This document shows positions 1 through 64,000 of a DNA stretch of 64,000 nucleotides, piece after piece. Positions within the stretch are counted from its first letter, which is position 1; each line of letters opens with the position of its first letter. A program made the translations under genes and the position numbers. The notes under the pieces were generated by a model. That model was not told the DNA's origin, made no database searches, and worked only from the letters and a program-made list of their open reading frames with translations. Origin of the DNA: Halocynthiibacter styelae (GTDB lineage Bacteria; Pseudomonadota; Alphaproteobacteria; Rhodobacterales; Rhodobacteraceae); contig NZ_JADCKQ010000005.1 in assembly GCF_016123485.1 (NCBI RefSeq), positions 186,001 through 250,000 of the forward strand. Reading direction: 5' to 3'.

Positions 1-848
1 CGAAGCTGATCAAAGCTTTTTACACCAGCCCGGGCACAGAAAAGACCCTGACACAGGGAAAAACCCCTGTAACAGACCCTGATATTCCCCTGATCGCGAT
101 CCCGACAACCGCCGGTTCTGGCAGCGAAGCGACCCATTTCGCAGTCGTCTATATCGGGGCAGATAAATACTCTGTCGCCGCGCCCTGCCTTTTGCCGGAT
201 CAGGTCATTCTGGATGGTGCATTGCTGGCCAGTGCGAGCCCCTATCAGAAAACCTGCAACCTGCTGGATGCTCTGGCACAAGCGATTGAAAGCGCCTGGG
301 CCGTAGGATCAACGGGTGAAAGCCGGGAGTATTCCTTCGAGGCCATTGACCTGATCATGCAACATGCCCGCGCCATGGTGCGGCCCGGTGCCGACAGTGT
401 CACCCTTCAGGCCATGGCTGAAGCCGCGCATCTCGCAGGCAAAGCCATTAACATCTCAAAAACCACCGCCGCCCATGCATGGTCTTATGGCATCACCGGC
501 ACATATGGCATCCCCCATGGTCACGCCGTCTGGCTGACCCTGCCCACGATTTTTCAGATCCATGCCCTGGCGGACGAGACCCAAATCAATGACCCACGCG
601 GCCCACAACATCTGCGCGCAATCATGGCACAACTGATGCAGGCCCTGTCCATTGCAACCCCGGATCAGGCCAGCACCACCCTGCGCCAGTTTATGACTGA
701 CATCAGTGCAGAACCCGACCTGACAAAATCCGGCCCCGACACGCCTGAAAAACGCGCGGCCCTGTCGAAACAAGCCAACATGCAACGCATGTCAAACAAT
801 CCGGTCCAGCTGGACCCCGCCTGCATAGAGAGCGTTTTTATGCTATAA
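1..848 (+). CDS. Iron-containing alcohol dehydrogenase, phosphonoacetaldehyde reductase-like (5' end outside window)
   Basis: The reading frame is open from base 3, so the gene begins upstream of the window; about 281 C-terminal residues are visible. The nucleotide-binding motif IPTTAGSGSEAT is followed by DALAQAIES. The metal-site segments TTAAHAWSYG and GIPHGHAVW carry the histidines that ligate iron or zinc in this family. The NAD(P)H-dependent enzymes of this family interconvert aldehydes or ketones and alcohols. The wording around the metal site (KAINISKTTAAHA, then IPHGHAV) resembles the phosphonoacetaldehyde reductase branch, but no phosphonate genes are visible here, so the substrate is inference. 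A small exported-protein remnant follows 30 bases downstream. Confidence 0.8.
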   Translation, partial: KLIKAFYTSPGTEKTLTQGKTPVTDPDIPLIAIPTTAGSGSEATHFAVVYIGADKYSVAAPCLLPDQVILDGALLASASPYQKTCNLLDALAQAIESAWAVGSTGESREYSFEAIDLIMQHARAMVRPGADSVTLQAMAEAAHLAGKAINISKTTAAHAWSYGITGTYGIPHGHAVWLTLPTIFQIHALADETQINDPRGPQHLRAIMAQLMQALSIATPDQASTTLRQFMTDISAEPDLTKSGPDTPEKRAALSKQANMQRMSNNPVQLDPACIESVFML

Positions 849-878
849 TTCTTCTGTATTGATTTCAGGAGACATAAA

Positions 879-1291
879 ATGAAACATTTATCTACCAAAT
901 CACTTTCGTTTGCCGCCATGCTTCTGACGGGCCTTAGCACACAGACCAGTGCCCAGGGGCGGGCGCATAGGCTAGATTGAATCAGCGGGGATGACATGCC
1001 AGCAGTCTGAATGTCGGAACAGACGGCCTGAGCGATTCCACCCTGCGGATCTGGTTTGAATCCGCGAACCGGGGTTCGTTCCAGCGTCCTCTTGCTCCTG
1101 GGGAATGCGCCTGGCAGGATCGTGGACTGAACGCGGATGAACCACGTCAGATCTGGATCCGAAATCTGCGGTTTTCCGGAAATCTGACAGTACGCGAAGG
1201 ACAAATTGTACTGCAGTCACATACACCGCCCGACTCTGCGGCGCTAAACGCCCTGATGCGTCCGGGTACGCGGTTCTCATTTCATGTCTGA
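879..1291 (+). pseudogene. Disrupted gene for a small exported protein
   Basis: A Shine-Dalgarno-like CAGGAGAC precedes the ATG at 879. The ATG opens a 33-residue frame (MKHLSTKSLSFAAMLL..., AxA-type end at TSAQ) that is a clean signal peptide and then stops at 978-980. From about 995 to the TGA at 1289-1291 a different frame is open and codes for a protein-like stretch of about 95 residues (including LRIWFESANRG, ECAWQDRGLN, QIWIRNLRFSG). The two frames cannot be joined by one simple indel, because both are closed between 978 and 994. I read this as a degraded secreted-protein gene; assembly error is the alternative. The family is not recognised. Confidence 0.6.
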
Positions 1292-1329
1292 AATGAAGGG
1301 TCCGCACTGGTCGCAGAGTTTGAGTGAAG

Positions 1330-1368
1330 AAAAAAGCAGATGCCGGAGCATCATCGCCTTCAGGCGAT
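1330..1368 (-). terminator. Likely intrinsic terminator of trhO
   Basis: Read on the minus strand, the hairpin GATGC-TCCG-GCATC (plus positions 1339-1352) is followed within two bases by a run of six T (plus A-run 1330-1335). A second small hairpin, ATCGCC-TTCA-GGCGAT, lies at 1353-1368. The position, 30-70 bases after the trhO stop, fits a terminator. The stem is short, so strength is uncertain. Confidence 0.5.
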
Positions 1369-1398
1369 CCGCTTTCGACCCTTTAAAGTCTGTAAACT

Positions 1399-2307
1399 TC
1401 AGTCGCGCGGACCCACGTGATTTTCGCCACGCTTTTTGGACAGCGCGATCTGCTTCTGGCGTTCGCGGAAGCGGGTTTTGCGATCCTCTGACGTCTGGTC
1501 AACGCAGAGGTGACAGCTGACACCTTCCTCATATTCAGGACGTTCCAGGTCTTCCGGCAGGATCGGGTGACGGCAGGCGTGGCACAGGTGGTGCGGACCT
1601 TCGACAAGGCCGTGACCGATGGAAACGCGCTGATCAAAGATGAAACATTCGCCTTCCCAGGTGCTTTCCTCTTCCGGCACTTCTTCCAGATATTTCAGAA
1701 TACCACCTTTCAGGTGATACACATCCTCAACCCCCTGCCCCAGCAGATAGTTCGTTGATTTCTCACAACGAATTCCGCCAGTACAGAACATCGCCACACG
1801 TTTGTTGTGGAAACGATCTGCGTTCTTTTCCCACCATTCGGGGAATTCGCGGAAAGATTTGGTTTCCGGATCAATCGCGCCTTTGAACGTACCGATCCCG
1901 ACCTCGTAATCATTGCGGGTGTCGATCACCACAACATCATCCTGGGTGATCAGATCGTTCCAGTCCTTTGGGTCGACATAATTGCCAACAGAGGCCGTCG
2001 GATCAACGTCGGGCTGGCCCATGGTGACGATCTCTTTCTTGAGCTTCACCTTCATCCGGTTGAACGGCATTTCAGACGCCGGACTTTCCTTATGTTCCAG
2101 ATCGTTACACCCTGGCAGCGCCCGGATATAAGCCAGCATCCGGTCCAGCCCGGCACGTGGTCCGGCAACAGTTCCGTTGATGCCTTCCTTTGCAAGAAGC
2201 AGCGATCCTCTGATCCCCTCCTCATCACACAGAGCCTGAAGCGGCCCCTGCACGGCAGGCGGGTTTTCAATACGGGCGAAGTGATAAAGTGCGGCTACGA
2301 TAGTCAT
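1399..2307 (-). CDS. trhO: tRNA uridine(34) hydroxylase TrhO (YceA family, rhodanese fold)
   Basis: TrhO hydroxylates uridine 34 of certain tRNAs, the first step to 5-methoxy- or 5-carboxymethoxyuridine. An N-terminal region (VAALYHFARI, GSLLLAKEGINGTVAG) leads into a rhodanese domain with the active-site loop CTGGIRCEKST. A C-terminal cysteine-rich part (CHACRHP, SCHLC) is typical of the family. The length of about 302 residues is normal. I chose the ATG at 2307; a GTG three codons upstream (2316) is possible, and neither has a strong ribosome binding site. It is a single gene with a candidate terminator downstream. Confidence 0.9.
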   Translation of the reverse strand: MTIVAALYHFARIENPPAVQGPLQALCDEEGIRGSLLLAKEGINGTVAGPRAGLDRMLAYIRALPGCNDLEHKESPASEMPFNRMKVKLKKEIVTMGQPDVDPTASVGNYVDPKDWNDLITQDDVVVIDTRNDYEVGIGTFKGAIDPETKSFREFPEWWEKNADRFHNKRVAMFCTGGIRCEKSTNYLLGQGVEDVYHLKGGILKYLEEVPEEESTWEGECFIFDQRVSIGHGLVEGPHHLCHACRHPILPEDLERPEYEEGVSCHLCVDQTSEDRKTRFRERQKQIALSKKRGENHVGPRD

Positions 2308-2367
2308 AGCGCGCACATAGGCCGATCAACCGTCGGGATCAAGAGAAAGCTCTTATTATCCGACCCC

Positions 2368-2769
2368 TCATGCGGATTTCATTTGCGGCATCACGGGAAA
2401 CTGACGCGCCTGATCAGACGCCAACACAGCACCAGTGTACCAGGGCGACAAAAGCGTTTTCTGCATCAGTTCCGGACAATGTTCCGGCAGATCATCTGCG
2501 GATACACCCGGGCTTTCTGCAAGTTTTTGTGCAATGATGCTAAGGAACGCAAAGGTGACTGTGGCGTTGAACTTCTCCGGCACGCCGGCCTTTTTCACCA
2601 GGGCTTTCAAGCCGTTGGCGTATAAAAATGCAGCCTCAAAGAAATCATATCCGCGCAATGCGAAAGCGGCACAGATCACGTGATCCCGGTGGGTAAATCC
2701 TGCTGGATCAAGCGTGCCTTCAGACATCGCGGCAAATACCCCTGCGGCACTTCTGTTTTCATTCTGCAT
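2368..2769 (-). CDS. Conserved hypothetical protein (HRDH-motif family)
   Basis: A 133-residue soluble protein with no signal peptide or membrane segment. The pattern FTHRDHVICAAFALR, then FNATVTFAFLSIIAQKL, matches a widespread family of about 130-150 residues with a conserved histidine-rich HRDH box and unknown function. Its start codon lies one base after the stop codon of the gene at 2771-3013, so the two are almost certainly co-transcribed and translationally coupled. No function can be assigned from sequence. Confidence 0.7.
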   Translation of the reverse strand: MQNENRSAAGVFAAMSEGTLDPAGFTHRDHVICAAFALRGYDFFEAAFLYANGLKALVKKAGVPEKFNATVTFAFLSIIAQKLAESPGVSADDLPEHCPELMQKTLLSPWYTGAVLASDQARQFPVMPQMKSA

Positions 2770-2770
2770 C

Positions 2771-3013
2771 TTATTTCTCCCGCAGGCGGTGACTGTCTTC
2801 TGCCGTCAGATCCAGATCATAGACCCCTTTCAGCGCTTCAATCTTCCCAAGAGTATCCTCGGAAAAAGGAGTTTTCCCTTCGAAACAGTGCAAAGCCATC
2901 CCTTCGATCAGCTCTGCGGTGGACATATCCAGATGTTCCGCCAGGCCCTTCAGCACTTTCAGCAATCTGGTTTCGACGCGCAGCCCGGTCTGTGTACGCG
3001 TTACAGTTTTCAT
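2771..3013 (-). CDS. Small ribbon-helix-helix-like protein, possible autorepressor
   Basis: An 80-residue protein. The ATG at 3013 is chosen because GGAG lies seven bases before it; an upstream in-frame ATG at 3043 has no ribosome binding site and lies inside the inverted repeat. The N-terminus (RTQTGLRVETRLLKVLKGLA, then STAELIEGMALHCFEG) has the short beta-strand plus two-helix arrangement of ribbon-helix-helix (CopG/Arc) DNA-binding proteins, but the match is by pattern only. It is first in a two-gene unit with 2368-2769. A strong inverted repeat at 3036-3068 upstream would suit autoregulation. Confidence 0.55.
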   Translation of the reverse strand: MKTVTRTQTGLRVETRLLKVLKGLAEHLDMSTAELIEGMALHCFEGKTPFSEDTLGKIEALKGVYDLDLTAEDSHRLREK

Positions 3014-3035
3014 CAGTATCTCCAATTGACACCTT

Positions 3036-3068
3036 GGTACCAATATAACGATTCTCTTATATTGACCA
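3036..3068. promoter_or_regulatory. Inverted-repeat operator/promoter between the RHH-like gene and pncA
   Basis: CAATATAA (3041-3048) and TTATATTG (3057-3064) are perfect 8-base arms separated by 8 bases. The match extends outward to TGGT on the left (with two extra bases) and ACCA on the right. The palindrome TTGGTACCAA (3034-3043) overlaps the left arm. The element lies in the 99-base gap between divergent genes, 23 bases upstream of the RHH-like start. The A/T-rich arms also contain TATATT and TATAAC, which could serve as -10 elements. Confidence 0.5.
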
Positions 3069-3112
3069 GCCCCTGCGCACGTCCTACCAATTTCACAACA
3101 AGGGAGACCAAC

Positions 3113-3718
3113 ATGCGCGCATCACACGAAGCCCTGATTGTTATCGACGTTCAGAATGATTTCTGCCCTGGCGGCGCATTGGCTGTTGAGGAAGGGGATC
3201 AGATTGTCCCTGAAATCAACGCGATGATGGATGATTTCGCAACCGTTGTTCTGACCCAGGACTGGCACCCGGCCGGGCATTCGTCGTTTGCCTCATCGCA
3301 TGATGGGAAGAACCCGCTTGAAATGATCGACATGCCTTATGGGCCGCAGGTTCTCTGGCCGGATCATTGTGTCCAAGGCAGTGCAGGGGCTGAATTCCAC
3401 AATGACCTGCGCCTGGAACCTGCAAACCTGATCATCCGCAAAGGTATGAACCCGGCGATTGACAGCTATTCAGCGTTTTTTGAGAACGATCAGACAACCC
3501 CAACAGGCCTGGAAGGCTATCTGCGCGGGCTGGGCATCACGCATTTGACCATGGTCGGCCTGGCCACAGATTTCTGCGTGTATTTCTCTGCCGTGGATGC
3601 TGCCAAACTGGGTTTTGACGTGACCGTTATCGAAAGTGCCTGCCGGGGGATTGATCTGAACGGATCCATGCAGGCAGCACAGAATGCAATGAGCGCTGTG
3701 GCCGTGAAGCTGGTCTGA
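3113..3718 (+). CDS. pncA: Nicotinamidase PncA
   Basis: PncA hydrolyses nicotinamide to nicotinate and ammonia in NAD salvage, feeding PncB encoded at 6078-7370. The protein has 201 residues with the catalytic triad Asp12 (IVIDVQNDF), Lys110 (IIRKGMNP) and Cys155 (ATDFCVYF). The metal-binding run DWHPAGHSSF is present. The ATG at 3113 follows GGGAGA by six bases; in-frame sequence upstream overlaps the divergent operator and is not coding-like. It is a cytoplasmic isochorismatase-fold enzyme. Confidence 0.95.
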   Translation: MRASHEALIVIDVQNDFCPGGALAVEEGDQIVPEINAMMDDFATVVLTQDWHPAGHSSFASSHDGKNPLEMIDMPYGPQVLWPDHCVQGSAGAEFHNDLRLEPANLIIRKGMNPAIDSYSAFFENDQTTPTGLEGYLRGLGITHLTMVGLATDFCVYFSAVDAAKLGFDVTVIESACRGIDLNGSMQAAQNAMSAVAVKLV

Positions 3719-3779
3719 AACACACCGTTTATTAACCGGCAACTGGCATAGAGAGGCACATAACCCTCTGGTCAGTATA

Positions 3780-6026
3780 ATGAATGCAAACAATCAAACC
3801 GCCCGGGAAGCCCTGAACTGCTTCGAAATAAGGAATCGCCCTGACGGGCTGTTTCTGCGGTATGCCAGAGGGTATGTCGCGGCTGTCCCTGTCCGCCTTG
3901 CGATGATGACATTTGCCGCAGTTCTTCTTGCTGTCATTACCACACCCGGCCTCGCGCTTCTTGCCTATCTGATTGGTATGACAGGTGAAGTTGTTCATAT
4001 CAGCAGCCTTCTGAAAGATCGCAAAATCCCCATTGCCGAATACCAGTGTTCTCGCAGGCGTCGTGATATTCAACGCCTGACCGCTGCTTTCCAGGCCATC
4101 TGTGCATCAATCGGACTGGCCATCGTCTGGAGCGCCTCTGACCTTGGCGAAACACGGTTTTTTGCGTTTGTCTGCATCACCACACTGATTATTCACGCCA
4201 GCATTACCATGCCATTTTTCCCCTGGGGCAGCCGCCTGCGGCTGGGGATCTATATTCTGGTCTCAATCTTTCTGATTCTACATGATATTCAGATCGCGGA
4301 CGGTATGGATCCCGGGTTGGGATTTGATCTGGCTGCGATTAGCCTGTTCAGTTTGATGGCCGTTATGCTTATGGTCAGCCGGTACAAAAGCTTTCATGCA
4401 GCGCAGCTGGCAAAGCGTCATTTGCTACAGGAAAAGCTGGAGGCTGAAGAAGCGCGTGATCGCCTGATCCGCAGTCAGAACCTGACGAAACAACTTGCCC
4501 TCGTGGCACGCAACGCCAGCGACATTGTCATCATTACAGAAACCGATGGCACGATCAGCTGGGTCAATGACACGTTTATCCATTCGACCGGATATTCCGA
4601 GAAGGACATACTTGGGAAACACGTCAAAATGCTGAATGGTCCTGAAACGGACCCCGCCGTCATTCAAAAGCTCATCCAGGCCCGAAAGGAAGGCGAAGGC
4701 GTTCGTACTGAAATTCTGAATTATGATAAAAACGGTCAGACGAAATGGTATGAAATCAATATTTCTCCGGTCTATGACGACATGGGCATTCTTATTAATT
4801 TCGTTTCGATTGAACGGGATATTCATGCCCTGAAACAGCGCGAAGCCGATCTGGCGGAAGCCCGGGAAACCGCTGAAGAAACCGCGCGCGCCAAAACCGC
4901 TTTCCTCGCCACAATGAGCCATGAAATCCGCACCCCGATGAATGGCATTATCGGGGTCACGGATCTGTTGCTGGAAAGTGATCTGAACCCGGATCAGCGC
5001 CATCTGACTGAAACGATTTCAGATGCCGGCGGGGCCTTGCTTGGCATTATCAACAATACCCTTGATCTGACACGTCTTGAGGCAGGCAAGGCTGAACTGG
5101 AGCAACATAATTTCTCAGTTCGGCAGGTCGCGCTGAAAACCACAGAGCTTCTCAAACCAATCGCGAACGGGAAACAAATTGGCCTGAATATTCACATCGC
5201 AGAAGATGTACCCGACACAATCACGGGCGATCCTGGCAGGTTCAGACAGGTTCTCATGAACCTGATCGGCAATGCGATTAAATTTACCTCTGACGGGCAG
5301 GTTGATTGTGAAATATTCGGTCCAGAGGCACCTGAAGTCCCGGAAATCTCTGTCGTCATCCATGACACCGGCATTGGCATAGCTGAAAATAAGCTTTCTG
5401 CCATCTTCGAAGAGTTCACTCAGGCTGATTCCAGTGTCTCAAGGCGTTTTGGTGGCACTGGCCTTGGGCTGAGCATTTCACAGAAACTCGCCCATGCCAT
5501 GGGGGGGCGCATCTCAGTAACCTCCACGATTGGCATAGGGTCAGCTTTCACACTGACATTGCCCGCCAGGTTGCCGTCCGAAAACGAACCCCTTCTGACA
5601 TCACAGCCTGGCAATTCATCGCTGAAGGGAAAATCTGTCCTCATCGCAGATGACAACAAAACAAACCGTTTCATCCTGAGCAGACTTCTGCGAGACACCG
5701 GGATGGACCTGGATTTTGCCACCGATGGATTTGAAGTCATTGATTCATTTCACAAGAACAAACCCGACCTGATCCTGATGGATGTTTCCATGCCAGGAAA
5801 AGATGGATTGGAAGCCACCCGTGAAATCCGGAAGTTCGAAGAACAGAACCGTTACCTCGCTGTGCCCATATATGCGCTGACAGCAAATGCCTTTTCCAGC
5901 CATCAGAGCGATTGTACCTCTGCCGGCATGAATGGTTTTCTGACAAAACCGGTCAAAAAAGATGTTCTTGTCGGCACGCTTACAAAAATATTCTCTGACA
6001 GCACTGGCAATCCTGCAATATCCTGA
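3780..6026 (+). CDS. Membrane hybrid sensor histidine kinase (PAS-HisKA-HATPase-REC)
   Basis: 748 residues. Several hydrophobic segments occupy roughly residues 35-205, followed by a short coiled linker, a PAS domain at about 235-350 (ASDIVIITETDGTISWVND), and the HisKA box MSHEIRTPMNG with phospho-acceptor His381. An HATPase domain follows (N box NAIKFT, G boxes DTGIGIA and GGTGLGLS). A C-terminal receiver has phospho-acceptor Asp668 (LILMDVSMPG). No HPt domain is present, so phosphate would have to leave through a separate phosphotransferase. The gene sits between pncA and pncB, 61 and 51 bases away. No response regulator is adjacent. The ATG at 3780 has a weak ribosome binding site. Confidence 0.9.
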   Translation: MNANNQTAREALNCFEIRNRPDGLFLRYARGYVAAVPVRLAMMTFAAVLLAVITTPGLALLAYLIGMTGEVVHISSLLKDRKIPIAEYQCSRRRRDIQRLTAAFQAICASIGLAIVWSASDLGETRFFAFVCITTLIIHASITMPFFPWGSRLRLGIYILVSIFLILHDIQIADGMDPGLGFDLAAISLFSLMAVMLMVSRYKSFHAAQLAKRHLLQEKLEAEEARDRLIRSQNLTKQLALVARNASDIVIITETDGTISWVNDTFIHSTGYSEKDILGKHVKMLNGPETDPAVIQKLIQARKEGEGVRTEILNYDKNGQTKWYEINISPVYDDMGILINFVSIERDIHALKQREADLAEARETAEETARAKTAFLATMSHEIRTPMNGIIGVTDLLLESDLNPDQRHLTETISDAGGALLGIINNTLDLTRLEAGKAELEQHNFSVRQVALKTTELLKPIANGKQIGLNIHIAEDVPDTITGDPGRFRQVLMNLIGNAIKFTSDGQVDCEIFGPEAPEVPEISVVIHDTGIGIAENKLSAIFEEFTQADSSVSRRFGGTGLGLSISQKLAHAMGGRISVTSTIGIGSAFTLTLPARLPSENEPLLTSQPGNSSLKGKSVLIADDNKTNRFILSRLLRDTGMDLDFATDGFEVIDSFHKNKPDLILMDVSMPGKDGLEATREIRKFEEQNRYLAVPIYALTANAFSSHQSDCTSAGMNGFLTKPVKKDVLVGTLTKIFSDSTGNPAIS

Positions 6027-6077
6027 GATAGCCTTCTGTAAAATTCGCCACAGGCCCGGCTGGCAGAGGAAGGCATC

Positions 6078-7370
6078 ATGATCGACATCGCAACACGTGT
6101 GTACAATCACAAATGGAAAATCGATCCGATTGTCCGGTCATTGATCGATACGGATTTCTACAAACTTCTGATGTGTCAGTCTGTGTTTCGCAACAAACCT
6201 GACACGACCGTTACCTTCAGCCTGATCAATCGGTCAAAGGATATCCGCCTGGCTGAACTGATCGACGAAGGCGAATTGCGCGAACAACTGGATCATGTGA
6301 AATCCCTGTCTCTGTCCCGGGGCGAAAGCACCTGGCTGCGCGGCAATACATTCTACGGCAAACGCCAGATGTTCCGCCCGGATTTCATGGAATGGTTCGA
6401 AAACATGCGCCTGCCGGATTATCATCTTGAGAAACGTGACGGCCAGTATGAACTGACCTTTGAAGGCTCCTGGCCCGAAGTCATGCTATGGGAAATTCCG
6501 GCCCTTGCGATTCTGATGGAACTGCGCAGCCGGGCTGTCCTGAACACCATGAAGAAATTCGAACTTCAGGTGCTTTATGCCCGGGCGATGACCAAACTCT
6601 GGGAAAAAGTCGAAGCCCTGCGCAGCGTCGAAAATCTGCGCATCGCAGACTTTGGCACCCGCCGCCGTCACTCTTACCTCTGGCAGGACTGGTGTGTTCA
6701 GGCCATGATGGAAGGGTTGGGTGAAAAATTTGTCGGCACATCCAATTGCCGGATTGCCATGCAACGCGAAATTGAAGCGATCGGCACCAACGCCCATGAA
6801 CTGCCCATGGTGTATTCCGCCCTTGCAGAAGATGACGCAGCCCTTGCGCAGGCCCCCTACCAGGTTCTTGAGGACTGGCACGAGGAACACGACGGCATGT
6901 TGCGCGTCATTCTGCCCGACACCTATGGCACACAGGGGTTCCTCGATCGTGCACCTGAATGGCTGAATGAGTGGACAGGCATCCGGATCGATTCCGGCGA
7001 CCCGGCCACCGGCGCCGAAAACGCCATTAACTGGTGGAAATCCCGTGGCGAAGATCCGACGAAAAAACTGGTGATCTTTTCTGACGGGCTGGATGTCGAG
7101 AAAGTGCGCGAATTAAGTGCACAATTTCAGGGACGTGTTCGGGTGTCCTTCGGCTGGGGCACATTGTTAACCAATGATTTCCGCGGGCTTGTTCCGGATA
7201 ATGCCCTGGCACCCTTCTCACTGGTCTGCAAAGCGATCAAAGCCAACGGGCGCTCCACGGTGAAGCTTTCTGACAACCCAAACAAAGCGATGGGCCCGGC
7301 AGATCAGATCGAACGTTACAAACGCGTTTTTGCGGTTGGCACACAAAAAGCACAGGATGTAATCGTTTAA
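6078..7370 (+). CDS. pncB: Nicotinate phosphoribosyltransferase PncB
   Basis: PncB converts nicotinate, PRPP and ATP to nicotinate mononucleotide, the step after PncA. The 430 residues are normal for the bacterial type. Recognisable segments are LIDTDFYKLLMCQ near the N-terminus, FGTRRRHSYLWQ with the conserved His198 expected to be phosphorylated, GTSNC, and IRIDSGDP plus KLSDNPNK in the phosphoribosyl site. GGAAGG lies five bases before the ATG. Together with pncA at 3113 it gives a nicotinamide-to-NaMN route. Confidence 0.95.
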   Translation: MIDIATRVYNHKWKIDPIVRSLIDTDFYKLLMCQSVFRNKPDTTVTFSLINRSKDIRLAELIDEGELREQLDHVKSLSLSRGESTWLRGNTFYGKRQMFRPDFMEWFENMRLPDYHLEKRDGQYELTFEGSWPEVMLWEIPALAILMELRSRAVLNTMKKFELQVLYARAMTKLWEKVEALRSVENLRIADFGTRRRHSYLWQDWCVQAMMEGLGEKFVGTSNCRIAMQREIEAIGTNAHELPMVYSALAEDDAALAQAPYQVLEDWHEEHDGMLRVILPDTYGTQGFLDRAPEWLNEWTGIRIDSGDPATGAENAINWWKSRGEDPTKKLVIFSDGLDVEKVRELSAQFQGRVRVSFGWGTLLTNDFRGLVPDNALAPFSLVCKAIKANGRSTVKLSDNPNKAMGPADQIERYKRVFAVGTQKAQDVIV

Positions 7371-7388
7371 ACTCTGAGAACCCGTGTA

Positions 7389-7404
7389 ATTTTAGACGTT
7401 AAGC
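7389..7404 (+). promoter_or_regulatory. Motif shared with the flgE upstream region, before motB
   Basis: ATTTTAGACGTTAAGC lies 55 bases before the motB start. A near copy, ATTTTAAACGTTAGCC, lies 67 bases before the flgE start. The two agree at 13 of 16 positions in otherwise unlike intergenic regions, which suggests a common promoter or regulator site for the flagellar genes. Confidence 0.4.
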
Positions 7405-7458
7405 GCCCGTTCACACACCTCTGCTATCCATGATCCCGGGTAAATATGAGGTGGCGGG

Positions 7459-8316
7459 ATGGGTGCGGATGGGCTGACCCCTGTAATCATCAAAAAGGTT
7501 AAAAAAGGCGGCGGTGACGGGCATCATGGTGGTGCCTGGAAAGTGGCCTATGCGGATTTTGTAACCGCGATGATGGCTTTTTTCATGTTGATGTGGCTGC
7601 TGAACGCCACAACCGAAAAACAACGCAAAGGGATCGCTGATTATTTCAGCCCGACAATCCCTGTGCACCGGGTATCTGGTGGCGGGGATGGCATGGGTGG
7701 CGGTGATTCTGTCTTCACAGAAGAAACCCTTGCTCAGAATGGGACAGGTGGGTCACTTTCAGCCCCCTCCTCTGAGGATGCCGCAGCCGGGGCGACCGCA
7801 GGTGACAGCCAGGGCGCAATCCCACAGGAAGTCGCCCGGGAAGAAGAGGAAATTCAACAGATCCTTGAAGAACTTGCCGGGAGTGGTGGCGAAAGCTTTG
7901 CGACGGACAACCCTATGAAACACGTGTTAACACGTGTGACCGATGAAGGGCTGATCGTCGAAATTTTCGACCTTCCCGGCGAGCCCCTTTTTCTGAAAGA
8001 CACCGCGGATCCGACCGAAACCCTGCAGGAAATCTCTGACATTCTGACCGGGGTCTTTGCTCTGGTTGAAAACCAGCTTGCGATCAACGGGCATATCATG
8101 GCGCATCCGGTTGTGCTTGCGCATAATCCGGCCTGGGGTCTGTCATCGGCCCGCGCCACGTCAATGCGTCTGTTGATGGAGAACAGCGGATTTGCCGAAG
8201 AGCGCACCCAACGCATTTCCGGTTTTGCGGATCGCAAGCTTGTGGCGCTTGATCCGATGTCTGTCCGCAATAACCGGCTGGAATTGATCCTGCTACGGTC
8301 AGATCAGCCGGAATAA
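7459..8316 (+). CDS. motB: Flagellar motor stator protein MotB
   Basis: 285 residues. A short basic N-terminus with the glycine/histidine run GGGDGHHGG leads into one membrane segment, YADFVTAMMAFFMLMWLL. Asp33 in it is the expected proton-carrying residue of the stator. A plug region (ADYFSPTI) follows, then an OmpA-like peptidoglycan-binding domain (residues about 150-280, ending SVRNNRLELIL). The stretch between is rich in Gly, Ser and Glu. No motA is adjacent. It opens the flagellar block and is separated from flgE by 99 bases containing CtrA-like half-sites. Confidence 0.9.
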   Translation: MGADGLTPVIIKKVKKGGGDGHHGGAWKVAYADFVTAMMAFFMLMWLLNATTEKQRKGIADYFSPTIPVHRVSGGGDGMGGGDSVFTEETLAQNGTGGSLSAPSSEDAAAGATAGDSQGAIPQEVAREEEEIQQILEELAGSGGESFATDNPMKHVLTRVTDEGLIVEIFDLPGEPLFLKDTADPTETLQEISDILTGVFALVENQLAINGHIMAHPVVLAHNPAWGLSSARATSMRLLMENSGFAEERTQRISGFADRKLVALDPMSVRNNRLELILLRSDQPE

Positions 8317-8333
8317 ACAGGAATTTCCTTCGC

Positions 8334-8358
8334 ATTTTAAACGTTAGCCTGATGTTAA
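8334..8358 (+). promoter_or_regulatory. Flagellar promoter motif and CtrA-like box upstream of flgE
   Basis: ATTTTAAACGTTAGCC (8334-8349) matches the motif before motB. Overlapping it, TTAG-N7-TTAA (8344-8347 and 8355-8358) has the half-site spacing of the alphaproteobacterial CtrA box TTAA-N7-TTAA with one mismatch. It lies 58-72 bases before the flgE start. CtrA control of flagellar genes is established in Rhodobacterales; binding here is inference. Confidence 0.45.
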
Positions 8359-8415
8359 GGTGCAGCGCTTACTGCTGAAATCAGACCAAGGATTGATGCA
8401 GCAGAAAGGCGCACC

Positions 8416-9759
8416 ATGACAATTTCCTCTTCGCTTAACGCGGGCGTGGCCGGGCTTTTTGCCAACGCCACCAAACTGGCAACGATTTCTGACAATATCG
8501 CGAATTCCAACACATTTGGATACAAGCGCGCGATGGCGGATTTCGATTCATTCGTTATCACGCAAAGTTCCTCTTCCGGCACGTATTCTGCTGGTGGCGT
8601 ACGCGCCAGTACAACACGACTGGTGGAAGAACGCGGCCCGATTGTTTCCACATCCAACGCCATGGATATCGCCATTGCCGGGCGCGGGATGCTTCCGGTG
8701 ACGACAACCACATCTGTTGGCGCGACGTCGGGCGATCAACCCCTGATGATGACAACCACCGGATCGTTCCACACAGATGCGGACGGAATTCTGCGCACCA
8801 AGTCTGGGCTTGTCCTGCTTGGCGTACCCGCAAATGCGGATGGGTCGATCGATACATTTCCCCGTGATACATCAACCGGACTAGAGCCGGTCAGAATCAA
8901 TGCGAACCAGACCGCGGGTGATCCCACAACCCAAATGAATCTTGGCATCAATTTACCTGCCACACAAACCGGGTTTGGGATGCCGGGCGACCCGCTGACG
9001 TCCTCAATCGAATATTTTGGTAATCTTGGCACCTCAGAGACCCTCGACGTCACATTCACCCCGATGGTGTCCGCCCTTGCAACGGATGGCCTGTCCAACA
9101 CCTGGATCATGGATATTACAGATTCCGCATCCGCCGGAGCCAGCATCGGCCAATTCCGTCTCGTCTTTGATGACACCCAGACCGATGGCGGCACTCTCCT
9201 GGCCGTCACTGAAACCACTCAATCCGGGGTGCCACTCGCTTATCAGCCACACCCGGATTATACCGCTGATGGTGTGCTGGAACTTGCCGTGGATGGCGGC
9301 GATATGGACATCACGATTGGCAGCCTTGGCGACACCAATGGCCTGACACAACTGTCTGATAGTTTTGCTCCGACATCCATAACGAAGGACGGATCACCTG
9401 TCGGCAATCTGACCTCCGTGGAAATTGACGAAAACGGCTTCATTAACGCGACCTACGACACGGGCTTCATCCGACGTCTGTATCAGGTGCCTTTGGTCGA
9501 TGTGCCAAGCCCGAACAACCTGATCGCGATGAACAATCAGGCCTATCAGGTGTCGCCAAACAGCGGGTCATTCTTCCTCTGGGATGCAGGTGACGGCCCA
9601 ACTGGCGCTGTCTCGGGCTACGCCCGTGAAGGATCCACAACAGATGTGGCGGGCGAACTGACGGCCCTGATCCAGACCCAACGTGCCTATTCCTCAAACG
9701 CCAAGGTAATTCAGACTGTGGATGAGATGTTGCAGGAGACCACCAACATCAAACGTTAA
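8416..9759 (+). CDS. flgE: Flagellar hook protein FlgE
   Basis: 447 residues. It has the N-terminal rod/hook motif (NAGVAGLFANATKLATISDN, then IANSNTFGYK) and the C-terminal coiled-coil motif (ELTALIQTQRAYSSNAKVIQ) that flank a variable Thr/Ser/Asp-rich middle. This is the standard plan of axial proteins that polymerise outside the cell after type III export; there is no Sec signal. AAAGG lies six bases before the ATG. flgK follows after 39 bases, so flgE-flgK-flgL-flgI is probably one operon. Confidence 0.92.
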   Translation: MTISSSLNAGVAGLFANATKLATISDNIANSNTFGYKRAMADFDSFVITQSSSSGTYSAGGVRASTTRLVEERGPIVSTSNAMDIAIAGRGMLPVTTTTSVGATSGDQPLMMTTTGSFHTDADGILRTKSGLVLLGVPANADGSIDTFPRDTSTGLEPVRINANQTAGDPTTQMNLGINLPATQTGFGMPGDPLTSSIEYFGNLGTSETLDVTFTPMVSALATDGLSNTWIMDITDSASAGASIGQFRLVFDDTQTDGGTLLAVTETTQSGVPLAYQPHPDYTADGVLELAVDGGDMDITIGSLGDTNGLTQLSDSFAPTSITKDGSPVGNLTSVEIDENGFINATYDTGFIRRLYQVPLVDVPSPNNLIAMNNQAYQVSPNSGSFFLWDAGDGPTGAVSGYAREGSTTDVAGELTALIQTQRAYSSNAKVIQTVDEMLQETTNIKR

Positions 9760-9798
9760 GCCACAGATCCGGGACCAGAAAGGTAACCAGGATTCACC

Positions 9799-11253
9799 AT
9801 GACCATAACAGGTTCAATCGCCAATGCTCTGTCCGGCCTGAATGCAACATCCCGCCGGGCAGAAGTTGTGTCTTCCAATATCGCCAACGCCAACACCGAT
9901 GGGTACGGCGTGCGGCAGCTGGATGTGTCTGCCGCAACGGTTGGCGGCGGCGGGTCCGGCGTCCGCATTGATGGTGTCACCCGGTTGATCGACAACGGCA
10001 TCATCCAGGATCGCCGCCTTGCCGATGCGGGGGTTGGATCCAACACGACCTATATGAAATTCTTCGAAAACCTTGAAAAACAGATTGGTATTCCCGAAGA
10101 ACCCGGCTCCCTTTCCGGCAGATTTGCGGCCTTTGAATCCGCATTGATCACCGCCGCCAGCGATCCCGCATCCGAACCGGGATTAAACGCCGCACTGAAT
10201 GAAGCGCGCGGCATAACACAGCACCTGAAACAGACCTCTGACAGCATTCAGACCCTGCGTGAAGAGGCCGACAACGCGATTTCCACACAAGTCAAACAGC
10301 TGAATGAGGCCCTGCAACAGGTTAAGGATCTGAATGTCTCCATCGCCGCCACCCAGGCCAGGGGCCTGGATACCGCCGCCCTGATGGATCAGCGCCAGCG
10401 GGTCATTGACGGGGTGTCTTCGATTGTGCCCGTGAACCAGGTTGCGCGCGACAATGGAACCGTTGCCCTGTTCACCCGCGGCGGCGCAGTGCTGGTTGAC
10501 AGCAAAGCAGCCGAAATCGGCTTCACCCCGACCAAAGTGATCACCCCGGGCATGTCCGCCGGCAGCCCGCTGTCCGGCCTGACCCTGAATGGCGTGCCGA
10601 TTGACACAAGTTCAGAACACAGCATGTTGAAAGGCGGATCGCTGATCGCGGAGTTTGCGGTGCGCGATGAACTTGCCCCGGATGCCCAGGCGCAGATGGA
10701 TGCCATCGCCCGCAACCTGGTGGAACGGTTTCAGTCCGTCACCACAGACCCGACCCTGGGCCCGACAGTCGCAGGTCTGTTCACAGATAGCGGCGCTGCC
10801 TTTGATCCGCTGAATGAAGAAGGATTGTCTGCCCGCCTGGAAATCAACGCCCTGGTGGATCCCGCTGCCGGTGGCGAAATCCGCCGTTTGCGGGATGGGA
10901 TTGGTGCCGCTACGCCCGGGGATGTAGGCGATGCCACACAGTTGCAAAGGCTCGCCTCTGCGCTTCAGGCACCGCAAACGGTACTGTCCGGTGGCTTTTC
11001 TGCGGAACCGCGCAGCATGACTGTTCTGACATCTGACCTGCTGTCTGGGTTTGGCATCCAGCGGCAAGCCGCCGAAGCAAACCTCAGCTACAGCAACGCG
11101 CAATATGAAACGTTCAGAACGCTTGAATTGCAGGCCGGCGTCGATACCGACCGGGAAATGCAGGAATTGCTGCTGGTGGAACAGGCCTATGCCGCCAACG
11201 CGCGGGTTTTGCAGACCGCAGATGAACTTATTCAAATGCTGATAGGATTATAA
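9799..11253 (+). CDS. flgK: Flagellar hook-associated protein 1 FlgK
   Basis: 484 residues. The N-terminus (IANALSGLNATSRRAEVVSS, then NIANANTDGYGVRQ) and the C-terminus (LLLVEQAYAANARVLQTADE) are the two helical axial-protein motifs. The middle includes the FlgK core around DQRQRVIDGVSSIVPVNQV. It forms the first ring of the hook-filament junction. Its stop codon is directly followed by the flgL ATG, so the junction pair is translationally coupled. Confidence 0.92.
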   Translation: MTITGSIANALSGLNATSRRAEVVSSNIANANTDGYGVRQLDVSAATVGGGGSGVRIDGVTRLIDNGIIQDRRLADAGVGSNTTYMKFFENLEKQIGIPEEPGSLSGRFAAFESALITAASDPASEPGLNAALNEARGITQHLKQTSDSIQTLREEADNAISTQVKQLNEALQQVKDLNVSIAATQARGLDTAALMDQRQRVIDGVSSIVPVNQVARDNGTVALFTRGGAVLVDSKAAEIGFTPTKVITPGMSAGSPLSGLTLNGVPIDTSSEHSMLKGGSLIAEFAVRDELAPDAQAQMDAIARNLVERFQSVTTDPTLGPTVAGLFTDSGAAFDPLNEEGLSARLEINALVDPAAGGEIRRLRDGIGAATPGDVGDATQLQRLASALQAPQTVLSGGFSAEPRSMTVLTSDLLSGFGIQRQAAEANLSYSNAQYETFRTLELQAGVDTDREMQELLLVEQAYAANARVLQTADELIQMLIGL

Positions 11254-12261
11254 ATGCCCAACTTTCTTTCCGTCGGTGATATGTCACAAAGCTATCAGAT
11301 GAACCGGCTCAACGCTGATCTGAAATCCAGGATGAACCAGCTTTCGCTCGAACTGACGACCGGGAAGGTACAGGATGTGGCAGATCGGGTTGGTGGTGAT
11401 TATTCCCCTTTGACCAGCATCGAACGGTCCCTGGAAACCCTGGAAGCCTATCAACACGCCAATGCATCCGCCGCCCTGACCACCACAACGATGCAGAATG
11501 CCCTGGAAACAGTGCAAACCTATGTATCTGACGCCGCGCCTGATCTTCTGATGGCCAGCGATTCCGGGCATATCCACATGATTTCCCCCGCCACAGGGGA
11601 CGCCAAACAGAAATTTGGCGCAGTCATTTCCGCCATGAACACCCAGGTCGCCGGGCGCAGCCTGTTTTCCGGCACTGCAACGGATCAGATACCCTTGGCC
11701 AACCCGGAAACCATCCTGAATGCACTGAACCTGGCCATCGCTGCGGAAACAACCGCCGCCGGGGTCCAGGGCGTAATTGATACCTGGTTTGCCCCTGGCG
11801 GTGATTTCGAAACCGTTGCCTACCAGGGCAGTACAACAAACCTTGCTCCTCTCAGCATCGGGCCACATGAAACCGCCACGCTGACAGCCCGTGCGGATGA
11901 CACCGCCATTCGTGAAACGCTGAAAGGCCTGGCCACTGCTGCCCTTGTGCATGATGGTGCCCTGGCCAGCAATCTGACGGAACAGACAGCCTTGGTTTCC
12001 TACTCGGCATCCACATTGATTTCTGCGGAAAGCAGCATCCTGACCATGCGCACCAATATCGGCACGGCCGAGGCGCAGATTGAACAGGCTTCTGTGCGCA
12101 ATGTGACGGAATCCCAGGTTTTGGAAATCGCCCGCGCCGGAATTGTTGAAGCGGACCCTTACCAAAGCGCGACAGAACTTGAAGCCGCCCAGATCCAACT
12201 TGAAACCCTTTATACCCTCACCTCGCGCCTGTCGCGTCTTTCATTGGCGAACTATCTGTAA
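11254..12261 (+). CDS. flgL: Flagellar hook-associated protein 3 FlgL (flagellin-like)
   Basis: 335 residues with a flagellin-type N-terminus (MNRLNADLKSRMNQLSLELT, then TGKVQDVADRVGGDYSPL) and C-terminus (LEAAQIQLETLYTLTSRLSR). It forms the second junction ring between hook and filament, next to FlgK. It begins immediately after the flgK stop codon. Its own stop (12259-12261) overlaps the flgI start by one base. Confidence 0.9.
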   Translation: MPNFLSVGDMSQSYQMNRLNADLKSRMNQLSLELTTGKVQDVADRVGGDYSPLTSIERSLETLEAYQHANASAALTTTTMQNALETVQTYVSDAAPDLLMASDSGHIHMISPATGDAKQKFGAVISAMNTQVAGRSLFSGTATDQIPLANPETILNALNLAIAAETTAAGVQGVIDTWFAPGGDFETVAYQGSTTNLAPLSIGPHETATLTARADDTAIRETLKGLATAALVHDGALASNLTEQTALVSYSASTLISAESSILTMRTNIGTAEAQIEQASVRNVTESQVLEIARAGIVEADPYQSATELEAAQIQLETLYTLTSRLSRLSLANYL

Positions 12262-13367
12262 TGTTTAGACTTATACTGCACACCCTTTTGTTTTTCTTCC
12301 TGAATGCCAGCCTTGCCCTGGCGACGCCGATCCGCATCAAAGACCTTGTGGAATTTGATGGTGTCCGCGGGAATGATCTTGTCGGATATGGCCTGGTTGT
12401 GGGTCTGAATGGCACGGGCGACGGCATCCGAAATGCACCCTTCACCGAAGAAATCATGTCCAACATCCTGGAACGTCTGGGTGTGAATGTAACCGGCGAA
12501 CAGTTCCGCCCCAAGAACGTCGCCGCCGTCTTTGTCACTGCCACCCTGCCCCCGTTTTCCCGCGCGGGCAGCCAGATTGATATCACCGTTTCCGCAATTG
12601 GTGATGCCAAAAGCCTGCTGGGTGGCACCCTGATCATGACACCGCTGAATGCTGCAGACGGTGAGATTTACGCGGTCGCCCAGGGCACGATCATCGCGGG
12701 TGGCATCAGTGCAGAAGGGGACGGTGGCAGTGTCACCCAGGGGGTTCCGACTGCGGGTGTTATTCCTGCGGGGGCCCGGGTTGAACGGGAAATTGACTTT
12801 GAACTGTCGTCACTTTCTACCCTGCGCCTTGCCCTGCGCACCCCTGATTTCACCACCGCTGGCCGCATTGAACAGGCAATCAATGAAGATTTCGGGCGGG
12901 GGGTTTCGGTGATGCTGGATGCGGGCACTGTGCAGATTGATATCGCGTCCACGCGCATGACCTCGCCCGCGCATGCACTGGGGCGGATTGAAAACATTCT
13001 GGTTACGCCAGAACGACGGGCCCGTGTGGTCGTGGATCAGCGATCCGGCACGATTGTGATGGGCGACGATGTGCGCATTTCGCGCGTGGCGGTGGCCCAG
13101 GGCAACCTGACCCTGCGCATTCAGGAAGATCCGATTGTTGTGCAGCCCAACCCGTTTTCCCCGGGCGAGGTTGTTGTCGTACCCCGCACCCGTGCAGGTA
13201 TTGAGGAAGAAGAAGGCACAGGACTGGCGGAGCTTAACGAAGGGACGTCCCTGTCCGAAGTCATCGCAGGGCTGAACGCACTTGGTGTTTCACCCCGCGA
13301 TATGATCGACATCCTCAAAAGCATCAAAGCCGCAGGCGCCCTGCATGCGGAATTTGTGGTGCGTTAG
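12261..13367 (+). CDS. flgI: Flagellar P-ring protein FlgI
   Basis: 368 residues. A Sec signal peptide (MFRLILHTLLFFFLNASLALA) precedes the highly conserved start of the mature protein (IRIKDLVEFDGVRGNDLVGY). The middle (GAVAQGT-like AVAQGTIIAGG, LRTPDFTTAGRI) and the end (LSEVIAGLNALGVSPRDMID) are typical. It forms the periplasmic ring around the rod. It is the last gene of the flagellar run. Its TAG stop (13365-13367) overlaps the TAA stop of the convergent malonyl-CoA synthetase gene. Confidence 0.95.
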   Translation: MFRLILHTLLFFFLNASLALATPIRIKDLVEFDGVRGNDLVGYGLVVGLNGTGDGIRNAPFTEEIMSNILERLGVNVTGEQFRPKNVAAVFVTATLPPFSRAGSQIDITVSAIGDAKSLLGGTLIMTPLNAADGEIYAVAQGTIIAGGISAEGDGGSVTQGVPTAGVIPAGARVEREIDFELSSLSTLRLALRTPDFTTAGRIEQAINEDFGRGVSVMLDAGTVQIDIASTRMTSPAHALGRIENILVTPERRARVVVDQRSGTIVMGDDVRISRVAVAQGNLTLRIQEDPIVVQPNPFSPGEVVVVPRTRAGIEEEEGTGLAELNEGTSLSEVIAGLNALGVSPRDMIDILKSIKAAGALHAEFVVR

Positions 13368-14875
13368 GCGAAAAGATCTGCGTAATCTTGGCGCAGCGCA
13401 TTTTTCTGCACTTTCCCCATCGTGTTGCGGGGCAGCGCATCCACAACAATATATTTGCGCGGATGTTTGAACCGGGCCAGGTCCGTTGCAATCGCCGCTT
13501 CCATTTGCGTCACATCCGGTTCTTCCCCGGCTTTCCGGGCCACAACCGCCACCACGGTTTCCCCGAAATCGGGATGCGGCACGCCAATCACAGCCGTTTC
13601 CAGAACATGGGGCTGATCATCCAGAACCTGCTCCACCTCTTTCGGGTAGATATTGAAACCCCCGGAAATAATCAGATCCTTACCGCGCCCGGCGATCTGA
13701 AAGTATCCATCTTCGTCCTTTTTCACGAGATCACCGGTGATGAAGAACCCGTCTTCACGCAGTTCCTCTTTCGTTTTCTCAGGCATATTCCAATAGCCTT
13801 TGAACACATTGTCACCGCGCACTTCCAACACGCCAATCTCACCTGTGGGCAGTTCCGCACCCGTGGCCGGATCGGTAATCTTTGCTTCAACCCCAGGCAG
13901 GGGGAAGCCCACCGTGCCAGCCCGGCGTTCACCATTATATGGGTTTGACGTGCTCATATTGGTTTCGGTCATACCATAGCGTTCAAGAATGCGGTGACCT
14001 GTGCGTTCTTCAAACCGAATATGCGTTTCTGCAAGAAGCGGGGCGGAACCAGAAATGAACAGACGCATATTCTGCACCAGATCACGATCAAAACGGGCAC
14101 TGCCCAGCAAACGGGTGTAGAAAGTCGGCACGCCCATCATTGCGGTGGCGTCTGGCAGCAGATCACAGATCACATCCGTGTCGTATTTCGGCAGAAAGAT
14201 CATGCCGCCGCCCGCAGCAAGCGTTGTGAAGGTCGCCACAAACAGCCCGTGTGTATGATAGACGGGCAGCGCGTGCAGCAGCATATCATCTGCTGAAAAC
14301 TGCCACAGATCCTTCAGGATCATCGCATTCGACACAAGGTTCTTATGGGTCAGCATCGCGCCTTTAGATCGGCCCGTCGTACCCGACGTATAAAGAAGCG
14401 CGGCAATGTCATCTTCCTGCCGGTCCACAACCGGTGCATTCGACGCTTGCTGATCCGCGAGATCCGCCATCGCACCGCCGCCATCCGCATTCAGCGTCAC
14501 AAGCTGTGCGCCACAGGCATCTGCCACACCCTGCAGTCCGGCCTGACGTGTTGCATCGCAGACCAATACACGCGCGCCACTGTCTTCAACAAAATAGGAC
14601 AATTCCGCATCGGTATAGGCCGTATTCAAGGGCAGAAAAATCACCCCTGCCTGGACACAGCCCAGATAAAGCGCCAGCGTTTGCGGGGATTTTTCAATCT
14701 GCGCCGCCAGTCGGTCGCCGGGGCGCAGGCCAAGGCTGACAACGGCATTGGCATATTGTGCAACACGGCGGAAGAACGCGGCATGAGACATCAGCCCGCC
14801 ATCCTGAAGTTTCAGAAAAACCGCCGAGGAATCCAGCCAGGGCTGCATAAGTTTGTCAAAAATCGGATTTGCCAT
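13364..14875 (-). CDS. matB: Malonyl-CoA synthetase, acyl-AMP-forming (MatB type)
   Basis: 503 residues from the ATG at 14875 (MANPIFDKLM); an in-frame ATG 22 codons upstream (14941) gives an unlikely extension. Adenylation-domain signatures are the P-loop LLYTSGTTGRSKGAM, ERYGMTETN, the hinge region GRGKDLIISGGFNIYPKEVE, and the catalytic lysine in RNTMGKVQKN. The RYGMTETNM and SNPYNGERRAGTVG segments resemble MatB, which activates malonate and methylmalonate; other short dicarboxylates cannot be excluded. It converges on flgI with overlapping stop codons and has no co-directional neighbour. Confidence 0.8.
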   Translation of the reverse strand: MANPIFDKLMQPWLDSSAVFLKLQDGGLMSHAAFFRRVAQYANAVVSLGLRPGDRLAAQIEKSPQTLALYLGCVQAGVIFLPLNTAYTDAELSYFVEDSGARVLVCDATRQAGLQGVADACGAQLVTLNADGGGAMADLADQQASNAPVVDRQEDDIAALLYTSGTTGRSKGAMLTHKNLVSNAMILKDLWQFSADDMLLHALPVYHTHGLFVATFTTLAAGGGMIFLPKYDTDVICDLLPDATAMMGVPTFYTRLLGSARFDRDLVQNMRLFISGSAPLLAETHIRFEERTGHRILERYGMTETNMSTSNPYNGERRAGTVGFPLPGVEAKITDPATGAELPTGEIGVLEVRGDNVFKGYWNMPEKTKEELREDGFFITGDLVKKDEDGYFQIAGRGKDLIISGGFNIYPKEVEQVLDDQPHVLETAVIGVPHPDFGETVVAVVARKAGEEPDVTQMEAAIATDLARFKHPRKYIVVDALPRNTMGKVQKNALRQDYADLFA

Positions 14876-15032
14876 GTCCCACACCTGTCGTTCATATTTC
14901 TCTTTGCATCGCAGATCGCGCACATCAGGTAAATGCGACAATCGACATAAATCCGCCGCCCTTTCAGCAATTGATCGCCTGGCTCAGCGCAATTGGGGTG
15001 AAACACCCAGTCCGGGGCATTATATTGAAACT

Positions 15033-15635
15033 ATGAAAACGAAATTCCTCCTTGCCCCCACTCTTCTGCTGGCGATGGCGTTGCCCGCCGCGGCAGAGAT
15101 CATTTCTCTCAGAGATCTGTCCAATTATCTGAATGGGCTGCGGACAGCCCAGGCCGGTTTTACGCAGGTGAATGCCGATGGTTCCCGTGCGAACGGAACC
15201 TTTTACATCCGCCGCCCGGGACGCGCGCGTTTTGAATATGAATCGCCGGATGAAACGCTTGTCATGGCTGGCGGTGGTCAGGTTGCGATTTTTGATGGCA
15301 AATCAAACACAGGCCCTGAACAATACCCGCTGCGCCGTACACCACTGTCCGTCATTCTTGCCCGCCGGGTAAACCTGAATGATGCGGATATGGTCGTGGG
15401 TCACCGTGAAGAAGGCGGCAATACCGTTGTGACCGCCCGCGACCCTGATCATGCAGAATATGGGAATATTCAGCTGGTGTTTTCAGACAATCCCGTGCGT
15501 CTGGAACAATGGATCATCACAGATGATGGCGGCAATCGCACCACTGTGACGCTGGATGATCTGGAAGCCAGAAACAATCTGTCTTCCCTGTTGTTCTCCA
15601 TTCCGCATGAAGTCAACAGGCGCAACGGGAACTGA
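15033..15635 (+). CDS. lolA: Outer-membrane lipoprotein carrier protein LolA
   Basis: 200 residues with a Sec signal peptide (KTKFLLAPTLLLAMALPAAA) and a LolA/LolB-fold body (LRTAQAGFTQVNADGSRANG, FYIRRPGRARFEYESP, then VVTARDPDHAEYGNIQLVF). LolA carries lipoproteins across the periplasm from LolCDE to the outer membrane. The ATG at 15033 is chosen because the signal peptide starts there; the upstream in-frame sequence is not coding-like. It is divergent from malonyl-CoA synthetase and convergent with the transglycosylase lipoprotein. Confidence 0.85.
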   Translation: MKTKFLLAPTLLLAMALPAAAEIISLRDLSNYLNGLRTAQAGFTQVNADGSRANGTFYIRRPGRARFEYESPDETLVMAGGGQVAIFDGKSNTGPEQYPLRRTPLSVILARRVNLNDADMVVGHREEGGNTVVTARDPDHAEYGNIQLVFSDNPVRLEQWIITDDGGNRTTVTLDDLEARNNLSSLLFSIPHEVNRRNGN

Positions 15636-15657
15636 CCCGGCGCCTGTCTGTTTCAGA

Positions 15658-16236
15658 TTACAAACAACTGCGGAGCTGCTGGCGATATGTATTCGCGCGG
15701 CTCTGCACCCGTCCAGCCACACTGACCAGCCAGCCTTTCGCGCGGTAACTGCCACGGGAATAGCCGCCGCGCCCTTCGTGATAGGCCAGATACTGGTTAC
15801 GCGCATCTGACAGCGAAATACCAAGCTGATCGCGCGTGCCGGTCATATACCAGCCAATGAAATCAGTCGCATCGTCAATATCATCCCGCTTCGCCCCCCG
15901 GCGTCCGGTATCCTGGCGGTATTCATCCCATGTCGCGTCCAGTGCCTGGCTATAGCCAAAAGCAGAACTCTGACGTCCCATCGGGATCACTCCCAGTGCA
16001 TAGCGCAAAGGTGTGCGGGCGTTTGAGATAAACTTACTTTCCTGATAGATCGTCGCCATCTGCACATGCACAGGCACGCCCCAACGACGTTCGGTGCGCT
16101 TCATCGCGCGTTCAAAAGACGGGCGCTGATCAAGAATGCTACAGGCATTATCCAGATTGCGCGGTGCGGTGGTATTGCTGCTGCCACAGGCCGCAACAAA
16201 CCCAATCAAAACAAGGGATCTCAGACTTTTACGCAT
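15658..16236 (-). CDS. Lipoprotein with lytic transglycosylase-like (SLT) domain
   Basis: 192 residues. The N-terminus (SLRSLVLIGFVAAC) ends in a lipobox, so the mature protein should be lipid-anchored at Cys17. The domain contains HVQMATIYQESKFISNARTP (catalytic Glu in YQESKF), AFGYSQALDATWDEY, and AYHEGRGGYSRGSY, the usual order of SLT family motifs. It is expected to cleave peptidoglycan glycan strands. Its stop is 22 bases from the lolA stop in convergent orientation. It is compact for an SLT enzyme, with no extra binding domain. Confidence 0.8.
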   Translation of the reverse strand: MRKSLRSLVLIGFVAACGSSNTTAPRNLDNACSILDQRPSFERAMKRTERRWGVPVHVQMATIYQESKFISNARTPLRYALGVIPMGRQSSAFGYSQALDATWDEYRQDTGRRGAKRDDIDDATDFIGWYMTGTRDQLGISLSDARNQYLAYHEGRGGYSRGSYRAKGWLVSVAGRVQSRANTYRQQLRSCL

Positions 16237-16383
16237 TTTTTCTGCTCTTTTTTGTATTTTCGTAATAATACCGCATTTCCGTCTGTTCGAAAACGGCTGA
16301 TCTTCATTTTTACGCTGCTCTGCCCCTTACGGCCAGTATTCAGAGGGTTTTTTGCGGGTTTCCGCCTGGCCCCATAGACATGA

Positions 16384-16423
16384 GTTCCGCGAATACCTAG
16401 GTTCCGCGAATGAAAGGTTCCGC
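16384..16423 (+). repeat. Three direct GTTCCGC repeats ending at the hspQ start codon
   Basis: GTTCCGC occurs at 16384, 16401 and 16417 (spacings 17 and 16 bases). The first two copies are identical over 11 bases (GTTCCGCGAAT). The third lies between the AAAGG ribosome binding site and the ATG at 16425. The near-helical spacing and position suggest a regulator-binding or translational control element for hspQ. Confidence 0.45.
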
Positions 16424-16424
16424 C

Positions 16425-16751
16425 ATGAATCAAATTGACGCAAAATTTCACCTAGGCCAGGTCGTCTGCCATCGCGTGCATCCGTTTCGGGGCGTTGTGT
16501 TTGATGTTGATCCGGAGTTTGCCAATTCAGATGAATGGTACGACGCGCTGCCCGAAGACAGCCGGCCCCGAAAGGACCAGCCGTTCTATCATCTCTTGGC
16601 TGAAAATTCTGACAGCTATTACGTCGCCTATGTGTCTGAACAAAACCTCGTGGCAGATACATCAGGTGAGCCCGTAAGCCACCCTGATGTGGCCCAGATG
16701 TTTGGTGAACTCACAGGTGGGGCATATGCCGTCGGCGCACAGCTGAATTAA
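16425..16751 (+). CDS. hspQ: Heat shock protein HspQ
   Basis: 108 residues. The pattern FHLGQVVCHRVHPFRGVVFD, then DVDPEF, DQPFYHLLAEN and YVAYVSEQNL is diagnostic of HspQ. This small hemimethylated-DNA-binding-like protein enhances the Lon protease and stabilises or triggers turnover of specific proteins. The ATG at 16425 follows AAAGG; another in-frame ATG at 16410 lacks a ribosome binding site. Its stop overlaps the stop of the convergent rhodanese gene within ATTAAT. Confidence 0.9.
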   Translation: MNQIDAKFHLGQVVCHRVHPFRGVVFDVDPEFANSDEWYDALPEDSRPRKDQPFYHLLAENSDSYYVAYVSEQNLVADTSGEPVSHPDVAQMFGELTGGAYAVGAQLN

Positions 16752-17137
16752 TCAGGCAGATCCACGGGAAATCCTGCGATCTTCCAGGCTTTAAAGCCCC
16801 CATCCATTTCAGCAATATTCTGAACACCCATCTCTTGCAGGGCTTTTACGCTCAGCGCGGATCGCCAGGCTGACGCACAGAACAAGATCAGCTTCCGCCC
16901 ATCTGCCAGTTCAGGTTTGTGATACGGGCTGTCCGGCGCGATCCAGAATTCAAGCATCCCACGCGGCGCGTGAAACGCCCCATCAATCCGCCCGTCGCGC
17001 TGCAATTCACGAACATCTCGGATATCCACCAAAAGCGCACTTCCTTCCGACGCCTCGCGGCGGGCGTCTTCCAGCGAGAGTGTTTCTATCTGCGCCTTCG
17101 CCTCGGACAGCAGGTCCTGTATTGGTTTTATCGCCAT
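16748..17137 (-). CDS. Single-domain rhodanese-like protein
   Basis: 129 residues, one rhodanese domain: LLVDIRDVRELQRDGRIDGA near the start, the active-site loop LFCASAWRSAL with the catalytic cysteine, and MDGGFKAWKIAGFPV at the end. It is cytoplasmic. Such proteins transfer sulfane sulfur to acceptors such as glutathione or cyanide; the substrate is not evident. GAGGGAAA lies just before its ATG, 9 bases after the stop of the upstream gamma-glutamyltransferase gene, so the two form an operon. Confidence 0.85.
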   Translation of the reverse strand: MAIKPIQDLLSEAKAQIETLSLEDARREASEGSALLVDIRDVRELQRDGRIDGAFHAPRGMLEFWIAPDSPYHKPELADGRKLILFCASAWRSALSVKALQEMGVQNIAEMDGGFKAWKIAGFPVDLPD

Positions 17138-17146
17138 GATTTTCCC

Positions 17147-18727
17147 TCAATACCCAAGTGCGCAGCCGTCTTTGCGCGGATCAGATGCGCCTTCCAGCAC
17201 GCCGGTTTCATGATTGATGCCAATCGCCTGCCCACCGCCCAGCGGCCCATCCGGCACGACAACCTTATGGCCGAGATCGGTCAGTTCCTGGCGCACCGCA
17301 TCGGAATATCCGCGTTCCACCTTCAACACACCTTCATCGGCAAAACAGCGCGGCGCATCCAGCGCGGCCTGTGGATCGAGACCGAAATCCATCATATTCG
17401 ACACAAACCGCGCATGCCCGTTTGGCTGATAGGCCCCGCCCATAACGCCAAAGGACATCACGGTTTTGCCGCCCTGTTCAAGCATTCCCGGGATAATCGT
17501 GTGCATCGGGCGTTTGCCTGCGCCGGCTTCATTCGGGTGCCCCTCTTCAAGGGTGAAGCCCGCCCCGCGGTTCTGGAAAATAATCCCGAATTTATCCGAA
17601 CTCATGCCCGCCCCAAAGCCATGATAGATGGAATAGATCAGGGAAACCGACATCAGATCTTTATCCACAACCGTCAGGTAAACCGTGTCTTTATGTACCT
17701 GTTCAGAAAGCTTGTGCGGGGCGCCCATGGCGCGTTTCGGATCAATCAGCTCTGCCAGCTTTTCGGCCGTTTCAAGCGCCAGCATATGATCCAGGCGACT
17801 GGTGTGATCAGGATCAGCAATAAAGCGATTGCGTGCATCATAAGCCAGTTTGCAGGCTTCCGCTTCGATATGGGCGCGTTGACTGCCCCAGGGGTCCATG
17901 TCCTGAACCGGGAAATGCTGCAGAATGTTGTTCATCAGAATGGCCGTTGTGCCCTGGCCGTTTGGCGGATGCTCAACCAGGTTCATGCCTTTATAGCTGC
18001 CCGAAACCGGGGTTGTGTAATCACATGCGGTTTCCGCAAAATCATCCAGCGTATGTGTGCCGCCCAGCGCCTGAAGCGAAGCGACCAGGTCTTCGGCAAC
18101 TTCTCCTTCATAAAACCCAGCGCGCCCTTCAAGTGCAATCCTGCGCAGAGCCTCTGCCTGTTTCGGTGAACGATACAACTGTCCGACCTGCGGTGCCTTG
18201 CCGTTCAACAGGAAATCATTGCGCGCCATACCCTGCAAATCATCTGTCAGAGACGCCCAGTCAAAGGCTGTGCGCGGCGCCACCGGAACACCAGTTTCAG
18301 CATAATGAATGGCTGGTGCCAAGCTGGCTTTCAGCCCGATCCTGCCCCAGTCTTTTGACAGGCGGCAAAAGGCATCAATTGCGCCAGGCACAGTGACAGA
18401 TTCAATACCACGCACCGGCATTGATCCCATACCTTTCGCCCGAAGATCTGCTGCGTTCAGACCACGTGGCGCACGTCCGGACCCGTTCAGGGCAATGGTT
18501 TCCTTTCCAGGCCCCGGATTGAGCAGAATGAAACAATCACCCCCGATCCCGGTCATCTGCGGTTCGCAAATGCCCAGAAGAACCCCAGCAGCAATCGCGG
18601 CGTCAACGGCATTTCCGCCCGCTTCCAGCATCTGAACAGCAACTTTGGCTGCCAGCGGATGTGATGTGGCACACATGCCGTTAGCTGCATAAACGGCGGA
18701 CCGGCCCGGTTGATGAAAATCACGCAT
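17147..18727 (-). CDS. ggt: Gamma-glutamyltransferase-family Ntn hydrolase, no signal peptide
   Basis: 526 residues. The proenzyme pattern is present: AANGMCATSHPLAAKVAVQM, MTGIGGDCFILL, NGQGTTAILMNNIL, then the self-cleavage site HKDTVYLTVVDKD, in which Thr348 becomes the N-terminal nucleophile of the small subunit. Unlike periplasmic Ggt, the N-terminus has no signal peptide, so a cytoplasmic enzyme acting on glutathione, glutathione conjugates or another gamma-glutamyl or acyl amide is likely. It is co-transcribed with a rhodanese, which suggests sulfur or glutathione metabolism as inference. Confidence 0.85.
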   Translation of the reverse strand: MRDFHQPGRSAVYAANGMCATSHPLAAKVAVQMLEAGGNAVDAAIAAGVLLGICEPQMTGIGGDCFILLNPGPGKETIALNGSGRAPRGLNAADLRAKGMGSMPVRGIESVTVPGAIDAFCRLSKDWGRIGLKASLAPAIHYAETGVPVAPRTAFDWASLTDDLQGMARNDFLLNGKAPQVGQLYRSPKQAEALRRIALEGRAGFYEGEVAEDLVASLQALGGTHTLDDFAETACDYTTPVSGSYKGMNLVEHPPNGQGTTAILMNNILQHFPVQDMDPWGSQRAHIEAEACKLAYDARNRFIADPDHTSRLDHMLALETAEKLAELIDPKRAMGAPHKLSEQVHKDTVYLTVVDKDLMSVSLIYSIYHGFGAGMSSDKFGIIFQNRGAGFTLEEGHPNEAGAGKRPMHTIIPGMLEQGGKTVMSFGVMGGAYQPNGHARFVSNMMDFGLDPQAALDAPRCFADEGVLKVERGYSDAVRQELTDLGHKVVVPDGPLGGGQAIGINHETGVLEGASDPRKDGCALGY

Positions 18728-18812
18728 CTGTTTTCTCCCTTATGGGAAAACTGCGTGTTGTGGCTGATCCTTGCAAGGCTTAACTGACACCGACAGCCAA
18801 AACGACGTGATG

Positions 18813-19340
18813 TCAGCTGGTCAGGATCGTGCGGCGCACATCCAGCCGGAAGGTCAGGCGATTGCGCCCTTCTTCGCGCTCGTACCCCAGATCCCGGGCA
18901 AGTTCCCGGATCAGCGCCCAGCCAAATCCCCCTTCGGGCAAATCTTCCCTTGGACAGCTCAGATCATGTTCTTTGCCCATCGGGGGATTGCCATCGGGCA
19001 TCGGCAGACCATCATCAATCACCATACAGGCAAGCCCGTCGCCGTCATTCAATATACGCATTTCAATGATGCCGGACCGTTCACCGGCATAGGCATGTTC
19101 CACGATATTGTTCATCACTTCGGCCAGCACCAGTTCAACCGTGCCGCAATCATCCTGGCTCAGGCGCAGGTGGTCAAGACCGCTCAGGATGCTTTCCAAT
19201 GCACGACGCACCGCCAGTGGATCGCTTTGGAAGAACAGCCGCAGTTCTGCATGTTTTTCGCAATCATTATCTTTCCCGGTGCTCTGACGGTATCGCGCTC
19301 CAAGTTCGCTATCACGATGCATTTGCCCGCGTATCCTCAT
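18813..19340 (-). CDS. RsbW-like anti-sigma factor / GHKL serine kinase
   Basis: 175 residues. The N box VELVLAEVMNNIVEHAYAG and the glycine-rich GGFGWALIRELA mark a GHKL ATPase of the RsbW/SpoIIAB type. These bind a sigma factor or another target and phosphorylate a STAS antagonist. The partner is encoded directly upstream (19312-19656) and overlaps it. Two starts are possible, at 19340 or 19322, both inside the end of the STAS gene. No PP2C phosphatase or sigma factor gene is adjacent, so the output is unknown. Confidence 0.8.
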   Translation of the reverse strand: MRIRGQMHRDSELGARYRQSTGKDNDCEKHAELRLFFQSDPLAVRRALESILSGLDHLRLSQDDCGTVELVLAEVMNNIVEHAYAGERSGIIEMRILNDGDGLACMVIDDGLPMPDGNPPMGKEHDLSCPREDLPEGGFGWALIRELARDLGYEREEGRNRLTFRLDVRRTILTS

Positions 19341-19656
19341 TTGTTACGCCACTTGTGCGGATCTCAAACACCGAATCCATGCGCGTCAGCCGGAACACTT
19401 TGGCAACCGTCGGCGTCAGATCCTCAAGGATCAGAGTTTTTCCGGGGGGTAATTGTTTCATAGATGCGACAACTGCGCCCAGGCCAGAACTATCGATAAA
19501 ATCGACGCTGGCCAGGTTCAGGGCGATTTTTTCAGGCGCGAATTCCGTCAAATTTCGCATTTTGTCTTTAAAATCAATGGCACCTGCGGCATCTATCCGG
19601 TTGCCCGATGCCGTAATGGTCAGGGTATCCCCCGTCGTTTCACTGTGCAGTTCCAT
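19312..19656 (-). CDS. STAS-domain anti-anti-sigma factor
   Basis: 114 residues, one STAS domain: LTITASGNRIDAAGAIDFKD, LNLASVDFIDSSGLGAVVAS with the phosphorylatable Ser56/Ser57, then LILEDLTPTVAKVFRLTRMD. It is the switch partner of the adjacent RsbW-like kinase: unphosphorylated, it would sequester the kinase and free the kinase's target. GGAGCAAAAG precedes the ATG. It is divergent from the thiolase gene. Confidence 0.85.
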   Translation of the reverse strand: MELHSETTGDTLTITASGNRIDAAGAIDFKDKMRNLTEFAPEKIALNLASVDFIDSSGLGAVVASMKQLPPGKTLILEDLTPTVAKVFRLTRMDSVFEIRTSGVTNEDTRANAS

Positions 19657-19758
19657 CTTTTGCTCCGCTCATGTGTCGTTACGACCAGGCTAGACGACAT
19701 TCCTTACCATCCGGTATGAAAATCATATCAAATGCAACATATCCCCGGAGATGATCCC

Positions 19759-20943
19759 ATGACCCAGAAAACCGTCGTTATTGCAGGTGCCGCACGTACG
19801 CCGATGGGCGGCTTTCAGGGGGATTTCGCAGATAGTGAAGCCGCCACATTGGGCGGCGCCGCAATCAGTGGTGCGCTGGCGGATGCCGGGGCAAAAGCCG
19901 AACAAATTGAAGAACTTCTGATGGGCTGCGTTCTGCCTGCGGGTCAGGGCCAGGCCCCGGCGCGTCAGGCCGGATTTGCAGCCGGACTGGGGCAGGATGT
20001 GCCCGCCAGCACGCTGAATAAAATGTGTGGCTCCGGCATGAAAACCGCCATGATGGCCTATGATCAGATCAAGGCGGATGGCGCTGACATCATGGTCGCA
20101 GGCGGCATGGAAAGTATGACAAATGCACCATATCTGCTGCCAAAGATGCGCGGCGGTGCGCGGATCGGACATCAGAACGTGCAGGACTCCATGTTCCTTG
20201 ATGGTCTGGAAGACGCCTATGACAAGGGCCGTCTGATGGGTACATTCGCTGAGGATTGCGCCGAGAAATTCCAGTTCACCCGCGAAGCCCAGGATGAATA
20301 TGCGCTGAAATCCCTGTCCAACGCGCTGGAAGCTGAAAAAACCGGGGCCTTTGAAGGCGAAATCGTGCCCGTCACCCTGAAAACCCGCAAAGGCGATCTG
20401 GTTGTCAGCACAGATGAACAACCCGCCAAAGCCCGCCCGGAAAAGATCCCACAGCTGAAACCGGCTTTCCGCAAAGATGGGTCGGTGACGGCGGCCAATG
20501 CCTCTTCCATTTCTGACGGGGCTGCCGCACTGGTTATGGCGTCTGAAGAGGCGGCAAAAGATGCAGGCCTGAAGATCCGTGCCCGCGTGCTGGGCCATGC
20601 CAGCCACGCGCAGGAACCCGGCTGGTTCACCACCGCGCCAGTACCTGCCGCGCAGAAACTGTTGAAGAAAATCGGCTGGTCTGTGGAAGATGTGGACCTT
20701 TGGGAAGTGAATGAGGCCTTCGCCGTTGTCCCTATGGCCTTCATGCATGAAATGGGCATCACACGTGACAAAGTGAATGTGAACGGCGGTGCCTGCGCCC
20801 TTGGTCACCCCATCGGTGCATCCGGTACACGTATCATGGTAACCCTGCTGAACGCGCTTGAAAAACGTGGTTTGAAACGTGGTGTTGCTGCGATATGTAT
20901 CGGGGGCGGCGAAGGGACCGCGATTGCGATAGAGCTTGCATGA
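19759..20943 (+). CDS. phaA: Acetyl-CoA C-acetyltransferase (thiolase)
   Basis: 394 residues. All three catalytic positions of biosynthetic thiolases are present: Cys90 (NKMCGSGMKT), His350 (CALGHPIGASG) and Cys380 (ICIGGGEG), matching Cys88/His348/Cys378 of classic PhaA almost exactly. It condenses two acetyl-CoA to acetoacetyl-CoA (polyhydroxybutyrate or ketone routes) or runs in the reverse direction. The ATG at 19759 follows GGAGATGATCCC. No phaB or phaC is nearby, so atoB is an equally fair name. The last codon overlaps the start of msrC (ATGA). Confidence 0.9.
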   Translation: MTQKTVVIAGAARTPMGGFQGDFADSEAATLGGAAISGALADAGAKAEQIEELLMGCVLPAGQGQAPARQAGFAAGLGQDVPASTLNKMCGSGMKTAMMAYDQIKADGADIMVAGGMESMTNAPYLLPKMRGGARIGHQNVQDSMFLDGLEDAYDKGRLMGTFAEDCAEKFQFTREAQDEYALKSLSNALEAEKTGAFEGEIVPVTLKTRKGDLVVSTDEQPAKARPEKIPQLKPAFRKDGSVTAANASSISDGAAALVMASEEAAKDAGLKIRARVLGHASHAQEPGWFTTAPVPAAQKLLKKIGWSVEDVDLWEVNEAFAVVPMAFMHEMGITRDKVNVNGGACALGHPIGASGTRIMVTLLNALEKRGLKRGVAAICIGGGEGTAIAIELA

Positions 20944-21401
20944 CACAGGTAAATTACAAGGAGCTGGCGGCAGTGATTGCCAGCCTTGCTGAAGGTGAAA
21001 CAGATGCGGTGGCGCTGATGGCGACCATCGCCTGTGAAGTTCACCATTCTGACGATCGTTTCGACTGGACCGGGTTTTACCGGAACGTTGGCAACGACAC
21101 GCTGAAAATCGGCCCCTATCAGGGCGGGCATGGGTGCCTTGTCATCCCGTTCACCCGTGGCGTTTGCGGGGCTGCGGCAAAAACCGGCGAAGTACAGTTG
21201 GTGCCCGATGTCGAAGCTTTCCCGGGCCATATCGCCTGCGCAAGTTCCACCCGGTCCGAACTGGTTCTGCCGGTTTTCAATGGCGCGGGGGATCTGCTGG
21301 GGGTCTTTGATCTTGATAGCGATCAGCCGAATGCGTTCACCCAGGAAGATGCAGTCGCGTTCACAGAGATCCTCGCAAAGACCTTTGCCAACGCGGTCTG
21401 A
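20940..21401 (+). CDS. msrC: Free methionine-R-sulfoxide reductase (GAF-domain fRMsr)
   Basis: 153 residues, a single GAF domain. Cys66, Cys76 and Cys100 (HIACASSTRSE) reproduce the spacing 10 and 24 of Cys84, Cys94 and Cys118 in the E. coli enzyme, and the surrounding IPFTRGVCG and SELVLPVF match. It reduces free Met-(R)-sulfoxide. The start overlaps the thiolase stop by four bases, implying translational coupling, an unusual partnership. A clear terminator follows at 21428. Confidence 0.85.
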   Translation: MTQVNYKELAAVIASLAEGETDAVALMATIACEVHHSDDRFDWTGFYRNVGNDTLKIGPYQGGHGCLVIPFTRGVCGAAAKTGEVQLVPDVEAFPGHIACASSTRSELVLPVFNGAGDLLGVFDLDSDQPNAFTQEDAVAFTEILAKTFANAV

Positions 21402-21427
21402 ACATCCTTTCACACTGATTTTTTGAG

Positions 21428-21460
21428 AACTCTTGCTGCGCTGCAGCGAGAGTTTTTTCT
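21428..21460 (+). terminator. Intrinsic terminator after thiolase-msrC
   Basis: An 11-base-pair stem (AACTCTTGCTG with CAGCGAGAGTT, one G-U pair, five-base loop) is followed by a T-run TTTTTT ending about 21458. It closes the phaA-msrC operon 27 bases after the msrC stop. Confidence 0.85.
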
Positions 21461-21486
21461 TGTGCCGACTCGCTTCTTCGGGCATT

Positions 21487-21525
21487 CGTGAAAAAAATCG
21501 TGAAATTTTCACGGACAGTTTCACA
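21487..21525. promoter_or_regulatory. Four-half-site operator upstream of the XRE-cupin gene
   Basis: A perfect 15-base palindrome CGTGAAA-T-TTTCACG (21499-21513) is flanked symmetrically by a further CGTGAAA at 21487 and a further TTTCAC at 21519. Each is displaced exactly 12 bases from the matching inner half-site. It ends about 12 bases before the GTG start at 21537 and nearly touches the ribosome binding site. This is most simply an operator for the helix-turn-helix protein encoded next to it. Confidence 0.6.
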
Positions 21526-21536
21526 TAAGGTGCCAC

Positions 21537-22109
21537 GTGCGACACGAAAACCCGAATACCAGTCAAAGCCTTGGGGCAGACCTGCGGACCCTGCGCAAAG
21601 CGCGTGGGATGACATTGCAGGCGCTGGCCGATGCGCTCGGCAAATCTGTCGGTTGGCTGTCGCAGGTGGAACGGGATAAATCTGAACCTTCTGTGTCTGA
21701 TCTGCGGGCCATTGGTGCCGCACTTGATGTGCCGATCTCCATGCTGTTCGGCCAAAGCCCAGCCCCTGTGGAAGAACAGGGATATGTCGTGCGCAAAGGG
21801 GCCCGCCGCCCGATTGGATCCCGCGTCGCCGGTCTTGTCGAAGAACTTCTGTCGCCAGATCTGACCGATGACTTTGAAATGGTGCATTCGGTGTTTGAAC
21901 CGCACTCCGAAGTGAAAGAAACCGTGATCCGCCCGACCCAGGAAGTGGGTTATGTGATTTCCGGCAAGCTCGACCTCTGGATTGGCGGGCGCTATTTCAC
22001 CATTCACCCGGGCGACAGTTTCCGCATTCGTGGCGAACCACACCGCTGGATGAACCCCCATGATGAACCCTGTGTCGCGATCTGGGTGATCGCACCGCCT
22101 GTGTATTAA
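21537..22109 (+). CDS. XRE-family regulator with C-terminal cupin domain
   Basis: 190 residues. Helix-turn-helix at about residues 14-68 (LRTLRKARGMTLQALADALG, then VGWLSQVERDKSEPSV). Cupin at about 110-188 (EVGYVISGKLDLWIGG, HPGDSFRIRGEPHRWMNP) that probably senses a small ligand. This architecture often controls polyamine, amino-acid or methylamine catabolism. The start is GTG at 21537, with AAGG nine bases upstream. LysE-family and GFA genes follow at 9 and -1 bases, and two flavoproteins beyond, so this is probably the local repressor. The four-half-site palindrome just upstream suggests autoregulation. Confidence 0.85.
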   Translation: MRHENPNTSQSLGADLRTLRKARGMTLQALADALGKSVGWLSQVERDKSEPSVSDLRAIGAALDVPISMLFGQSPAPVEEQGYVVRKGARRPIGSRVAGLVEELLSPDLTDDFEMVHSVFEPHSEVKETVIRPTQEVGYVISGKLDLWIGGRYFTIHPGDSFRIRGEPHRWMNPHDEPCVAIWVIAPPVY

Positions 22110-22118
22110 GGGCGGATC

Positions 22119-22745
22119 ATGAGCTTTGAAGCCTGGACAATATTCGCGCTGTTCTGGGTCGTGTTTGTCACGACACCCGGGCCAAATGCTGTGAACTGCA
22201 TTACCAATGGCATGGCCCTGGGCTTTACTCGCGCCCTGCCCGGTGTGCTGGCGATCCTGACCCAGGCGACATTGTTCCTACTGCTGTCGGCCTTTGGTGT
22301 GACCGCCCTGATCGCGGCCTCGCCCACGGCGTTCTTCATCGCGAAAATCATCGGTGCGGGTTTCCTGATCTACCTTGGCATACGTGGTTGGCTGACAGCG
22401 AAGACGCCTGTAAAGGCGGATGAGCGCCCCGCGAAACATATCTATCTGCATGCGCTGGCAATCGCCGTGATCAACCCGAAAAGCATCGCCGGATATCTGG
22501 CGGCGTTTTCACAGTTCATCCAGCCCGGTGTGGCCGTGTGGGAACAGATGGTTGTGATCATGCCCACTGCCCTGACGCTGACGGCCCTGTCCTACCTGGG
22601 CTTCACAGCCCTTGGCGCGGGCATTGGTCGCGCAGCCCTGAAAGCCGTGTTCAACGTCTGGATCCGCCGCACCATGGCGATCTGTTTTATCATCTACGGC
22701 GTGCTTCTGGGGGCCAGCAGCACACCACAGCCGGAGGTTTCCTGA
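22119..22745 (+). CDS. LysE/RhtB-family amino-acid exporter
   Basis: 208 residues, mostly hydrophobic, with about six membrane helices. The family motif FVTTPGPNAVNCITNGMALG lies in the first loop, with GVLAILTQATLFLLLSAFGV and NPKSIAGYLAAFSQFI typical of LysE/RhtB exporters. It exports amino acids or related small zwitterions. Its position in the flavoprotein cluster makes a glycine-betaine-derived metabolite a possible substrate (inference). Its stop overlaps the next start as TGATG. Confidence 0.85.
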   Translation: MSFEAWTIFALFWVVFVTTPGPNAVNCITNGMALGFTRALPGVLAILTQATLFLLLSAFGVTALIAASPTAFFIAKIIGAGFLIYLGIRGWLTAKTPVKADERPAKHIYLHALAIAVINPKSIAGYLAAFSQFIQPGVAVWEQMVVIMPTALTLTALSYLGFTALGAGIGRAALKAVFNVWIRRTMAICFIIYGVLLGASSTPQPEVS

Positions 22746-23128
22746 TGCACAAAGGATCCTGCCAATGCGGCGCTGTCACCTATGAAATCACGGCGGAACT
22801 GCGTCCGGTTGTTGGCTGTCACTGCACGCAATGCCGTAAAACATCCGGTCATTTCTGGGCCGCGACACAGGTTGCGACCGCAGACCTGATCATCACCAAT
22901 GACGCCGGTCTCAAATGGTTCCGCGCCTCAGACACCGCACGGCGCGGGTTTTGTCAGGACTGCGGATCAAGCCTGTTCTGGCAAATGGACAGCGAGCCTT
23001 TCACATCCATCGGCGCGGGCACCCTTGATGGGGTAACCGGGCTGACAACCGCAAAGCACATCTTTGTCAAAGACAAGGGTGATTACTACGATATCTGCTG
23101 CCACGCGCAGCAAATTGATTCATACTAA
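22745..23128 (+). CDS. GFA-family zinc protein (glutathione-dependent formaldehyde-activating enzyme-like)
   Basis: 127 residues. The zinc-ligand cysteines are in the expected order: CQCGAV at 6-11, CHCTQCRKTSG around 25-35, and FCQDCGSSLFW. The founding member, Gfa of Paracoccus, was linked to S-hydroxymethylglutathione formation, but most relatives are uncharacterised. Demethylation by the two adjacent flavoproteins releases one-carbon units, so a role in handling formaldehyde is reasonable inference. It starts inside the LysE stop codon, 15 bases before the next gene's ATG. Confidence 0.8.
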   Translation: MHKGSCQCGAVTYEITAELRPVVGCHCTQCRKTSGHFWAATQVATADLIITNDAGLKWFRASDTARRGFCQDCGSSLFWQMDSEPFTSIGAGTLDGVTGLTTAKHIFVKDKGDYYDICCHAQQIDSY

Positions 23129-23143
23129 AAGGGACGGAAAAAC

Positions 23144-25594
23144 ATGTCAGATTTCCCCACAAAAGCACGTGTGGTTATTATTGGTGGCGGTATCGTTGGT
23201 ACATCCAGCCTCTATCACCTGGCGAAAAAAGGCTGGACCGATTGTGTCTTGCTTGAAAAGAACGAACTGACCGCAGGTTCCACATGGCACGCGGCTGGGA
23301 ACGTGCCGACCTTTTCGACCTCCTGGTCAATCATGAACATGCAGCGTTATTCAACTGAGCTTTACGCAGGTCTGGCGGAAGAAGTTGATTACCCGATGAA
23401 CTATCACCAGACTGGTTCCATCCGCCTGGCGCATTCCAAAGAACGCATCCAGGAATTTGAACGTGCCTGCGCGATGGGCCGTTATCAGGGCATCGAAATG
23501 GAGATGTGGACACCGGAACAGGCGAAAGAAAACTATCCGTTCCTGGAAACCCACGATCTGGAAGGTGTTCTGTTTGACCCGACCGACGGTGACATTGACC
23601 CGGCACAGGTGACACAGGCGCTGGCCAAAGGCGCACGTGACATGGGTGCCAAAATTCTGCGCTTCACCCCGGCGACCGGCGTGACCCAGAAGGAAGACAA
23701 AACCTGGATCGTTCACACCGAAAAAGGCGATATTGAATGTGATTTCGTTGTAAACGCAGGCGGTTACTACGCCCAGCGTATCGGCGAAATGTTCAAGCCA
23801 TATGGCGGCCGCACCGTGCCTATGATGGTGATGGAACACCAGTATCTGCTGACCGAACAGATCCCTGAGATCGAAGAACACGTCAAAACAACCGGTAAGA
23901 AACTGCCGCTGATCCGTGATGTGGATGTGTCTTACTATCTGCGCCAGGAAAAGAACGGCTATAACCTTGGCCCGTATGAACCAAACTGTAAGGCCCATTG
24001 GGTTGATGCAGATGACGCCATGCCAGAAGATTTCAGCTTCCAGCTGTGGCAGGAAGACATCGACCGGATTGAGGACATCGTTGTTGACGCCATGGCCCGT
24101 GTGCCACTGATGGAAACCTCCGGCGTGTCCAGCGTCATCAACGGCCCGATCCCTTATGCGCCAGATGGTCTGCCGCTGATCGGCCCAATGCCTGGCGTTG
24201 ATAACGCGTTTGAAGCCTGTGTCTTCACCTTTGGTATCGCCCAGGGTGGTGGTGCTGGTAAGGTTCTGGCGGAATGGATTGTGGACGGCCACACCGAATG
24301 GGACATGTGGTCTGTCGATCCGCGTCGCTACACCGACTATACCGATCAGGATTACTGCAACCAAAAAGGCGTGGAAGTTTACGGCAACGAATACGCCATG
24401 CATTTCCCACGCCACGAATGGCCCGCTGGCCGCGACAAGAAACTGTCACCCGTGCATGAGATGACCAAAGCCAAAGGCGCGGTTTACGGCGTGTATAACG
24501 GTTGGGAACGTGCGAACTGGTTTGCGCAGGACGGCGACGATACGTCTGAAGACAGCACACACACCTGGGGTCGTTCCGGCCCATGGGCGCAGCGCATCAA
24601 GGAAGAATGCGAAGCGGTACGTGACGCGGTTGGTATCCTTGATCTGCCAGGTTTCTCTCGCTTTAACCTCGAAGGTGAAGGCGCTGCGGAATGGCTGCGT
24701 GGCATGGTCACCGGTGGTCTTCCAAAGGCTGGCCGTATGAACCTTGTGTATTTCTCCGATGACCGTGGTCGTATCCTGACAGAAATGTCCTGCATGCGTC
24801 ACGCGGAAGATCACTTCACCATGATCACCGCCGGTACTGCCCAGTGGCATGACTTTGAACTTCTGAAGAAAGATCTGCCTGCAGGTCTGTCCCTGACAGA
24901 CCACACCACCGAGTGGGGCACAATGATCGTGACCGGGCCGAAAACCCGTGAGCTGTTCGAAGGTCTGGGCACAGAAGCAGATCTGACATCCGGCTGGCTG
25001 ACCCATCAGGATGCTGTTGTGGCCGGCACACCGTGCCGTCTGGTACGTGTGTCCTTCGCCGGTGAACTTGGCTGGGAAGTGCACTGTCTGAACGAAAACC
25101 AGGCTGCGCTTTACACAGCGATCACGGGCGCCGGTGCGAAACCGTTTGGCATGTATGCGCTTGACAGTCTGCGTCTGGAAAAAGGCTACCGTGCATGGAA
25201 GGGCGATCTGTCGTCTGATTATTCCATGCTGGAAGGTGGTCTGGGCCGCTTTGTGAAGCTTGATAAACCACAGGATTTCCGCGGCAAAGCAGCGATCCAG
25301 TCTGAGAAGCAGCAAGGCGTTAAGAAAGGCTTTGTCACCCTGATCGTGGATGCGGGCGATACGGATGCGCCTTACATGTCATGTATCTGGAAAGACGGCG
25401 AAATTGTCGGTGAAACCACATCCGGTGGCTGGGGGTATCGAGTGAATGCATCCATCGCCCTGGGCATGGTGCGCGCGGATCTGGCAGTTCCTGGCACAGA
25501 ACTGGAAGTGGAAATCTACGGCGAGAAATGTCGCGCAGTTGTTCAGGAAGACCAGCCAATCTGGGATCCCGCCAACGAACGGCTGCGGGCTTAA
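23144..25594 (+). CDS. Dimethylglycine/sarcosine dehydrogenase-type flavoprotein 1 (FAD + GcvT domains)
   Basis: 816 residues. N-terminal FAD-binding motif VVIIGGGIVG (Gly14, 16, 19), then STWHAAG with His49 in the position that covalently binds FAD in dimethylglycine dehydrogenases. Residues about 430-810 form the aminomethyltransferase (GcvT) domain (SDDRGRILTEMSCMRHAEDH, VSFAGELGWEVHCLNE, RAWKGDLSSDYSMLEGGLG), where folate receives the one-carbon unit. After His49 it has NVPTF instead of LIAQL as in its paralogue, so the substrate may differ. The gene is cytoplasmic and tightly linked to its neighbours (15 bases before, 1 base after). Confidence 0.85.
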   Translation: MSDFPTKARVVIIGGGIVGTSSLYHLAKKGWTDCVLLEKNELTAGSTWHAAGNVPTFSTSWSIMNMQRYSTELYAGLAEEVDYPMNYHQTGSIRLAHSKERIQEFERACAMGRYQGIEMEMWTPEQAKENYPFLETHDLEGVLFDPTDGDIDPAQVTQALAKGARDMGAKILRFTPATGVTQKEDKTWIVHTEKGDIECDFVVNAGGYYAQRIGEMFKPYGGRTVPMMVMEHQYLLTEQIPEIEEHVKTTGKKLPLIRDVDVSYYLRQEKNGYNLGPYEPNCKAHWVDADDAMPEDFSFQLWQEDIDRIEDIVVDAMARVPLMETSGVSSVINGPIPYAPDGLPLIGPMPGVDNAFEACVFTFGIAQGGGAGKVLAEWIVDGHTEWDMWSVDPRRYTDYTDQDYCNQKGVEVYGNEYAMHFPRHEWPAGRDKKLSPVHEMTKAKGAVYGVYNGWERANWFAQDGDDTSEDSTHTWGRSGPWAQRIKEECEAVRDAVGILDLPGFSRFNLEGEGAAEWLRGMVTGGLPKAGRMNLVYFSDDRGRILTEMSCMRHAEDHFTMITAGTAQWHDFELLKKDLPAGLSLTDHTTEWGTMIVTGPKTRELFEGLGTEADLTSGWLTHQDAVVAGTPCRLVRVSFAGELGWEVHCLNENQAALYTAITGAGAKPFGMYALDSLRLEKGYRAWKGDLSSDYSMLEGGLGRFVKLDKPQDFRGKAAIQSEKQQGVKKGFVTLIVDAGDTDAPYMSCIWKDGEIVGETTSGGWGYRVNASIALGMVRADLAVPGTELEVEIYGEKCRAVVQEDQPIWDPANERLRA

Positions 25595-25595
25595 G

Positions 25596-26603
25596 ATGGA
25601 CGGGCGGTTTCAGGATATGGCCGGGACAGAATGCGCTGCGGATGCGGCGCAGATGTCCTGCCACGTCGATATTCTGCTGACCGAGGGCTTTGTTCTGACA
25701 GAGCTCGCGTCGGTTGTTGATGTGCTGCGCATCGCCAACCGCGTGTCGGCCCACCCGCTGTTTCAATGGCACTACCGGTCCCGCCATGGCGGGCCGGTGG
25801 GCTGTCTGGCGGGCCTTGGGACCGATACGACGCCATTTCCTGAACGCCCCGACGCCGATTATGTTTTTATTCTGGGCAACTCCGATCCGGACTGCCCGGA
25901 ACTTTCTATGCGTTCTGTGATTTCCCGTTACAGTTACCGCAATATTAAGGTTCTTCTGCTGTCAGAAGCCGCCAGCCGTTATATCGCGGAAACCGGCGAA
26001 CAGCACAGCAACCACACGACCCACTGGGAAAACCGCGCCCTTTTGGATGAACGCGGCACGCCTGGCGAAGGATCCTACGCCCTGGCTGTGGATGACGGCA
26101 AACTCATGACCTGCGCGGGCATGGGATCGACCGTGGATGTGACCCTTTCCCTCTTGCGCAATCACATGTCCGCCGCCGCTGTTGCGACGGTATCTGACAT
26201 TATGCTGCATGAAAAAATCCGGGGCTTTTCAACCCTGCAACCCTTTGGTGGCAAAGCGCTTTCCATCACCGGCGACACAGACCTCGACCAATGTATTGAG
26301 CTGATGCAGAACAATATGGAAGAGCCCCTGCAAATCGGTGAACTTGTGTCTCTGATCGGAATTTCATCCCGTTCGCTTGAACGCAAATTCCGTCAGGTTC
26401 TGGATTCCACGCCAAACACCTACTACCGCGAATTGCGCCTGAACCGGGCCAATACGCTGCTGCTGAACACCTCTATGTCGGTGCGCGAAATCAGCCTAGC
26501 CTGTGGTTTCCCCAATGGGTTTTCCAGCCTGTTTCGCGGCCATTTTGGCGTGACGCCGCTGGCGCGCCGCAAAAGCCGGTTCAAAGTACAAATCAAGCTA
26601 TAA
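25596..26603 (+). CDS. GbdR-like AraC regulator with DJ-1/PfpI (GATase1) domain
   Basis: 335 residues. An N-terminal GATase1-like domain (HVDILLTEGFVLTELASVVD, YVFILGNSDPDCPE) precedes a C-terminal AraC double helix-turn-helix (ISSRSLERKFRQVLDSTPNT, ISLACGFPNGFSSLFRGHFG). In Pseudomonas the regulator of this architecture, GbdR, senses glycine betaine and dimethylglycine and activates dgc, gbc and sox genes. Its location between two dimethylglycine-dehydrogenase-type genes supports the same role here. The ATG at 25596 follows the previous stop by one base. Confidence 0.85.
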   Translation: MDGRFQDMAGTECAADAAQMSCHVDILLTEGFVLTELASVVDVLRIANRVSAHPLFQWHYRSRHGGPVGCLAGLGTDTTPFPERPDADYVFILGNSDPDCPELSMRSVISRYSYRNIKVLLLSEAASRYIAETGEQHSNHTTHWENRALLDERGTPGEGSYALAVDDGKLMTCAGMGSTVDVTLSLLRNHMSAAAVATVSDIMLHEKIRGFSTLQPFGGKALSITGDTDLDQCIELMQNNMEEPLQIGELVSLIGISSRSLERKFRQVLDSTPNTYYRELRLNRANTLLLNTSMSVREISLACGFPNGFSSLFRGHFGVTPLARRKSRFKVQIKL

Positions 26604-26643
26604 ATACCTGATTTCCGTCAGGTTCGGCGTAAATGAGGTATTT
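26602..26643 (+). promoter_or_regulatory. Inverted repeats between the GbdR-like gene and flavoprotein 2
   Basis: AAATACCT (26602-26609) is the complement of AGGTATTT (26636-26643), which runs into TTTTT. Inside, CCTGA-TTTCCG-TCAGG (26607-26622) can form a competing hairpin that uses part of the outer left arm. The element could be a terminator of the upstream operon, an activator site, or a switch between two folds. Confidence 0.4.
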
Positions 26644-26696
26644 TTAACCCGGATTTCATGCCAGATCTGGGACAAATGAATCTTAAGGAGATCGCC

Positions 26697-29147
26697 ATGA
26701 GCACCCTTCCTAAAAAAGCCCGTGTCGTCATCGTCGGTGGCGGTGTCATTGGCTGTTCCGTTGCCTATCACCTGACCAAACAGGGTTGGGAAGATGTGGT
26801 TCTGCTGGAACGCAAACAGCTGACATCCGGCACCACCTGGCACGCCGCCGGTCTGATCGCGCAGCTGCGTGCGACCGCGAATATGACCAAGCTGGCGAAA
26901 TACAGCCAGGAACTCTACGGCGCGCTGGAAGAGGAAACCGGTGTTGCGACGGGTTTCAAACGCTGTGGTTCCATCACGGTGGCCCTGACCGAGGAACGCA
27001 AAGAAGAAATTTACCGTCAGGCCGCGATGGCGCGGGCCTTTGGTGTTGAGGTTGAAGAAATCTCGAATGAGCGCGTCGCGGAAATGTACCCGCATTTGAA
27101 TATCGAAGACGTTAAAGGTGCGGTCTATCTGCCGAAAGACGGTCAGGGTGATCCGGCCAACATCGCATTGGCGCTGGCCAAAGGCGCGCGCCAACGTGGC
27201 GGCCTTGTGAAAGAGCGTATCAAAGTCACCGGCATGACCAAAGACGGTCGCAAAGTCACCGGCGTTGACTGGGTGTCTGACGATGGGTCTGAAAGCGGCC
27301 ACATTGAATGTGATATGGTTGTGAACTGCGCCGGTATGTGGGGCCATGAGGTTGGCAAAATGTCCGGCACCAACGTGCCGCTGCATGCCTGTGAACATTT
27401 CTATATTGTGACCGAAGCCATTGACGGGCTTACACAATTGCCGGTTCTGCGTGTGCCGGATGAATGCGCTTACTATAAGGAAGACGCGGGCAAAATGTTG
27501 CTGGGCGCTTTTGAACCAACGTCCAAACCATGGGCCATGGATGGTATCCCGGATACATTCGAATTCGATCAGCTGCCGGAAGATTTCGATCACTTTGAAC
27601 CGATCCTGGAAAACGCCTGTAACCGTATGCCGATGCTGGCTGAGGCTGGCATTCACACGTTCTTTAACGGTCCGGAAAGCTTTACCCCGGATGATGCTTA
27701 TCACCTGGGTCTGGCGCCAGAGATGGACAACGTCTGGGTTGCGGCTGGCTTTAATTCCATCGGCATTCAATCCGCTGGTGGCGCTGGCATGGCCTTGGCG
27801 CAATGGATGGAAGCGGGCGAAAAACCCTTTGATCTGGGCGACGTAGACATCAGCCGGATGCATCCGTTCCAGGGTAACAAACAGTATTTGTTTGAACGGT
27901 CCAAAGAAACCCTGGGCCTGCTGTATGCGGATCACTTCCCATACCGCCAGAAAGCCACCGCACGCGGCGTGCGTCGCACACCGTTCCATCATCACCTGCT
28001 GGAACAGGGCGCTGTGATGGGCGAACTGGGCGGCTGGGAACGGGCAAACTGGTTTGCGAATGAAGGTCAGGCGCGCGAATATCAGTATTCCTGGAAACGT
28101 CAGAACTGGTTTGAAAACTCTGCCGCCGAACATAAGGCCGTGCGTGAAAATGTTGGCATGTATGACATGTCATCCTTCGGTAAAATCCGTGTAGAAGGTC
28201 GCGATGCAGAAGCCTTCCTGAATTATGTCTGCGGTGCGAATATGTCCGTTCCTACCGGAAAAATCGTTTATACGCAGTTCCTTAACTCGCGCGCAGGAAT
28301 CGAAGCCGACGTCACCGTGACCCGCCTGTCAGAGACGGTGTATCTGGTGGTGACACCTGCGATCACACGCCTGGCGGATCAAACCTGGATGCGCCGTCAC
28401 GTAGGTGATTTCAACGTGGTGGTCACTGATGTGACCGCTGGCGAAGCCGTTCTGGCGGTGATGGGTCCGAATGCCCGTGATCTGCTGGCGAAAGTATCAC
28501 CGAACGATTTCTCCAATGATACCAACCCCTTCGGTACGGCACAGGAGATTGAGTTGGGCATGGGGCTGGCGCGCGCGCACCGTGTGACTTACGTGGGTGA
28601 ACTTGGCTGGGAGCTGTATGTGCCTGCTGAGATGGCCGGTCACGCCTTTGAAACCCTGCACGAAGCGGGTCAGGATATGGGGCTGAAACTGTGCGGCATG
28701 CATATGATGGACAGCTGCCGGATTGAAAAAGGCTTCCGCCACTTTGGCCATGACATCACCTGTGAAGACAACGTGATTGACGCGGGTCTTGGTTTCGCCG
28801 TGAAGGCCGACAAACCTGATTTCATTGGTAAATCTGCCGTGATGGAGCGCAAAGAAACCGGGCCGAAAATGCGTATGGTTCAGTTCAGACTGTCTGATCC
28901 CGAACTGCTGCTGTACCATAATGAACCGATCATTCGTGATGGCGAAATTGTGGGTTACATCAGTTCTGGCAACTACGGCCACACTCTGGGCGCGGCGATT
29001 GGCATGGGCTATGTGCCGTGCGAAGGCGAGAAACCAGCCGATGTTCTGGCGTCGACTTACGAGATCGACGTTATGGGCACACGGGTAAAAGCGGAAGCAT
29101 CGCTGAAGCCAATGTACGACCCGAAATCAGAACGCGTGAAGGTCTGA
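26697..29147 (+). CDS. Dimethylglycine/sarcosine dehydrogenase-type flavoprotein 2 (FAD + GcvT domains)
   Basis: 816 residues from the ATG at 26697, chosen for the perfect AAGGAG nine bases upstream. FAD motif VVIVGGGVIG, then TTWHAAGLIAQL with His49 for covalent FAD, followed by the canonical wording of dimethylglycine dehydrogenases. The GcvT half includes TYVGELGWELYVPAEMAG-type wording, CRIEKGFRHFGHDI and ISSGNYGHTLGAAIGMGYV. It has exactly the same length as flavoprotein 1 and is clearly its paralogue, so the pair arose by duplication, but their post-His49 segments differ. It is separated from the upstream operon by 93 bases with inverted repeats. Confidence 0.88.
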   Translation: MSTLPKKARVVIVGGGVIGCSVAYHLTKQGWEDVVLLERKQLTSGTTWHAAGLIAQLRATANMTKLAKYSQELYGALEEETGVATGFKRCGSITVALTEERKEEIYRQAAMARAFGVEVEEISNERVAEMYPHLNIEDVKGAVYLPKDGQGDPANIALALAKGARQRGGLVKERIKVTGMTKDGRKVTGVDWVSDDGSESGHIECDMVVNCAGMWGHEVGKMSGTNVPLHACEHFYIVTEAIDGLTQLPVLRVPDECAYYKEDAGKMLLGAFEPTSKPWAMDGIPDTFEFDQLPEDFDHFEPILENACNRMPMLAEAGIHTFFNGPESFTPDDAYHLGLAPEMDNVWVAAGFNSIGIQSAGGAGMALAQWMEAGEKPFDLGDVDISRMHPFQGNKQYLFERSKETLGLLYADHFPYRQKATARGVRRTPFHHHLLEQGAVMGELGGWERANWFANEGQAREYQYSWKRQNWFENSAAEHKAVRENVGMYDMSSFGKIRVEGRDAEAFLNYVCGANMSVPTGKIVYTQFLNSRAGIEADVTVTRLSETVYLVVTPAITRLADQTWMRRHVGDFNVVVTDVTAGEAVLAVMGPNARDLLAKVSPNDFSNDTNPFGTAQEIELGMGLARAHRVTYVGELGWELYVPAEMAGHAFETLHEAGQDMGLKLCGMHMMDSCRIEKGFRHFGHDITCEDNVIDAGLGFAVKADKPDFIGKSAVMERKETGPKMRMVQFRLSDPELLLYHNEPIIRDGEIVGYISSGNYGHTLGAAIGMGYVPCEGEKPADVLASTYEIDVMGTRVKAEASLKPMYDPKSERVKV

Positions 29148-29176
29148 TTTTAACCGGTCTTAACGACAGATGAATA

Positions 29177-29217
29177 ACGAAAGCGGGGAGAGGCGACTCA
29201 CCCCGTTTTTTCTTCGT
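29177..29217 (+). terminator. Terminator after flavoprotein 2
   Basis: CGGGG-N12-CCCCG (29184-29205) is followed by TTTTTTC; outer AACGAA/TTCGTT (29177 and 29212 regions) can extend the stem. It lies about 30 bases after the stop codon. Confidence 0.75.
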
Positions 29218-29256
29218 TAACAAGGGAAATCCGGCGATTTAGGCGATACACAAACC

Positions 29257-29286
29257 ATACACACATGATGCACATCTTATGCATAT
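29257..29286 (-). repeat. TGCAT 11-base-phased array, copy A
   Basis: Read on the minus strand: ATATGCATAAGATGTGCAT (plus 29268-29286), with TGCAT, TGCAT and a degenerate TGTAT at exact 11-base steps. The 19-base core is identical in copies B (43302) and C (62634). It lies in the 275-base gap before rarD, about 137 bases from the start codon, opposite in orientation to the gene. Confidence 0.6.
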
Positions 29287-29422
29287 AGAATGTGGATTTT
29301 CCCGAATGAACGCTGCGCACGGGGCAAAAGGTTAACATCACCATCTGTGATCCCCTGGCGCACGAAACGCATCTTTCCTTCGCGACAGGACCTGCCATAA
29401 AGGCGGTCTGGAGGATTGCGCG

Positions 29423-30319
29423 ATGACAGATCAGGTGATTGAAGATAAGGACACGCCAAAGGGGCTGGCCCTTGCGGTGACGGTCTATCTGCTGTGGGGG
29501 TTCCTGCCGCTTTACATGAAACTATTGTCTCATATTCCTGCCGCCGAGGTTGTTGCGCATCGCGTCATCTGGTCTGTTCCGATTGCCGGGCTTGTGCTGA
29601 TTGTGATGCGCCGCACAGGCGATCTGTCTGAGGCCCTGCGCAACCCGAAAACCCTGATGGTGGCCATGATCCCCGCAGCGCTTGTATCGCTGAACTGGGG
29701 GATTTACGTCTGGGCGATTACGTCGGGCAACGCATTGGACGCGGCGTTGGGATATTACATGAACCCGCTTTTCAGCATCTTGTTGGGGGCAATCATTCTG
29801 CGCGAAAAGCTGTCGCCCTGGCAGAAAGTTGCGGTGGTCATTGCCGGCCTTGCGGTTGCGGTCCTGCTGACCAACGCCAGTGCCGTGCCCTGGGCCGCTT
29901 TTGGCATGATGCTGACCTGGGGGTTCTATGCGTTTTTCAAGAAATCTCTGCCCATTGGTCCAAACCAGGGCTTCCTGCTTGAGGTGCTTTTGCTGACGCC
30001 CCCCGCCATTCTGTACCTGATCTGGGTGCATGCCAGCGGCGGTGGATTTTTCCTCACATCCATGGACAACACCTTGTTACTGCTGGGTTGTGGCGTGGTC
30101 ACCGCAGTGCCGTTGCTGATCTATGCCAACAGCGCAAAATTGCTGCGCCTGTCGACAATCGGGATTTTGCAGTATATCGCACCGACGATGATATTCCTGT
30201 CCGCAATCTTCCTGTTCGGTGAAGAGGTGGACGCCGCCCGGCGCATGGCCTTCCCTCTGATCTGGCTGGCGCTGGTGATTTATTCCGTGCCGCTGATCCG
30301 GCAGATGAGAGCAAAATGA
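29423..30319 (+). CDS. rarD: EamA-family transporter RarD
   Basis: 298 residues with about ten membrane helices. The RarD signature is clear: GLALAVTVYLLWGFLPLYMK, AAEVVAHRVIWSVPIAG, SLNWGIYVWAITSGNALDAA, and LGYYMNPLFSILLGAIILRE. It is an inner-membrane drug/metabolite-type transporter whose natural substrate is unknown. GGAGG lies eight bases before the ATG. Its stop overlaps the next gene (ATGA). A phased TGCAT array lies upstream. Confidence 0.9.
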   Translation: MTDQVIEDKDTPKGLALAVTVYLLWGFLPLYMKLLSHIPAAEVVAHRVIWSVPIAGLVLIVMRRTGDLSEALRNPKTLMVAMIPAALVSLNWGIYVWAITSGNALDAALGYYMNPLFSILLGAIILREKLSPWQKVAVVIAGLAVAVLLTNASAVPWAAFGMMLTWGFYAFFKKSLPIGPNQGFLLEVLLLTPPAILYLIWVHASGGGFFLTSMDNTLLLLGCGVVTAVPLLIYANSAKLLRLSTIGILQYIAPTMIFLSAIFLFGEEVDAARRMAFPLIWLALVIYSVPLIRQMRAK

Positions 30320-30963
30320 GCGACGATTACAACCCGCCCCAGGACCCGCTGGTGGTCATTCATACTGACCACCACCTGCTGTTGGTCGACAAACCTGCCG
30401 GGCTTTTGTCTGTGCCGGGCAAAGGCGAACATCTGGCGGATTGTTTGCTGGCCCGCGTCCAGAAAGCCTTTCCCGAGGCGCTGCTTGTGCATCGACTGGA
30501 CCGCGACACATCTGGCGTCATGGTCTTTGCCCTGACCCAGCAAGCACAACGCCACCTGGGCCTGCAATTTGAGAAACGTCAGACAAAGAAAACCTATGTC
30601 GCGCAGGTGCACGGGCAATTGGAACCCAAAGACGGCACGGTGGATCTGCCCCTGATCGTCGACTGGCCCAATCGCCCGCGCCAGATGGTCTGCCATGACA
30701 CCGGCAAAGAGGCGATCACCGACTGGAAAGTTGTGCGTTACAGCGATGATCAGACCCGCGTGCGCCTGTTCCCGAAAACCGGGCGAAGCCACCAGTTGCG
30801 GGTGCATATGCTGGCCATGGGCCACCCGATTATGGGGGATCCGTTTTATGCGACCGGTGACGCCCTGGAAGCCCCGCGCCTGATGTTGCATGCCGAAACC
30901 CTGCAACTGCGCCACCCGGATGGCGGCAAGGGCATGCGCTTTACTGCGAAATGCCCGTTTTAG
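30316..30963 (+). CDS. RluA-family RNA pseudouridine synthase
   Basis: 215 residues. The catalytic motif HRLDRDTSGVMVFAL contains the conserved Asp62, preceded by LLLVDKPAGLLSVPGKG. PKTGRSHQLRVHMLAMGHPI and GDPFYA follow, in RluA/RluC order. There is no S4 domain, and the length fits the short RluA subtype that modifies 23S rRNA 746 and tRNA position 32. The exact target cannot be told from sequence. It is translationally coupled to rarD by a four-base overlap. Confidence 0.88.
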   Translation: MSDDYNPPQDPLVVIHTDHHLLLVDKPAGLLSVPGKGEHLADCLLARVQKAFPEALLVHRLDRDTSGVMVFALTQQAQRHLGLQFEKRQTKKTYVAQVHGQLEPKDGTVDLPLIVDWPNRPRQMVCHDTGKEAITDWKVVRYSDDQTRVRLFPKTGRSHQLRVHMLAMGHPIMGDPFYATGDALEAPRLMLHAETLQLRHPDGGKGMRFTAKCPF

Positions 30964-31046
30964 GCTGACGACACACGCTGACCATGGGTAAAGCTTGAAT
31001 ATACGCCCCGATCCCCGCATGTTTGTGCAAGGATTGAGAGGGCAAA

Positions 31047-32168
31047 ATGTATAAAGCGGTTATCTCTGGCAGTGGTGTCTTCACCCCGGAAAATGTCATT
31101 ACAAATGCGGAACTTGTGACCGCGTTTAACGCTTATGCGGACAAGTGGAACGCAGAACACGCGGATGCGATTGAGGCCGGCAATGTTGAGGCCATGGGTC
31201 ATTCCAGCGAAGACTTCATCGTTGCAGCGTCAGGCATTCATCAGCGCTATGTCATGGATAAAACCGGCGTTCTGGATCCCGATGTGATGCACCCGCTGCT
31301 GCGCCAGCGCGACGATGATGAACCGGGGATCATGGCGGAAATGGCAGTGGACGCCTGCGGAAAAGCTCTGGCCCAGGCCGGGAAATCAGCCGAAGACGTG
31401 GATGCGGTGATTGTCGCAGCTTCCAACATGGAACGCGCCTATCCCGCGATCGCAATTGAGGTGCAGACGCTGCTGGGCATCCAGGGGTTTGGCTTTGACA
31501 TGAATGTCGCCTGTTCCTCTGCCACCTTCGGTATTCAGGCCGCCGCCGATATGGTGCGCGCTGGTTCTGCCCGCGCGATCCTGGTGGTGAACCCTGAAAT
31601 CTGTTCCGGGCATCTGGAATGGTGCGACCGCGATTGTCACTTTATCTTTGGCGATGTGGCGACCGCCGTTCTGGTGGAACGCGATGATCTGGCGCGGGAT
31701 GGATCATTTGAGATTGTGTCCACCCGCTGCGCCACGGAATTTTCTAACAACATCCGCAATAACAATGGCTTTCTGCGCCGCTCCCGCCCTGATGGCGTCA
31801 AAGACCGCCGCGATATGCAGTTCGTGCAAAACGGGAGGAAAGTGTTTAAGGAAGTGCTGCCCATGGTGTCAAAGCACATCCTGGGGCATCTGGGGGATGA
31901 AGGCATTGCCACGGATGATCTGAAGCGGCTTTGGCTACATCAGGCGAATAAATCCATGAATGATTTCATCGGGAAGAAAGTGCTGGGGCGTGTGCCTGAG
32001 GACGGCGAGCAACCCAATATTCTGCAGGATTACGCGAATACAAGTTCCGCAGGCTCTATCATTGCCTTCAGCAAATATTCTGAGGATCTGAAGGCCGGCG
32101 ATACCGGCGTGATCTGCTCTTTTGGGGCAGGATATTCGGTGGGGTCCGTGGTTATCCGGCGCAATTGA
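31047..32168 (+). CDS. KAS III-family beta-ketoacyl-ACP synthase of the octanoyl-CoA-using type
   Basis: 373 residues, about 50 longer than FabH, owing to insertions near residues 30-55 and 72-90 (ADKWNAEHADAIEAGNVEAM; LDPDVMHPLLRQRDDDE). The triad is Cys156 (MNVACSSATFGIQ), His298 (LWLHQANKSMN) and Asn331 (YANTSSAGS). The wording is very close to Pseudomonas aeruginosa PA3286, which condenses octanoyl-CoA with malonyl-ACP and so shunts beta-oxidation products into fatty-acid synthesis. I assign that role by recall of the family. It stands alone, with a strong terminator after it. Confidence 0.85.
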   Translation: MYKAVISGSGVFTPENVITNAELVTAFNAYADKWNAEHADAIEAGNVEAMGHSSEDFIVAASGIHQRYVMDKTGVLDPDVMHPLLRQRDDDEPGIMAEMAVDACGKALAQAGKSAEDVDAVIVAASNMERAYPAIAIEVQTLLGIQGFGFDMNVACSSATFGIQAAADMVRAGSARAILVVNPEICSGHLEWCDRDCHFIFGDVATAVLVERDDLARDGSFEIVSTRCATEFSNNIRNNNGFLRRSRPDGVKDRRDMQFVQNGRKVFKEVLPMVSKHILGHLGDEGIATDDLKRLWLHQANKSMNDFIGKKVLGRVPEDGEQPNILQDYANTSSAGSIIAFSKYSEDLKAGDTGVICSFGAGYSVGSVVIRRN

Positions 32169-32200
32169 TCTGGTCATCTTTCCTGAAGTACTCAAAAGAA

Positions 32201-32229
32201 AACGCCCGCAAAGATCGCGGGCGTTTTTG
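32201..32229. terminator. Bidirectional terminator between KAS III and aldehyde dehydrogenase genes
   Basis: AACGCCCGC (32201-32209) pairs with GCGGGCGTT (32217-32225) around a seven-base loop. T-rich sequence follows on the plus strand and A-rich sequence precedes it, so it can act on both convergent genes. Confidence 0.85.
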
Positions 32230-32250
32230 TTTCAGGCGATGTGTGCGTGC

Positions 32251-32285
32251 GAAAACTAGAAAACTAGAAAACTAGAAAACTAGAA
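32251..32285. repeat. Short tandem repeat GAAAACTA x 4.4
   Basis: The 8-base unit GAAAACTA is repeated four times without a mismatch, plus GAA. It lies between the bidirectional terminator and the 3' end of the aldehyde dehydrogenase gene. A perfect microsatellite of this kind is likely to vary in copy number by slippage. No function is evident. Confidence 0.9.
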
Positions 32286-32316
32286 TTTCTCTTCGCTTCA
32301 TCATCAACCCGTTTTC

Positions 32317-33753
32317 TTACTCTTCCCAGCCGGAAATGGACTTGGTTTCGAGGAAATCTTCGATCCCCCAGTGGCCACCTTCCCGGCCAATCCCGGATTG
32401 TTTATAGCCACCAAATGGCGCACCCTGGGCACGACCCTGGCCGTTGATCTCCACCATGCCGGACCGCATCGCACGGGCCACACGACGGGCGCGATCCTTG
32501 TCCTGGGTCTGCACATAGTTGGTCAGACCGTAAACAGTATCATTGGCGATTTCGATGGCTTCTTCTTCACCGTCAAAGGGAATCATTGCCATAACCGGGC
32601 CAAAGATTTCTTCGCGCGCGATGATCATATCGTTATTCACATCAGCAAATACAGTCGGGCGCACAAAGTAACCCCGGTTCAGACCTTCCGGGCGACCAGT
32701 ACCACCGGCAACCAGACGCGCACCTTCATCAATACCCTGCTGAATCAGATCCTGGATCTTGTTGAACTGCACTTCAGACACAACCGGTCCGATGTGGCGG
32801 CCTTCTTCAGACGCCAGACCAACGGTCACTTTATTCGCAGTTTCTGTCGCGATCTCAACAGCCTGATCATAGTAAGACCGCTCCACCAGCATGCGCGATG
32901 GCGCGTTACAGCTTTGACCGGTGTTGTTCATCATATGCAGAACACCACGTTTCACGGCTTTTTCATCCGCATCGGCAAAGATTACATTTGCGCCTTTGCC
33001 ACCCAGTTCAAGGGCAACGCGTTTGATGGTATCGGCAGATGCTTTGGTGATCGCAGTGCCCGCGCGTGTAGACCCGGTGAAGGACACCATATCCACATCA
33101 GGATGCACAGACAGCTGGGACCCAACGCCCATACCATCGCCGTTTACCATGTTGTACACACCGGCAGGCAGGCCAACCGCATCCATGATCTCTGTGAAAA
33201 CGATCGAAGACAGTGGCGCTACCTCGGATGGTTTCAGAACCATGGTGCAGCCTGCCGCCAATGCGCCGGCAACCTTCAACATCACCTGGTTCATTGGCCA
33301 GTTCCAGGGCGTGATCAGGGCACAAACACCAATCGCCTCGCGCAGGATACGGTCACTCGGCGCATCCGGGCGCAGCATGCTCTCAAATTCAAAGCTCTCA
33401 AAGGCATCAATGAAACCTTCCAGATGCCAGGACCCGGCACCTGTCTGGGAATTGCGCGCAAGATTAATAGGCGCACCCATTTCCATAGAAATCGCCTGGG
33501 CCATGTCATCAGCGCGCTTGTTATATTCGTCCAGCAGGCGTTTCAGCACTGCCATACGTTCATCTTTGGACGTGGTGGACCAGGCCGGGAAGGCCGCTTT
33601 GGCCGCAGCAACGGCAGCATCCGTATCTGCCTGGTCGCCAAGGGAAATCACCGCACAGACTTCTTCTGTGGACGGGTCGATCACCTCGCAGTCATTGGCA
33701 GCAGCAGGTGCCACCCAGGCACCATCGATATAGAAATCACGTTTTTCGAGCAT
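32317..33753 (-). CDS. NAD(P)-dependent aldehyde dehydrogenase
   Basis: 478 residues from the ATG at 33753, which has GGAG upstream; an in-frame ATG ten codons earlier is less likely. Class signatures are ITPWNWPMNQ, VSFTGSTRAG, the general-base glutamate in LELGGKGANVIF, the catalytic cysteine in NNTGQSCNAPSRM, and EEIFGPVMAMIPF. It oxidises an aldehyde to the acid; the substrate is not evident. It is divergent from a peroxiredoxin gene, and both suit detoxification of reactive products. Confidence 0.88.
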   Translation of the reverse strand: MLEKRDFYIDGAWVAPAAANDCEVIDPSTEEVCAVISLGDQADTDAAVAAAKAAFPAWSTTSKDERMAVLKRLLDEYNKRADDMAQAISMEMGAPINLARNSQTGAGSWHLEGFIDAFESFEFESMLRPDAPSDRILREAIGVCALITPWNWPMNQVMLKVAGALAAGCTMVLKPSEVAPLSSIVFTEIMDAVGLPAGVYNMVNGDGMGVGSQLSVHPDVDMVSFTGSTRAGTAITKASADTIKRVALELGGKGANVIFADADEKAVKRGVLHMMNNTGQSCNAPSRMLVERSYYDQAVEIATETANKVTVGLASEEGRHIGPVVSEVQFNKIQDLIQQGIDEGARLVAGGTGRPEGLNRGYFVRPTVFADVNNDMIIAREEIFGPVMAMIPFDGEEEAIEIANDTVYGLTNYVQTQDKDRARRVARAMRSGMVEINGQGRAQGAPFGGYKQSGIGREGGHWGIEDFLETKSISGWEE

Positions 33754-33922
33754 GGGACAGACTCCATTGAAGATTTGCGTCACCCTTGCATTTGATCAAA
33801 TTCATAGCAAGCCGGAACGCGACATTAATGCGCGCGATTTTGCACAGTGGAAACCAGAGATGCGCGTACCTATAGTAATAGAGAGGCCGGCAAAAACCGG
33901 TATAACCAAGAAGGAGTACCCC

Positions 33923-34576
33923 ATGGGATTGCGCATTAATGATGTAGTACCTGATTTTACCGCACAGACCAGCGAAGGCGAGATCAGCTTTCACGACTGG
34001 ATCGGCGACAGCTGGGCGATCCTGTTTTCACACCCGAAAGATTTCACCCCCGTCTGCACCACAGAATTTGGCGCCGTGGCACAGCTGGCGGATGAGTGGG
34101 CGCGTCTTGGCACCAAAGTGATCGGCGTGTCTGTCGATGGCGTGGATGACCACAAAAAATGGATTGGCGATATTGAAAGCTATGCCAAAGCTTCTGTCGG
34201 CTTCCCGATCATCGCGGATGAAGGCCTGGCTGTGTCCAAAGCCTTCGACATGCTGCCAGCAGAGGCGTATTTGCCAGACGGGCGCACCCCCGCAGACAGC
34301 GCCACCGTGCGTTCCGTGTTCATCATCGGGCCGGACAAACAGTTGAAGCTGTCCATGACCTATCCGATGACCGTTGGCCGTAACTTTGCGGAAATCGTCC
34401 GCGCACTGGAAGCCCTGCAAACCAGCCTGGGCAAGGGCGTTGCAACACCGGCGAACTGGGTTTCCGGTGAAGATGTGATCATCCCCCCAACCGTGTCCAA
34501 TGAGGATGCAAAAGCGAAGTTTGGTGAATTTGAAACCATCTTCCCTTACCTGCGCAAAACAAAAGAGCCGTCCTGA
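33923..34576 (+). CDS. 1-Cys peroxiredoxin (Prx6 type)
   Basis: 217 residues with a single cysteine in the protein, Cys45 in DFTPVCTTEFG, the peroxidatic residue. There is no resolving cysteine, so reduction depends on an external thiol. The long C-terminus (VKLSMTYPMTVGRNF-like LKLSMTYPMTVGRNFAEIVR, then TPANWVSGEDVIIPPTVSNE) is typical of the Prx6 class. AAGGAG lies eight bases before the ATG. A hairpin (GAGCCGTCCTG/AGGACGACTC, 34564-34592) at the 3' end may terminate it. Confidence 0.92.
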   Translation: MGLRINDVVPDFTAQTSEGEISFHDWIGDSWAILFSHPKDFTPVCTTEFGAVAQLADEWARLGTKVIGVSVDGVDDHKKWIGDIESYAKASVGFPIIADEGLAVSKAFDMLPAEAYLPDGRTPADSATVRSVFIIGPDKQLKLSMTYPMTVGRNFAEIVRALEALQTSLGKGVATPANWVSGEDVIIPPTVSNEDAKAKFGEFETIFPYLRKTKEPS

Positions 34577-34633
34577 TTCCCCAGGACGACTCTCTCGTGG
34601 TGACAGCCTGCAACCGCAGGCCAGCCATGACGT

Positions 34634-35356
34634 TTAAGCTTCAGCCTCGGTGTCGTCAGATGCCGGGGCTTCTTCAATCGCCTCAGGTGCATCGAGCAGG
34701 CCGGATTTGAACAGCAGACCGGCAGCGATACCACCGATGACAGGTGCGATGATGAACATCGGCAGCTGCAACAGGGCTTTGCCATCCAGCGCGAACAGGG
34801 CCGGGCCAAAGGAACGGGCCGGGTTCACGGAAACGCCGGTGATCTGAATACCAACCAGGTGGATCACAACCAGAGTCAGACCAATCACAAGGCCCGCCAT
34901 CGCCGCAGGTGCCCCTTTGCCGGTGGATCCGAGGATCACGACAACAAACAGGAAGGTCGCAACAACTTCAAAGATGAAAGCTGAGAAGAAGTTATATTCA
35001 CCAAGGTAACCCGTACCCCAGCCATTCTGACCCAGACCACCTTCGTAGCCAGCACCACCAAGGGCGATAATTTTCAGAACGAAGGCCGCCGCAACCGCGC
35101 CCGCAACCTGTGCGATGATGTATTTGATCGCTTCTGCTTTTTCCATACGACCCGCAGCAACCGCACCGATAGAAACCGCCGGGTTGATGTGGCAGCCGGA
35201 AACCGGACCAATACCATAGGCCATGCCGATCAGCGCCAGACCAAAGGCAAAACTGATGCCCACCTGACCAATCGCGTCGCCCGCCAGAACAGCAGAGCCA
35301 CAGCCCAAAAGCACAAGGGTGAACGTGCCGATGAATTCTGCAATTTGTTTATTCAT
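34634..35356 (-). CDS. aqpZ: Aquaporin Z
   Basis: 240 residues with six membrane helices and the two NPA boxes GCHINPAVSIG and GVSVNPARSFGPA. The selectivity-filter wording (FALDGKALLQLPMFIIAPVI) fits a water channel. The acidic C-terminal tail (EEAPASDDTEAEA) is longer than in E. coli. The ATG at 35356 follows GGAAGG; an upstream in-frame extension to 35491 is not coding-like. It lies in the inner membrane and handles osmotic water flow. Confidence 0.93.
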   Translation of the reverse strand: MNKQIAEFIGTFTLVLLGCGSAVLAGDAIGQVGISFAFGLALIGMAYGIGPVSGCHINPAVSIGAVAAGRMEKAEAIKYIIAQVAGAVAAAFVLKIIALGGAGYEGGLGQNGWGTGYLGEYNFFSAFIFEVVATFLFVVVILGSTGKGAPAAMAGLVIGLTLVVIHLVGIQITGVSVNPARSFGPALFALDGKALLQLPMFIIAPVIGGIAAGLLFKSGLLDAPEAIEEAPASDDTEAEA

Positions 35357-35470
35357 ACCGATTACCTTCCAATCAATCCCGCAGTTCGGGAGCATGACAC
35401 ACAGCATGCAGGAAGGGCCTGGGTAAAAAACGGGGAATAATCCGACGCTTTTGGCAGCATTGCACAAAGG

Positions 35471-35498
35471 AAAAGGCCCCGGTGTTTCCACCAGGGCC
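35471..35498 (-). terminator. Intrinsic terminator of pnp
   Basis: On the minus strand, GGCCCTGGTG-GAAA-CACCGGGGCC forms a 10-base-pair stem with a GNRA loop, followed by TTTTCC. It lies 24 bases after the pnp stop. Confidence 0.85.
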
Positions 35499-35521
35499 CC
35501 TAAATCAGATGTCAGACTGTA

Positions 35522-37663
35522 TCAGTCTTCTTTCTTCTCTTTTTTCTCAGCGACAACTTCTTCGCCGGTTTCCTGGTCCACAACTTTCATGGACAGGCGC
35601 ACTTTACCGCGGTCATCAAAGCCCAGCAGCTTAACCTTCACGTCCTGACCTTCTTTAAGAACGTCGGATGGATGGTTCAGGCGGCGGTTTTCGATTTGGG
35701 AGACGTGCACAAGGCCGTCACGTTTACCGAAGAAGTTCACGAAGGCACCGAAGTCTACGATCTTCACAACCTTACCGTCGTAAACCTGGCCTTCTTCAGG
35801 CTCAGCCACGATGGAATGGATCATGTCATAGGCTTTCTTGATTGCTTCGCCATTCGGGGATGCAATCTTGATCACGCCGTCATCATTGATGTCGACTTTC
35901 GCGCCGGACACTTCAACGATTTCACGGATCACTTTACCGCCGGAACCGATAACTTCACGGATCTTGTCGGTTGGAACCTGCATGGTTTCGATGCGTGGTG
36001 CGTGTACTGAGAATTCAGAAGCACCGGTCAGGGCTTTGCCCATCTCACCGAGGATATGCACACGGGCGTCTTTTGCCTGTGCCAGGGCTTTTTCCATGAT
36101 TTCAGGTGTAATGCCTGCAATCTTGATGTCCATCTGCAAAGATGTGATGCCGTTTTCGGTACCCGCAACTTTGAAATCCATGTCGCCGAGGTGATCTTCG
36201 TCACCCAGGATGTCGGTCAGGATTGCGTAGTTGTCTGCATCTTCCAGGATCAGACCCATGGCGATACCAGCAACTGGTGCTTTCAGAGGTACACCCGCGT
36301 CCATCATGGACAGGGAACCACCACAGACAGACGCCATGGAAGAAGAACCGTTGGATTCAGTGATCTCAGATACAACGCGCACGGTGTATGGGAAATCAGT
36401 TGCAGCAGGCAGAACAGCCTGAAGCGCACGCCATGCCAGTTTACCGTGACCGATTTCGCGGCGACCGGTGAAACCAAAGCGGCCAACTTCACCCACAGAA
36501 TAGGGAGGGAAGTTATAATGCAGCATGAAGTTTGATTTATACGTGCCGTGCAGCGCGTCGATCATCTGCTCGTCGTCGCCGGTGCCCAGAGTGGTCACAA
36601 CCAGACCCTGTGTTTCGCCGCGTGTGAACAGGGCAGAACCGTGGGTACGTGGCAGCAGGCCAGTCTCGGAAACGATCGGACGCACAGTTGTTGTGTCACG
36701 ACCATCGATACGCTTGCCGGTTTTAACAACGTCACCGCGCAGGATAGAGCTTTCCAGCTTTTTCATTGCGGAACCGAGGTTCTCATCAGCCAGCTGTTCG
36801 TCGGTCAGAGCATCAGTGATGGTTGTGCGGGCGGCCGCAACAGCAGCAACACGTTCTTGCTTGTCAGTGTTTGCAAAAGCAGCGCGCATTGCGTCTTCAC
36901 CAGCAGCTTTTACAGCAGCGGACAGTTCGGAATAGTCAGGTGCTGCAAAGTCAAATGGTTCTTTCGCAGCATCTTCGGCCAGATCAATGATCAGGTCGAT
37001 AACAGGCTGGAATGATTCATGCGCAAATTTCACCGCACCCAGCATTTCTGCTTCGGACAGTTCATATGCTTCGGATTCAACCATCATCACAGCATCTTTG
37101 GTACCAGCCACAACCAGATCAAGGCGTTGATCAGGGTTGTTGCGCAGGTCCTGCATGTCGTCGATGGTTGGGTTCAGGATGTATTCACCATCTTCAAAAC
37201 CAACACGTGCCGCACCGATTGGGCCCATGAATGGCGCACCGGACAGGGTCAGAGCCGCAGACGCCGCGATCATCGCAACAACGTCAGGGTCGTTCACCAG
37301 GTCGTGGGACAGAACGGTACAGATGACCAGAACTTCGTTTTTGAAGCCTTCCACAAACAGCGGGCGGATCGGACGGTCGATCAGGCGGCTTGTCAGGGTT
37401 TCTTTTTCAGTCGGGCGTGCTTCGCGCTTAAAGAACCCACCAGGGATCTTACCAGCTGCGTAGTATTTTTCGTTGTAGTGCACGGTCAGTGGGAAGAAAT
37501 CCTGACCAGGCTTTTGTGCCTTAGCGAAAGTCACGTTTGCCATGACAGAAGTTTCACCAAGCGTGGCAATCACTGTGCCGTCAGCCTGACGTGCAACTTT
37601 GCCAGTTTCGAGTGACAGCGTTTCTTCGCCCCACTCTATCGATTTTTTTGTTTCGTTAAACAT
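35522..37663 (-). CDS. pnp: Polynucleotide phosphorylase
   Basis: 713 residues from the ATG at 37663; a second ATG directly upstream (37666) is too close to the ribosome binding site. Two RNase PH domains are present ([40 protein letters not shown] with the catalytic region [14 protein letters not shown]). A KH domain ([20 protein letters not shown]) and an S1 domain ([20 protein letters not shown]) follow. It degrades mRNA 3' to 5' phosphorolytically and is a degradosome partner. It is separated from rpsO by other genes. The leader carries hairpins suited to autoregulation. Confidence 0.97.
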
Positions 37664-37678
37664 CATCGTTTCCTGATA

Positions 37679-37734
37679 GGGAGCATGCCCGGCCCTCCGG
37701 GTCTCCCGTTATAATGGTGGCCGCATTGCCACCG
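37679..37734 (-). promoter_or_regulatory. pnp leader hairpins
   Basis: GGGAG (37679-37683) pairs with CTCCC (37703-37707), and inside it CCCGG (37688-37692) pairs with CCGGG (37697-37701); this long stem ends 16 bases before the pnp start. A second hairpin, GGTGGC-N6-GCCACC (37717-37734), lies upstream of it in the transcript. In E. coli, PNPase controls its own mRNA through a leader stem cleaved by RNase III; this leader has the right shape and position. Confidence 0.5.
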
Positions 37735-37915
37735 GCCCAATCCTCATTGCGTGCGCCCGGGCCAGGGCGTCACGTCACAGATGGCCGGGCCATACAGGAA
37801 AAATGGGCGTTTGGGAAGGGAAACTGTAATCAGCCTGCATATGCAGCATTCCGATTGCAAGACCACAGCCGTTGGACCAGGTTACGATCACATATTTGAT
37901 AGTCCGGATTTTCCC

Positions 37916-38716
37916 ATGATCAGATTACTTCTGTTGACCATAGCACTGACCGCCCTTCTGACCACAGATGCCCAGGCGCAGAGGGATCCGCTTGATACAG
38001 AAACACCTTTTTGCGTGAAGCGCAGCTCAGAATATCCGTCAATTCAAGGCCATCCCAATGGGTACATTGCCAGGCTCGGCCAGCGATATTTTCGTGTTTG
38101 CAGCATACCTCTGGGGCCTGAGCCAAATGGCGTTTCCTGGTCTCAGGAGGGGGACCCCAATCTTGATGCATTTCTTGCGGCACACTGGCCCGGGATTAAC
38201 TATGGCGGCATGATCATCAAGACATTGCCCGAATGGTCCTGGTGGGCGGAGGAATATGAAGTCGAAATCGGACGTGTCCGGTTCGGCGAGGCGGAATATA
38301 CGATTCAGATCGCCGCTCATTTTCCACATACACTTGAAAATGCACAGGCAGCCTTTGATGCCGGACGCAGGCCAAACAATGCCCGCTATGTCTTTGTCGG
38401 CCCTGATGATCTGGATCTTTCACCACATTGGATGACGTGCGATGGTCAGTTCTCCTCTGATCCTACGGAAGAATATAGTTGCTTTATTCACATGCGGTAT
38501 CAGACGCCCGCAGCTTCATCAGAAGATGAAATTATCTCCGTTCGCTATCACATGTCCTGGTGGCCCGGCCTTCTGAATTCATCTTTTTACAATGGTTATC
38601 GGTTTGATTTTGACAATGTCCCGGAACAGATCCGCGCAATGCAGGGGATGTTGGAATATCAGGATGTAACGGATCATGTCGAAAGCCTGCGCAGCAAGGT
38701 GGAAGTCGTAGAATAG
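37916..38716 (+). CDS. Exported protein of unknown function
   Basis: 266 residues. A Sec signal peptide (IRLLLLTIALTALLTTDAQA) precedes a body rich in Trp, Tyr and acidic residues with four mature cysteines (FCVKRSS, YFRVCSIPLG, WMTCDGQF, EYSCFIHM), which could form two disulfides in the periplasm. I do not recognise the family. It is the only plus-strand gene between the minus-strand genes pnp and rpsO, and its stop is four bases from the convergent DUF6525 stop. It has no clear ribosome binding site. Confidence 0.65.
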   Translation: MIRLLLLTIALTALLTTDAQAQRDPLDTETPFCVKRSSEYPSIQGHPNGYIARLGQRYFRVCSIPLGPEPNGVSWSQEGDPNLDAFLAAHWPGINYGGMIIKTLPEWSWWAEEYEVEIGRVRFGEAEYTIQIAAHFPHTLENAQAAFDAGRRPNNARYVFVGPDDLDLSPHWMTCDGQFSSDPTEEYSCFIHMRYQTPAASSEDEIISVRYHMSWWPGLLNSSFYNGYRFDFDNVPEQIRAMQGMLEYQDVTDHVESLRSKVEVVE

Positions 38717-38720
38717 CCCG

Positions 38721-38975
38721 TTAAGCTGCTTTTTCCAGCGTCCGCCGCTCCGCCCGTTCCAGACGTCCGATGATCACCCCGGCTTCTTCCCCTTTTGCCC
38801 GGGCCTGTTTCCAGATTTTCAGGCAAGATCGCGGTGACCAGGGCAATGTGGCCGCGCGCATCCAGGCACGCAGTTCTGGCGGCAAGCGGTCGTATTCGCG
38901 CATCGGGTCGGTCTTGCGGCGGCGCAGAGGAAGGGGCGTTGCGCCGCGGTTCGCGCTTCTCTGGCGATTGTTCAT
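38721..38975 (-). CDS. DUF6525-family small basic protein
   Basis: 84 residues, strongly basic, with the family pattern REYDRLPPELRAWMRAATLP, then WSPRSCLKIW. No signal peptide or membrane segment. Its function is unknown. It starts within the stop codon of the upstream COG0523 GTPase gene (four-base ATGA overlap), so it is in the same zinc-controlled transcript; a role in zinc handling is only inference from this. Confidence 0.7.
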   Translation of the reverse strand: MNNRQRSANRGATPLPLRRRKTDPMREYDRLPPELRAWMRAATLPWSPRSCLKIWKQARAKGEEAGVIIGRLERAERRTLEKAA

Positions 38976-40201
38976 GCGGCCTGTTCCGCCCGTCGCCAGG
39001 TCGGGAACGGATCGGGCATCTCGGCAAAGGCATCAAAGTGATCCGGCGTGGCATCATGGATCAGACAGGCATCCAATCCGGTCTTGATCAATGGCCAATC
39101 AATGCCGCTGCCAATGAACACCAGTTCCTGACGGCGATCCCCGAAAGGTTCGGACCAGTGCTTTGCCATATAGTCTCGCGCCGACGGATGATCTGGCCAG
39201 CGTTCCGCCGGAACTGACGCCCACCATGTCCCCAGCGGCGCAACCGATAACAGCGCCCCCGCCAGCGAATATTCCGCCACCCATTCCGGCCGCGTCACCA
39301 GCCAGAAATGCCCCTTTGCCCGGATCACACCGGGCAGGTCACCATTCAGAAACGCATGGATTTTCACCGGATCAAAGGGCGCCCGCGCGCGGTAGACATG
39401 CGAGGTGATTCCATATTCATCGGTCTCCGGCGTGTGATCGGCAAAACCATACAGTTCCTTCGCCCACATGGGATGTTCATGGGCTTTTTCAAAATCAAAC
39501 AGCCCGGTGTTCAGGATCTCCCCCGCAGGCACATCGGAATAATCCGCCTCAATAATCTTCGCGTCTGCATTCAGACTGCGGATGATTTTACGTGCTGCAT
39601 CGACCTGCCCGGGATTGGCAGCAGAGATTTTATTCAACACAACCACATCCGCAAATTCCAGCTGATCCACCAGCAGATTTACAAGCGTACGGTCATCGCC
39701 TTCGCCCGCGACCTCACCATGATCGGACAGGAAGTCATGACTGGAAAAATCGCGCATCAGGTTGACCGCATCCACCACCGTCACCATCGTATCCAGCCGC
39801 GCCACATCCGACAGGCTTTCCCCATTTTCATCGCGGAAATCAAAGGTCGCGGCCACGGGCAGCGGTTCGGCAATGCCGGTGGATTCGATCAACAGGTAAT
39901 CAAAGCGGCCCTCACCGGCCAGGCGCCGGACCTCTTGCAGCAGATCATCACGCAGGGTGCAACAGATGCAACCATTGGACATTTCCACCAGGGTTTCATC
40001 TGTATGGCTGAGTTCCGCCCCGCCTTCGCGCACAAGATCGGCATCGATGTTGACCTCAGACATATCATTCACGATCACTGCCGCCCGCAGCCCATCACGG
40101 TTGTTCAGCACACGGTTCAGCAATGTCGTTTTCCCGGCCCCGAGAAAGCCGGAAAGAACAGTGACGGGCAGACGAATGTCTGGTTTCTGGGTCGGGGACA
40201 T
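38972..40201 (-). CDS. COG0523 (CobW/ZigA-type) GTPase, putative zinc metallochaperone
   Basis: 409 residues from the ATG at 40201. Walker A GFLGAGKTTLLN, the metal-binding CxCC motif in SNGCICCTLRDDL, and ESTGIAEP define the G3E family. A C-terminal CobW domain follows (VYRARAPFDPVKIHAFLNGD). Zinc-starvation members move zinc to essential enzymes when the metal is scarce. A near-perfect Zur palindrome 23 bases upstream supports this subtype rather than a cobalamin role. No cobalamin genes are nearby. Confidence 0.88.
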   Translation of the reverse strand: MSPTQKPDIRLPVTVLSGFLGAGKTTLLNRVLNNRDGLRAAVIVNDMSEVNIDADLVREGGAELSHTDETLVEMSNGCICCTLRDDLLQEVRRLAGEGRFDYLLIESTGIAEPLPVAATFDFRDENGESLSDVARLDTMVTVVDAVNLMRDFSSHDFLSDHGEVAGEGDDRTLVNLLVDQLEFADVVVLNKISAANPGQVDAARKIIRSLNADAKIIEADYSDVPAGEILNTGLFDFEKAHEHPMWAKELYGFADHTPETDEYGITSHVYRARAPFDPVKIHAFLNGDLPGVIRAKGHFWLVTRPEWVAEYSLAGALLSVAPLGTWWASVPAERWPDHPSARDYMAKHWSEPFGDRRQELVFIGSGIDWPLIKTGLDACLIHDATPDHFDAFAEMPDPFPTWRRAEQAA

Positions 40202-40223
40202 GGCGCATTTCCTGAGCATGTAA

Positions 40224-40238
40224 TGTTATAATATAACA
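40224..40238. promoter_or_regulatory. Zur box upstream of the COG0523 gene
   Basis: TGTTATA-A-TATAACA is a perfect 7-base inverted repeat with a single central base. It matches the zinc-uptake-regulator site known from alphaproteobacteria (TGTTATA-type palindrome). It lies 23 bases before the COG0523 ATG, where bound repressor would block transcription when zinc is plentiful. Confidence 0.75.
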
Positions 40239-40287
40239 AATCATAATTCTGAAAATCCCGCAACCCGGATTCCTGCGCAGAAACGAA

Positions 40288-40319
40288 AAACGCCTGCCCT
40301 TTTGCGAGGACAGGCGTTT
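40288..40319 (-). terminator. Intrinsic terminator of rpsO
   Basis: On the minus strand, AAACGCCTGTCC pairs with GGGCAGGCGTTT around a loop of about eight bases, and TTTTT-type sequence follows. It lies 23 bases after the rpsO stop. Confidence 0.85.
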
Positions 40320-40341
40320 CTGATCGAAAAGATCGAATGTC

Positions 40342-40611
40342 TTAGCGACGCAGACCCAGGCGTTTGATCAGGTCCTGGTAGCGTGCTTCGTCTTTGGCGC
40401 GCGCGTAGTCCAGCAGTTTACGACGCAGAGCAACCATTTTCAGAAGACCACGGCGACCGTGGTTGTCTTTTTTATGGGTTTTGAAGTGCTCAGTCAGCGT
40501 CGCAATACGGGAAGACAAGATCGCAACCTGTACTTCAGGTGAACCAGTGTCACCTTCTTTGATTGCGAATTCTTTCATCAGGCGTGCTTTTTCTTCAGCA
40601 GTAATCGACAT
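40342..40611 (-). CDS. rpsO: 30S ribosomal protein S15
   Basis: 89 residues, the exact family length. [40 protein letters not shown], then [20 protein letters not shown] are diagnostic. It binds 16S rRNA early in assembly of the 30S platform. AAGGAGACCCCG precedes the ATG. It usually sits directly before pnp; here about 2.7 kb separates them. Confidence 0.98.
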
Positions 40612-40765
40612 CGGGGTCTCCTTAATAAGAGTTAAAAGAATGGCGCAGGCCGGGATGTCGTCCAGCTCAGGCCCATGGAGGTACCGCCAGACTCCTTAGA
40701 ATCTGCCGGATGTGCGCGTTTACTGAATTTCAGCGCAAAAGAAAAGGGAAAGCTTGCCCAGGCCG

Positions 40766-41734
40766 TCAGGATGCCGGTGCCTGAATAACAATCTGATCCG
40801 CATTCAGATCAGAAACCCCGGCCAGCGAGGCTATAACTTCGCCATTCAGAAGGATTTGACTGGCACCAGAAACATCAGGATCACTTTCAACCGTCAGTTC
40901 CGGAACACCATTTACCGCCTCATCCCAGATCAGCACAAGCGTATCCGTTTCAGCATCGAAATCCATGATCCGCGTCCCGGGATCAACCTGATCCGTCAAA
41001 TTCCAGGCCCCAAGGGTAAAGCTGTCGTCCCCTTCCCCGCCACTGGCGATATCACCAACACCCAGGACAATCTGATCATCCCCCGCGCCACCATTCAGAA
41101 AATCGCCGTCATCGGTATCCGCCCCGGTTTCGGGGTCAGCGACCAGCCCGGTCAGAACATCATCGCCCAATCCGCCCTGCAGGCTATCGGCCCCGGCACC
41201 ACCGGATAATATGTCATTTCCAACGCCCCCCTGAAGGTCGTCAGCCCCGGCCCCGCCGGACAACACGTCATCGCCATCACCGCCAACGACGAAATCATCA
41301 CCATCACCGCCGCTTACAAAATCATCGCCATTTTCGCCATAAACATCGTCATCGCCTGCGCCACCGGACACGTCGTCATCGCCTGCGCCTGCGTGCAATT
41401 CATCATCACCTTCGTCACCTGTAATGATGTCATCGCCATCACCGCCATCAACCCAGTCATCCCCCAGGCCTCCGGAAATCTGATCGCCACCGTCATACCC
41501 ATTCAGAAGATCATCGCCACCGGCCCCGCTGATGTCATCATCCTCAGAAGTTCCCACCAGGGTGTTCGCGTCATCATTGCCAGAAAGCAGGTCGCCGGTT
41601 GTGCCGGTACCCGTATCATCACCGCCTGTGTTCACGCCTTCTTCATCTGCATTGTCATTGTCCGGCATAATTTCAGCAAGACCAACGGCCGACCCTACAA
41701 ACAAAGCCCCAAGCAGTGAAAAAAGTCCGAGCAT
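40766..41734 (-). CDS. Hemolysin-type calcium-binding (RTX repeat) protein
   Basis: 322 residues. An N-terminal hydrophobic segment (LGLFSLLGALFVGSAVGLA) is followed by an acidic linker and about a dozen GGxGxDxL nonapeptides (for example GGDGDDVLSGGAGADDL). These fold as a calcium-bound beta-roll, typically outside the cell. The C-terminal part (DPGTRIMDFDAETDTLVLIW) caps the roll. No enzymatic domain is present. Export could be by type I secretion or by the N-terminal segment acting as signal or anchor. It is a single gene, and its DNA is internally repetitive because of the codon pattern. Confidence 0.88.
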   Translation of the reverse strand: MLGLFSLLGALFVGSAVGLAEIMPDNDNADEEGVNTGGDDTGTGTTGDLLSGNDDANTLVGTSEDDDISGAGGDDLLNGYDGGDQISGGLGDDWVDGGDGDDIITGDEGDDELHAGAGDDDVSGGAGDDDVYGENGDDFVSGGDGDDFVVGGDGDDVLSGGAGADDLQGGVGNDILSGGAGADSLQGGLGDDVLTGLVADPETGADTDDGDFLNGGAGDDQIVLGVGDIASGGEGDDSFTLGAWNLTDQVDPGTRIMDFDAETDTLVLIWDEAVNGVPELTVESDPDVSGASQILLNGEVIASLAGVSDLNADQIVIQAPAS

Positions 41735-41856
41735 ACGAATGACCTGTCAAATCTGTTACGCGCGCAATCATTGCCCGCACAATAGATCCAGCGGGCACAA
41801 ACGCACCCTCTGATACCACCTCAGAATTTTCAAAGGGTTAACGTTTATAAGAAATT

Positions 41857-42183
41857 TCAGCTGTCCGGCGCTTTTTGCGTAATCACGTCCACGATCTCTG
41901 CCGCCCATTCCCCGATGACCGGGATAAAGTCTATAGAAGACAGGGAATAAACGATCCAGGACACAAGCAATGTCGCCCCCAGAAGCGTGCCCAGACCAAA
42001 GGCCATTCCGCGCATAAGCTGAAACAAAATTAGCTTGGGAATTGAATTGTGCAGCCTTACGAAACGATGCGCATTCAGGGTTTCCATCTCGCGGCGCAGT
42101 TTCGCGATTTCTTCAGACATCTGTGATTCTTCGACCGGGGCAACAACGGGCTGCGCCTCAACATCCATATCCGTCTCGCTCAT
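41857..42183 (-). CDS. DUF5665-family membrane protein
   Basis: 108 residues. A coiled-coil-like N-terminal part (SEEIAKLRREMETLNAHRFV) is followed by two hydrophobic segments (LMRGMAFGLGTLLGATLLVS, and IVYSLSSIDFIPVIGEW), the DUF5665 pattern. Function unknown; inner membrane. The ATG at 42183 follows GGAG at good spacing and shares one base with the stop of the upstream DUF1643 gene (TGATG), so the two are coupled. Confidence 0.75.
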   Translation of the reverse strand: MSETDMDVEAQPVVAPVEESQMSEEIAKLRREMETLNAHRFVRLHNSIPKLILFQLMRGMAFGLGTLLGATLLVSWIVYSLSSIDFIPVIGEWAAEIVDVITQKAPDS

Positions 42184-42713
42184 CACCGCTCCTCAGGTCG
42201 TATCACCCCATCCCAGGGCGTGGGTTGTGTCTGATATGAAATATAAAGCGGATGGCGCGGATGACCAGCTTTGGACACGCCCAAAGTCGACAGGGGCCGC
42301 CCGGTTGCGCGTAAAACTGCCGCAATCTCTGCCCCGCGTCCCTGATGCGCCCCATGCGCGCCCCAGCCACATAACGTCAGATCCGCCCACTGGGCCGCCG
42401 CTGCAACCAATGCGTCATTCTCAGGCCCGACCGGATGCTTCGCCTTCTTCAGGTTTTTCGGATCCGTATCGCGCCAGGCAAAAATGTTGGTAATCTTTAT
42501 TCCGCCATACCCCAGCGCCCGCCCCCGGCGTTCGCAACGCTCAATCGTCGGGTCATTCTGAACCTCTGTCGCAGTGGACGGGTTCAGCATCACATAGGTC
42601 AGGCGCGGCGCGGTTTCATCCCAGACACGTGTCAGCGCATAGCGATATCGCTCGCAATCGGAATATATCGCAACCGAGGCCGCATCGCCTTTCAGGAATT
42701 CTCTAGTGATCAT
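42183..42713 (-). CDS. DUF1643-domain protein
   Basis: 176 residues from the ATG at 42713; upstream in-frame sequence to 42854 overlaps the divergent promoter region and is not coding-like. Family signatures are CERYRYALTRVWDETAPRLT, YVMLNPSTATEVQNDPTIER, ALGYGGIKITNIFAWRDTDP and PVGPENDALV. The family is widespread, often near mobile or nucleotide-related genes, with no established activity. It is coupled to the DUF5665 gene. Confidence 0.85.
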   Translation of the reverse strand: MITREFLKGDAASVAIYSDCERYRYALTRVWDETAPRLTYVMLNPSTATEVQNDPTIERCERRGRALGYGGIKITNIFAWRDTDPKNLKKAKHPVGPENDALVAAAAQWADLTLCGWGAHGAHQGRGAEIAAVLRATGRPLSTLGVSKAGHPRHPLYISYQTQPTPWDGVIRPEER

Positions 42714-42852
42714 AGCTCTGTTTCGCGTGTCGGTCTGAAAAGTGCAAGATTTCTTTCCCACGGGATCAATTCCGGCCCCGGAACATGACAGAAATCTGGC
42801 GGACAACCGGGAACCATGTGATAAACACCTGATTGCATAAGGAGCGCCCCGC

Positions 42853-43269
42853 ATGATCGCCTATGTCACCGTCGGTGTGAACGACATCGCCCTTGCGGAA
42901 CGTTTCTATTCCGCCGTCCTGCCCGCGCTTGGGTATCGGCTGGAAAGATACCAAGGTGATCTCAGCTACATTCTTCCGGTGGAACCAGGCACGCGCCCCG
43001 TGCATCCCGACTTTTACGTCAAAGCCCCGTTCAACGGCGAACCCGCCATGGCCGGGAACGGCAATATGGTGGCGTTTGATGCGGGCAGCCAGGCAAACGT
43101 GCGCGACCTGCACGCCGCCGCCCTAGCAGCCGGGGGTTCAGACGACGGTGCCCCTGATTTCCGGGCATCTTACGGGCCCCATTTCTTTGTCGCCTACCTG
43201 CGTGATCCCCAGGGCAATAAAATCGCCCTGTTTTCCGACAATCCGGATGAACCCGGGCGGGATGAATAG
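42853..43269 (+). CDS. VOC-superfamily (glyoxalase/bleomycin resistance-like) protein
   Basis: 138 residues with the beta-alpha-beta-beta-beta pattern of vicinal oxygen chelate proteins: YVTVGVNDIALAERFYSAVL at the start and YGPHFFVAYLRDPQGNKIAL near the end, where His and Glu metal ligands normally lie. The substrate is unknown; members include metal-dependent lyases, dioxygenases and antibiotic-binding proteins. AAGGAG lies eight bases before the ATG. It is divergent from DUF1643. Confidence 0.85.
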   Translation: MIAYVTVGVNDIALAERFYSAVLPALGYRLERYQGDLSYILPVEPGTRPVHPDFYVKAPFNGEPAMAGNGNMVAFDAGSQANVRDLHAAALAAGGSDDGAPDFRASYGPHFFVAYLRDPQGNKIALFSDNPDEPGRDE

Positions 43270-43301
43270 TTAACAACACCTTGCCCGCATCGTGCGCGCC
43301 A

Positions 43302-43343
43302 TATGCATAAGATGTGCATAGGAAGTGCATGGATTGTGCATAT
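43302..43343 (+). repeat. TGCAT 11-base-phased array, copy B
   Basis: Four perfect TGCAT boxes start at 43304, 43315, 43326 and 43337, exactly 11 bases apart, with a weaker TGCGC one step earlier (43293). The first 19 bases (ATATGCATAAGATGTGCAT) are identical to copies A and C. It lies about 190-230 bases before the small exported-protein gene at 43530, in the same orientation. The rest of the 260-base intergenic region shows nothing else I can name. Confidence 0.65.
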
Positions 43344-43529
43344 GATATTCTGGCGTTTTGGCTTGTTTCATCTGCTCACAGATTGGTGTGCATGTGTGAA
43401 CATTAAAAACGCAATCCTCACGGTTCTGTGTCTTGAAGGTGATCTGAAGCACCCCCAAATCAATCACATCGGAAGCAACAAGACTTCCTCCAAAATTCGA
43501 AACACCCAGACCCTTGAAAGGTTAACGCT

Positions 43530-43841
43530 ATGAAAACTGTAATCGCATCCATCCTCGCCCTGACTGTTGCTGCTCCTGCTTTTGCGGGTGCCAAAGATGT
43601 TGAGGCCCACTTCGCCCAGGACAACACCGGTATTGAGAGCGTTGTTGTTGAACGCTCAAGCCCCGTCACCGCAGAAGCCGTTGAAATCTTTGCTGATCTG
43701 GCGCTTGAGGCTGGCACTGGCATCGAGACACAAGCAAATCCTGTTGTCGGTGCAACCCTGTCTTCCAAGGGCGGCGTGAACCCGGTAGCCGCCGCATGGT
43801 TCGCAGGCCAGCTGGCATCTGAGGATGCATCTGACCGGTAA
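43530..43841 (+). CDS. Small exported protein of unknown function
   Basis: 103 residues. A Sec signal peptide (KTVIASILALTVAAPAFAGA) is followed by a short acidic, cysteine-free mature part (about 84 residues, including HFAQDNTGIESVVVERSSPV and NPVVGATLSSKGGVNPVAAA). AAAGG lies eight bases before the ATG. The terminator at 43871 follows. I do not recognise the family. The upstream phased repeat array may control it. Confidence 0.75.
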   Translation: MKTVIASILALTVAAPAFAGAKDVEAHFAQDNTGIESVVVERSSPVTAEAVEIFADLALEAGTGIETQANPVVGATLSSKGGVNPVAAAWFAGQLASEDASDR

Positions 43842-43870
43842 GGTTAAAAGTTAATAACTTTGATGAAACA

Positions 43871-43902
43871 AAAAGGCCCGGGACGATCCCCGGGCCTTTT
43901 TA
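43871..43902. terminator. Bidirectional terminator between the exported protein and truB
   Basis: AAAAGGCCCGGG (43871-43882) pairs with CCCGGGCCTTTT (about 43888-43899) around a five-base loop, with A-rich and T-rich flanks. It serves the convergent genes at 43841 and 43910. Confidence 0.88.
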
Positions 43903-43909
43903 TATTCTG

Positions 43910-44815
43910 TCAGTGCAGGAAAACCCTGTTCGGGTGCAATTCACCAGCCTTATAAACCCCGACGGCCACCGCCTTGCCCTCAAAAGACGCCCAGGCCTCA
44001 TCGCCATATTCCGCATCACTGCTGAAAACCAACCCCGGATTCCCGTTCTTCATTTTCACCGCACCTTCCGCCGTCGCAGTGACTTCGGGGATGCCGTCAA
44101 GGCCCGCTTCAAGCGGGTGCAGGTATTGGTCAAGCTCGCCGGTTTTGGCAAATTCTTCAACGGTTTCCATGCTGATGCCATCCACAGTTTCAAACGGGCC
44201 AGACCAGATGCGGCGCAGCTCGCGCACATGGCCAAGACAGCCCAGCTTTTCACCCAGATCCCGGGCAATCGCACGCACATAACCGCCTTTGCCACAGGTC
44301 ATTTCCAGTTCAACATGGTCTGCATCCGGGCGCGAAATAAACTTCAGCTCTTCCACATAAAGCGGACGCGCTTCGATCTGAACATCTTGGCCATCACGCG
44401 CCAGTTTATAAGCGCGCTGACCGTCGATTTTCACCGCAGAAAACTTTGGCGGGATCTGCATGACGTCGCCCACAAAATCAGGCAGTGCAGCGATAATATC
44501 CTCATCAGACGGGCGCAGATCGTTTTCAGCGATCACTTCACCTTCCTGGTCATCCGTGTTGGTCGCCTGCCCCAGACGCACCGTAAAACGGTAAGCCTTC
44601 AGCGCATCGGTGATAAACGGCACGGTCTTGGTCGCTTCGCCCAGCGCGATCGCCAGAACACCGGTGGCTTCGGGATCAAGCGTGCCTGCATGGCCAGCTT
44701 TCTTTGCATCCATCGCCCAGCGCACTTTGTTCACCACCGCGCTTGATGAAATGCCCGCCGGTTTATCAATCACCAGCCAGCCAGAAATATCGCGACCTTT
44801 GCGCTTGCGTGCCAT
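43910..44815 (-). CDS. truB: tRNA pseudouridine(55) synthase TruB
   Basis: 301 residues. [20 protein letters not shown] and [20 protein letters not shown] contain the catalytic Asp47. [12 protein letters not shown]-type and RALKYAxL-type regions (here [40 protein letters not shown]) follow in family order. It makes the universal pseudouridine 55 of tRNA. It belongs to the rbfA-truB-rpsO-pnp series, with a 63-base gap from the upstream gene at 44879. Confidence 0.96.
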
Positions 44816-44878
44816 GTTCAGACCTTTGTTTCCTATGGAAACCGCCTGCTAACCGGCGGCGGCCTCTGCGTCAAGCAT

Positions 44879-45604
44879 TCAGGGGCTTACAACCGTGCCG
44901 ACAATCGCACCAACCGAGAAACCGAAATCAGATCGCCCGGTGGTTCCATTGTAAAGCCGCGAGACTTTACCATCAAAGTAAAGCGCGTTGGGCAGGTTCA
45001 GGTAATCCCGGAACAGCGTTGCGAAATCGTAGAAATTTACACGTTCATTGGAAATCGCGAACACCGCGCGTTGCCCGTCGGCAGATGTACCCACACCGTT
45101 GCGGATGTGTTTAGACGTCCCGTCCGGCAGCAGGCGGGGATGCAACGCCCCATCAATCACCAGCATCGGGCCGGATTGCGTTGCGTATTCACAGCTCAGG
45201 TTATTTTCACGGAAGGTATTGGTTTCAATGACATTCAACATCTCATTGATGCAGAAAACCCCATTCGGCGTCAGACCGAAATTGCCAAAACCACCACCGG
45301 AAGCCAGGGCAGATTTTTCCTCGCCGCCCTCAATATAAAGACCAACCGGGCTGTAATCATCATGATACATGCCCGCATTCATCGCAAAGCCAAGCGCCTG
45401 TCCATCGGGCAGCTTATTATTGATGGTGGAAAAATGCCCCATCACTTCACCATCAGCGTCGGAATGAAAAAGGCGCAGGTCCGCATCGGCCTGCACCTCA
45501 CAAATGGTGTAAGACTGATCAAGCCAGGTCACATCTTCACACGGGCCACCCGCTGCAAAAGCAGGGGAAAACAGGCAAAGATATGCGGCAATCAGTTTTT
45601 TCAA
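44879..45604 (-). CDS. Exported phosphodiester glycosidase (NAGPA)-family protein
   Basis: 241 residues with a Sec signal peptide (KKLIAAYLCLFSPAFAAGGP). The domain shows GFAMNAGMYHDDYSPVGLYI, GGFGNFGLTPNGVFCINEML, YATQSGPMLVIDGALHPRLL and NALYFDGKVSRLYNGTTGRS, which is the NAGPA/YigE-like (DUF2233) pattern. Family members cleave phosphodiester-linked sugars in human or are uncharacterised in bacteria. Its start overlaps the rbfA stop (four bases), an odd pairing of a periplasmic protein with ribosome maturation genes. Confidence 0.8.
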   Translation of the reverse strand: MKKLIAAYLCLFSPAFAAGGPCEDVTWLDQSYTICEVQADADLRLFHSDADGEVMGHFSTINNKLPDGQALGFAMNAGMYHDDYSPVGLYIEGGEEKSALASGGGFGNFGLTPNGVFCINEMLNVIETNTFRENNLSCEYATQSGPMLVIDGALHPRLLPDGTSKHIRNGVGTSADGQRAVFAISNERVNFYDFATLFRDYLNLPNALYFDGKVSRLYNGTTGRSDFGFSVGAIVGTVVSP

Positions 45605-46017
45605 ATGTCACCTTCCTCATCAGGCAGGGCAACATCGCGCTTTACCTTATCATTGTCCAGAAGACGGCGGGTTGCATCCATCTGATCAAAGGTCATGTCG
45701 ATTTCATAGCGCAGTTCCGGCGTATGCTTCAGCGCCATCTTTTTCCCAATCATCCGGCGGATTTCATGGCGGTTCTTGCGTAAAAGCGACAGGGCGTCTT
45801 CCGCACCTTCGCCACCAAGAGGCAGGATAAAAGCGGTTGCGATATGCAGGTCGGGGGTGCAGCGCACCTCGCCCACGGTGATCGAAATACGGTTCAGGTC
45901 CGGATCGTGGATATCCCCACGCATCAGGATTTCGGACAGATTGCGACGGATCAGTTCGCCGACGCGAAGCTGCCGCTGTGACGGGCCACGCCCGGCGTTA
46001 TGTGAATTCTTTGCCAT
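45601..46017 (-). CDS. rbfA: 30S ribosome-binding factor RbfA
   Basis: 138 residues. The KH-like core is clear: SQRQLRVGELIRRNLSEILM, ISITVGEVRCTPDLHIATAF, LRKNRHEIRRMIGKKMALKH, TPELRYEIDMTFDQMDATRR. It binds 16S rRNA and assists late 30S maturation. It is divergent from dapB, and its 3' end overlaps the NAGPA-family gene by four bases. Confidence 0.95.
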   Translation of the reverse strand: MAKNSHNAGRGPSQRQLRVGELIRRNLSEILMRGDIHDPDLNRISITVGEVRCTPDLHIATAFILPLGGEGAEDALSLLRKNRHEIRRMIGKKMALKHTPELRYEIDMTFDQMDATRRLLDNDKVKRDVALPDEEGDI

Positions 46018-46117
46018 ATACCCCGTGTAAATGCGTGCGCGCGGCGGTGCAAGCAGGGGTTTTCACAGAGGCAGGATCAGGCTATTGCCTGCTGTTAAGG
46101 AAAATGGAGTGCGCAAG

Positions 46118-46930
46118 ATGACAGATCTTCCCGGTGTGGTGATTACAGGGGCGTCCGGCCGTATGGGCCAGATGCTGATCAAATCGATTTCCGCCAGCGA
46201 TAAGCTGCGTCTTGTCGGCGCGCTGGAACGTCCCGGCCACGATTGGATCGGTCGTGATGTGGGCGAAGCCATGGGCGGTGCGGCGCTTGGCGTTGCGGTG
46301 ACGGACGATGCGCTTGAAGCCTTCTCCAAAGCCCAGGCAGTGATTGATTTCACATCCCCCGATGCTTCTGTCGCTTTTGCGGATCTTGCCGCGCAGGCCC
46401 GTGCTGTGCATGTGATCGGCACCACCGGCTTTGAAGATCATCACATTGAACGTCTTGGTTTCGCCGCCCTGCATGCGCGCATTGTCCGCGCCGGCAACAT
46501 GAGCCTGGGTGTCAATCTGCTGGTACAGCTGACAAAGAAAGTTGCCGCTGCTTTGGATGAGGATTTCGACATTGAAGTGATCGAAGCCCACCACAATCAG
46601 AAAGTCGACGCCCCCTCCGGCACCGCCCTTATGCTGGGCGAAGCTGCGGCCGAAGGTCGTGGTGTTGATCTGCAAGAGGTGTCCGACAACGCCCGCCATG
46701 GCATTACAGGCAAGCGTGAACGCGGCCACATCGGATTTTCCAACATCCGTGGCGGCGACATCATTGGCGAACATGATGTTCTGTTTGCGGGTCCCGGTGA
46801 ACGTATCACCCTGCGCCACGCAGCAAGTGACCGCAGCATTTACGCCCGCGGCGCGATAAGAGCTGTTCTTTGGGGACTGGATCAAAAACCGGGCGCCTAT
46901 GACATGCTGGACGTGCTTGGGCTAAATTAA
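46118..46930 (+). CDS. dapB: 4-hydroxy-tetrahydrodipicolinate reductase
   Basis: 270 residues from the ATG at 46118. The NAD(P)H motif [20 protein letters not shown] and the substrate motif [20 protein letters not shown], with the catalytic His and Lys, are diagnostic. DapB is on the diaminopimelate route to lysine and peptidoglycan. An in-frame extension to 46031 exists but would run into the rbfA promoter. Confidence 0.97.
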
Positions 46931-47008
46931 GCCCCCCTCTCTCCTTCGTGATTTGGAAGCAACGGCCCGCAAGGTCTAAGCTTCCGAAAACACCAGGGGG
47001 AGAAGAAC

Positions 47009-47935
47009 ATGAAATCCGATATTCTACTGACGCGCCGCCAGGCGCTGATCACCGGGGCATCACTGCCACTTGCGGCTGCCTCGGCCACGCCAGCCCTTGC
47101 TGCGGCTGAAATGCAGGGGGCGTATACCCCGGCTTTCTCACGCTTCACGCTGGGTGATTTTGAAATCACAACACTGCTTGCCGGAACAACCGTTGCGGGC
47201 GATGCGCAGGGCATCTTCGGCACAAATGTCAGTTCAGAGGAATTTGCGGATGTGTCCGCACGCAATTTCATTCCCGCCGATCAGACCGAATTCTACTTCA
47301 CCCCAACCCTTGTGAACACGGGCCAGGAACTGATCCTCTTTGATACCGGCCTGAACGCAGCACAACTTATTCAGGCCCTGAATGCCTCTGGCTACACAGC
47401 GGAACAAATTAATGTGGTTGTCATCACCCATATGCATTTTGACCACATCGGCGGGTTAATGGCCGATGGAACCCCGACCTTCCCCAATGCGCGCTATGTC
47501 ACGGGATCGGTCGAATACAACCACTGGAATGGCGCGGAAGACGCGGCATTTGAAAGCAACGTGCACCCGCTGGCCGAAAAGATGAGCTTCCTTAATGATG
47601 GCGGATCCGTCGCCCCGGGGATCACCGCTGTGGCGGCATTCGGGCACACCCCGGGCCATATGGCGTTTATGATCGAAAGCCAGGGGCAATCTGTGCTGCT
47701 GTTCGGGGATACGGCGAACCATTATGTCTGGTCACTGGGATACCCCGATTGGGAAGTGCGCTTTGACATGGACAAAACCGCTGCCGCTGCCACCCGGCGC
47801 AGGCTGCTGGATATGCTGGCCAGCGACCGGATACCCTTTATCGGCTATCACATGCCCTTCCCGGCACTTGGATATGTGGAACGCCGGGACAGCGGGTTCC
47901 GCTATGTTCCCGCAAGTTATCAGTTCCGGCTCTGA
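47009..47935 (+). CDS. Exported MBL-fold metallo-hydrolase (Tat signal)
   Basis: 308 residues. The N-terminus LLTRRQALITGASLPLAAAS has a twin arginine and hydrophobic core, so export folded through Tat is likely. Metallo-beta-lactamase ligands are HMHFDHIGG (HxHxDH), FGHTPGHMAF and FGDTANHYV. The layout (NTGQELILFDTGLNAAQ before the metal motif) is like N-acyl-homoserine lactonases and related lactonases, but the substrate is not proven. GGGGAG precedes the ATG. It is convergent with a NIPSNAP gene. Confidence 0.85.
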   Translation: MKSDILLTRRQALITGASLPLAAASATPALAAAEMQGAYTPAFSRFTLGDFEITTLLAGTTVAGDAQGIFGTNVSSEEFADVSARNFIPADQTEFYFTPTLVNTGQELILFDTGLNAAQLIQALNASGYTAEQINVVVITHMHFDHIGGLMADGTPTFPNARYVTGSVEYNHWNGAEDAAFESNVHPLAEKMSFLNDGGSVAPGITAVAAFGHTPGHMAFMIESQGQSVLLFGDTANHYVWSLGYPDWEVRFDMDKTAAAATRRRLLDMLASDRIPFIGYHMPFPALGYVERRDSGFRYVPASYQFRL

Positions 47936-47942
47936 TCAGAGC
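47929..47942. other. Palindrome containing the stop codons of two convergent genes
   Basis: GCTCTGATCAGAGC is a perfect 14-base palindrome. Its centre TGATCA holds the TGA stop of the MBL gene and, on the other strand, the TGA stop of the NIPSNAP gene, with no base between them. It may form a minimal two-way hairpin, but it has no T-run. Confidence 0.6.
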
Positions 47943-48268
47943 GTCGGCAAACCACTGAAATTTTCAAACCCTTCTGTGGTGCTGGTGACGGATGCTTCAA
48001 ATGTTTCAATCATCGGCATCGCGAAGGGTTCGACTTTTTCAGCCCAGACCGGCCCGTCATAAAAATCGTTTTTAATACGTTCGCGGGCCTCTTCCGTGTC
48101 AAAAGCCCGCATCCAGTGCACAACATCCGGGTTTTCTTCATCCCGCATCGGGCCAAAGACCCGCATACCTGCATCGCGCAAAGCCTGACGGTTCACTGTT
48201 TCAAAGAAGTGAATGAAATCTTCGCGCTTGCCAGGTTTCAGTGTGTATCTGCGAATTTCAATAATCAT
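47936..48268 (-). CDS. NIPSNAP-family protein
   Basis: 110 residues with ferredoxin-like alpha/beta pattern: MIIEIRRYTLKPGKREDFIH, FGPMRDEENPDVVHWMRAFD, then a C-terminal KVEPFAMPMIETFEASVTST. The family is of unknown biochemical role. It follows the DUF1674 gene by 12 bases on the same strand, so they are likely co-transcribed. Confidence 0.8.
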   Translation of the reverse strand: MIIEIRRYTLKPGKREDFIHFFETVNRQALRDAGMRVFGPMRDEENPDVVHWMRAFDTEEARERIKNDFYDGPVWAEKVEPFAMPMIETFEASVTSTTEGFENFSGLPTL

Positions 48269-48280
48269 AATACTACCAGG

Positions 48281-48460
48281 TCAAAAATCGACCGCGATCC
48301 CTTTTTTCTCCCAATCGCCATAGCGCACGGGCTCTGGCCCTTCGCGCCCGCCCAACTCCACCGGCAACGCGTCATCCTTTGCGGCCTTTTTGCGGGCAGC
48401 AGCCTCTGCCAGCGCACGGCCTGCGGGGGTGGACAGATCAAATTCCTGAGGTTCAGACAT
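48281..48460 (-). CDS. DUF1674 protein, SDHAF4-like succinate dehydrogenase assembly factor
   Basis: 59 residues from the ATG at 48460. The C-terminus GGREGPEPVRYGDWEKKGIA, then VDF, is the hallmark of DUF1674. Eukaryotic and bacterial members help flavinylated SdhA assemble. It is small, charged and cytoplasmic. No sdh gene is in the window. An in-frame ATG at 48502 is an alternative start. Confidence 0.8.
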   Translation of the reverse strand: MSEPQEFDLSTPAGRALAEAAARKKAAKDDALPVELGGREGPEPVRYGDWEKKGIAVDF

Positions 48461-48542
48461 AGCGCAAACCTTTGTGCAGCTTGTGGTGTTCGCCTCTGTC
48501 ATATAGGGAAACAGACCTTACGGGCAAGCAAAGGACACGGAT

Positions 48543-49802
48543 ATGGTGGAACAGGGACTGGCAGCACGACAGGCAGCAGCAGCGCTTTTGCGCGGGGTTC
48601 TTGTGGATGGGCGTCTGTTATCAGAATTGCCCGCACCGAAATTGTCCGATCCGGCGGAACTTGCCCGCGCACAACGCCTGGCCGTCACAACCTTGCGCTG
48701 GCAGGACCGGGCAGATCGCTTGTTGGGCCGGTATCTGCGCAAAATGCCCCCGGCTGAAGCCATGGTTCTACTGCGTCTTGGCACGGTTGAAATCTGCGAA
48801 GAAGGCGCTGCAGCCCATGGGGTTGTGAACGCCATGGTGTCTCTGGCCCAGAAACACAAAAGCACAAAACATTTCAAAGGCCTGATCAACGCGACCCTGC
48901 GCAAAGTGGGTGGCGAGGGCCGTGGCAAATGGCGCAGCCTGCCTGCCCCGCAACTGCCGAAATGGCTGCGCAAACCGCTGGGCGATGATTATGGTAAGGC
49001 CACCGTCGTTGCGATGGAAGAAGTTCAGGCCATGCAGCCCCCTCTGGATCTGACCGTGAAGAATGGTGACAGCCAGGCGCTGGCTGAAAAGCTTGGTGGC
49101 GAAGTCATGCCTGGTGGGTCTGTCCGCCTGCGTGAATTTGGTCAGGTCAGCAAATTGCCCGGCTTTAAAGAAGGCGACTGGTGGGTGCAGGATATGGCCG
49201 CCTCCCTGCCCGTGCAGCTGCTTGATCTGAAACCTGGTGAAACTGCCCTGGATCTTTGCGCCGCTCCTGGCGGGAAAACCATGCAGATGGCAGCGCTTGG
49301 CGCAGATGTCACCGCATTGGATCTATCAGAGAAACGTATGGCACGGGTACAGGAAAACCTGAACCGCACCGGGTTGAAGGCAAAGCTTGTCACAGGGGAC
49401 GCGCTGGAACATCAGGGGCAATATGATGCCATCCTGCTGGACGCGCCTTGTTCTGCCACTGGCACCATGCGCCGCCACCCGGATCTGGCGCGTGCCAAAG
49501 ACGGATCCGATTTTCCGGGCCTCTTTGAACTTCAGGAACGTATGATTGACCACGCCCTGACATTGCTTGCCCCTGGCGGGCGTCTGGTTTTCTGCACCTG
49601 TTCGCTTCTGCCGGATGAAGGTGAAATTCAGGCAGAAGACGCGCTGAAACGGCATGATAACCTTGAAATCATCCAACCCAACCTGCCGTTTATCGATCCA
49701 GCATGGATCAAACCGGAAGGCGGCATTCGCCTGCGTCCGGATTATCTGGCGGATCAGGGTGGCATGGATGGGTTCTATATGGCGCTTATGCGTAAGACCT
49801 GA
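48543..49802 (+). CDS. rsmB: RsmB-family 16S rRNA (cytosine-C5) methyltransferase
   Basis: 419 residues. An N-terminal NusB-like domain (ARQAAAALLRGVLVDGRLLS; VLLRLGTVEICEEGAAAHGV) precedes the SAM-dependent domain (LDLCAAPGGKTMQMAALGAD; ILLDAPCSATGTMRRHPDLA with one catalytic Cys; FCTCSLLPDEGE with the second). It methylates a cytosine in 16S rRNA, position 967 in E. coli. AAGGA precedes the ATG. The heparinase-like gene follows closely. Confidence 0.92.
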   Translation: MVEQGLAARQAAAALLRGVLVDGRLLSELPAPKLSDPAELARAQRLAVTTLRWQDRADRLLGRYLRKMPPAEAMVLLRLGTVEICEEGAAAHGVVNAMVSLAQKHKSTKHFKGLINATLRKVGGEGRGKWRSLPAPQLPKWLRKPLGDDYGKATVVAMEEVQAMQPPLDLTVKNGDSQALAEKLGGEVMPGGSVRLREFGQVSKLPGFKEGDWWVQDMAASLPVQLLDLKPGETALDLCAAPGGKTMQMAALGADVTALDLSEKRMARVQENLNRTGLKAKLVTGDALEHQGQYDAILLDAPCSATGTMRRHPDLARAKDGSDFPGLFELQERMIDHALTLLAPGGRLVFCTCSLLPDEGEIQAEDALKRHDNLEIIQPNLPFIDPAWIKPEGGIRLRPDYLADQGGMDGFYMALMRKT

Positions 49803-49847
49803 CATTTTTTCACGGTGACAGCGCCCCGGCGCACAGTTTATGTTTGT

Positions 49848-51647
49848 ATGAACCACCAGAACAGAATCTGGATAAGCAGACAGGGCAACAGGCACAGCGT
49901 GGCACGAGAAGAAACCATCAGCGCAAAAATCGCACGGCTCACAAACCGGCTTCAGGCGCGGCGTGCCCGTCGTGCACAGCCTGCGACCGGCTTTGTGTCG
50001 CAGCCGGAACCGCGCACCCTGGGATCCTTCGCCAAAGGCCGGCAGCTTTGCGCCGGGAACTTCCTGTTTGCCGGTCACCTGGCTGAGGCCCGCGATACCC
50101 TGATCTGGGATATCGACATGCCCTCGCGCGCCTTTGAAGAAACCCTGAACGGTTTCACATGGCTGGACGATCTGGCCGCGGTCGGTGATCTGAAATCCCG
50201 CCAGAAAGCCCAGGCCTGGCTGATGGCCTGGATTGAGCGATACGGCAGTGGCTCCGGCGCGGGCTGGACACCCGATCTGACCGGACGGCGCGTTATCCGC
50301 TGGATCAACCACGCGCTGTTTCTTCTGAACAACCTGCCCTCGGAAGATTCGGATCGTTTCTTTGCCAGCATGGGCCAGCAGGTGTCTTTCCTGTCCAAAC
50401 GCTGGAAAGTCGCAAGCCCCGGCCTGCCCCGTTTTGAGGCCCTGACAGGGCTGATTTACGCGGGCCTCGCCCTGAGCGGCATGGATCATCTGGTGAAACC
50501 TGCCATGGATGCCCTGGCAAAAGAATGCACTGCGCAAATTGATGATCAGGGCGGCATTCCCACACGAAGCCCCGAAGAACTGCTTGAAGTCTTCACCCTG
50601 CTGACATGGGCCGCAGCGGCCCTGGCCGAAGCCGGGCGCATGGCACCTGAGGCCCATAAAGCCGCGATTGATCGCATCGCCCCAACCCTGCGCAGCCTGC
50701 GCCATGCGGATGGCGGACTTGCGCGTTTTCACAGCGGCGGGCGCGGCACAGAAGGGCGGCTTGACCATGCGCTGGCGGCCTCCGGCATCCGCGCGAAGAC
50801 CCGCAAAGGTCTGTCCATGGGGTTTGCCCGGCTTCAGGCCGGACGTACGAGCATTGTGATTGATGCAAGCGCCCCGCCCAAAGGCGAATTTTCCGCCAAT
50901 GCCCATGCGTCTACCTTCGCGATGGAACTGACTTCCGGGCGCAGACCGCTGATCGTGAACTGCGGCTGCGGGGCCGGATTTGGCGAAGACTGGCAGCGCG
51001 CCGGGCGGGCCACCCCATCCCATTCCACCCTGGGTATCGAAGGTTATTCCTCCGCCCGACTCGGCACCGCAGGTTATATCGGCGGGCAAAAGCGCGAATT
51101 GCTGACGCAGGGCGCAAAAGATGTGCTGCTGGAAAGCAGTTCCGGCCTGGAAAACATCCATTTCCACGGCGGCCATGATGGTTATCGCGAAAGCCACGGG
51201 CTGACCCATGTGCGCGAACTTGATCTCAGCCAGGACGGGCGGGTGCTGATTGGCGAAGACACGCTGATGACCCTGACCGACCCGGACAAACAGAAATTCG
51301 ACGCCGCCATGGATCAGGTCAAACTGCAGGGCATCCGGTTTCAGCTGCGTTTTCACCTGCACCCTGACGTGGATGCGGCGCTTGATATGGGGGGCAAAGC
51401 GGTTTCGCTGGCGCTGCGCAGCGGTGAAATCTGGGTCTTCCGGCAAAACGGCAGCCATGGAATCAGCCTGGAACCCTCGGTTTATCTGGAAAAAGACCGC
51501 ATAAAACCGCGTGCGACGAAACAAATCGTTCTATCCGGCCGGGTTATGGAGTATGCCGCCCGAATAAGCTGGACTCTTTCCAAGACCCAGGACACGCCCA
51601 CCGCCGTGCGTGACCTGCAGATGGATGAACCCGACTTCGACATGTGA
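49848..51647 (+). CDS. Heparinase II/III-family protein
   Basis: About 600 residues. The N-terminal alpha-toroid half ([40 protein letters not shown]) and C-terminal beta half ([29 protein letters not shown]-type [20 protein letters not shown]) match the family that includes polysaccharide lyases, seen near purH in this bacterial group. Its real substrate, perhaps a cell-envelope glycan, is unknown. There is no signal peptide at any of the possible starts (GTG 49815, ATG 49848, GTG 49899). Confidence 0.82.
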
Positions 51648-51678
51648 CCAAGTTCTGACCCAACACCAGGAAGCCCTG

Positions 51679-53268
51679 ATGACCGATCTTTCCCCTATCC
51701 GCCGCGCCCTTATCTCTGTGTCTGACAAATCCGGGCTGATCGACCTCGCCCGTTCCCTGGCTGATCGCGGGGTTGAACTTTTGTCCACCGGCGGGTCCGC
51801 TGCGACGATCCGGGATGCGGGCATTGCGGTGAAAGATGTATCCGACATCACGAATTTCCCGGAAATGATGGATGGTCGTGTTAAGACACTGCACCCGAAA
51901 GTGCACGGTGGCCTGCTGGCCCTGCGTGACAATGAAGAACATGTCGCTGCGATGAACGAACACGGCATTGGCGCGATCGACCTGCTGGTTGTGAACCTGT
52001 ACCCGTTCGAAGCGGCGCTCGCCCGTGGTGCTGATTATGCTGAGATGATCGAAAACATCGACATCGGCGGCCCGGCGATGATCCGCGCGGCAGCCAAGAA
52101 CCACGGGTTTGTCACAACCATCGTTGATGTTGAGGATTACAGCGCGCTTCTGGCCGAACTGGATGCCAACGATGGCGCAACCACCTATGCCTTCCGTCAG
52201 CAACAGGCCCAGATCGCTTATGCCCGCACCGGTGCTTATGATGCCGCGGTTTCCACCTGGATGGCCGCAAGCATTGGCGTTGAAACCCCACGTCGTCGTG
52301 TGTTCGCGGGTGAGCTGAAGCAAAGCCTGCGCTATGGTGAAAACAGCCACCAACAGGCGGCGTTTTATACCGATGGGTCTGATCGCCCCGGTGTTGCGAC
52401 TGCCGTTCAGCTGCAGGGCAAAGAACTGTCCTACAACAACATCAATGACACGGATGCGGCCTATGAACTGGTTGCGGAATTTGACCCGACAGAAACCGCA
52501 GCCGTCGCCATCATCAAACACGCAAACCCCTGTGGTGTGGCCAAAGGCGCGACCCTGGTTGAAGCCTACCAGAAAGCCTTTGACTGCGACCGAACCTCTG
52601 CCTTTGGTGGGATCGTGGCGCTGAACCAGCCGCTGGATGCGGAGACTGCGACAAAGATCGTTGAGATCTTTACTGAGGTCGTGATCGCACCGGGTGCCTC
52701 TGATGAGGCCAAAGAAATCTTCGCCGGTAAGAAAAACCTGCGCCTTCTGCTGACCGATGCCCTGCCTGCGCCGCGTGCCTCCATCACCGCGTATAAACAG
52801 GTGTCTGGCGGTATGCTGGTTCAGGACAAAGACGTGGGTTACGTCGGCATGGATGATCTGAAAGTCGTCACAGAAAAAGCCCCGACAGATGAACAAATGC
52901 AGGATCTTCTGTTCGCCTGGAAGGTCGCAAAACACGTGAAATCCAACGCGATTGTTTATGTGAAAGACCACGCAACCGTTGGCGTTGGCGCCGGTCAGAT
53001 GAGCCGCCTCGACAGTGCCAATGTCGCCGCGTCCAAAGCGCAGCGCATGGCCGATGAACTGAGTCTGGATGCCAGCCTTGCCAAAGGATCTGCGGTTGCG
53101 TCTGATGCGTTCTTCCCCTTTGCTGATGGCCTGCTGGAAGCTGCCGCTGCCGGTGCAACTTGTGTGATCCAGCCAGGTGGTTCCATGCGCGATGACGATG
53201 TGATCAAGGCCGCAAATGACGCGGGCCTTGCCATGGTCTTCACCGGCATGCGCCACTTCCGTCACTAA
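51679..53268 (+). CDS. purH: Bifunctional AICAR transformylase / IMP cyclohydrolase
   Basis: 529 residues from the ATG at 51679, preceded by AGGAAG. An N-terminal MGS-like IMP cyclohydrolase domain ([34 protein letters not shown]-type [20 protein letters not shown]) is followed by the transformylase domain ([40 protein letters not shown]). It carries out the last two steps of IMP synthesis. lspA follows after 24 bases. Confidence 0.97.
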
Positions 53269-53292
53269 ATTACCGGCCAGGAGCCCGACACA

Positions 53293-53757
53293 ATGAAACG
53301 TATGTTTATCGCCGGGTTCCTGACCTTCCTGCTGGACCAGCTGTCCAAGCAATATGTCGTTGAATGGCTGGATCTGAAAACCCTGGGCGTGATGGAAGTC
53401 TTCCCGCCCTATCTGACCTTCCACATGGCCTATAACTACGGCATCAATTTCGGCCTGTTCAGCGGTTCTGATTCCCGCTGGCTGCTGATTGCTCTGGCCC
53501 TTGTGATTTCCGCCTGGGTTGCCTGGTGGGTGCGCAGTGAGGGTGACAAAAAATGGATGCAGATTTCAGGCGGCATCCTGATTGGCGGCGCATTGGGCAA
53601 TGTGATTGACCGGGTGGTTTACGGCGCTGTTCTGGATTTTCTGAACATGTCCTGCTGCGGCTTTGAAAACCCCTATTCCTTTAATGTCGCCGATATCGCG
53701 ATTTTCATTGGCGCTTTTGGCCTTGTGATCTTTTCCGGGAACAAAAAGGCCCGCTGA
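53293..53757 (+). CDS. lspA: Lipoprotein signal peptidase (SPase II)
   Basis: 154 residues with four membrane helices. FLLDQLSKQYVVEWL begins the protein, NYGINFGLFSG sits in the middle, and the catalytic aspartates fall in GGALGNVIDRVVYGAVLDFL and FNVADIAIF. It cleaves the signal peptide of diacylglyceryl-modified lipoproteins. Its next-door gene encodes a lipoprotein substrate. Confidence 0.93.
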   Translation: MKRMFIAGFLTFLLDQLSKQYVVEWLDLKTLGVMEVFPPYLTFHMAYNYGINFGLFSGSDSRWLLIALALVISAWVAWWVRSEGDKKWMQISGGILIGGALGNVIDRVVYGAVLDFLNMSCCGFENPYSFNVADIAIFIGAFGLVIFSGNKKAR

Positions 53758-53844
53758 ATACGCCAGGATTTGCCGAAGCTGAATATGCCAGGTGACGTGC
53801 GGTTTTGCACAGGCTATAGAGTGATAAGAACGCAGGAGAGACCG

Positions 53845-54381
53845 ATGCAGACCACATTCATCAAGACCGCCACAATCCTGGCCCTTCTGATGCTGCCGGC
53901 CGCCTGTGGCGGGCGCAACAGCGAACCCGATCTGCTGGAACTGACAAAAACCGGCACCGGCCCGGATGAATTTGCGATCCTGCCCTCGCGCCCTCTGGAA
54001 ACACCAACGGATCTGGCAGCGCTGCCCACGCCAACACCCGGCGGCAACAACCGCACCGATCCAAATCCGCTGGCTGATGCCGTTGTCGCCCTTGGTGGCA
54101 GTGCGGGCGCACTGACTGAAGACGGCACCACCGGGCCAGACAGCAGCCTTCTGGCGCATGCGTCGCGCCACGGCTATTCCCCGGACATTCGCCAGGTGAC
54201 CGCCGCCGAAGATCTGGAATTCCGCCGCAACAACCGTGGCCGTGTTCTGGAACGCGCGTTCAACGTCAGCGTCTATTTCCGCAAATACCGCCACCAGGCG
54301 CTGGATCAGCAGGCAGAACTGCAACGTTTGCGTCAGGCAGGCATCCGCACATCTGCCGCACCATCCGCACCGGCGGAATGA
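53845..54381 (+). CDS. DUF3035-family lipoprotein
   Basis: 178 residues from the ATG at 53845. The lipobox LLMLPAAC predicts a lipid-anchored protein starting at Cys21. The body has LLELTKTGTGPDEFAILPSR, then PLETPTDLAALPTPTPGG, the DUF3035 pattern, and ends in a basic helical region (DLEFRRNNRGRVLERAFNVS). Function is unknown. It lies directly between lspA and the M16 peptidase pair. Confidence 0.82.
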   Translation: MQTTFIKTATILALLMLPAACGGRNSEPDLLELTKTGTGPDEFAILPSRPLETPTDLAALPTPTPGGNNRTDPNPLADAVVALGGSAGALTEDGTTGPDSSLLAHASRHGYSPDIRQVTAAEDLEFRRNNRGRVLERAFNVSVYFRKYRHQALDQQAELQRLRQAGIRTSAAPSAPAE

Positions 54382-54459
54382 CGCGGATTTGAAAAGGCCG
54401 GGCTTGTAAGTTTCCGACCTTCTCATACATTGATCACAGACATAATTATGAGGCGTTTT

Positions 54460-55794
54460 ATGCTGCACCGGATTCTGAAACCTCTGGCGGCGCTGGCCTG
54501 TTTTGCCCTGCCCGTCACGGCTGAAACCGTGACCGATTTCACCCTGGACAACGGGATGGAAGTGGTCGTGATCGAAGATCACCGCGCCCCTGTCGTTGTG
54601 CAGATGGTCTGGTATCGTGTCGGGGCCGCTGATGAACCCGCAGGTAAATCCGGCATTGCGCATTTCCTGGAACATCTGCTGTTTCGCGGCACCGAAAACC
54701 TCGCCCCCGGTGAATTTTCCGAAACCGTCGCGGCCAATGGCGGCACCGATAACGCTTTCACCAGCTGGGATTACACCGCGTATCATCAGCGTGTCGCCTC
54801 TGACCGGCTGGATCTGATGATGCAGATGGAAGCGGACCGCATGCGCAACCTTAAGATCGCCGATGAAGATATGGTGATTGAACGCAACGTGGTGCTGGAA
54901 GAACGCAATCAGCGCACCGACAGCGACCCGGCCGCCCTGTTTCGCGAACAGCGCAACGCCGCGCAATATCTTAACCACCCCTACGGCATCCCGGTCATCG
55001 GCTGGCGTCATGAAATCGAACAACTTGATACCCAGGATGCGCTTGATTTCTATCAGCGCTTCTACGCGCCGAATAATGCGATCCTGATTGTCGCAGGTGA
55101 TGTGACCCCGGATGAGGTCCGCGACCTTGCCGAAAAACACTATGGCCCGCTTGCGCCGACCGAAGGGCTTGAAGCCCGAGTGCGCCCCCAGGAGCCACCG
55201 CAATTGTCAGAACGTCGCCTGTCGCTGGAAGATCCGCGCATCGGGCAAAGCTATATTCAGCGCAGCTATCTCGCCCCGGAACGTGACCCCGGCGACCAGG
55301 AAACCGCTGCGGCCCTGACCATCCTGGCCGAACTTCTGGGCGGCAGCCCAACAACATCCTTCATGGCAAAGCGCCTGCAATTTGACGAACAGATCGCAGT
55401 TTACACCTCTGCCTGGTACAGCGGTCTGTCTTATGACGACACCAATTTCGGCCTGGCGATTGTGCCTGTGCCCGGCGTGTCCCTGGATGACGCTGAGGCC
55501 GCAATGGACCGTGTTCTGGCCGAATTCATTGCGGAAGGCATCGACGCAGATCACCTGGACCGCATCAAAATGCAAAGCCGCGCGGCACAGATTTATGCGG
55601 ATGATGACGTGGCTTCGCTTGCACGGCGCTACGGCCAGGCGCTGACAACCGGGCTGACGCTGGATGACATCCGTGCATGGCCCGATCTTCTTCAGGCCGT
55701 GACGCCCGAAGATGTGATCAATGCCGCCGAAATGGTCCTTGACCGCAACCGCGCCGTCACCGGTCGCATGATCAAGCCGGAGCTTGCCCAATGA
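54460..55794 (+). CDS. M16 zinc metallopeptidase, catalytic subunit
   Basis: 444 residues from the ATG at 54460, chosen because GAGG lies just upstream; ATGs at 54430 and 54448 are alternatives. A Sec signal peptide (LHRILKPLAALACFALPVTA) is followed by the inverted zinc motif HFLEH (His68, Glu71, His72) and the distal glutamate region (ERNVVLEERNQRTDSDPAAL). It is a periplasmic protease of the processing-peptidase type. It overlaps its partner gene by four bases. Confidence 0.92.
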   Translation: MLHRILKPLAALACFALPVTAETVTDFTLDNGMEVVVIEDHRAPVVVQMVWYRVGAADEPAGKSGIAHFLEHLLFRGTENLAPGEFSETVAANGGTDNAFTSWDYTAYHQRVASDRLDLMMQMEADRMRNLKIADEDMVIERNVVLEERNQRTDSDPAALFREQRNAAQYLNHPYGIPVIGWRHEIEQLDTQDALDFYQRFYAPNNAILIVAGDVTPDEVRDLAEKHYGPLAPTEGLEARVRPQEPPQLSERRLSLEDPRIGQSYIQRSYLAPERDPGDQETAAALTILAELLGGSPTTSFMAKRLQFDEQIAVYTSAWYSGLSYDDTNFGLAIVPVPGVSLDDAEAAMDRVLAEFIAEGIDADHLDRIKMQSRAAQIYADDDVASLARRYGQALTTGLTLDDIRAWPDLLQAVTPEDVINAAEMVLDRNRAVTGRMIKPELAQ

Positions 55795-57095
55795 CCCGTA
55801 TCTTTACCTACGTCGCTGCCGTATTCCTGCTGGCCCTGCCCCTGCGTGCCGAAGTTGAAATTCAGGAAGTCACCTCCCCAGGCGGCATCAAAGCCTGGCT
55901 GGTGGAAGAACATTCCATCCCCTTCACAGCGCTTGAGATTTCATTCAAAGGCGGCGCAAGCCTTGAAGCGCCTGACAAACGCGGTGCAACCAATCTGATG
56001 ATAGCCCTGCTGGAAGAAGGTACCGGTGACCTGGACAGCCGCGCCTTTTCCGCTGCGCGTGAAGCCCTGGCGCTGGAAACCGGGTTTGATGCAGGCGACG
56101 ACAGCGTATCCGTTTCGGCCCGCTTCCTGACAGAAAACCAGGACGACGCCATCGCCTTGCTACGTGGCGCAATCATCGCACCGAATTTTGATCAGACCGC
56201 CGTGGATCGCGTGCGCGAACAGGTGCTGTCAAATATCCGTTCCGATGCACAGGATCCCGGTGCGCTGGCCTCGCGTCGTTTTGACGAACTCGCCTTCCCC
56301 AACCACCCCTATGCCACATCTCGCGATGGCACTGCAGACACCGTGAACGCCCTGACCCGCGATGATCTGTTCGCCGCAAAAGACGCAACCATGGCGCTTG
56401 ATCGTGTCTATGTCGGCGCAGTGGGTGACATAACCGCCGAAGAACTGGGCTTGCTGCTTGATACCCTTCTTGGCGACCTGCCCGCCACCGGCGCCCCAAT
56501 GCCGGAACGTGTAGAATTCGCAGCCGAAGGCGGCGTGGAAACCATCCCCTTCAACACCCCGCAATCTGTCGCCATGTTTGGTCACGCCGGCATCCAGCGC
56601 GACGATGAAGATTTCTTCGCCGCCTTTGTGATGAACCGTATCCTTGGCGCAGGTGGTTTTGCTTCGCGCCTGACGCAGGAAGTGCGTGAAAACCGGGGGC
56701 TGACCTACGGCATCGGAACCTATCTGGTGCCGATGGAACACGGCGAAATGATCCTTGGCCAGTTTGCATCCTCCAACGACCGCATTGCTGAGGCGATTGA
56801 TGTGGTGCGGGCGGAATGGGCGAAAATGGCGAATGAAGGCGTGACCCAGGAAGAACTGCAAGCCGCCCAGACCTATCTGACCGGGGCCTATCCTTTGCGG
56901 TTTGACGGCAATGGCCCAATTGCAAACATCCTTGTTGGTATGCAGATGCAGGGGCTTGCTGTGGATTACATCGCCACGCGAAACGATAAAATCCGCGCTG
57001 TAACACAGGAGGATATCGCCCGGGTCGCCGCTGATCTTCTGGATCCCGAAGCCCTGCTTTTTGTTGTGGTCGGACAACCCGAAGGCCTGGAGTAA
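55791..57095 (+). CDS. M16-family peptidase, non-catalytic partner subunit
   Basis: 434 residues with a signal peptide (TRIFTYVAAVFLLALPLRAE). The fold is that of M16 peptidases (FKGGASLEAPDKRGATNLMI; LTQEVRENRGLTYGIGTYLV). Where the zinc motif HxxEH should be, it reads NLMIALLEEGTG, so it lacks the metal ligands and should be the structural or substrate-binding half of a heterodimer, as in mitochondrial processing peptidase. Its start overlaps the catalytic subunit's stop (ATGA). Its stop codon merges into the first of two A/T hairpins. Confidence 0.9.
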   Translation: MTRIFTYVAAVFLLALPLRAEVEIQEVTSPGGIKAWLVEEHSIPFTALEISFKGGASLEAPDKRGATNLMIALLEEGTGDLDSRAFSAAREALALETGFDAGDDSVSVSARFLTENQDDAIALLRGAIIAPNFDQTAVDRVREQVLSNIRSDAQDPGALASRRFDELAFPNHPYATSRDGTADTVNALTRDDLFAAKDATMALDRVYVGAVGDITAEELGLLLDTLLGDLPATGAPMPERVEFAAEGGVETIPFNTPQSVAMFGHAGIQRDDEDFFAAFVMNRILGAGGFASRLTQEVRENRGLTYGIGTYLVPMEHGEMILGQFASSNDRIAEAIDVVRAEWAKMANEGVTQEELQAAQTYLTGAYPLRFDGNGPIANILVGMQMQGLAVDYIATRNDKIRAVTQEDIARVAADLLDPEALLFVVVGQPEGLE

Positions 57096-57139
57096 AGATT
57101 TTTTGAAAAAATCTTGCCCTGTTTTTTCGTAAAAAACAG
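57095..57139. repeat. Twin perfect A/T-rich hairpins
   Basis: AAGATTTTTT-G-AAAAAATCTT (57095-57115) and CTGTTTTTT-CGT-AAAAAACAG (57119-57139) are perfect inverted repeats separated by three bases. The first starts at the last base of the M16 stop codon. Weak stems rich in A/T are not classic terminators, but two in a row just after an operon suggest transcription termination, mRNA 3'-end protection, or a repeated genomic element. Confidence 0.6.
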
Positions 57140-57222
57140 TCAGCGCGAACCGCAAAATTCCCTGTGGATGAAACAGGTTTTCGCCTGGTCGAATCGCAGA
57201 TGTTCATGCTATGTTTTGTGGC

Positions 57223-59094
57223 ATGTCTGCATCCGACCCCAATATAAGCCCTGCGCAACCCATTATCCGCCAACTGGATGATGCCGCAATCAACCGCATT
57301 GCGGCAGGCGAAGTCGTCGAACGTCCGGCAAGTGCCGTGAAAGAACTGGTCGAAAATGCTATTGATGCCGGGGCCACACGAATTGATGTGGCAATCGCCG
57401 ATGGTGGCAAAACCCTGATCCGCGTCACAGACAACGGCTGTGGCATTGCCCCAGATCAGCTGCCCATGGCCCTGTCACGCCATGCGACCAGCAAAATCGA
57501 CGGCTCTGACCTGTTGAACATCCATTCCTTCGGCTTCCGGGGTGAGGCTCTGCCATCCCTTGGCGCAGTTGGCAAACTGACTATCACCTCACGCGCAAAA
57601 GGGCAGGATGCCGCAACAATCCGCGTCACCGGCGGCACAACAGATCCCGTAAAACCCGCCGCCCTGAACCAGGGCACCGTGGTGGAACTGCGCGATCTGT
57701 TTTACGCCACCCCCGCCCGCCTGAAATTCATGCGCACGGATCGCGCCGAAAGCCAGGCGATTGGGGACGTGATCAAACGTCTCGCCATGGCGGAACCCTG
57801 GATCGGTTTTACCCTGCGCGATGTCTCCGGCGGCAGCGAAGGCCGCGTGACCTTCCGCGCTGATGCCGCCAGCGGCGACCTGTTCGAAGCACTGCACACC
57901 CGTCTGACCCGTGTGATGGGGCCGGAATTCACCACCAACGCCCTGAAAATTGATGCGGAACGCGAAGGCATCACCCTGACGGGATATGCCGCCCTGCCAA
58001 CCTATTCACGCGGCGCAGCTGTGGCGCAATTCCTGTTCGTGAACGGTCGCCCTGTGCGGGATAAATTGCTGACCGGTGCCCTGCGCGGGGCTTATGCAGA
58101 TTTCCTGTCGCGTGACCGTCACCCGGCCGCAGCGCTTTTCCTTGAATGCGAACCGGATCGTGTCGACGTCAACGTGCATCCCGCCAAATCCGAGGTCCGC
58201 TTTCGCGAACCCGGTGTCGCGCGCAGCCTGATCGTCACCGCCGTACGATCCGCTTTGACCGAGGCCGGGCATCGCGCGTCAACCACCGTTGCAGCGGAAA
58301 CCCTGTCCGCCATGCGCCCGGAAATGACCGATCAGCCGCGCGTGTATCAGATGGACCGTCGCGGCAGCTATGCCGCGCCCTACACCCCGTCCGTGCAAGC
58401 ACGCGACGCGGCTTATGCCGCTCAGGCCTCGCTGATGGATACCCCCGGTTTTGCAGAGGCTTCCATGCCATCCGCCCGGTTTGAACCGGTGCCAGAACAG
58501 CCGCAACTTGACGCGCTGCCGCTTGGGGCCGCCCGCGCGCAGGTGCATGAAAATTACATCATCGCCCAGACCGAAACCGGCATGGTCATCGTTGATCAGC
58601 ATGCAGCGCATGAACGCCTGGTCTATGAAAAACTGAAACATCAGATGGCGGAGAACGGGATTGCCTCGCAGGCCCTGCTGATCCCTGAAATTGTCGAACT
58701 GTCCGACGGAGACGCCGCTGCACTCCTGGCACATGCGGAAAGTCTGTCCCGTCTTGGCCTTGTTCTCGAACCCTTCGGTCCCGGCACCATCGCCGTGCGT
58801 GAAACACCGGCAATCCTTGGTGAAATCAACGCAGAAAACATGCTGCGCGATGTACTGGACGAACTGTCTGATCTCGGCGAAAGCCAGCTGGTGCAGGAAA
58901 AACTGGAAGCGATCCTGTCGCGCGTGGCCTGCCATGGATCCATCCGATCCGGCCGCCGTATGCGGGCCGAAGAAATGAACGCCTTATTGCGCGAAATGGA
59001 ATCCACCCCCCATTCCGGCCAATGCAACCACGGCCGCCCCACATATGTAGAGCTGAAACTCTCTGACATCGAAAGACTGTTTGGACGCACATGA
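57223..59094 (+). CDS. mutL: DNA mismatch repair protein MutL
   Basis: 623 residues from the ATG at 57223 (an in-frame ATG at 57211 is an alternative; neither has a strong ribosome binding site). GHKL ATPase motifs: ELVENAIDAGATRIDVAI, RVTDNGCGI and FGFRGEALPSLG. The C-terminal part carries the endonuclease motif DQHA-x2-E-x4-E (DQHAAHERLVYEK), CHGSIRSGRRM and QCNHGRPT. It should therefore nick DNA itself, as expected in bacteria without MutH. It overlaps rmuC by four bases. Confidence 0.96.
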   Translation: MSASDPNISPAQPIIRQLDDAAINRIAAGEVVERPASAVKELVENAIDAGATRIDVAIADGGKTLIRVTDNGCGIAPDQLPMALSRHATSKIDGSDLLNIHSFGFRGEALPSLGAVGKLTITSRAKGQDAATIRVTGGTTDPVKPAALNQGTVVELRDLFYATPARLKFMRTDRAESQAIGDVIKRLAMAEPWIGFTLRDVSGGSEGRVTFRADAASGDLFEALHTRLTRVMGPEFTTNALKIDAEREGITLTGYAALPTYSRGAAVAQFLFVNGRPVRDKLLTGALRGAYADFLSRDRHPAAALFLECEPDRVDVNVHPAKSEVRFREPGVARSLIVTAVRSALTEAGHRASTTVAAETLSAMRPEMTDQPRVYQMDRRGSYAAPYTPSVQARDAAYAAQASLMDTPGFAEASMPSARFEPVPEQPQLDALPLGAARAQVHENYIIAQTETGMVIVDQHAAHERLVYEKLKHQMAENGIASQALLIPEIVELSDGDAAALLAHAESLSRLGLVLEPFGPGTIAVRETPAILGEINAENMLRDVLDELSDLGESQLVQEKLEAILSRVACHGSIRSGRRMRAEEMNALLREMESTPHSGQCNHGRPTYVELKLSDIERLFGRT

Positions 59095-60311
59095 TCACCA
59101 TCGGCGACACCACCTATTCCATCACCGATCCGGCCGTCTTTGGCACCCTGCTGTTGCTGTTGGTCGTGATCCTTCTGTTTGTCATGCTGAAACGCGCCGG
59201 ACGCGCGGGTGACGTCAGCGAACAACTGGCACGGCAGATGATGCAGATGAACGAAGACATGCGGATGCTGGGCAGCAATCAACAGCATCTTGGTGGGCAA
59301 TTGCAATCGGTGTCTGACGCCCAGGCCAATGCGCAAACCCAGGTGATCCAACGTATGGAAACCCGCCTGGCGACTGTGCAGCAACAGATGGCGGATCGCC
59401 TGGCTGAAAACGCGCTGAAATCCGCGAATTCCATGTCTGAAATGCAGGAACGGGTGAAGGAAACCCTGCACGGGTCCTCCAAACAGACCACCGCATCCCT
59501 GACGCAATTACAGGAACGTCTGGCGACGATTGATAAGGCGCAAAGCAATATCGAAAAACTGTCCGGGGATGTTCTGGGCCTTCAGGATATCCTTTCGAAC
59601 AAGCAAACACGCGGGGCGTTTGGGGAAATTCAGCTGAATGATATCGTGGCCAAGGCCCTGCCGTCAGATGCCTATGAGTTTCAGGCGACTCTGTCCAATG
59701 GCAAACGCGCCGATTGCCTGATCCACCTGCCAAACCCGCCCGGCCCCATCGTGATAGACGCAAAATTCCCGCTGGAAAGCTATGAGGCGCTGGTCGCAGC
59801 TGACACCAAGGAAGATGCCGCCCGCGCGCTTTCCGGTCTGCGCACCGCCGTCAAAGCTCATATCAAAGCGATCAGCGAAAAGTACCTGATCGACGGAGAA
59901 ACCGCCGATGGTGCGCTGATGTTCCTGCCGTCAGAAGCCGTTTACGCCGAACTGCACGCCCGCCTGCCCGAAGTCGTACGCGAAGGCTTTGCCGCGCGGG
60001 TCTGGATCGTATCCCCGACCACCTGCATGGCCACGCTGAACACCATGCGCGCCGTGCTGAAAGACGCCCGCATGCGCGAACAGGCCGGGGCCATCCGCAA
60101 GACCCTGGGCATGTTGCACCGCGACGTCGAACTGGTGGTGGAACGCGTGGGCAAGCTGAACACCCATTTCGGCCAGGCACGCGATGATCTGGAAAAGATC
60201 AACACCGCCGCAGAACGCGCGGGCAAGCGGGCTGCAAAACTGGACAACTTTGATTTCGAAGAACTTGCCCCTGACACGCAGGACACACCTGTTCCTCTGC
60301 CGCAGGATTAA
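59091..60311 (+). CDS. rmuC: DNA recombination protein RmuC
   Basis: 406 residues. One N-terminal membrane segment (GTLLLLLVVILLFVMLKRAG), a long coiled coil (about residues 40-160, rich in Gln, Met and Glu), then the RmuC domain (RGAFGEIQLNDIVAKALPSD, IVIDAKFPLESYEALVAADT, VWIVSPTTCMATLNTMRAVL). The family has a restriction-endonuclease-like fold and limits inversions between repeats. It is translationally coupled to mutL, so two genome-stability proteins share a transcript. Confidence 0.93.
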   Translation: MITIGDTTYSITDPAVFGTLLLLLVVILLFVMLKRAGRAGDVSEQLARQMMQMNEDMRMLGSNQQHLGGQLQSVSDAQANAQTQVIQRMETRLATVQQQMADRLAENALKSANSMSEMQERVKETLHGSSKQTTASLTQLQERLATIDKAQSNIEKLSGDVLGLQDILSNKQTRGAFGEIQLNDIVAKALPSDAYEFQATLSNGKRADCLIHLPNPPGPIVIDAKFPLESYEALVAADTKEDAARALSGLRTAVKAHIKAISEKYLIDGETADGALMFLPSEAVYAELHARLPEVVREGFAARVWIVSPTTCMATLNTMRAVLKDARMREQAGAIRKTLGMLHRDVELVVERVGKLNTHFGQARDDLEKINTAAERAGKRAAKLDNFDFEELAPDTQDTPVPLPQD

Positions 60312-60314
60312 CGC

Positions 60315-60341
60315 AAAAGGGCGACCCAAAGGCCGCCCTTT
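60315..60341. terminator. Terminator between rmuC and the DUF481 gene
   Basis: AAAGGGCG pairs with CGCCCTTT around a loop of about ten bases, just after the rmuC stop. It is suited to both convergent genes, with a short T-rich tail on each side. Confidence 0.75.
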
Positions 60342-60359
60342 CGTCAGACTGAATTCAGA

Positions 60360-61202
60360 TCAGTTGAATTTGTAAACCAGAGACACACCAAAGGTGTTGG
60401 AGGTGCTGGCCTGACCCGCAGCCGGATCGGTGTGGTAATCTGTACGAACGCTTGTGCGCAGGGACAGAGGGCCGGACAGAGATACGTTCACGCCCAGATC
60501 GTTAGACACCAGAGTATCTGCGGAAGAAGACAGAATATCTGTGTCATTGGTCAGGGTCACATTGTCATTCAGGCTCCAGTACATGCGGGACCCCAGCAGA
60601 GCTGCGCCTTCACGTACAGAGTTGTCAGCACCACGCGCCTGGGTGATACGGTAGCCAGGGCCACCCTGAACACGCCAGTGGAAGTTGTCGTTGTCGATCA
60701 GGCGGTAACCAACACCAAAACCAACAAAACCGTCTTCTTCAAACGCGCCGAATTCGTCGTTGGCATAGCGCAGCTTGCCATAGCCGTAGAAACGCTCGTT
60801 GAAATAACGGCTTGCATCATACGCACCCAGGAAGGTGTTCGCAGTGCGGGTGTTTTCGCTTTCGCTGTAGTTATAGCTCAGAGTGAAATCGTGATCCCAG
60901 TTCTCGGTGCCATAGCCAAAGCGGGAACCAATACCCAGATCAGTGGTGTCGCTGTTGCCGCTTGTTGCGTTCATGGATGCCGCAACAGAACCACGCCAGC
61001 CCAGCGGACGACGGGAATTGCCAAAACGATCCGCGTCATAGCCACGTCGGTAATCGTCGTTGATATCGGTTTCGATTGCTTCAACAGCGTCTGTTGCCGC
61101 GTCGTTGGTGATCTGAACGCCTGTGTCCTGTGCAAAGGCGGCGGTGCCACCTGCAATCATCAAAGCAGCCAGAGTTACTGATTTCGCTGTTTTCTGTGTC
61201 AT
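60360..61202 (-). CDS. DUF481 outer-membrane beta-barrel protein
   Basis: 280 residues. A Sec signal peptide (KSVTLAALMIAGGTAAFAQD) is followed by alternating aromatic-rich strands (GSVAASMNATSGNSDTTDLG, FTLSYNYSESENTRTANTFL, YFNERFYGYGKLRYANDEFG, ending SNTFGVSLVYKFN with the terminal aromatic residue expected of an outer-membrane barrel). DUF481 proteins (YdiY type) are acid- or salt-induced in other bacteria, but their function is unknown. The 250 bases upstream hold no gene I can support. Confidence 0.85.
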   Translation of the reverse strand: MTQKTAKSVTLAALMIAGGTAAFAQDTGVQITNDAATDAVEAIETDINDDYRRGYDADRFGNSRRPLGWRGSVAASMNATSGNSDTTDLGIGSRFGYGTENWDHDFTLSYNYSESENTRTANTFLGAYDASRYFNERFYGYGKLRYANDEFGAFEEDGFVGFGVGYRLIDNDNFHWRVQGGPGYRITQARGADNSVREGAALLGSRMYWSLNDNVTLTNDTDILSSSADTLVSNDLGVNVSLSGPLSLRTSVRTDYHTDPAAGQASTSNTFGVSLVYKFN

Positions 61203-61453
61203 CGTTACTTACTTTCATTCTGTTTCGCCTGCCTCCGGATACACCGACGCTGGCACAGGTCTTGATCTGAGGGCTGGGCGGCAGAAGTTTCAGGGGAACC
61301 GATTTGTGCTTTTCCCCTCTGCCCGGAAACTGCGCAAAAATTCGCCAACATACTGCAAAAACAGGAAGAAATACGCTTATCAGGGCGTGCGGATGCACTG
61401 GAAATCAACCAGTGGCAGGAGGTTGCCGGTACGTGGGGAAACCCGTCTGGCGA

Positions 61454-62473
61454 TCAGGCAGCGAGGAAACGCCCCTCATACTGCTTAAGATCCAGCCGTG
61501 CCGTGGGGCCGTAACACCCGGCATTGCTGCGCAACTCAGGAAAGATTGAAAACATCTCTGCGCGGCTTTCGCAGGTCACAGCATTCAATCCCTCATCCCC
61601 CGGGAAAAAGCTTTCACTCAGCAGCCCGTGGGTCCGGACGATTTCATGTTGATCGAACATAAGATGACAATAGGTAACATGCGTCAGTTCATGATCCTGA
61701 CGGATCTGATCCCCCAGAAGGAACCGTGTCGCCGCCAGAACCTGACTTTGGCCGAACATCAGATTGCACTTGTACTCCTGCATCAGCACGCGGTGCCCCG
61801 GCGACAGACAAACATCAACCTCGGGGCAGCCGGGACCAAACTGATGTGCCCGGATGCGAACAGGGGCAAAACGCGCAAACTCTGGTTCTTGCAACGCGAC
61901 ATCCCGGCATCCGATCCAGCGTACTGGCTGCAACCCATTGTCCTCTGTGATGACAAGATCACCAGGCTGTAAGGTTTCAATCTTTCTGGGGCCAGAAACT
62001 GTGTCGATTAACGTCCCTGCCACAAAACAAGGCATCCCCGGAGTCGGTGATGTGGTGGTGACATATCCATCCGTCGGATTGCCACTCAGGGAACTGCCGG
62101 AACCCGCAGTGCCAATGCCATCAGAAACAGTATTGACCGGAACCAGGCCAGCCCCTCCGGCGGTGACAGTTCCGCCTTCAGTGAAACTGTTAAACTGCAA
62201 CACCGTCGTGCCATCAATCAGGGCGATTGCGCCAAAGCGATTCAGACCATTAAAATTGGTGGGGGAATTGCTGTTGAGGACATAAATATCCTTCCCGTCA
62301 ACAGTCGCTGACGGAGCAAAATTCAGCACACTGGAACTGCGCAATGAACCATTCGAATTGTAGACCTCAATGGTCAGAGCGGACACAGGTGTGCCCACAT
62401 CGACCATGATTTCTATGAAATCCTGATTACCACCGCCAGTGTACTTAATCTCAGAGATGAACGGCGCTGCCAT
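61454..62473 (-). CDS. Lamin-tail-like and Hint-domain protein
   Basis: 339 residues. Residues 1-100 (PFISEIKYTGGGNQDFIEIM, DVGTPVSALTIEVYNSNGSL) resemble a lamin-tail/IgG-like adhesion domain, followed by a Gly/Thr/Ser-rich linker. Residue about 150 begins a Hint (hedgehog/intein) domain: CFVAGTLIDTVSGPRKIETL, QPGDLVITEDNGLQPVRWIG, and VCLSPGHRVLMQEYKCNLMF. Such Hint_2 proteins are common in Rhodobacteraceae and are often secreted, with self-processing at the cysteine possible. No Sec signal is seen, so type I export is a guess. The upstream region is A/T rich and contains array copy C. Confidence 0.8.
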   Translation of the reverse strand: MAAPFISEIKYTGGGNQDFIEIMVDVGTPVSALTIEVYNSNGSLRSSSVLNFAPSATVDGKDIYVLNSNSPTNFNGLNRFGAIALIDGTTVLQFNSFTEGGTVTAGGAGLVPVNTVSDGIGTAGSGSSLSGNPTDGYVTTTSPTPGMPCFVAGTLIDTVSGPRKIETLQPGDLVITEDNGLQPVRWIGCRDVALQEPEFARFAPVRIRAHQFGPGCPEVDVCLSPGHRVLMQEYKCNLMFGQSQVLAATRFLLGDQIRQDHELTHVTYCHLMFDQHEIVRTHGLLSESFFPGDEGLNAVTCESRAEMFSIFPELRSNAGCYGPTARLDLKQYEGRFLAA

Positions 62474-62623
62474 TCCCCTGGTCCTTTATACCTGATTTAC
62501 TGCTCATTCTTTTTTTATTAACGATAAGTAAATCACAATTTCTGGCAAAGATAAACCAATAGGTGAAACCCCGACGCCGGAATTTCCCCTAAGCTTAATT
62601 GCTAAGGCTTTATTAAACCCCAG

Positions 62624-62661
62624 TGCAGCACATATGCATAAGATGTGCATGCATAGTGCAT
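62624..62661 (+). repeat. TGCAT 11-base-phased array, copy C
   Basis: TGCAT boxes start at 62635, 62646 and 62657, with a weaker TGCAG at 62624, all exactly 11 bases apart; one extra TGCAT overlaps at 62650. The core ATATGCATAAGATGTGCAT (62632-62650) equals copies A and B. It lies about 160 bases upstream of the Hint-domain gene, in the gap between it and fdsA, in the opposite orientation to the gene. Confidence 0.65.
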
Positions 62662-62685
62662 CTGTAAATCGGCGCCAAAAACGAA

Positions 62686-62710
62686 AAAACCCGCCGTTTC
62701 CGGCGGGTTT
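62686..62710 (-). terminator. Intrinsic terminator of the formate dehydrogenase gene
   Basis: On the minus strand, AAACCCGCC-like arms (CCCGCC with GGCGGG) form a stem around GAAA-type bases and are followed by a T-run (plus A-run 62684-62689). It lies 20 bases after the gene's stop. Confidence 0.85.
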
Positions 62711-62730
62711 CTGATTGGATTTAACCGGGT

Positions 62731-64000
62731 TTACTCCGCCGCGATTGCAGTCGCTTTTTCGACCTTCACCGCTGAGAATTTAAACTCAGGGATTTTGCCG
62801 TATGGGTCAATCGCCGGGTTGGTCAGCACGTTTGCGGCCGCTTCCACATAGGCAAATGGAACAAACACCATGTCTTCCGCAATCGCCCGGTCCGCACGCG
62901 CCATGATCTCGATAGAGCCACGACGGGTCGACAGACGCACCATTTCACCCGGCTCAACACCCAGACGACGCAGGGTTTTGGGATGCAGGGAACAGTTTGC
63001 TTCGGGTTCAACCGCGTCCAGAACCTTTGAACGACGGGTCATAGACCCTGTGTGCCAGTGTTCCAGCTGACGCCCAGTTGTCATGATCATCGGGAAGTCC
63101 GCATCAGGTGCTTCGTCCGGTGCAATCACGGCAGCCGGGGTGAACCTCGCACGACCATCGGGGCGTGGGAAGCCATCGCCAAACACCACAGCCTGACCCG
63201 GATCTGTCGGGGACAGGGACGGGTAAGTCACGGTTTCGGTTTTCAGACGATCCCATGTGATGTTGTTCAGGGACTTCATGTTCAGCTTCATCTCAGCGAA
63301 AATCTCGCTTGGATGGGTGTAGGTCCAGCCAAGGCCCAGACGCTGCGCCAATTCCGTGGTGATCGCCCAGTCTTCACGCGCCTCACCCGGAGGGGCCACC
63401 GCTGGACGCACCATCTGTACCTGACGGTTGGTGTTGGAAACCGTGCCGGATTTTTCATACAGCGCAGAAGCCGGCAGGATCACATCCGCATAGTTCGCGG
63501 TTTCGGTCAGAAAGATATCCTGAACAACCATCAGGTCGAGTTTCGCAAAAGCATCGCGCGCATGTTCCGCATCCGGATCAGACATCGCGGGATTTTCACC
63601 CTGAATATACATGCCTTTGATATTGCCCGCATAAACCTGATCGACGATCTCGGTGACGGTCAGACCTTTTTCATTACTGAAGTCGTCAGACCCCCAGACA
63701 CCGGTGAAATTATCACGGATCTGGTCGTCGGTCACAGTCTGGTAATCCGGCAGGAACATCGGGATCAGGCCCGCGTCAGACGCACCCTGCACGTTGTTCT
63801 GACCACGCAGCGGGTGCAGACCCGCGCCTGGACGGCCAACCTGACCACACATCAAAGCAAGGCTGATGAGGCAGCGGGAATTATCCGTGCCGTGAATGTG
63901 TTGGGACACGCCCATACCCCAGAAGATCAGTGCAGATTTTGCACCGGCATAGATGCGCGCAACGTCGCGAATGGTTTCCGGATCAATACCGGAAATCGCT
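62731..64000 (-). CDS. fdsA: Formate dehydrogenase alpha (molybdopterin) subunit, 3' part
   Basis: The frame continues beyond the window edge (ISGIDPETIRDVARIYAGAK), so about 423 C-terminal residues are seen. Molybdopterin oxidoreductase signatures include ALIFWGMGVSQHIHGTDNSR, QVGRPGAGLHPLRGQNNVQG, GENPAMSDPDAEHARDAFAK and the C-terminal MoCo-binding domain (LHPKTLRRLGVEPGEMVRLS). NAD-dependent formate dehydrogenase would oxidise formate to CO2, the last step for one-carbon units from demethylation. Other subunits are expected upstream, outside the window. Confidence 0.9.
   Translation of the reverse strand, partial: AISGIDPETIRDVARIYAGAKSALIFWGMGVSQHIHGTDNSRCLISLALMCGQVGRPGAGLHPLRGQNNVQGASDAGLIPMFLPDYQTVTDDQIRDNFTGVWGSDDFSNEKGLTVTEIVDQVYAGNIKGMYIQGENPAMSDPDAEHARDAFAKLDLMVVQDIFLTETANYADVILPASALYEKSGTVSNTNRQVQMVRPAVAPPGEAREDWAITTELAQRLGLGWTYTHPSEIFAEMKLNMKSLNNITWDRLKTETVTYPSLSPTDPGQAVVFGDGFPRPDGRARFTPAAVIAPDEAPDADFPMIMTTGRQLEHWHTGSMTRRSKVLDAVEPEANCSLHPKTLRRLGVEPGEMVRLSTRRGSIEIMARADRAIAEDMVFVPFAYVEAAANVLTNPAIDPYGKIPEFKFSAVKVEKATAIAAE

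Follow-up and report, generated by a model that had tools for sequence, protein, structure and literature searches.

Three intergenic gaps in a 64,000-nucleotide stretch of the Halocynthiibacter styelae genome (the window) carry short rows of TGCAT boxes phased at 11 bases, and the question that they raise is what reads them: a transcription regulator, as the first-pass annotation suggested, or something that acts on the chromosome as a whole. We reread the window sequence and confirmed four perfect TGCAT boxes on the plus strand starting at 43304, 43315, 43326 and 43337 (43304..43341). They belong to the best copy (array 2, 43291..43348, plus strand, profile E 1.5e-16), in which an ATA leader precedes the boxes TGCATAAGATG-TGCATAGGAAG-TGCATGGATTG-TGCATATGATA; a putative accessory TTAA lies 34 bp ahead of its box 1 (43270..43273). 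The other two copies are weaker: array 1 (29240..29294, minus strand, E 5.2e-13) has four boxes 11 bp apart, two of them TGCAT and two TGTAT, and array 3 (62625..62664, plus strand, E 1e-9) has a degenerate TGCAG box followed by three TGCAT boxes (62635, 62646 and 62657). The 19-base core ATATGCATAAGATGTGCAT, said to recur at all three places, is present exactly at 43301-43319 (plus), 29268-29286 (minus) and 62632-62650 (plus) and is absent from shuffled sequence. The distances to a start codon, first put at 140-230 bases, are 137 bp (29423), 189 bp (43530) and 159 bp (minus-strand start at 62473).

Number, structure and distribution of the arrays

A loose two-box pattern with one mismatch is found 16 times in the window, with 9.5 expected and four of 100 shuffles reaching 16. 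This mild enrichment makes the window alone weak evidence, and it is the genome-wide scan that settles the reality of the family. Over the 3.72-Mb H. styelae genome the pattern TGCAT-N6-TGCAT-N6-TGCAT occurs 57 times exactly and 148 times at up to two mismatches, against a single occurrence of the reversed pattern. The possibility that such hits might be no more frequent than in control sequence, which the first-pass annotation had itself raised, is removed by a genome-wide ratio of 148 to 1, and the arrays are intergenic. A 60-bp profile, which was built from strong sites and whose site listings favour high scores, gives 43 sites for H. styelae as a whole and, for the window, exactly the three reported arrays.

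Alignment of 40 H. styelae sites gives four 11-bp units of approximately TGCATAAGATG-TGCATAGAATG-TGCATGGTTTG-TGYATGGGATA, each consisting of a TGTGCAT core and a 4-bp VRVW spacer, head to tail at exact 11-bp spacing. Unit 1 is preceded by ATA and by a C that is fixed at -9; TTAA boxes at -22 and -33 are weaker and keep the 11-bp register of the arrays. TGCAT is kept in 282 of the 294 boxes from four genomes, the spacer hexamers vary within VRVW (50 different ones among 120 H. styelae boxes), and the flanks are not homologous between sites, conservation in the 40-site alignment being confined to the phased box positions. Near-invariant cores, variable spacers and non-homologous flanks together point more to a protein-binding site that is being maintained than to a repeat that is decaying.

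The profile counts in five array-bearing genomes, H. styelae and representatives of four other genera, are 43, 28, 57, 56 and 56. Two negative genomes have none and the congener Halocynthiibacter namhaensis RA2-3 has two, so that presence of the arrays is close to all-or-none across genomes; a few genomes with one to four sites were seen in the Rhodobacteraceae profile sample. Related arrays occur in about 4% of the Rhodobacteraceae genera sampled: the pattern was found in 14 of 395 genomes and the profile in 12 of 296 (in the latter sample a count of 18 per genome means at least 18), the assemblies being drafts or metagenome bins apart from the single-contig genomes. Exact-pattern scans were positive for Thalassovita taeanensis, Thalassobius sp. 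I31.1, Vannielia litorea, Actibacterium, Oceanicola sp. m2 (one chromosome record), Pelagimonas, Cognatishimia, Marivivens and Amaricoccus. Outside the Rhodobacteraceae the strict three-box pattern was found in none of about 380 alphaproteobacterial genomes. Searches of Rfam and of plasmid and phage collections gave zero matches to the array, which answers the concern that it might belong to a known repeat family, and a literature search found no paper describing the motif.

Orientation relative to genes and to replication

The direction of neighbouring genes does not predict that of the arrays, which lie on the same strand as the neighbouring gene in 58 of 116 cases, as expected at random, and in some cases are flipped relative to a gene that they flank in different genera. 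In a first set of 97 sites, 28-29 lay between convergent genes and 10 between divergent genes; in a second set of 95 with called neighbours, 24 were convergent, 19 divergent and 52 co-directional, and the shift between convergent and divergent gaps is not significant (P 0.065). Genes were called with a simple codon model trained on the window, which is less reliable in other genera and placed six of the 16 arrays of genome G272 inside called frames. The neighbouring genes listed have no common theme. In H. styelae, H. namhaensis and Oceanicola sp. m2 the lpd start codon has an array 21-22 bp upstream; H. namhaensis retains only one other, and for this reason the array at lpd may have gained a local role.

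What the arrays follow is replication. We measured polarity as array strand against local GC skew, a proxy for replication direction, the origin not having been mapped. Genome G391 is a single contig of 2.97 Mb, in which most arrays at 0-1.65 Mb are on the minus strand and most of those at 1.88-2.96 Mb on the plus strand. Among the sites listed, 20 of 20 in G391 and 18 of 18 in Oceanicola sp. m2 are opposite to the skew, including sites within local skew reversals. Adding four more G391 sites and 16 from G272, the pooled count for three genera is 57 of 58 against the skew at +-3 kb and 56 of 58 at +-10 kb. About 18 further genomes, represented by 8-kb loci, give 70 of 85, rising to 59 of 63 where the absolute skew is at least 0.03. 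Nearly all arrays thus take their orientation from the replication strand, not from genes. The array strand is itself G-rich yet stands on the C-rich side, the reverse of what would be expected from composition. If the leading strand is G-rich, the arrays would point 5' to 3' from terminus to origin. Spacing among the sites listed is more even than random in G391 (P 0.003), not in Oceanicola sp. m2.

In H. styelae the polarity is weaker (31 of 40 against the skew at +-3 kb, 26 of 40 at +-10 kb). On the strand facing the arrays KOPS motifs predominate in G391 (56:23) and Oceanicola sp. m2 (84:29) and, weakly, in G272 (76:59), with no clear signal in H. styelae (88:77); both weaknesses in H. styelae are partly due to the weak skew of that genome. 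All three arrays of the window run against the local skew, which is negative at both plus-strand arrays. The sole minus-strand array lies in the sole segment of the window with positive skew (20001..32000), which suggests that about 12 kb was inverted relatively recently and that the array was reversed along with the surrounding DNA. Real-looking exceptions in H. styelae include an array near rplO and the one at hisG. Both H. styelae (contig C10, position 3260) and Actibacterium atlanticum have an array at the same place, between hisG and the adjoining gene, and both of these run with the skew.

Two rival readings were weighed. The first-pass annotation saw in the arrays the hallmark of binding sites for an OmpR/PhoB-type response regulator, which may mark an undescribed regulon. 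On this reading head-to-tail dimers would bind upstream of the regulated genes, possibly together with CtrA on phased TTAA boxes. The geometry it described stands: the arrays are a family of head-to-tail, 11-bp-phased half-sites on one DNA face, intergenic and far above chance, and this is consistent with a winged-helix-like protein bound in tandem. Some arrays lie 100-230 bp from starts, three genomes share the position upstream of lpd, and both H. styelae and G391 have TTAA at -33/-34 and -22/-23 in one register, as in a CtrA box (at -33 in 11 and at -22 in 8 of 40 H. styelae sites, and similarly in G391); the accessory TTAA may be part of a CtrA-type box TTAA-N7-TTAA. The regulon itself is not supported, because a quarter of the arrays (24 of 95, in convergent gaps) have no adjoining promoter and the strand of the arrays is random with respect to genes, and the analysis linked no response regulator to them; moreover the TTAA boxes are absent in G272, and the arrays differ from OmpR/PhoB operators in having at least four units and in being oriented by replication. 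We consider such an operator unlikely. Nor do we favour a dispersed small repeat without cellular function, spread by a mobile mechanism with a bias for insertion in the lagging or leading strand, which is improbable even though the distribution is patchy, the copies are many and some strand-coupled insertions produce a similar strand bias. One part of the data does look like this: a 103-aa putative secreted protein gene (43530..43841, plus strand, no Pfam match) forms with its leader and terminator a cassette present in eight copies in the H. styelae genome, each with an array at its left end, 170-182 bp upstream of the gene. Outside these eight loci the arrays lack homologous flanks or an element boundary, and thus the sequence shared up to sharp ends that defines MITE or REP elements. 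The near-invariant TGCAT beside variable spacers is unlike neutral decay, the core is kept across genera whose leaders differ, and none was found on the plasmids or phages searched. At four loci the cassette terminator, downstream of the 103-aa gene, is followed by TTTTCCGG units in a short tandem repeat.

A candidate polar nucleoprotein site

We think it rather probable that the arrays are polar nucleoprotein sites, with one protomer per helical turn, for a candidate protein of chromosome replication or segregation. A seven-base core plus four bases per turn, repeated head to tail, fits a row of protein on one face, and a DNA-binding protein would assemble in this way on four strong units and a degenerate leader that has ATA before box 1. 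Because the arrays are dispersed and nearly all of one polarity relative to replication, the complex would be directional, and a role in replication or segregation is the most likely one. A single polarity kept along both replichores is what such a complex would show if forks or translocases came upon it from one side. It could act as a one-way gate, which forks pass from origin to terminus and not in reverse, as at Ter sites, or as a polar landmark for a translocating machine or one that organises or segregates the nucleoid, although 28-60 sites per genome are few for a translocase guide. A weaker option is a strong filament with another task that would be tolerated only in the orientation that forks can pass. 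More tentatively, the arrays may make up a chromosome-wide one-way system, in which dozens of polar sites per chromosome and a sporadically inherited candidate reader would enforce or read replication direction, as a gate for forks or a guide for segregation; such a system would have an evolutionary origin separate from those of Tus, RTP and FtsK/KOPS.

Few DNA marks are polar with respect to replication (KOPS, Ter and Chi), and only a small number of clades are known to have fork traps. The arrays resemble these marks in behaviour and match none of them in sequence, architecture or reader. A family that is sparse, clade-limited, tandem and nearly strictly polar would be a new natural experiment, since its gain or loss between sister species would make effects on termination, over-replication, inversions and segregation directly testable. 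It would also show that an operator-looking motif can be a replication-oriented mark, and a dedicated reader acting on forks or segregation would, if real, constitute a new system.

Tus-Ter and RTP-Ter traps are polar, have several sites per chromosome, occur in few clades and evolved more than once, and fork-trap proteins control their own expression through a site in the promoter of their gene (PMC10331603). The arrays share the restriction to few clades and the uniform polarity (57 of 58 sites in three genera, with GC skew as the proxy), whereas their 28-57 sites over the whole chromosome and tandem 11-bp units are different. Tus was rejected as the reader: PF05472 scored above its cut-off in none of 17 genomes, with a positive E. 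coli control. No recurring DNA-binding neighbour that could be a reader gene beside its site, in the manner of tus or rtp, was found at 40 H. styelae sites or in the other genera.

FtsK and DnaA were also weighed as readers. KOPS is the best known polar chromosomal motif and is polar in Paracoccus and relatives (PMC13342612); like the arrays it is oriented along replichores and chromosome-wide, and this polarity is what speaks for arrays that orient FtsK through its gamma domain. KOPS is, however, an abundant 8-bp GGGNAGGG, while the arrays are unlike it in sequence, about 60 bp long, too sparse, limited to certain genera and, for the most part, on the other strand. FtsK is encoded in every genome tested, its gamma-domain recognition segment does not differ between genomes with and without arrays, and those with arrays have no recurrent additional gamma-domain protein (one genome, G044, has two hits), all of which makes reading by FtsK very improbable. 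Weak DnaA-box clusters that titrate or load DnaA are hardly more credible, despite a likeness to oriC low-affinity arrays and datA/DARS in the TGTGNAT core and in the 9-mer with 2-bp spacing: some units fit, TGTGCATAA being TTATGCACA and fitting TTATNCACA, and viral contigs mix TGTGCATAAG repeats at 11 bp with canonical TTATCCACA boxes. Against this, almost every unit has C at its centre, unlike the strong TGTGGATAA; the fit is poor at box 1 and at the GG and CA endings, and most units have CC, CT or TG at positions 1-2 of the 9-mer; and relatives that share the DnaA recognition helix lack the arrays. With that helix identical in array-positive and array-negative genomes and no recurrent paralogue, DnaA and a DnaA-like plasmid replicase were both rejected as readers.

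The stbDRs of plasmid R388, which act with StbA as a centromere-like site, also consist of 11-bp direct repeats with a TGCAT core (TTGCATCAT plus 2 bp; PMC3098194). They differ from the arrays in being plasmid-borne, in forming two sets of five and in their spacer. StbA was rejected as the reader after a search, in which distant homologues could be missed, gave no hit in H. styelae, G002 or G391 and elsewhere only E values above 0.03, array-negative genomes included; in array-bearing genomes the best E value was 0.05.

A few observations stand beside these comparisons. In Oceanicola sp. m2 an array closely follows the C-terminal end of ftsK (contig C1, 3605270-3605318), which is probably a coincidence. 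Each genome encodes one DnaA, except that H. styelae has an extra short PF08299 frame: a second Bac_DnaA_C domain (59 bits; contig C11, 15791-15994) in a 176-aa frame that was not found in two congeneric genomes. The arrays of viral contigs were set aside as DnaA-box-like phage origins or simple repeats, different from the Rhodobacteraceae array; in eleven such contigs the TGTGCATAAG repeats lie amid canonical TTATCCACA boxes, and these contigs probably carry DnaA-dependent phage origins.
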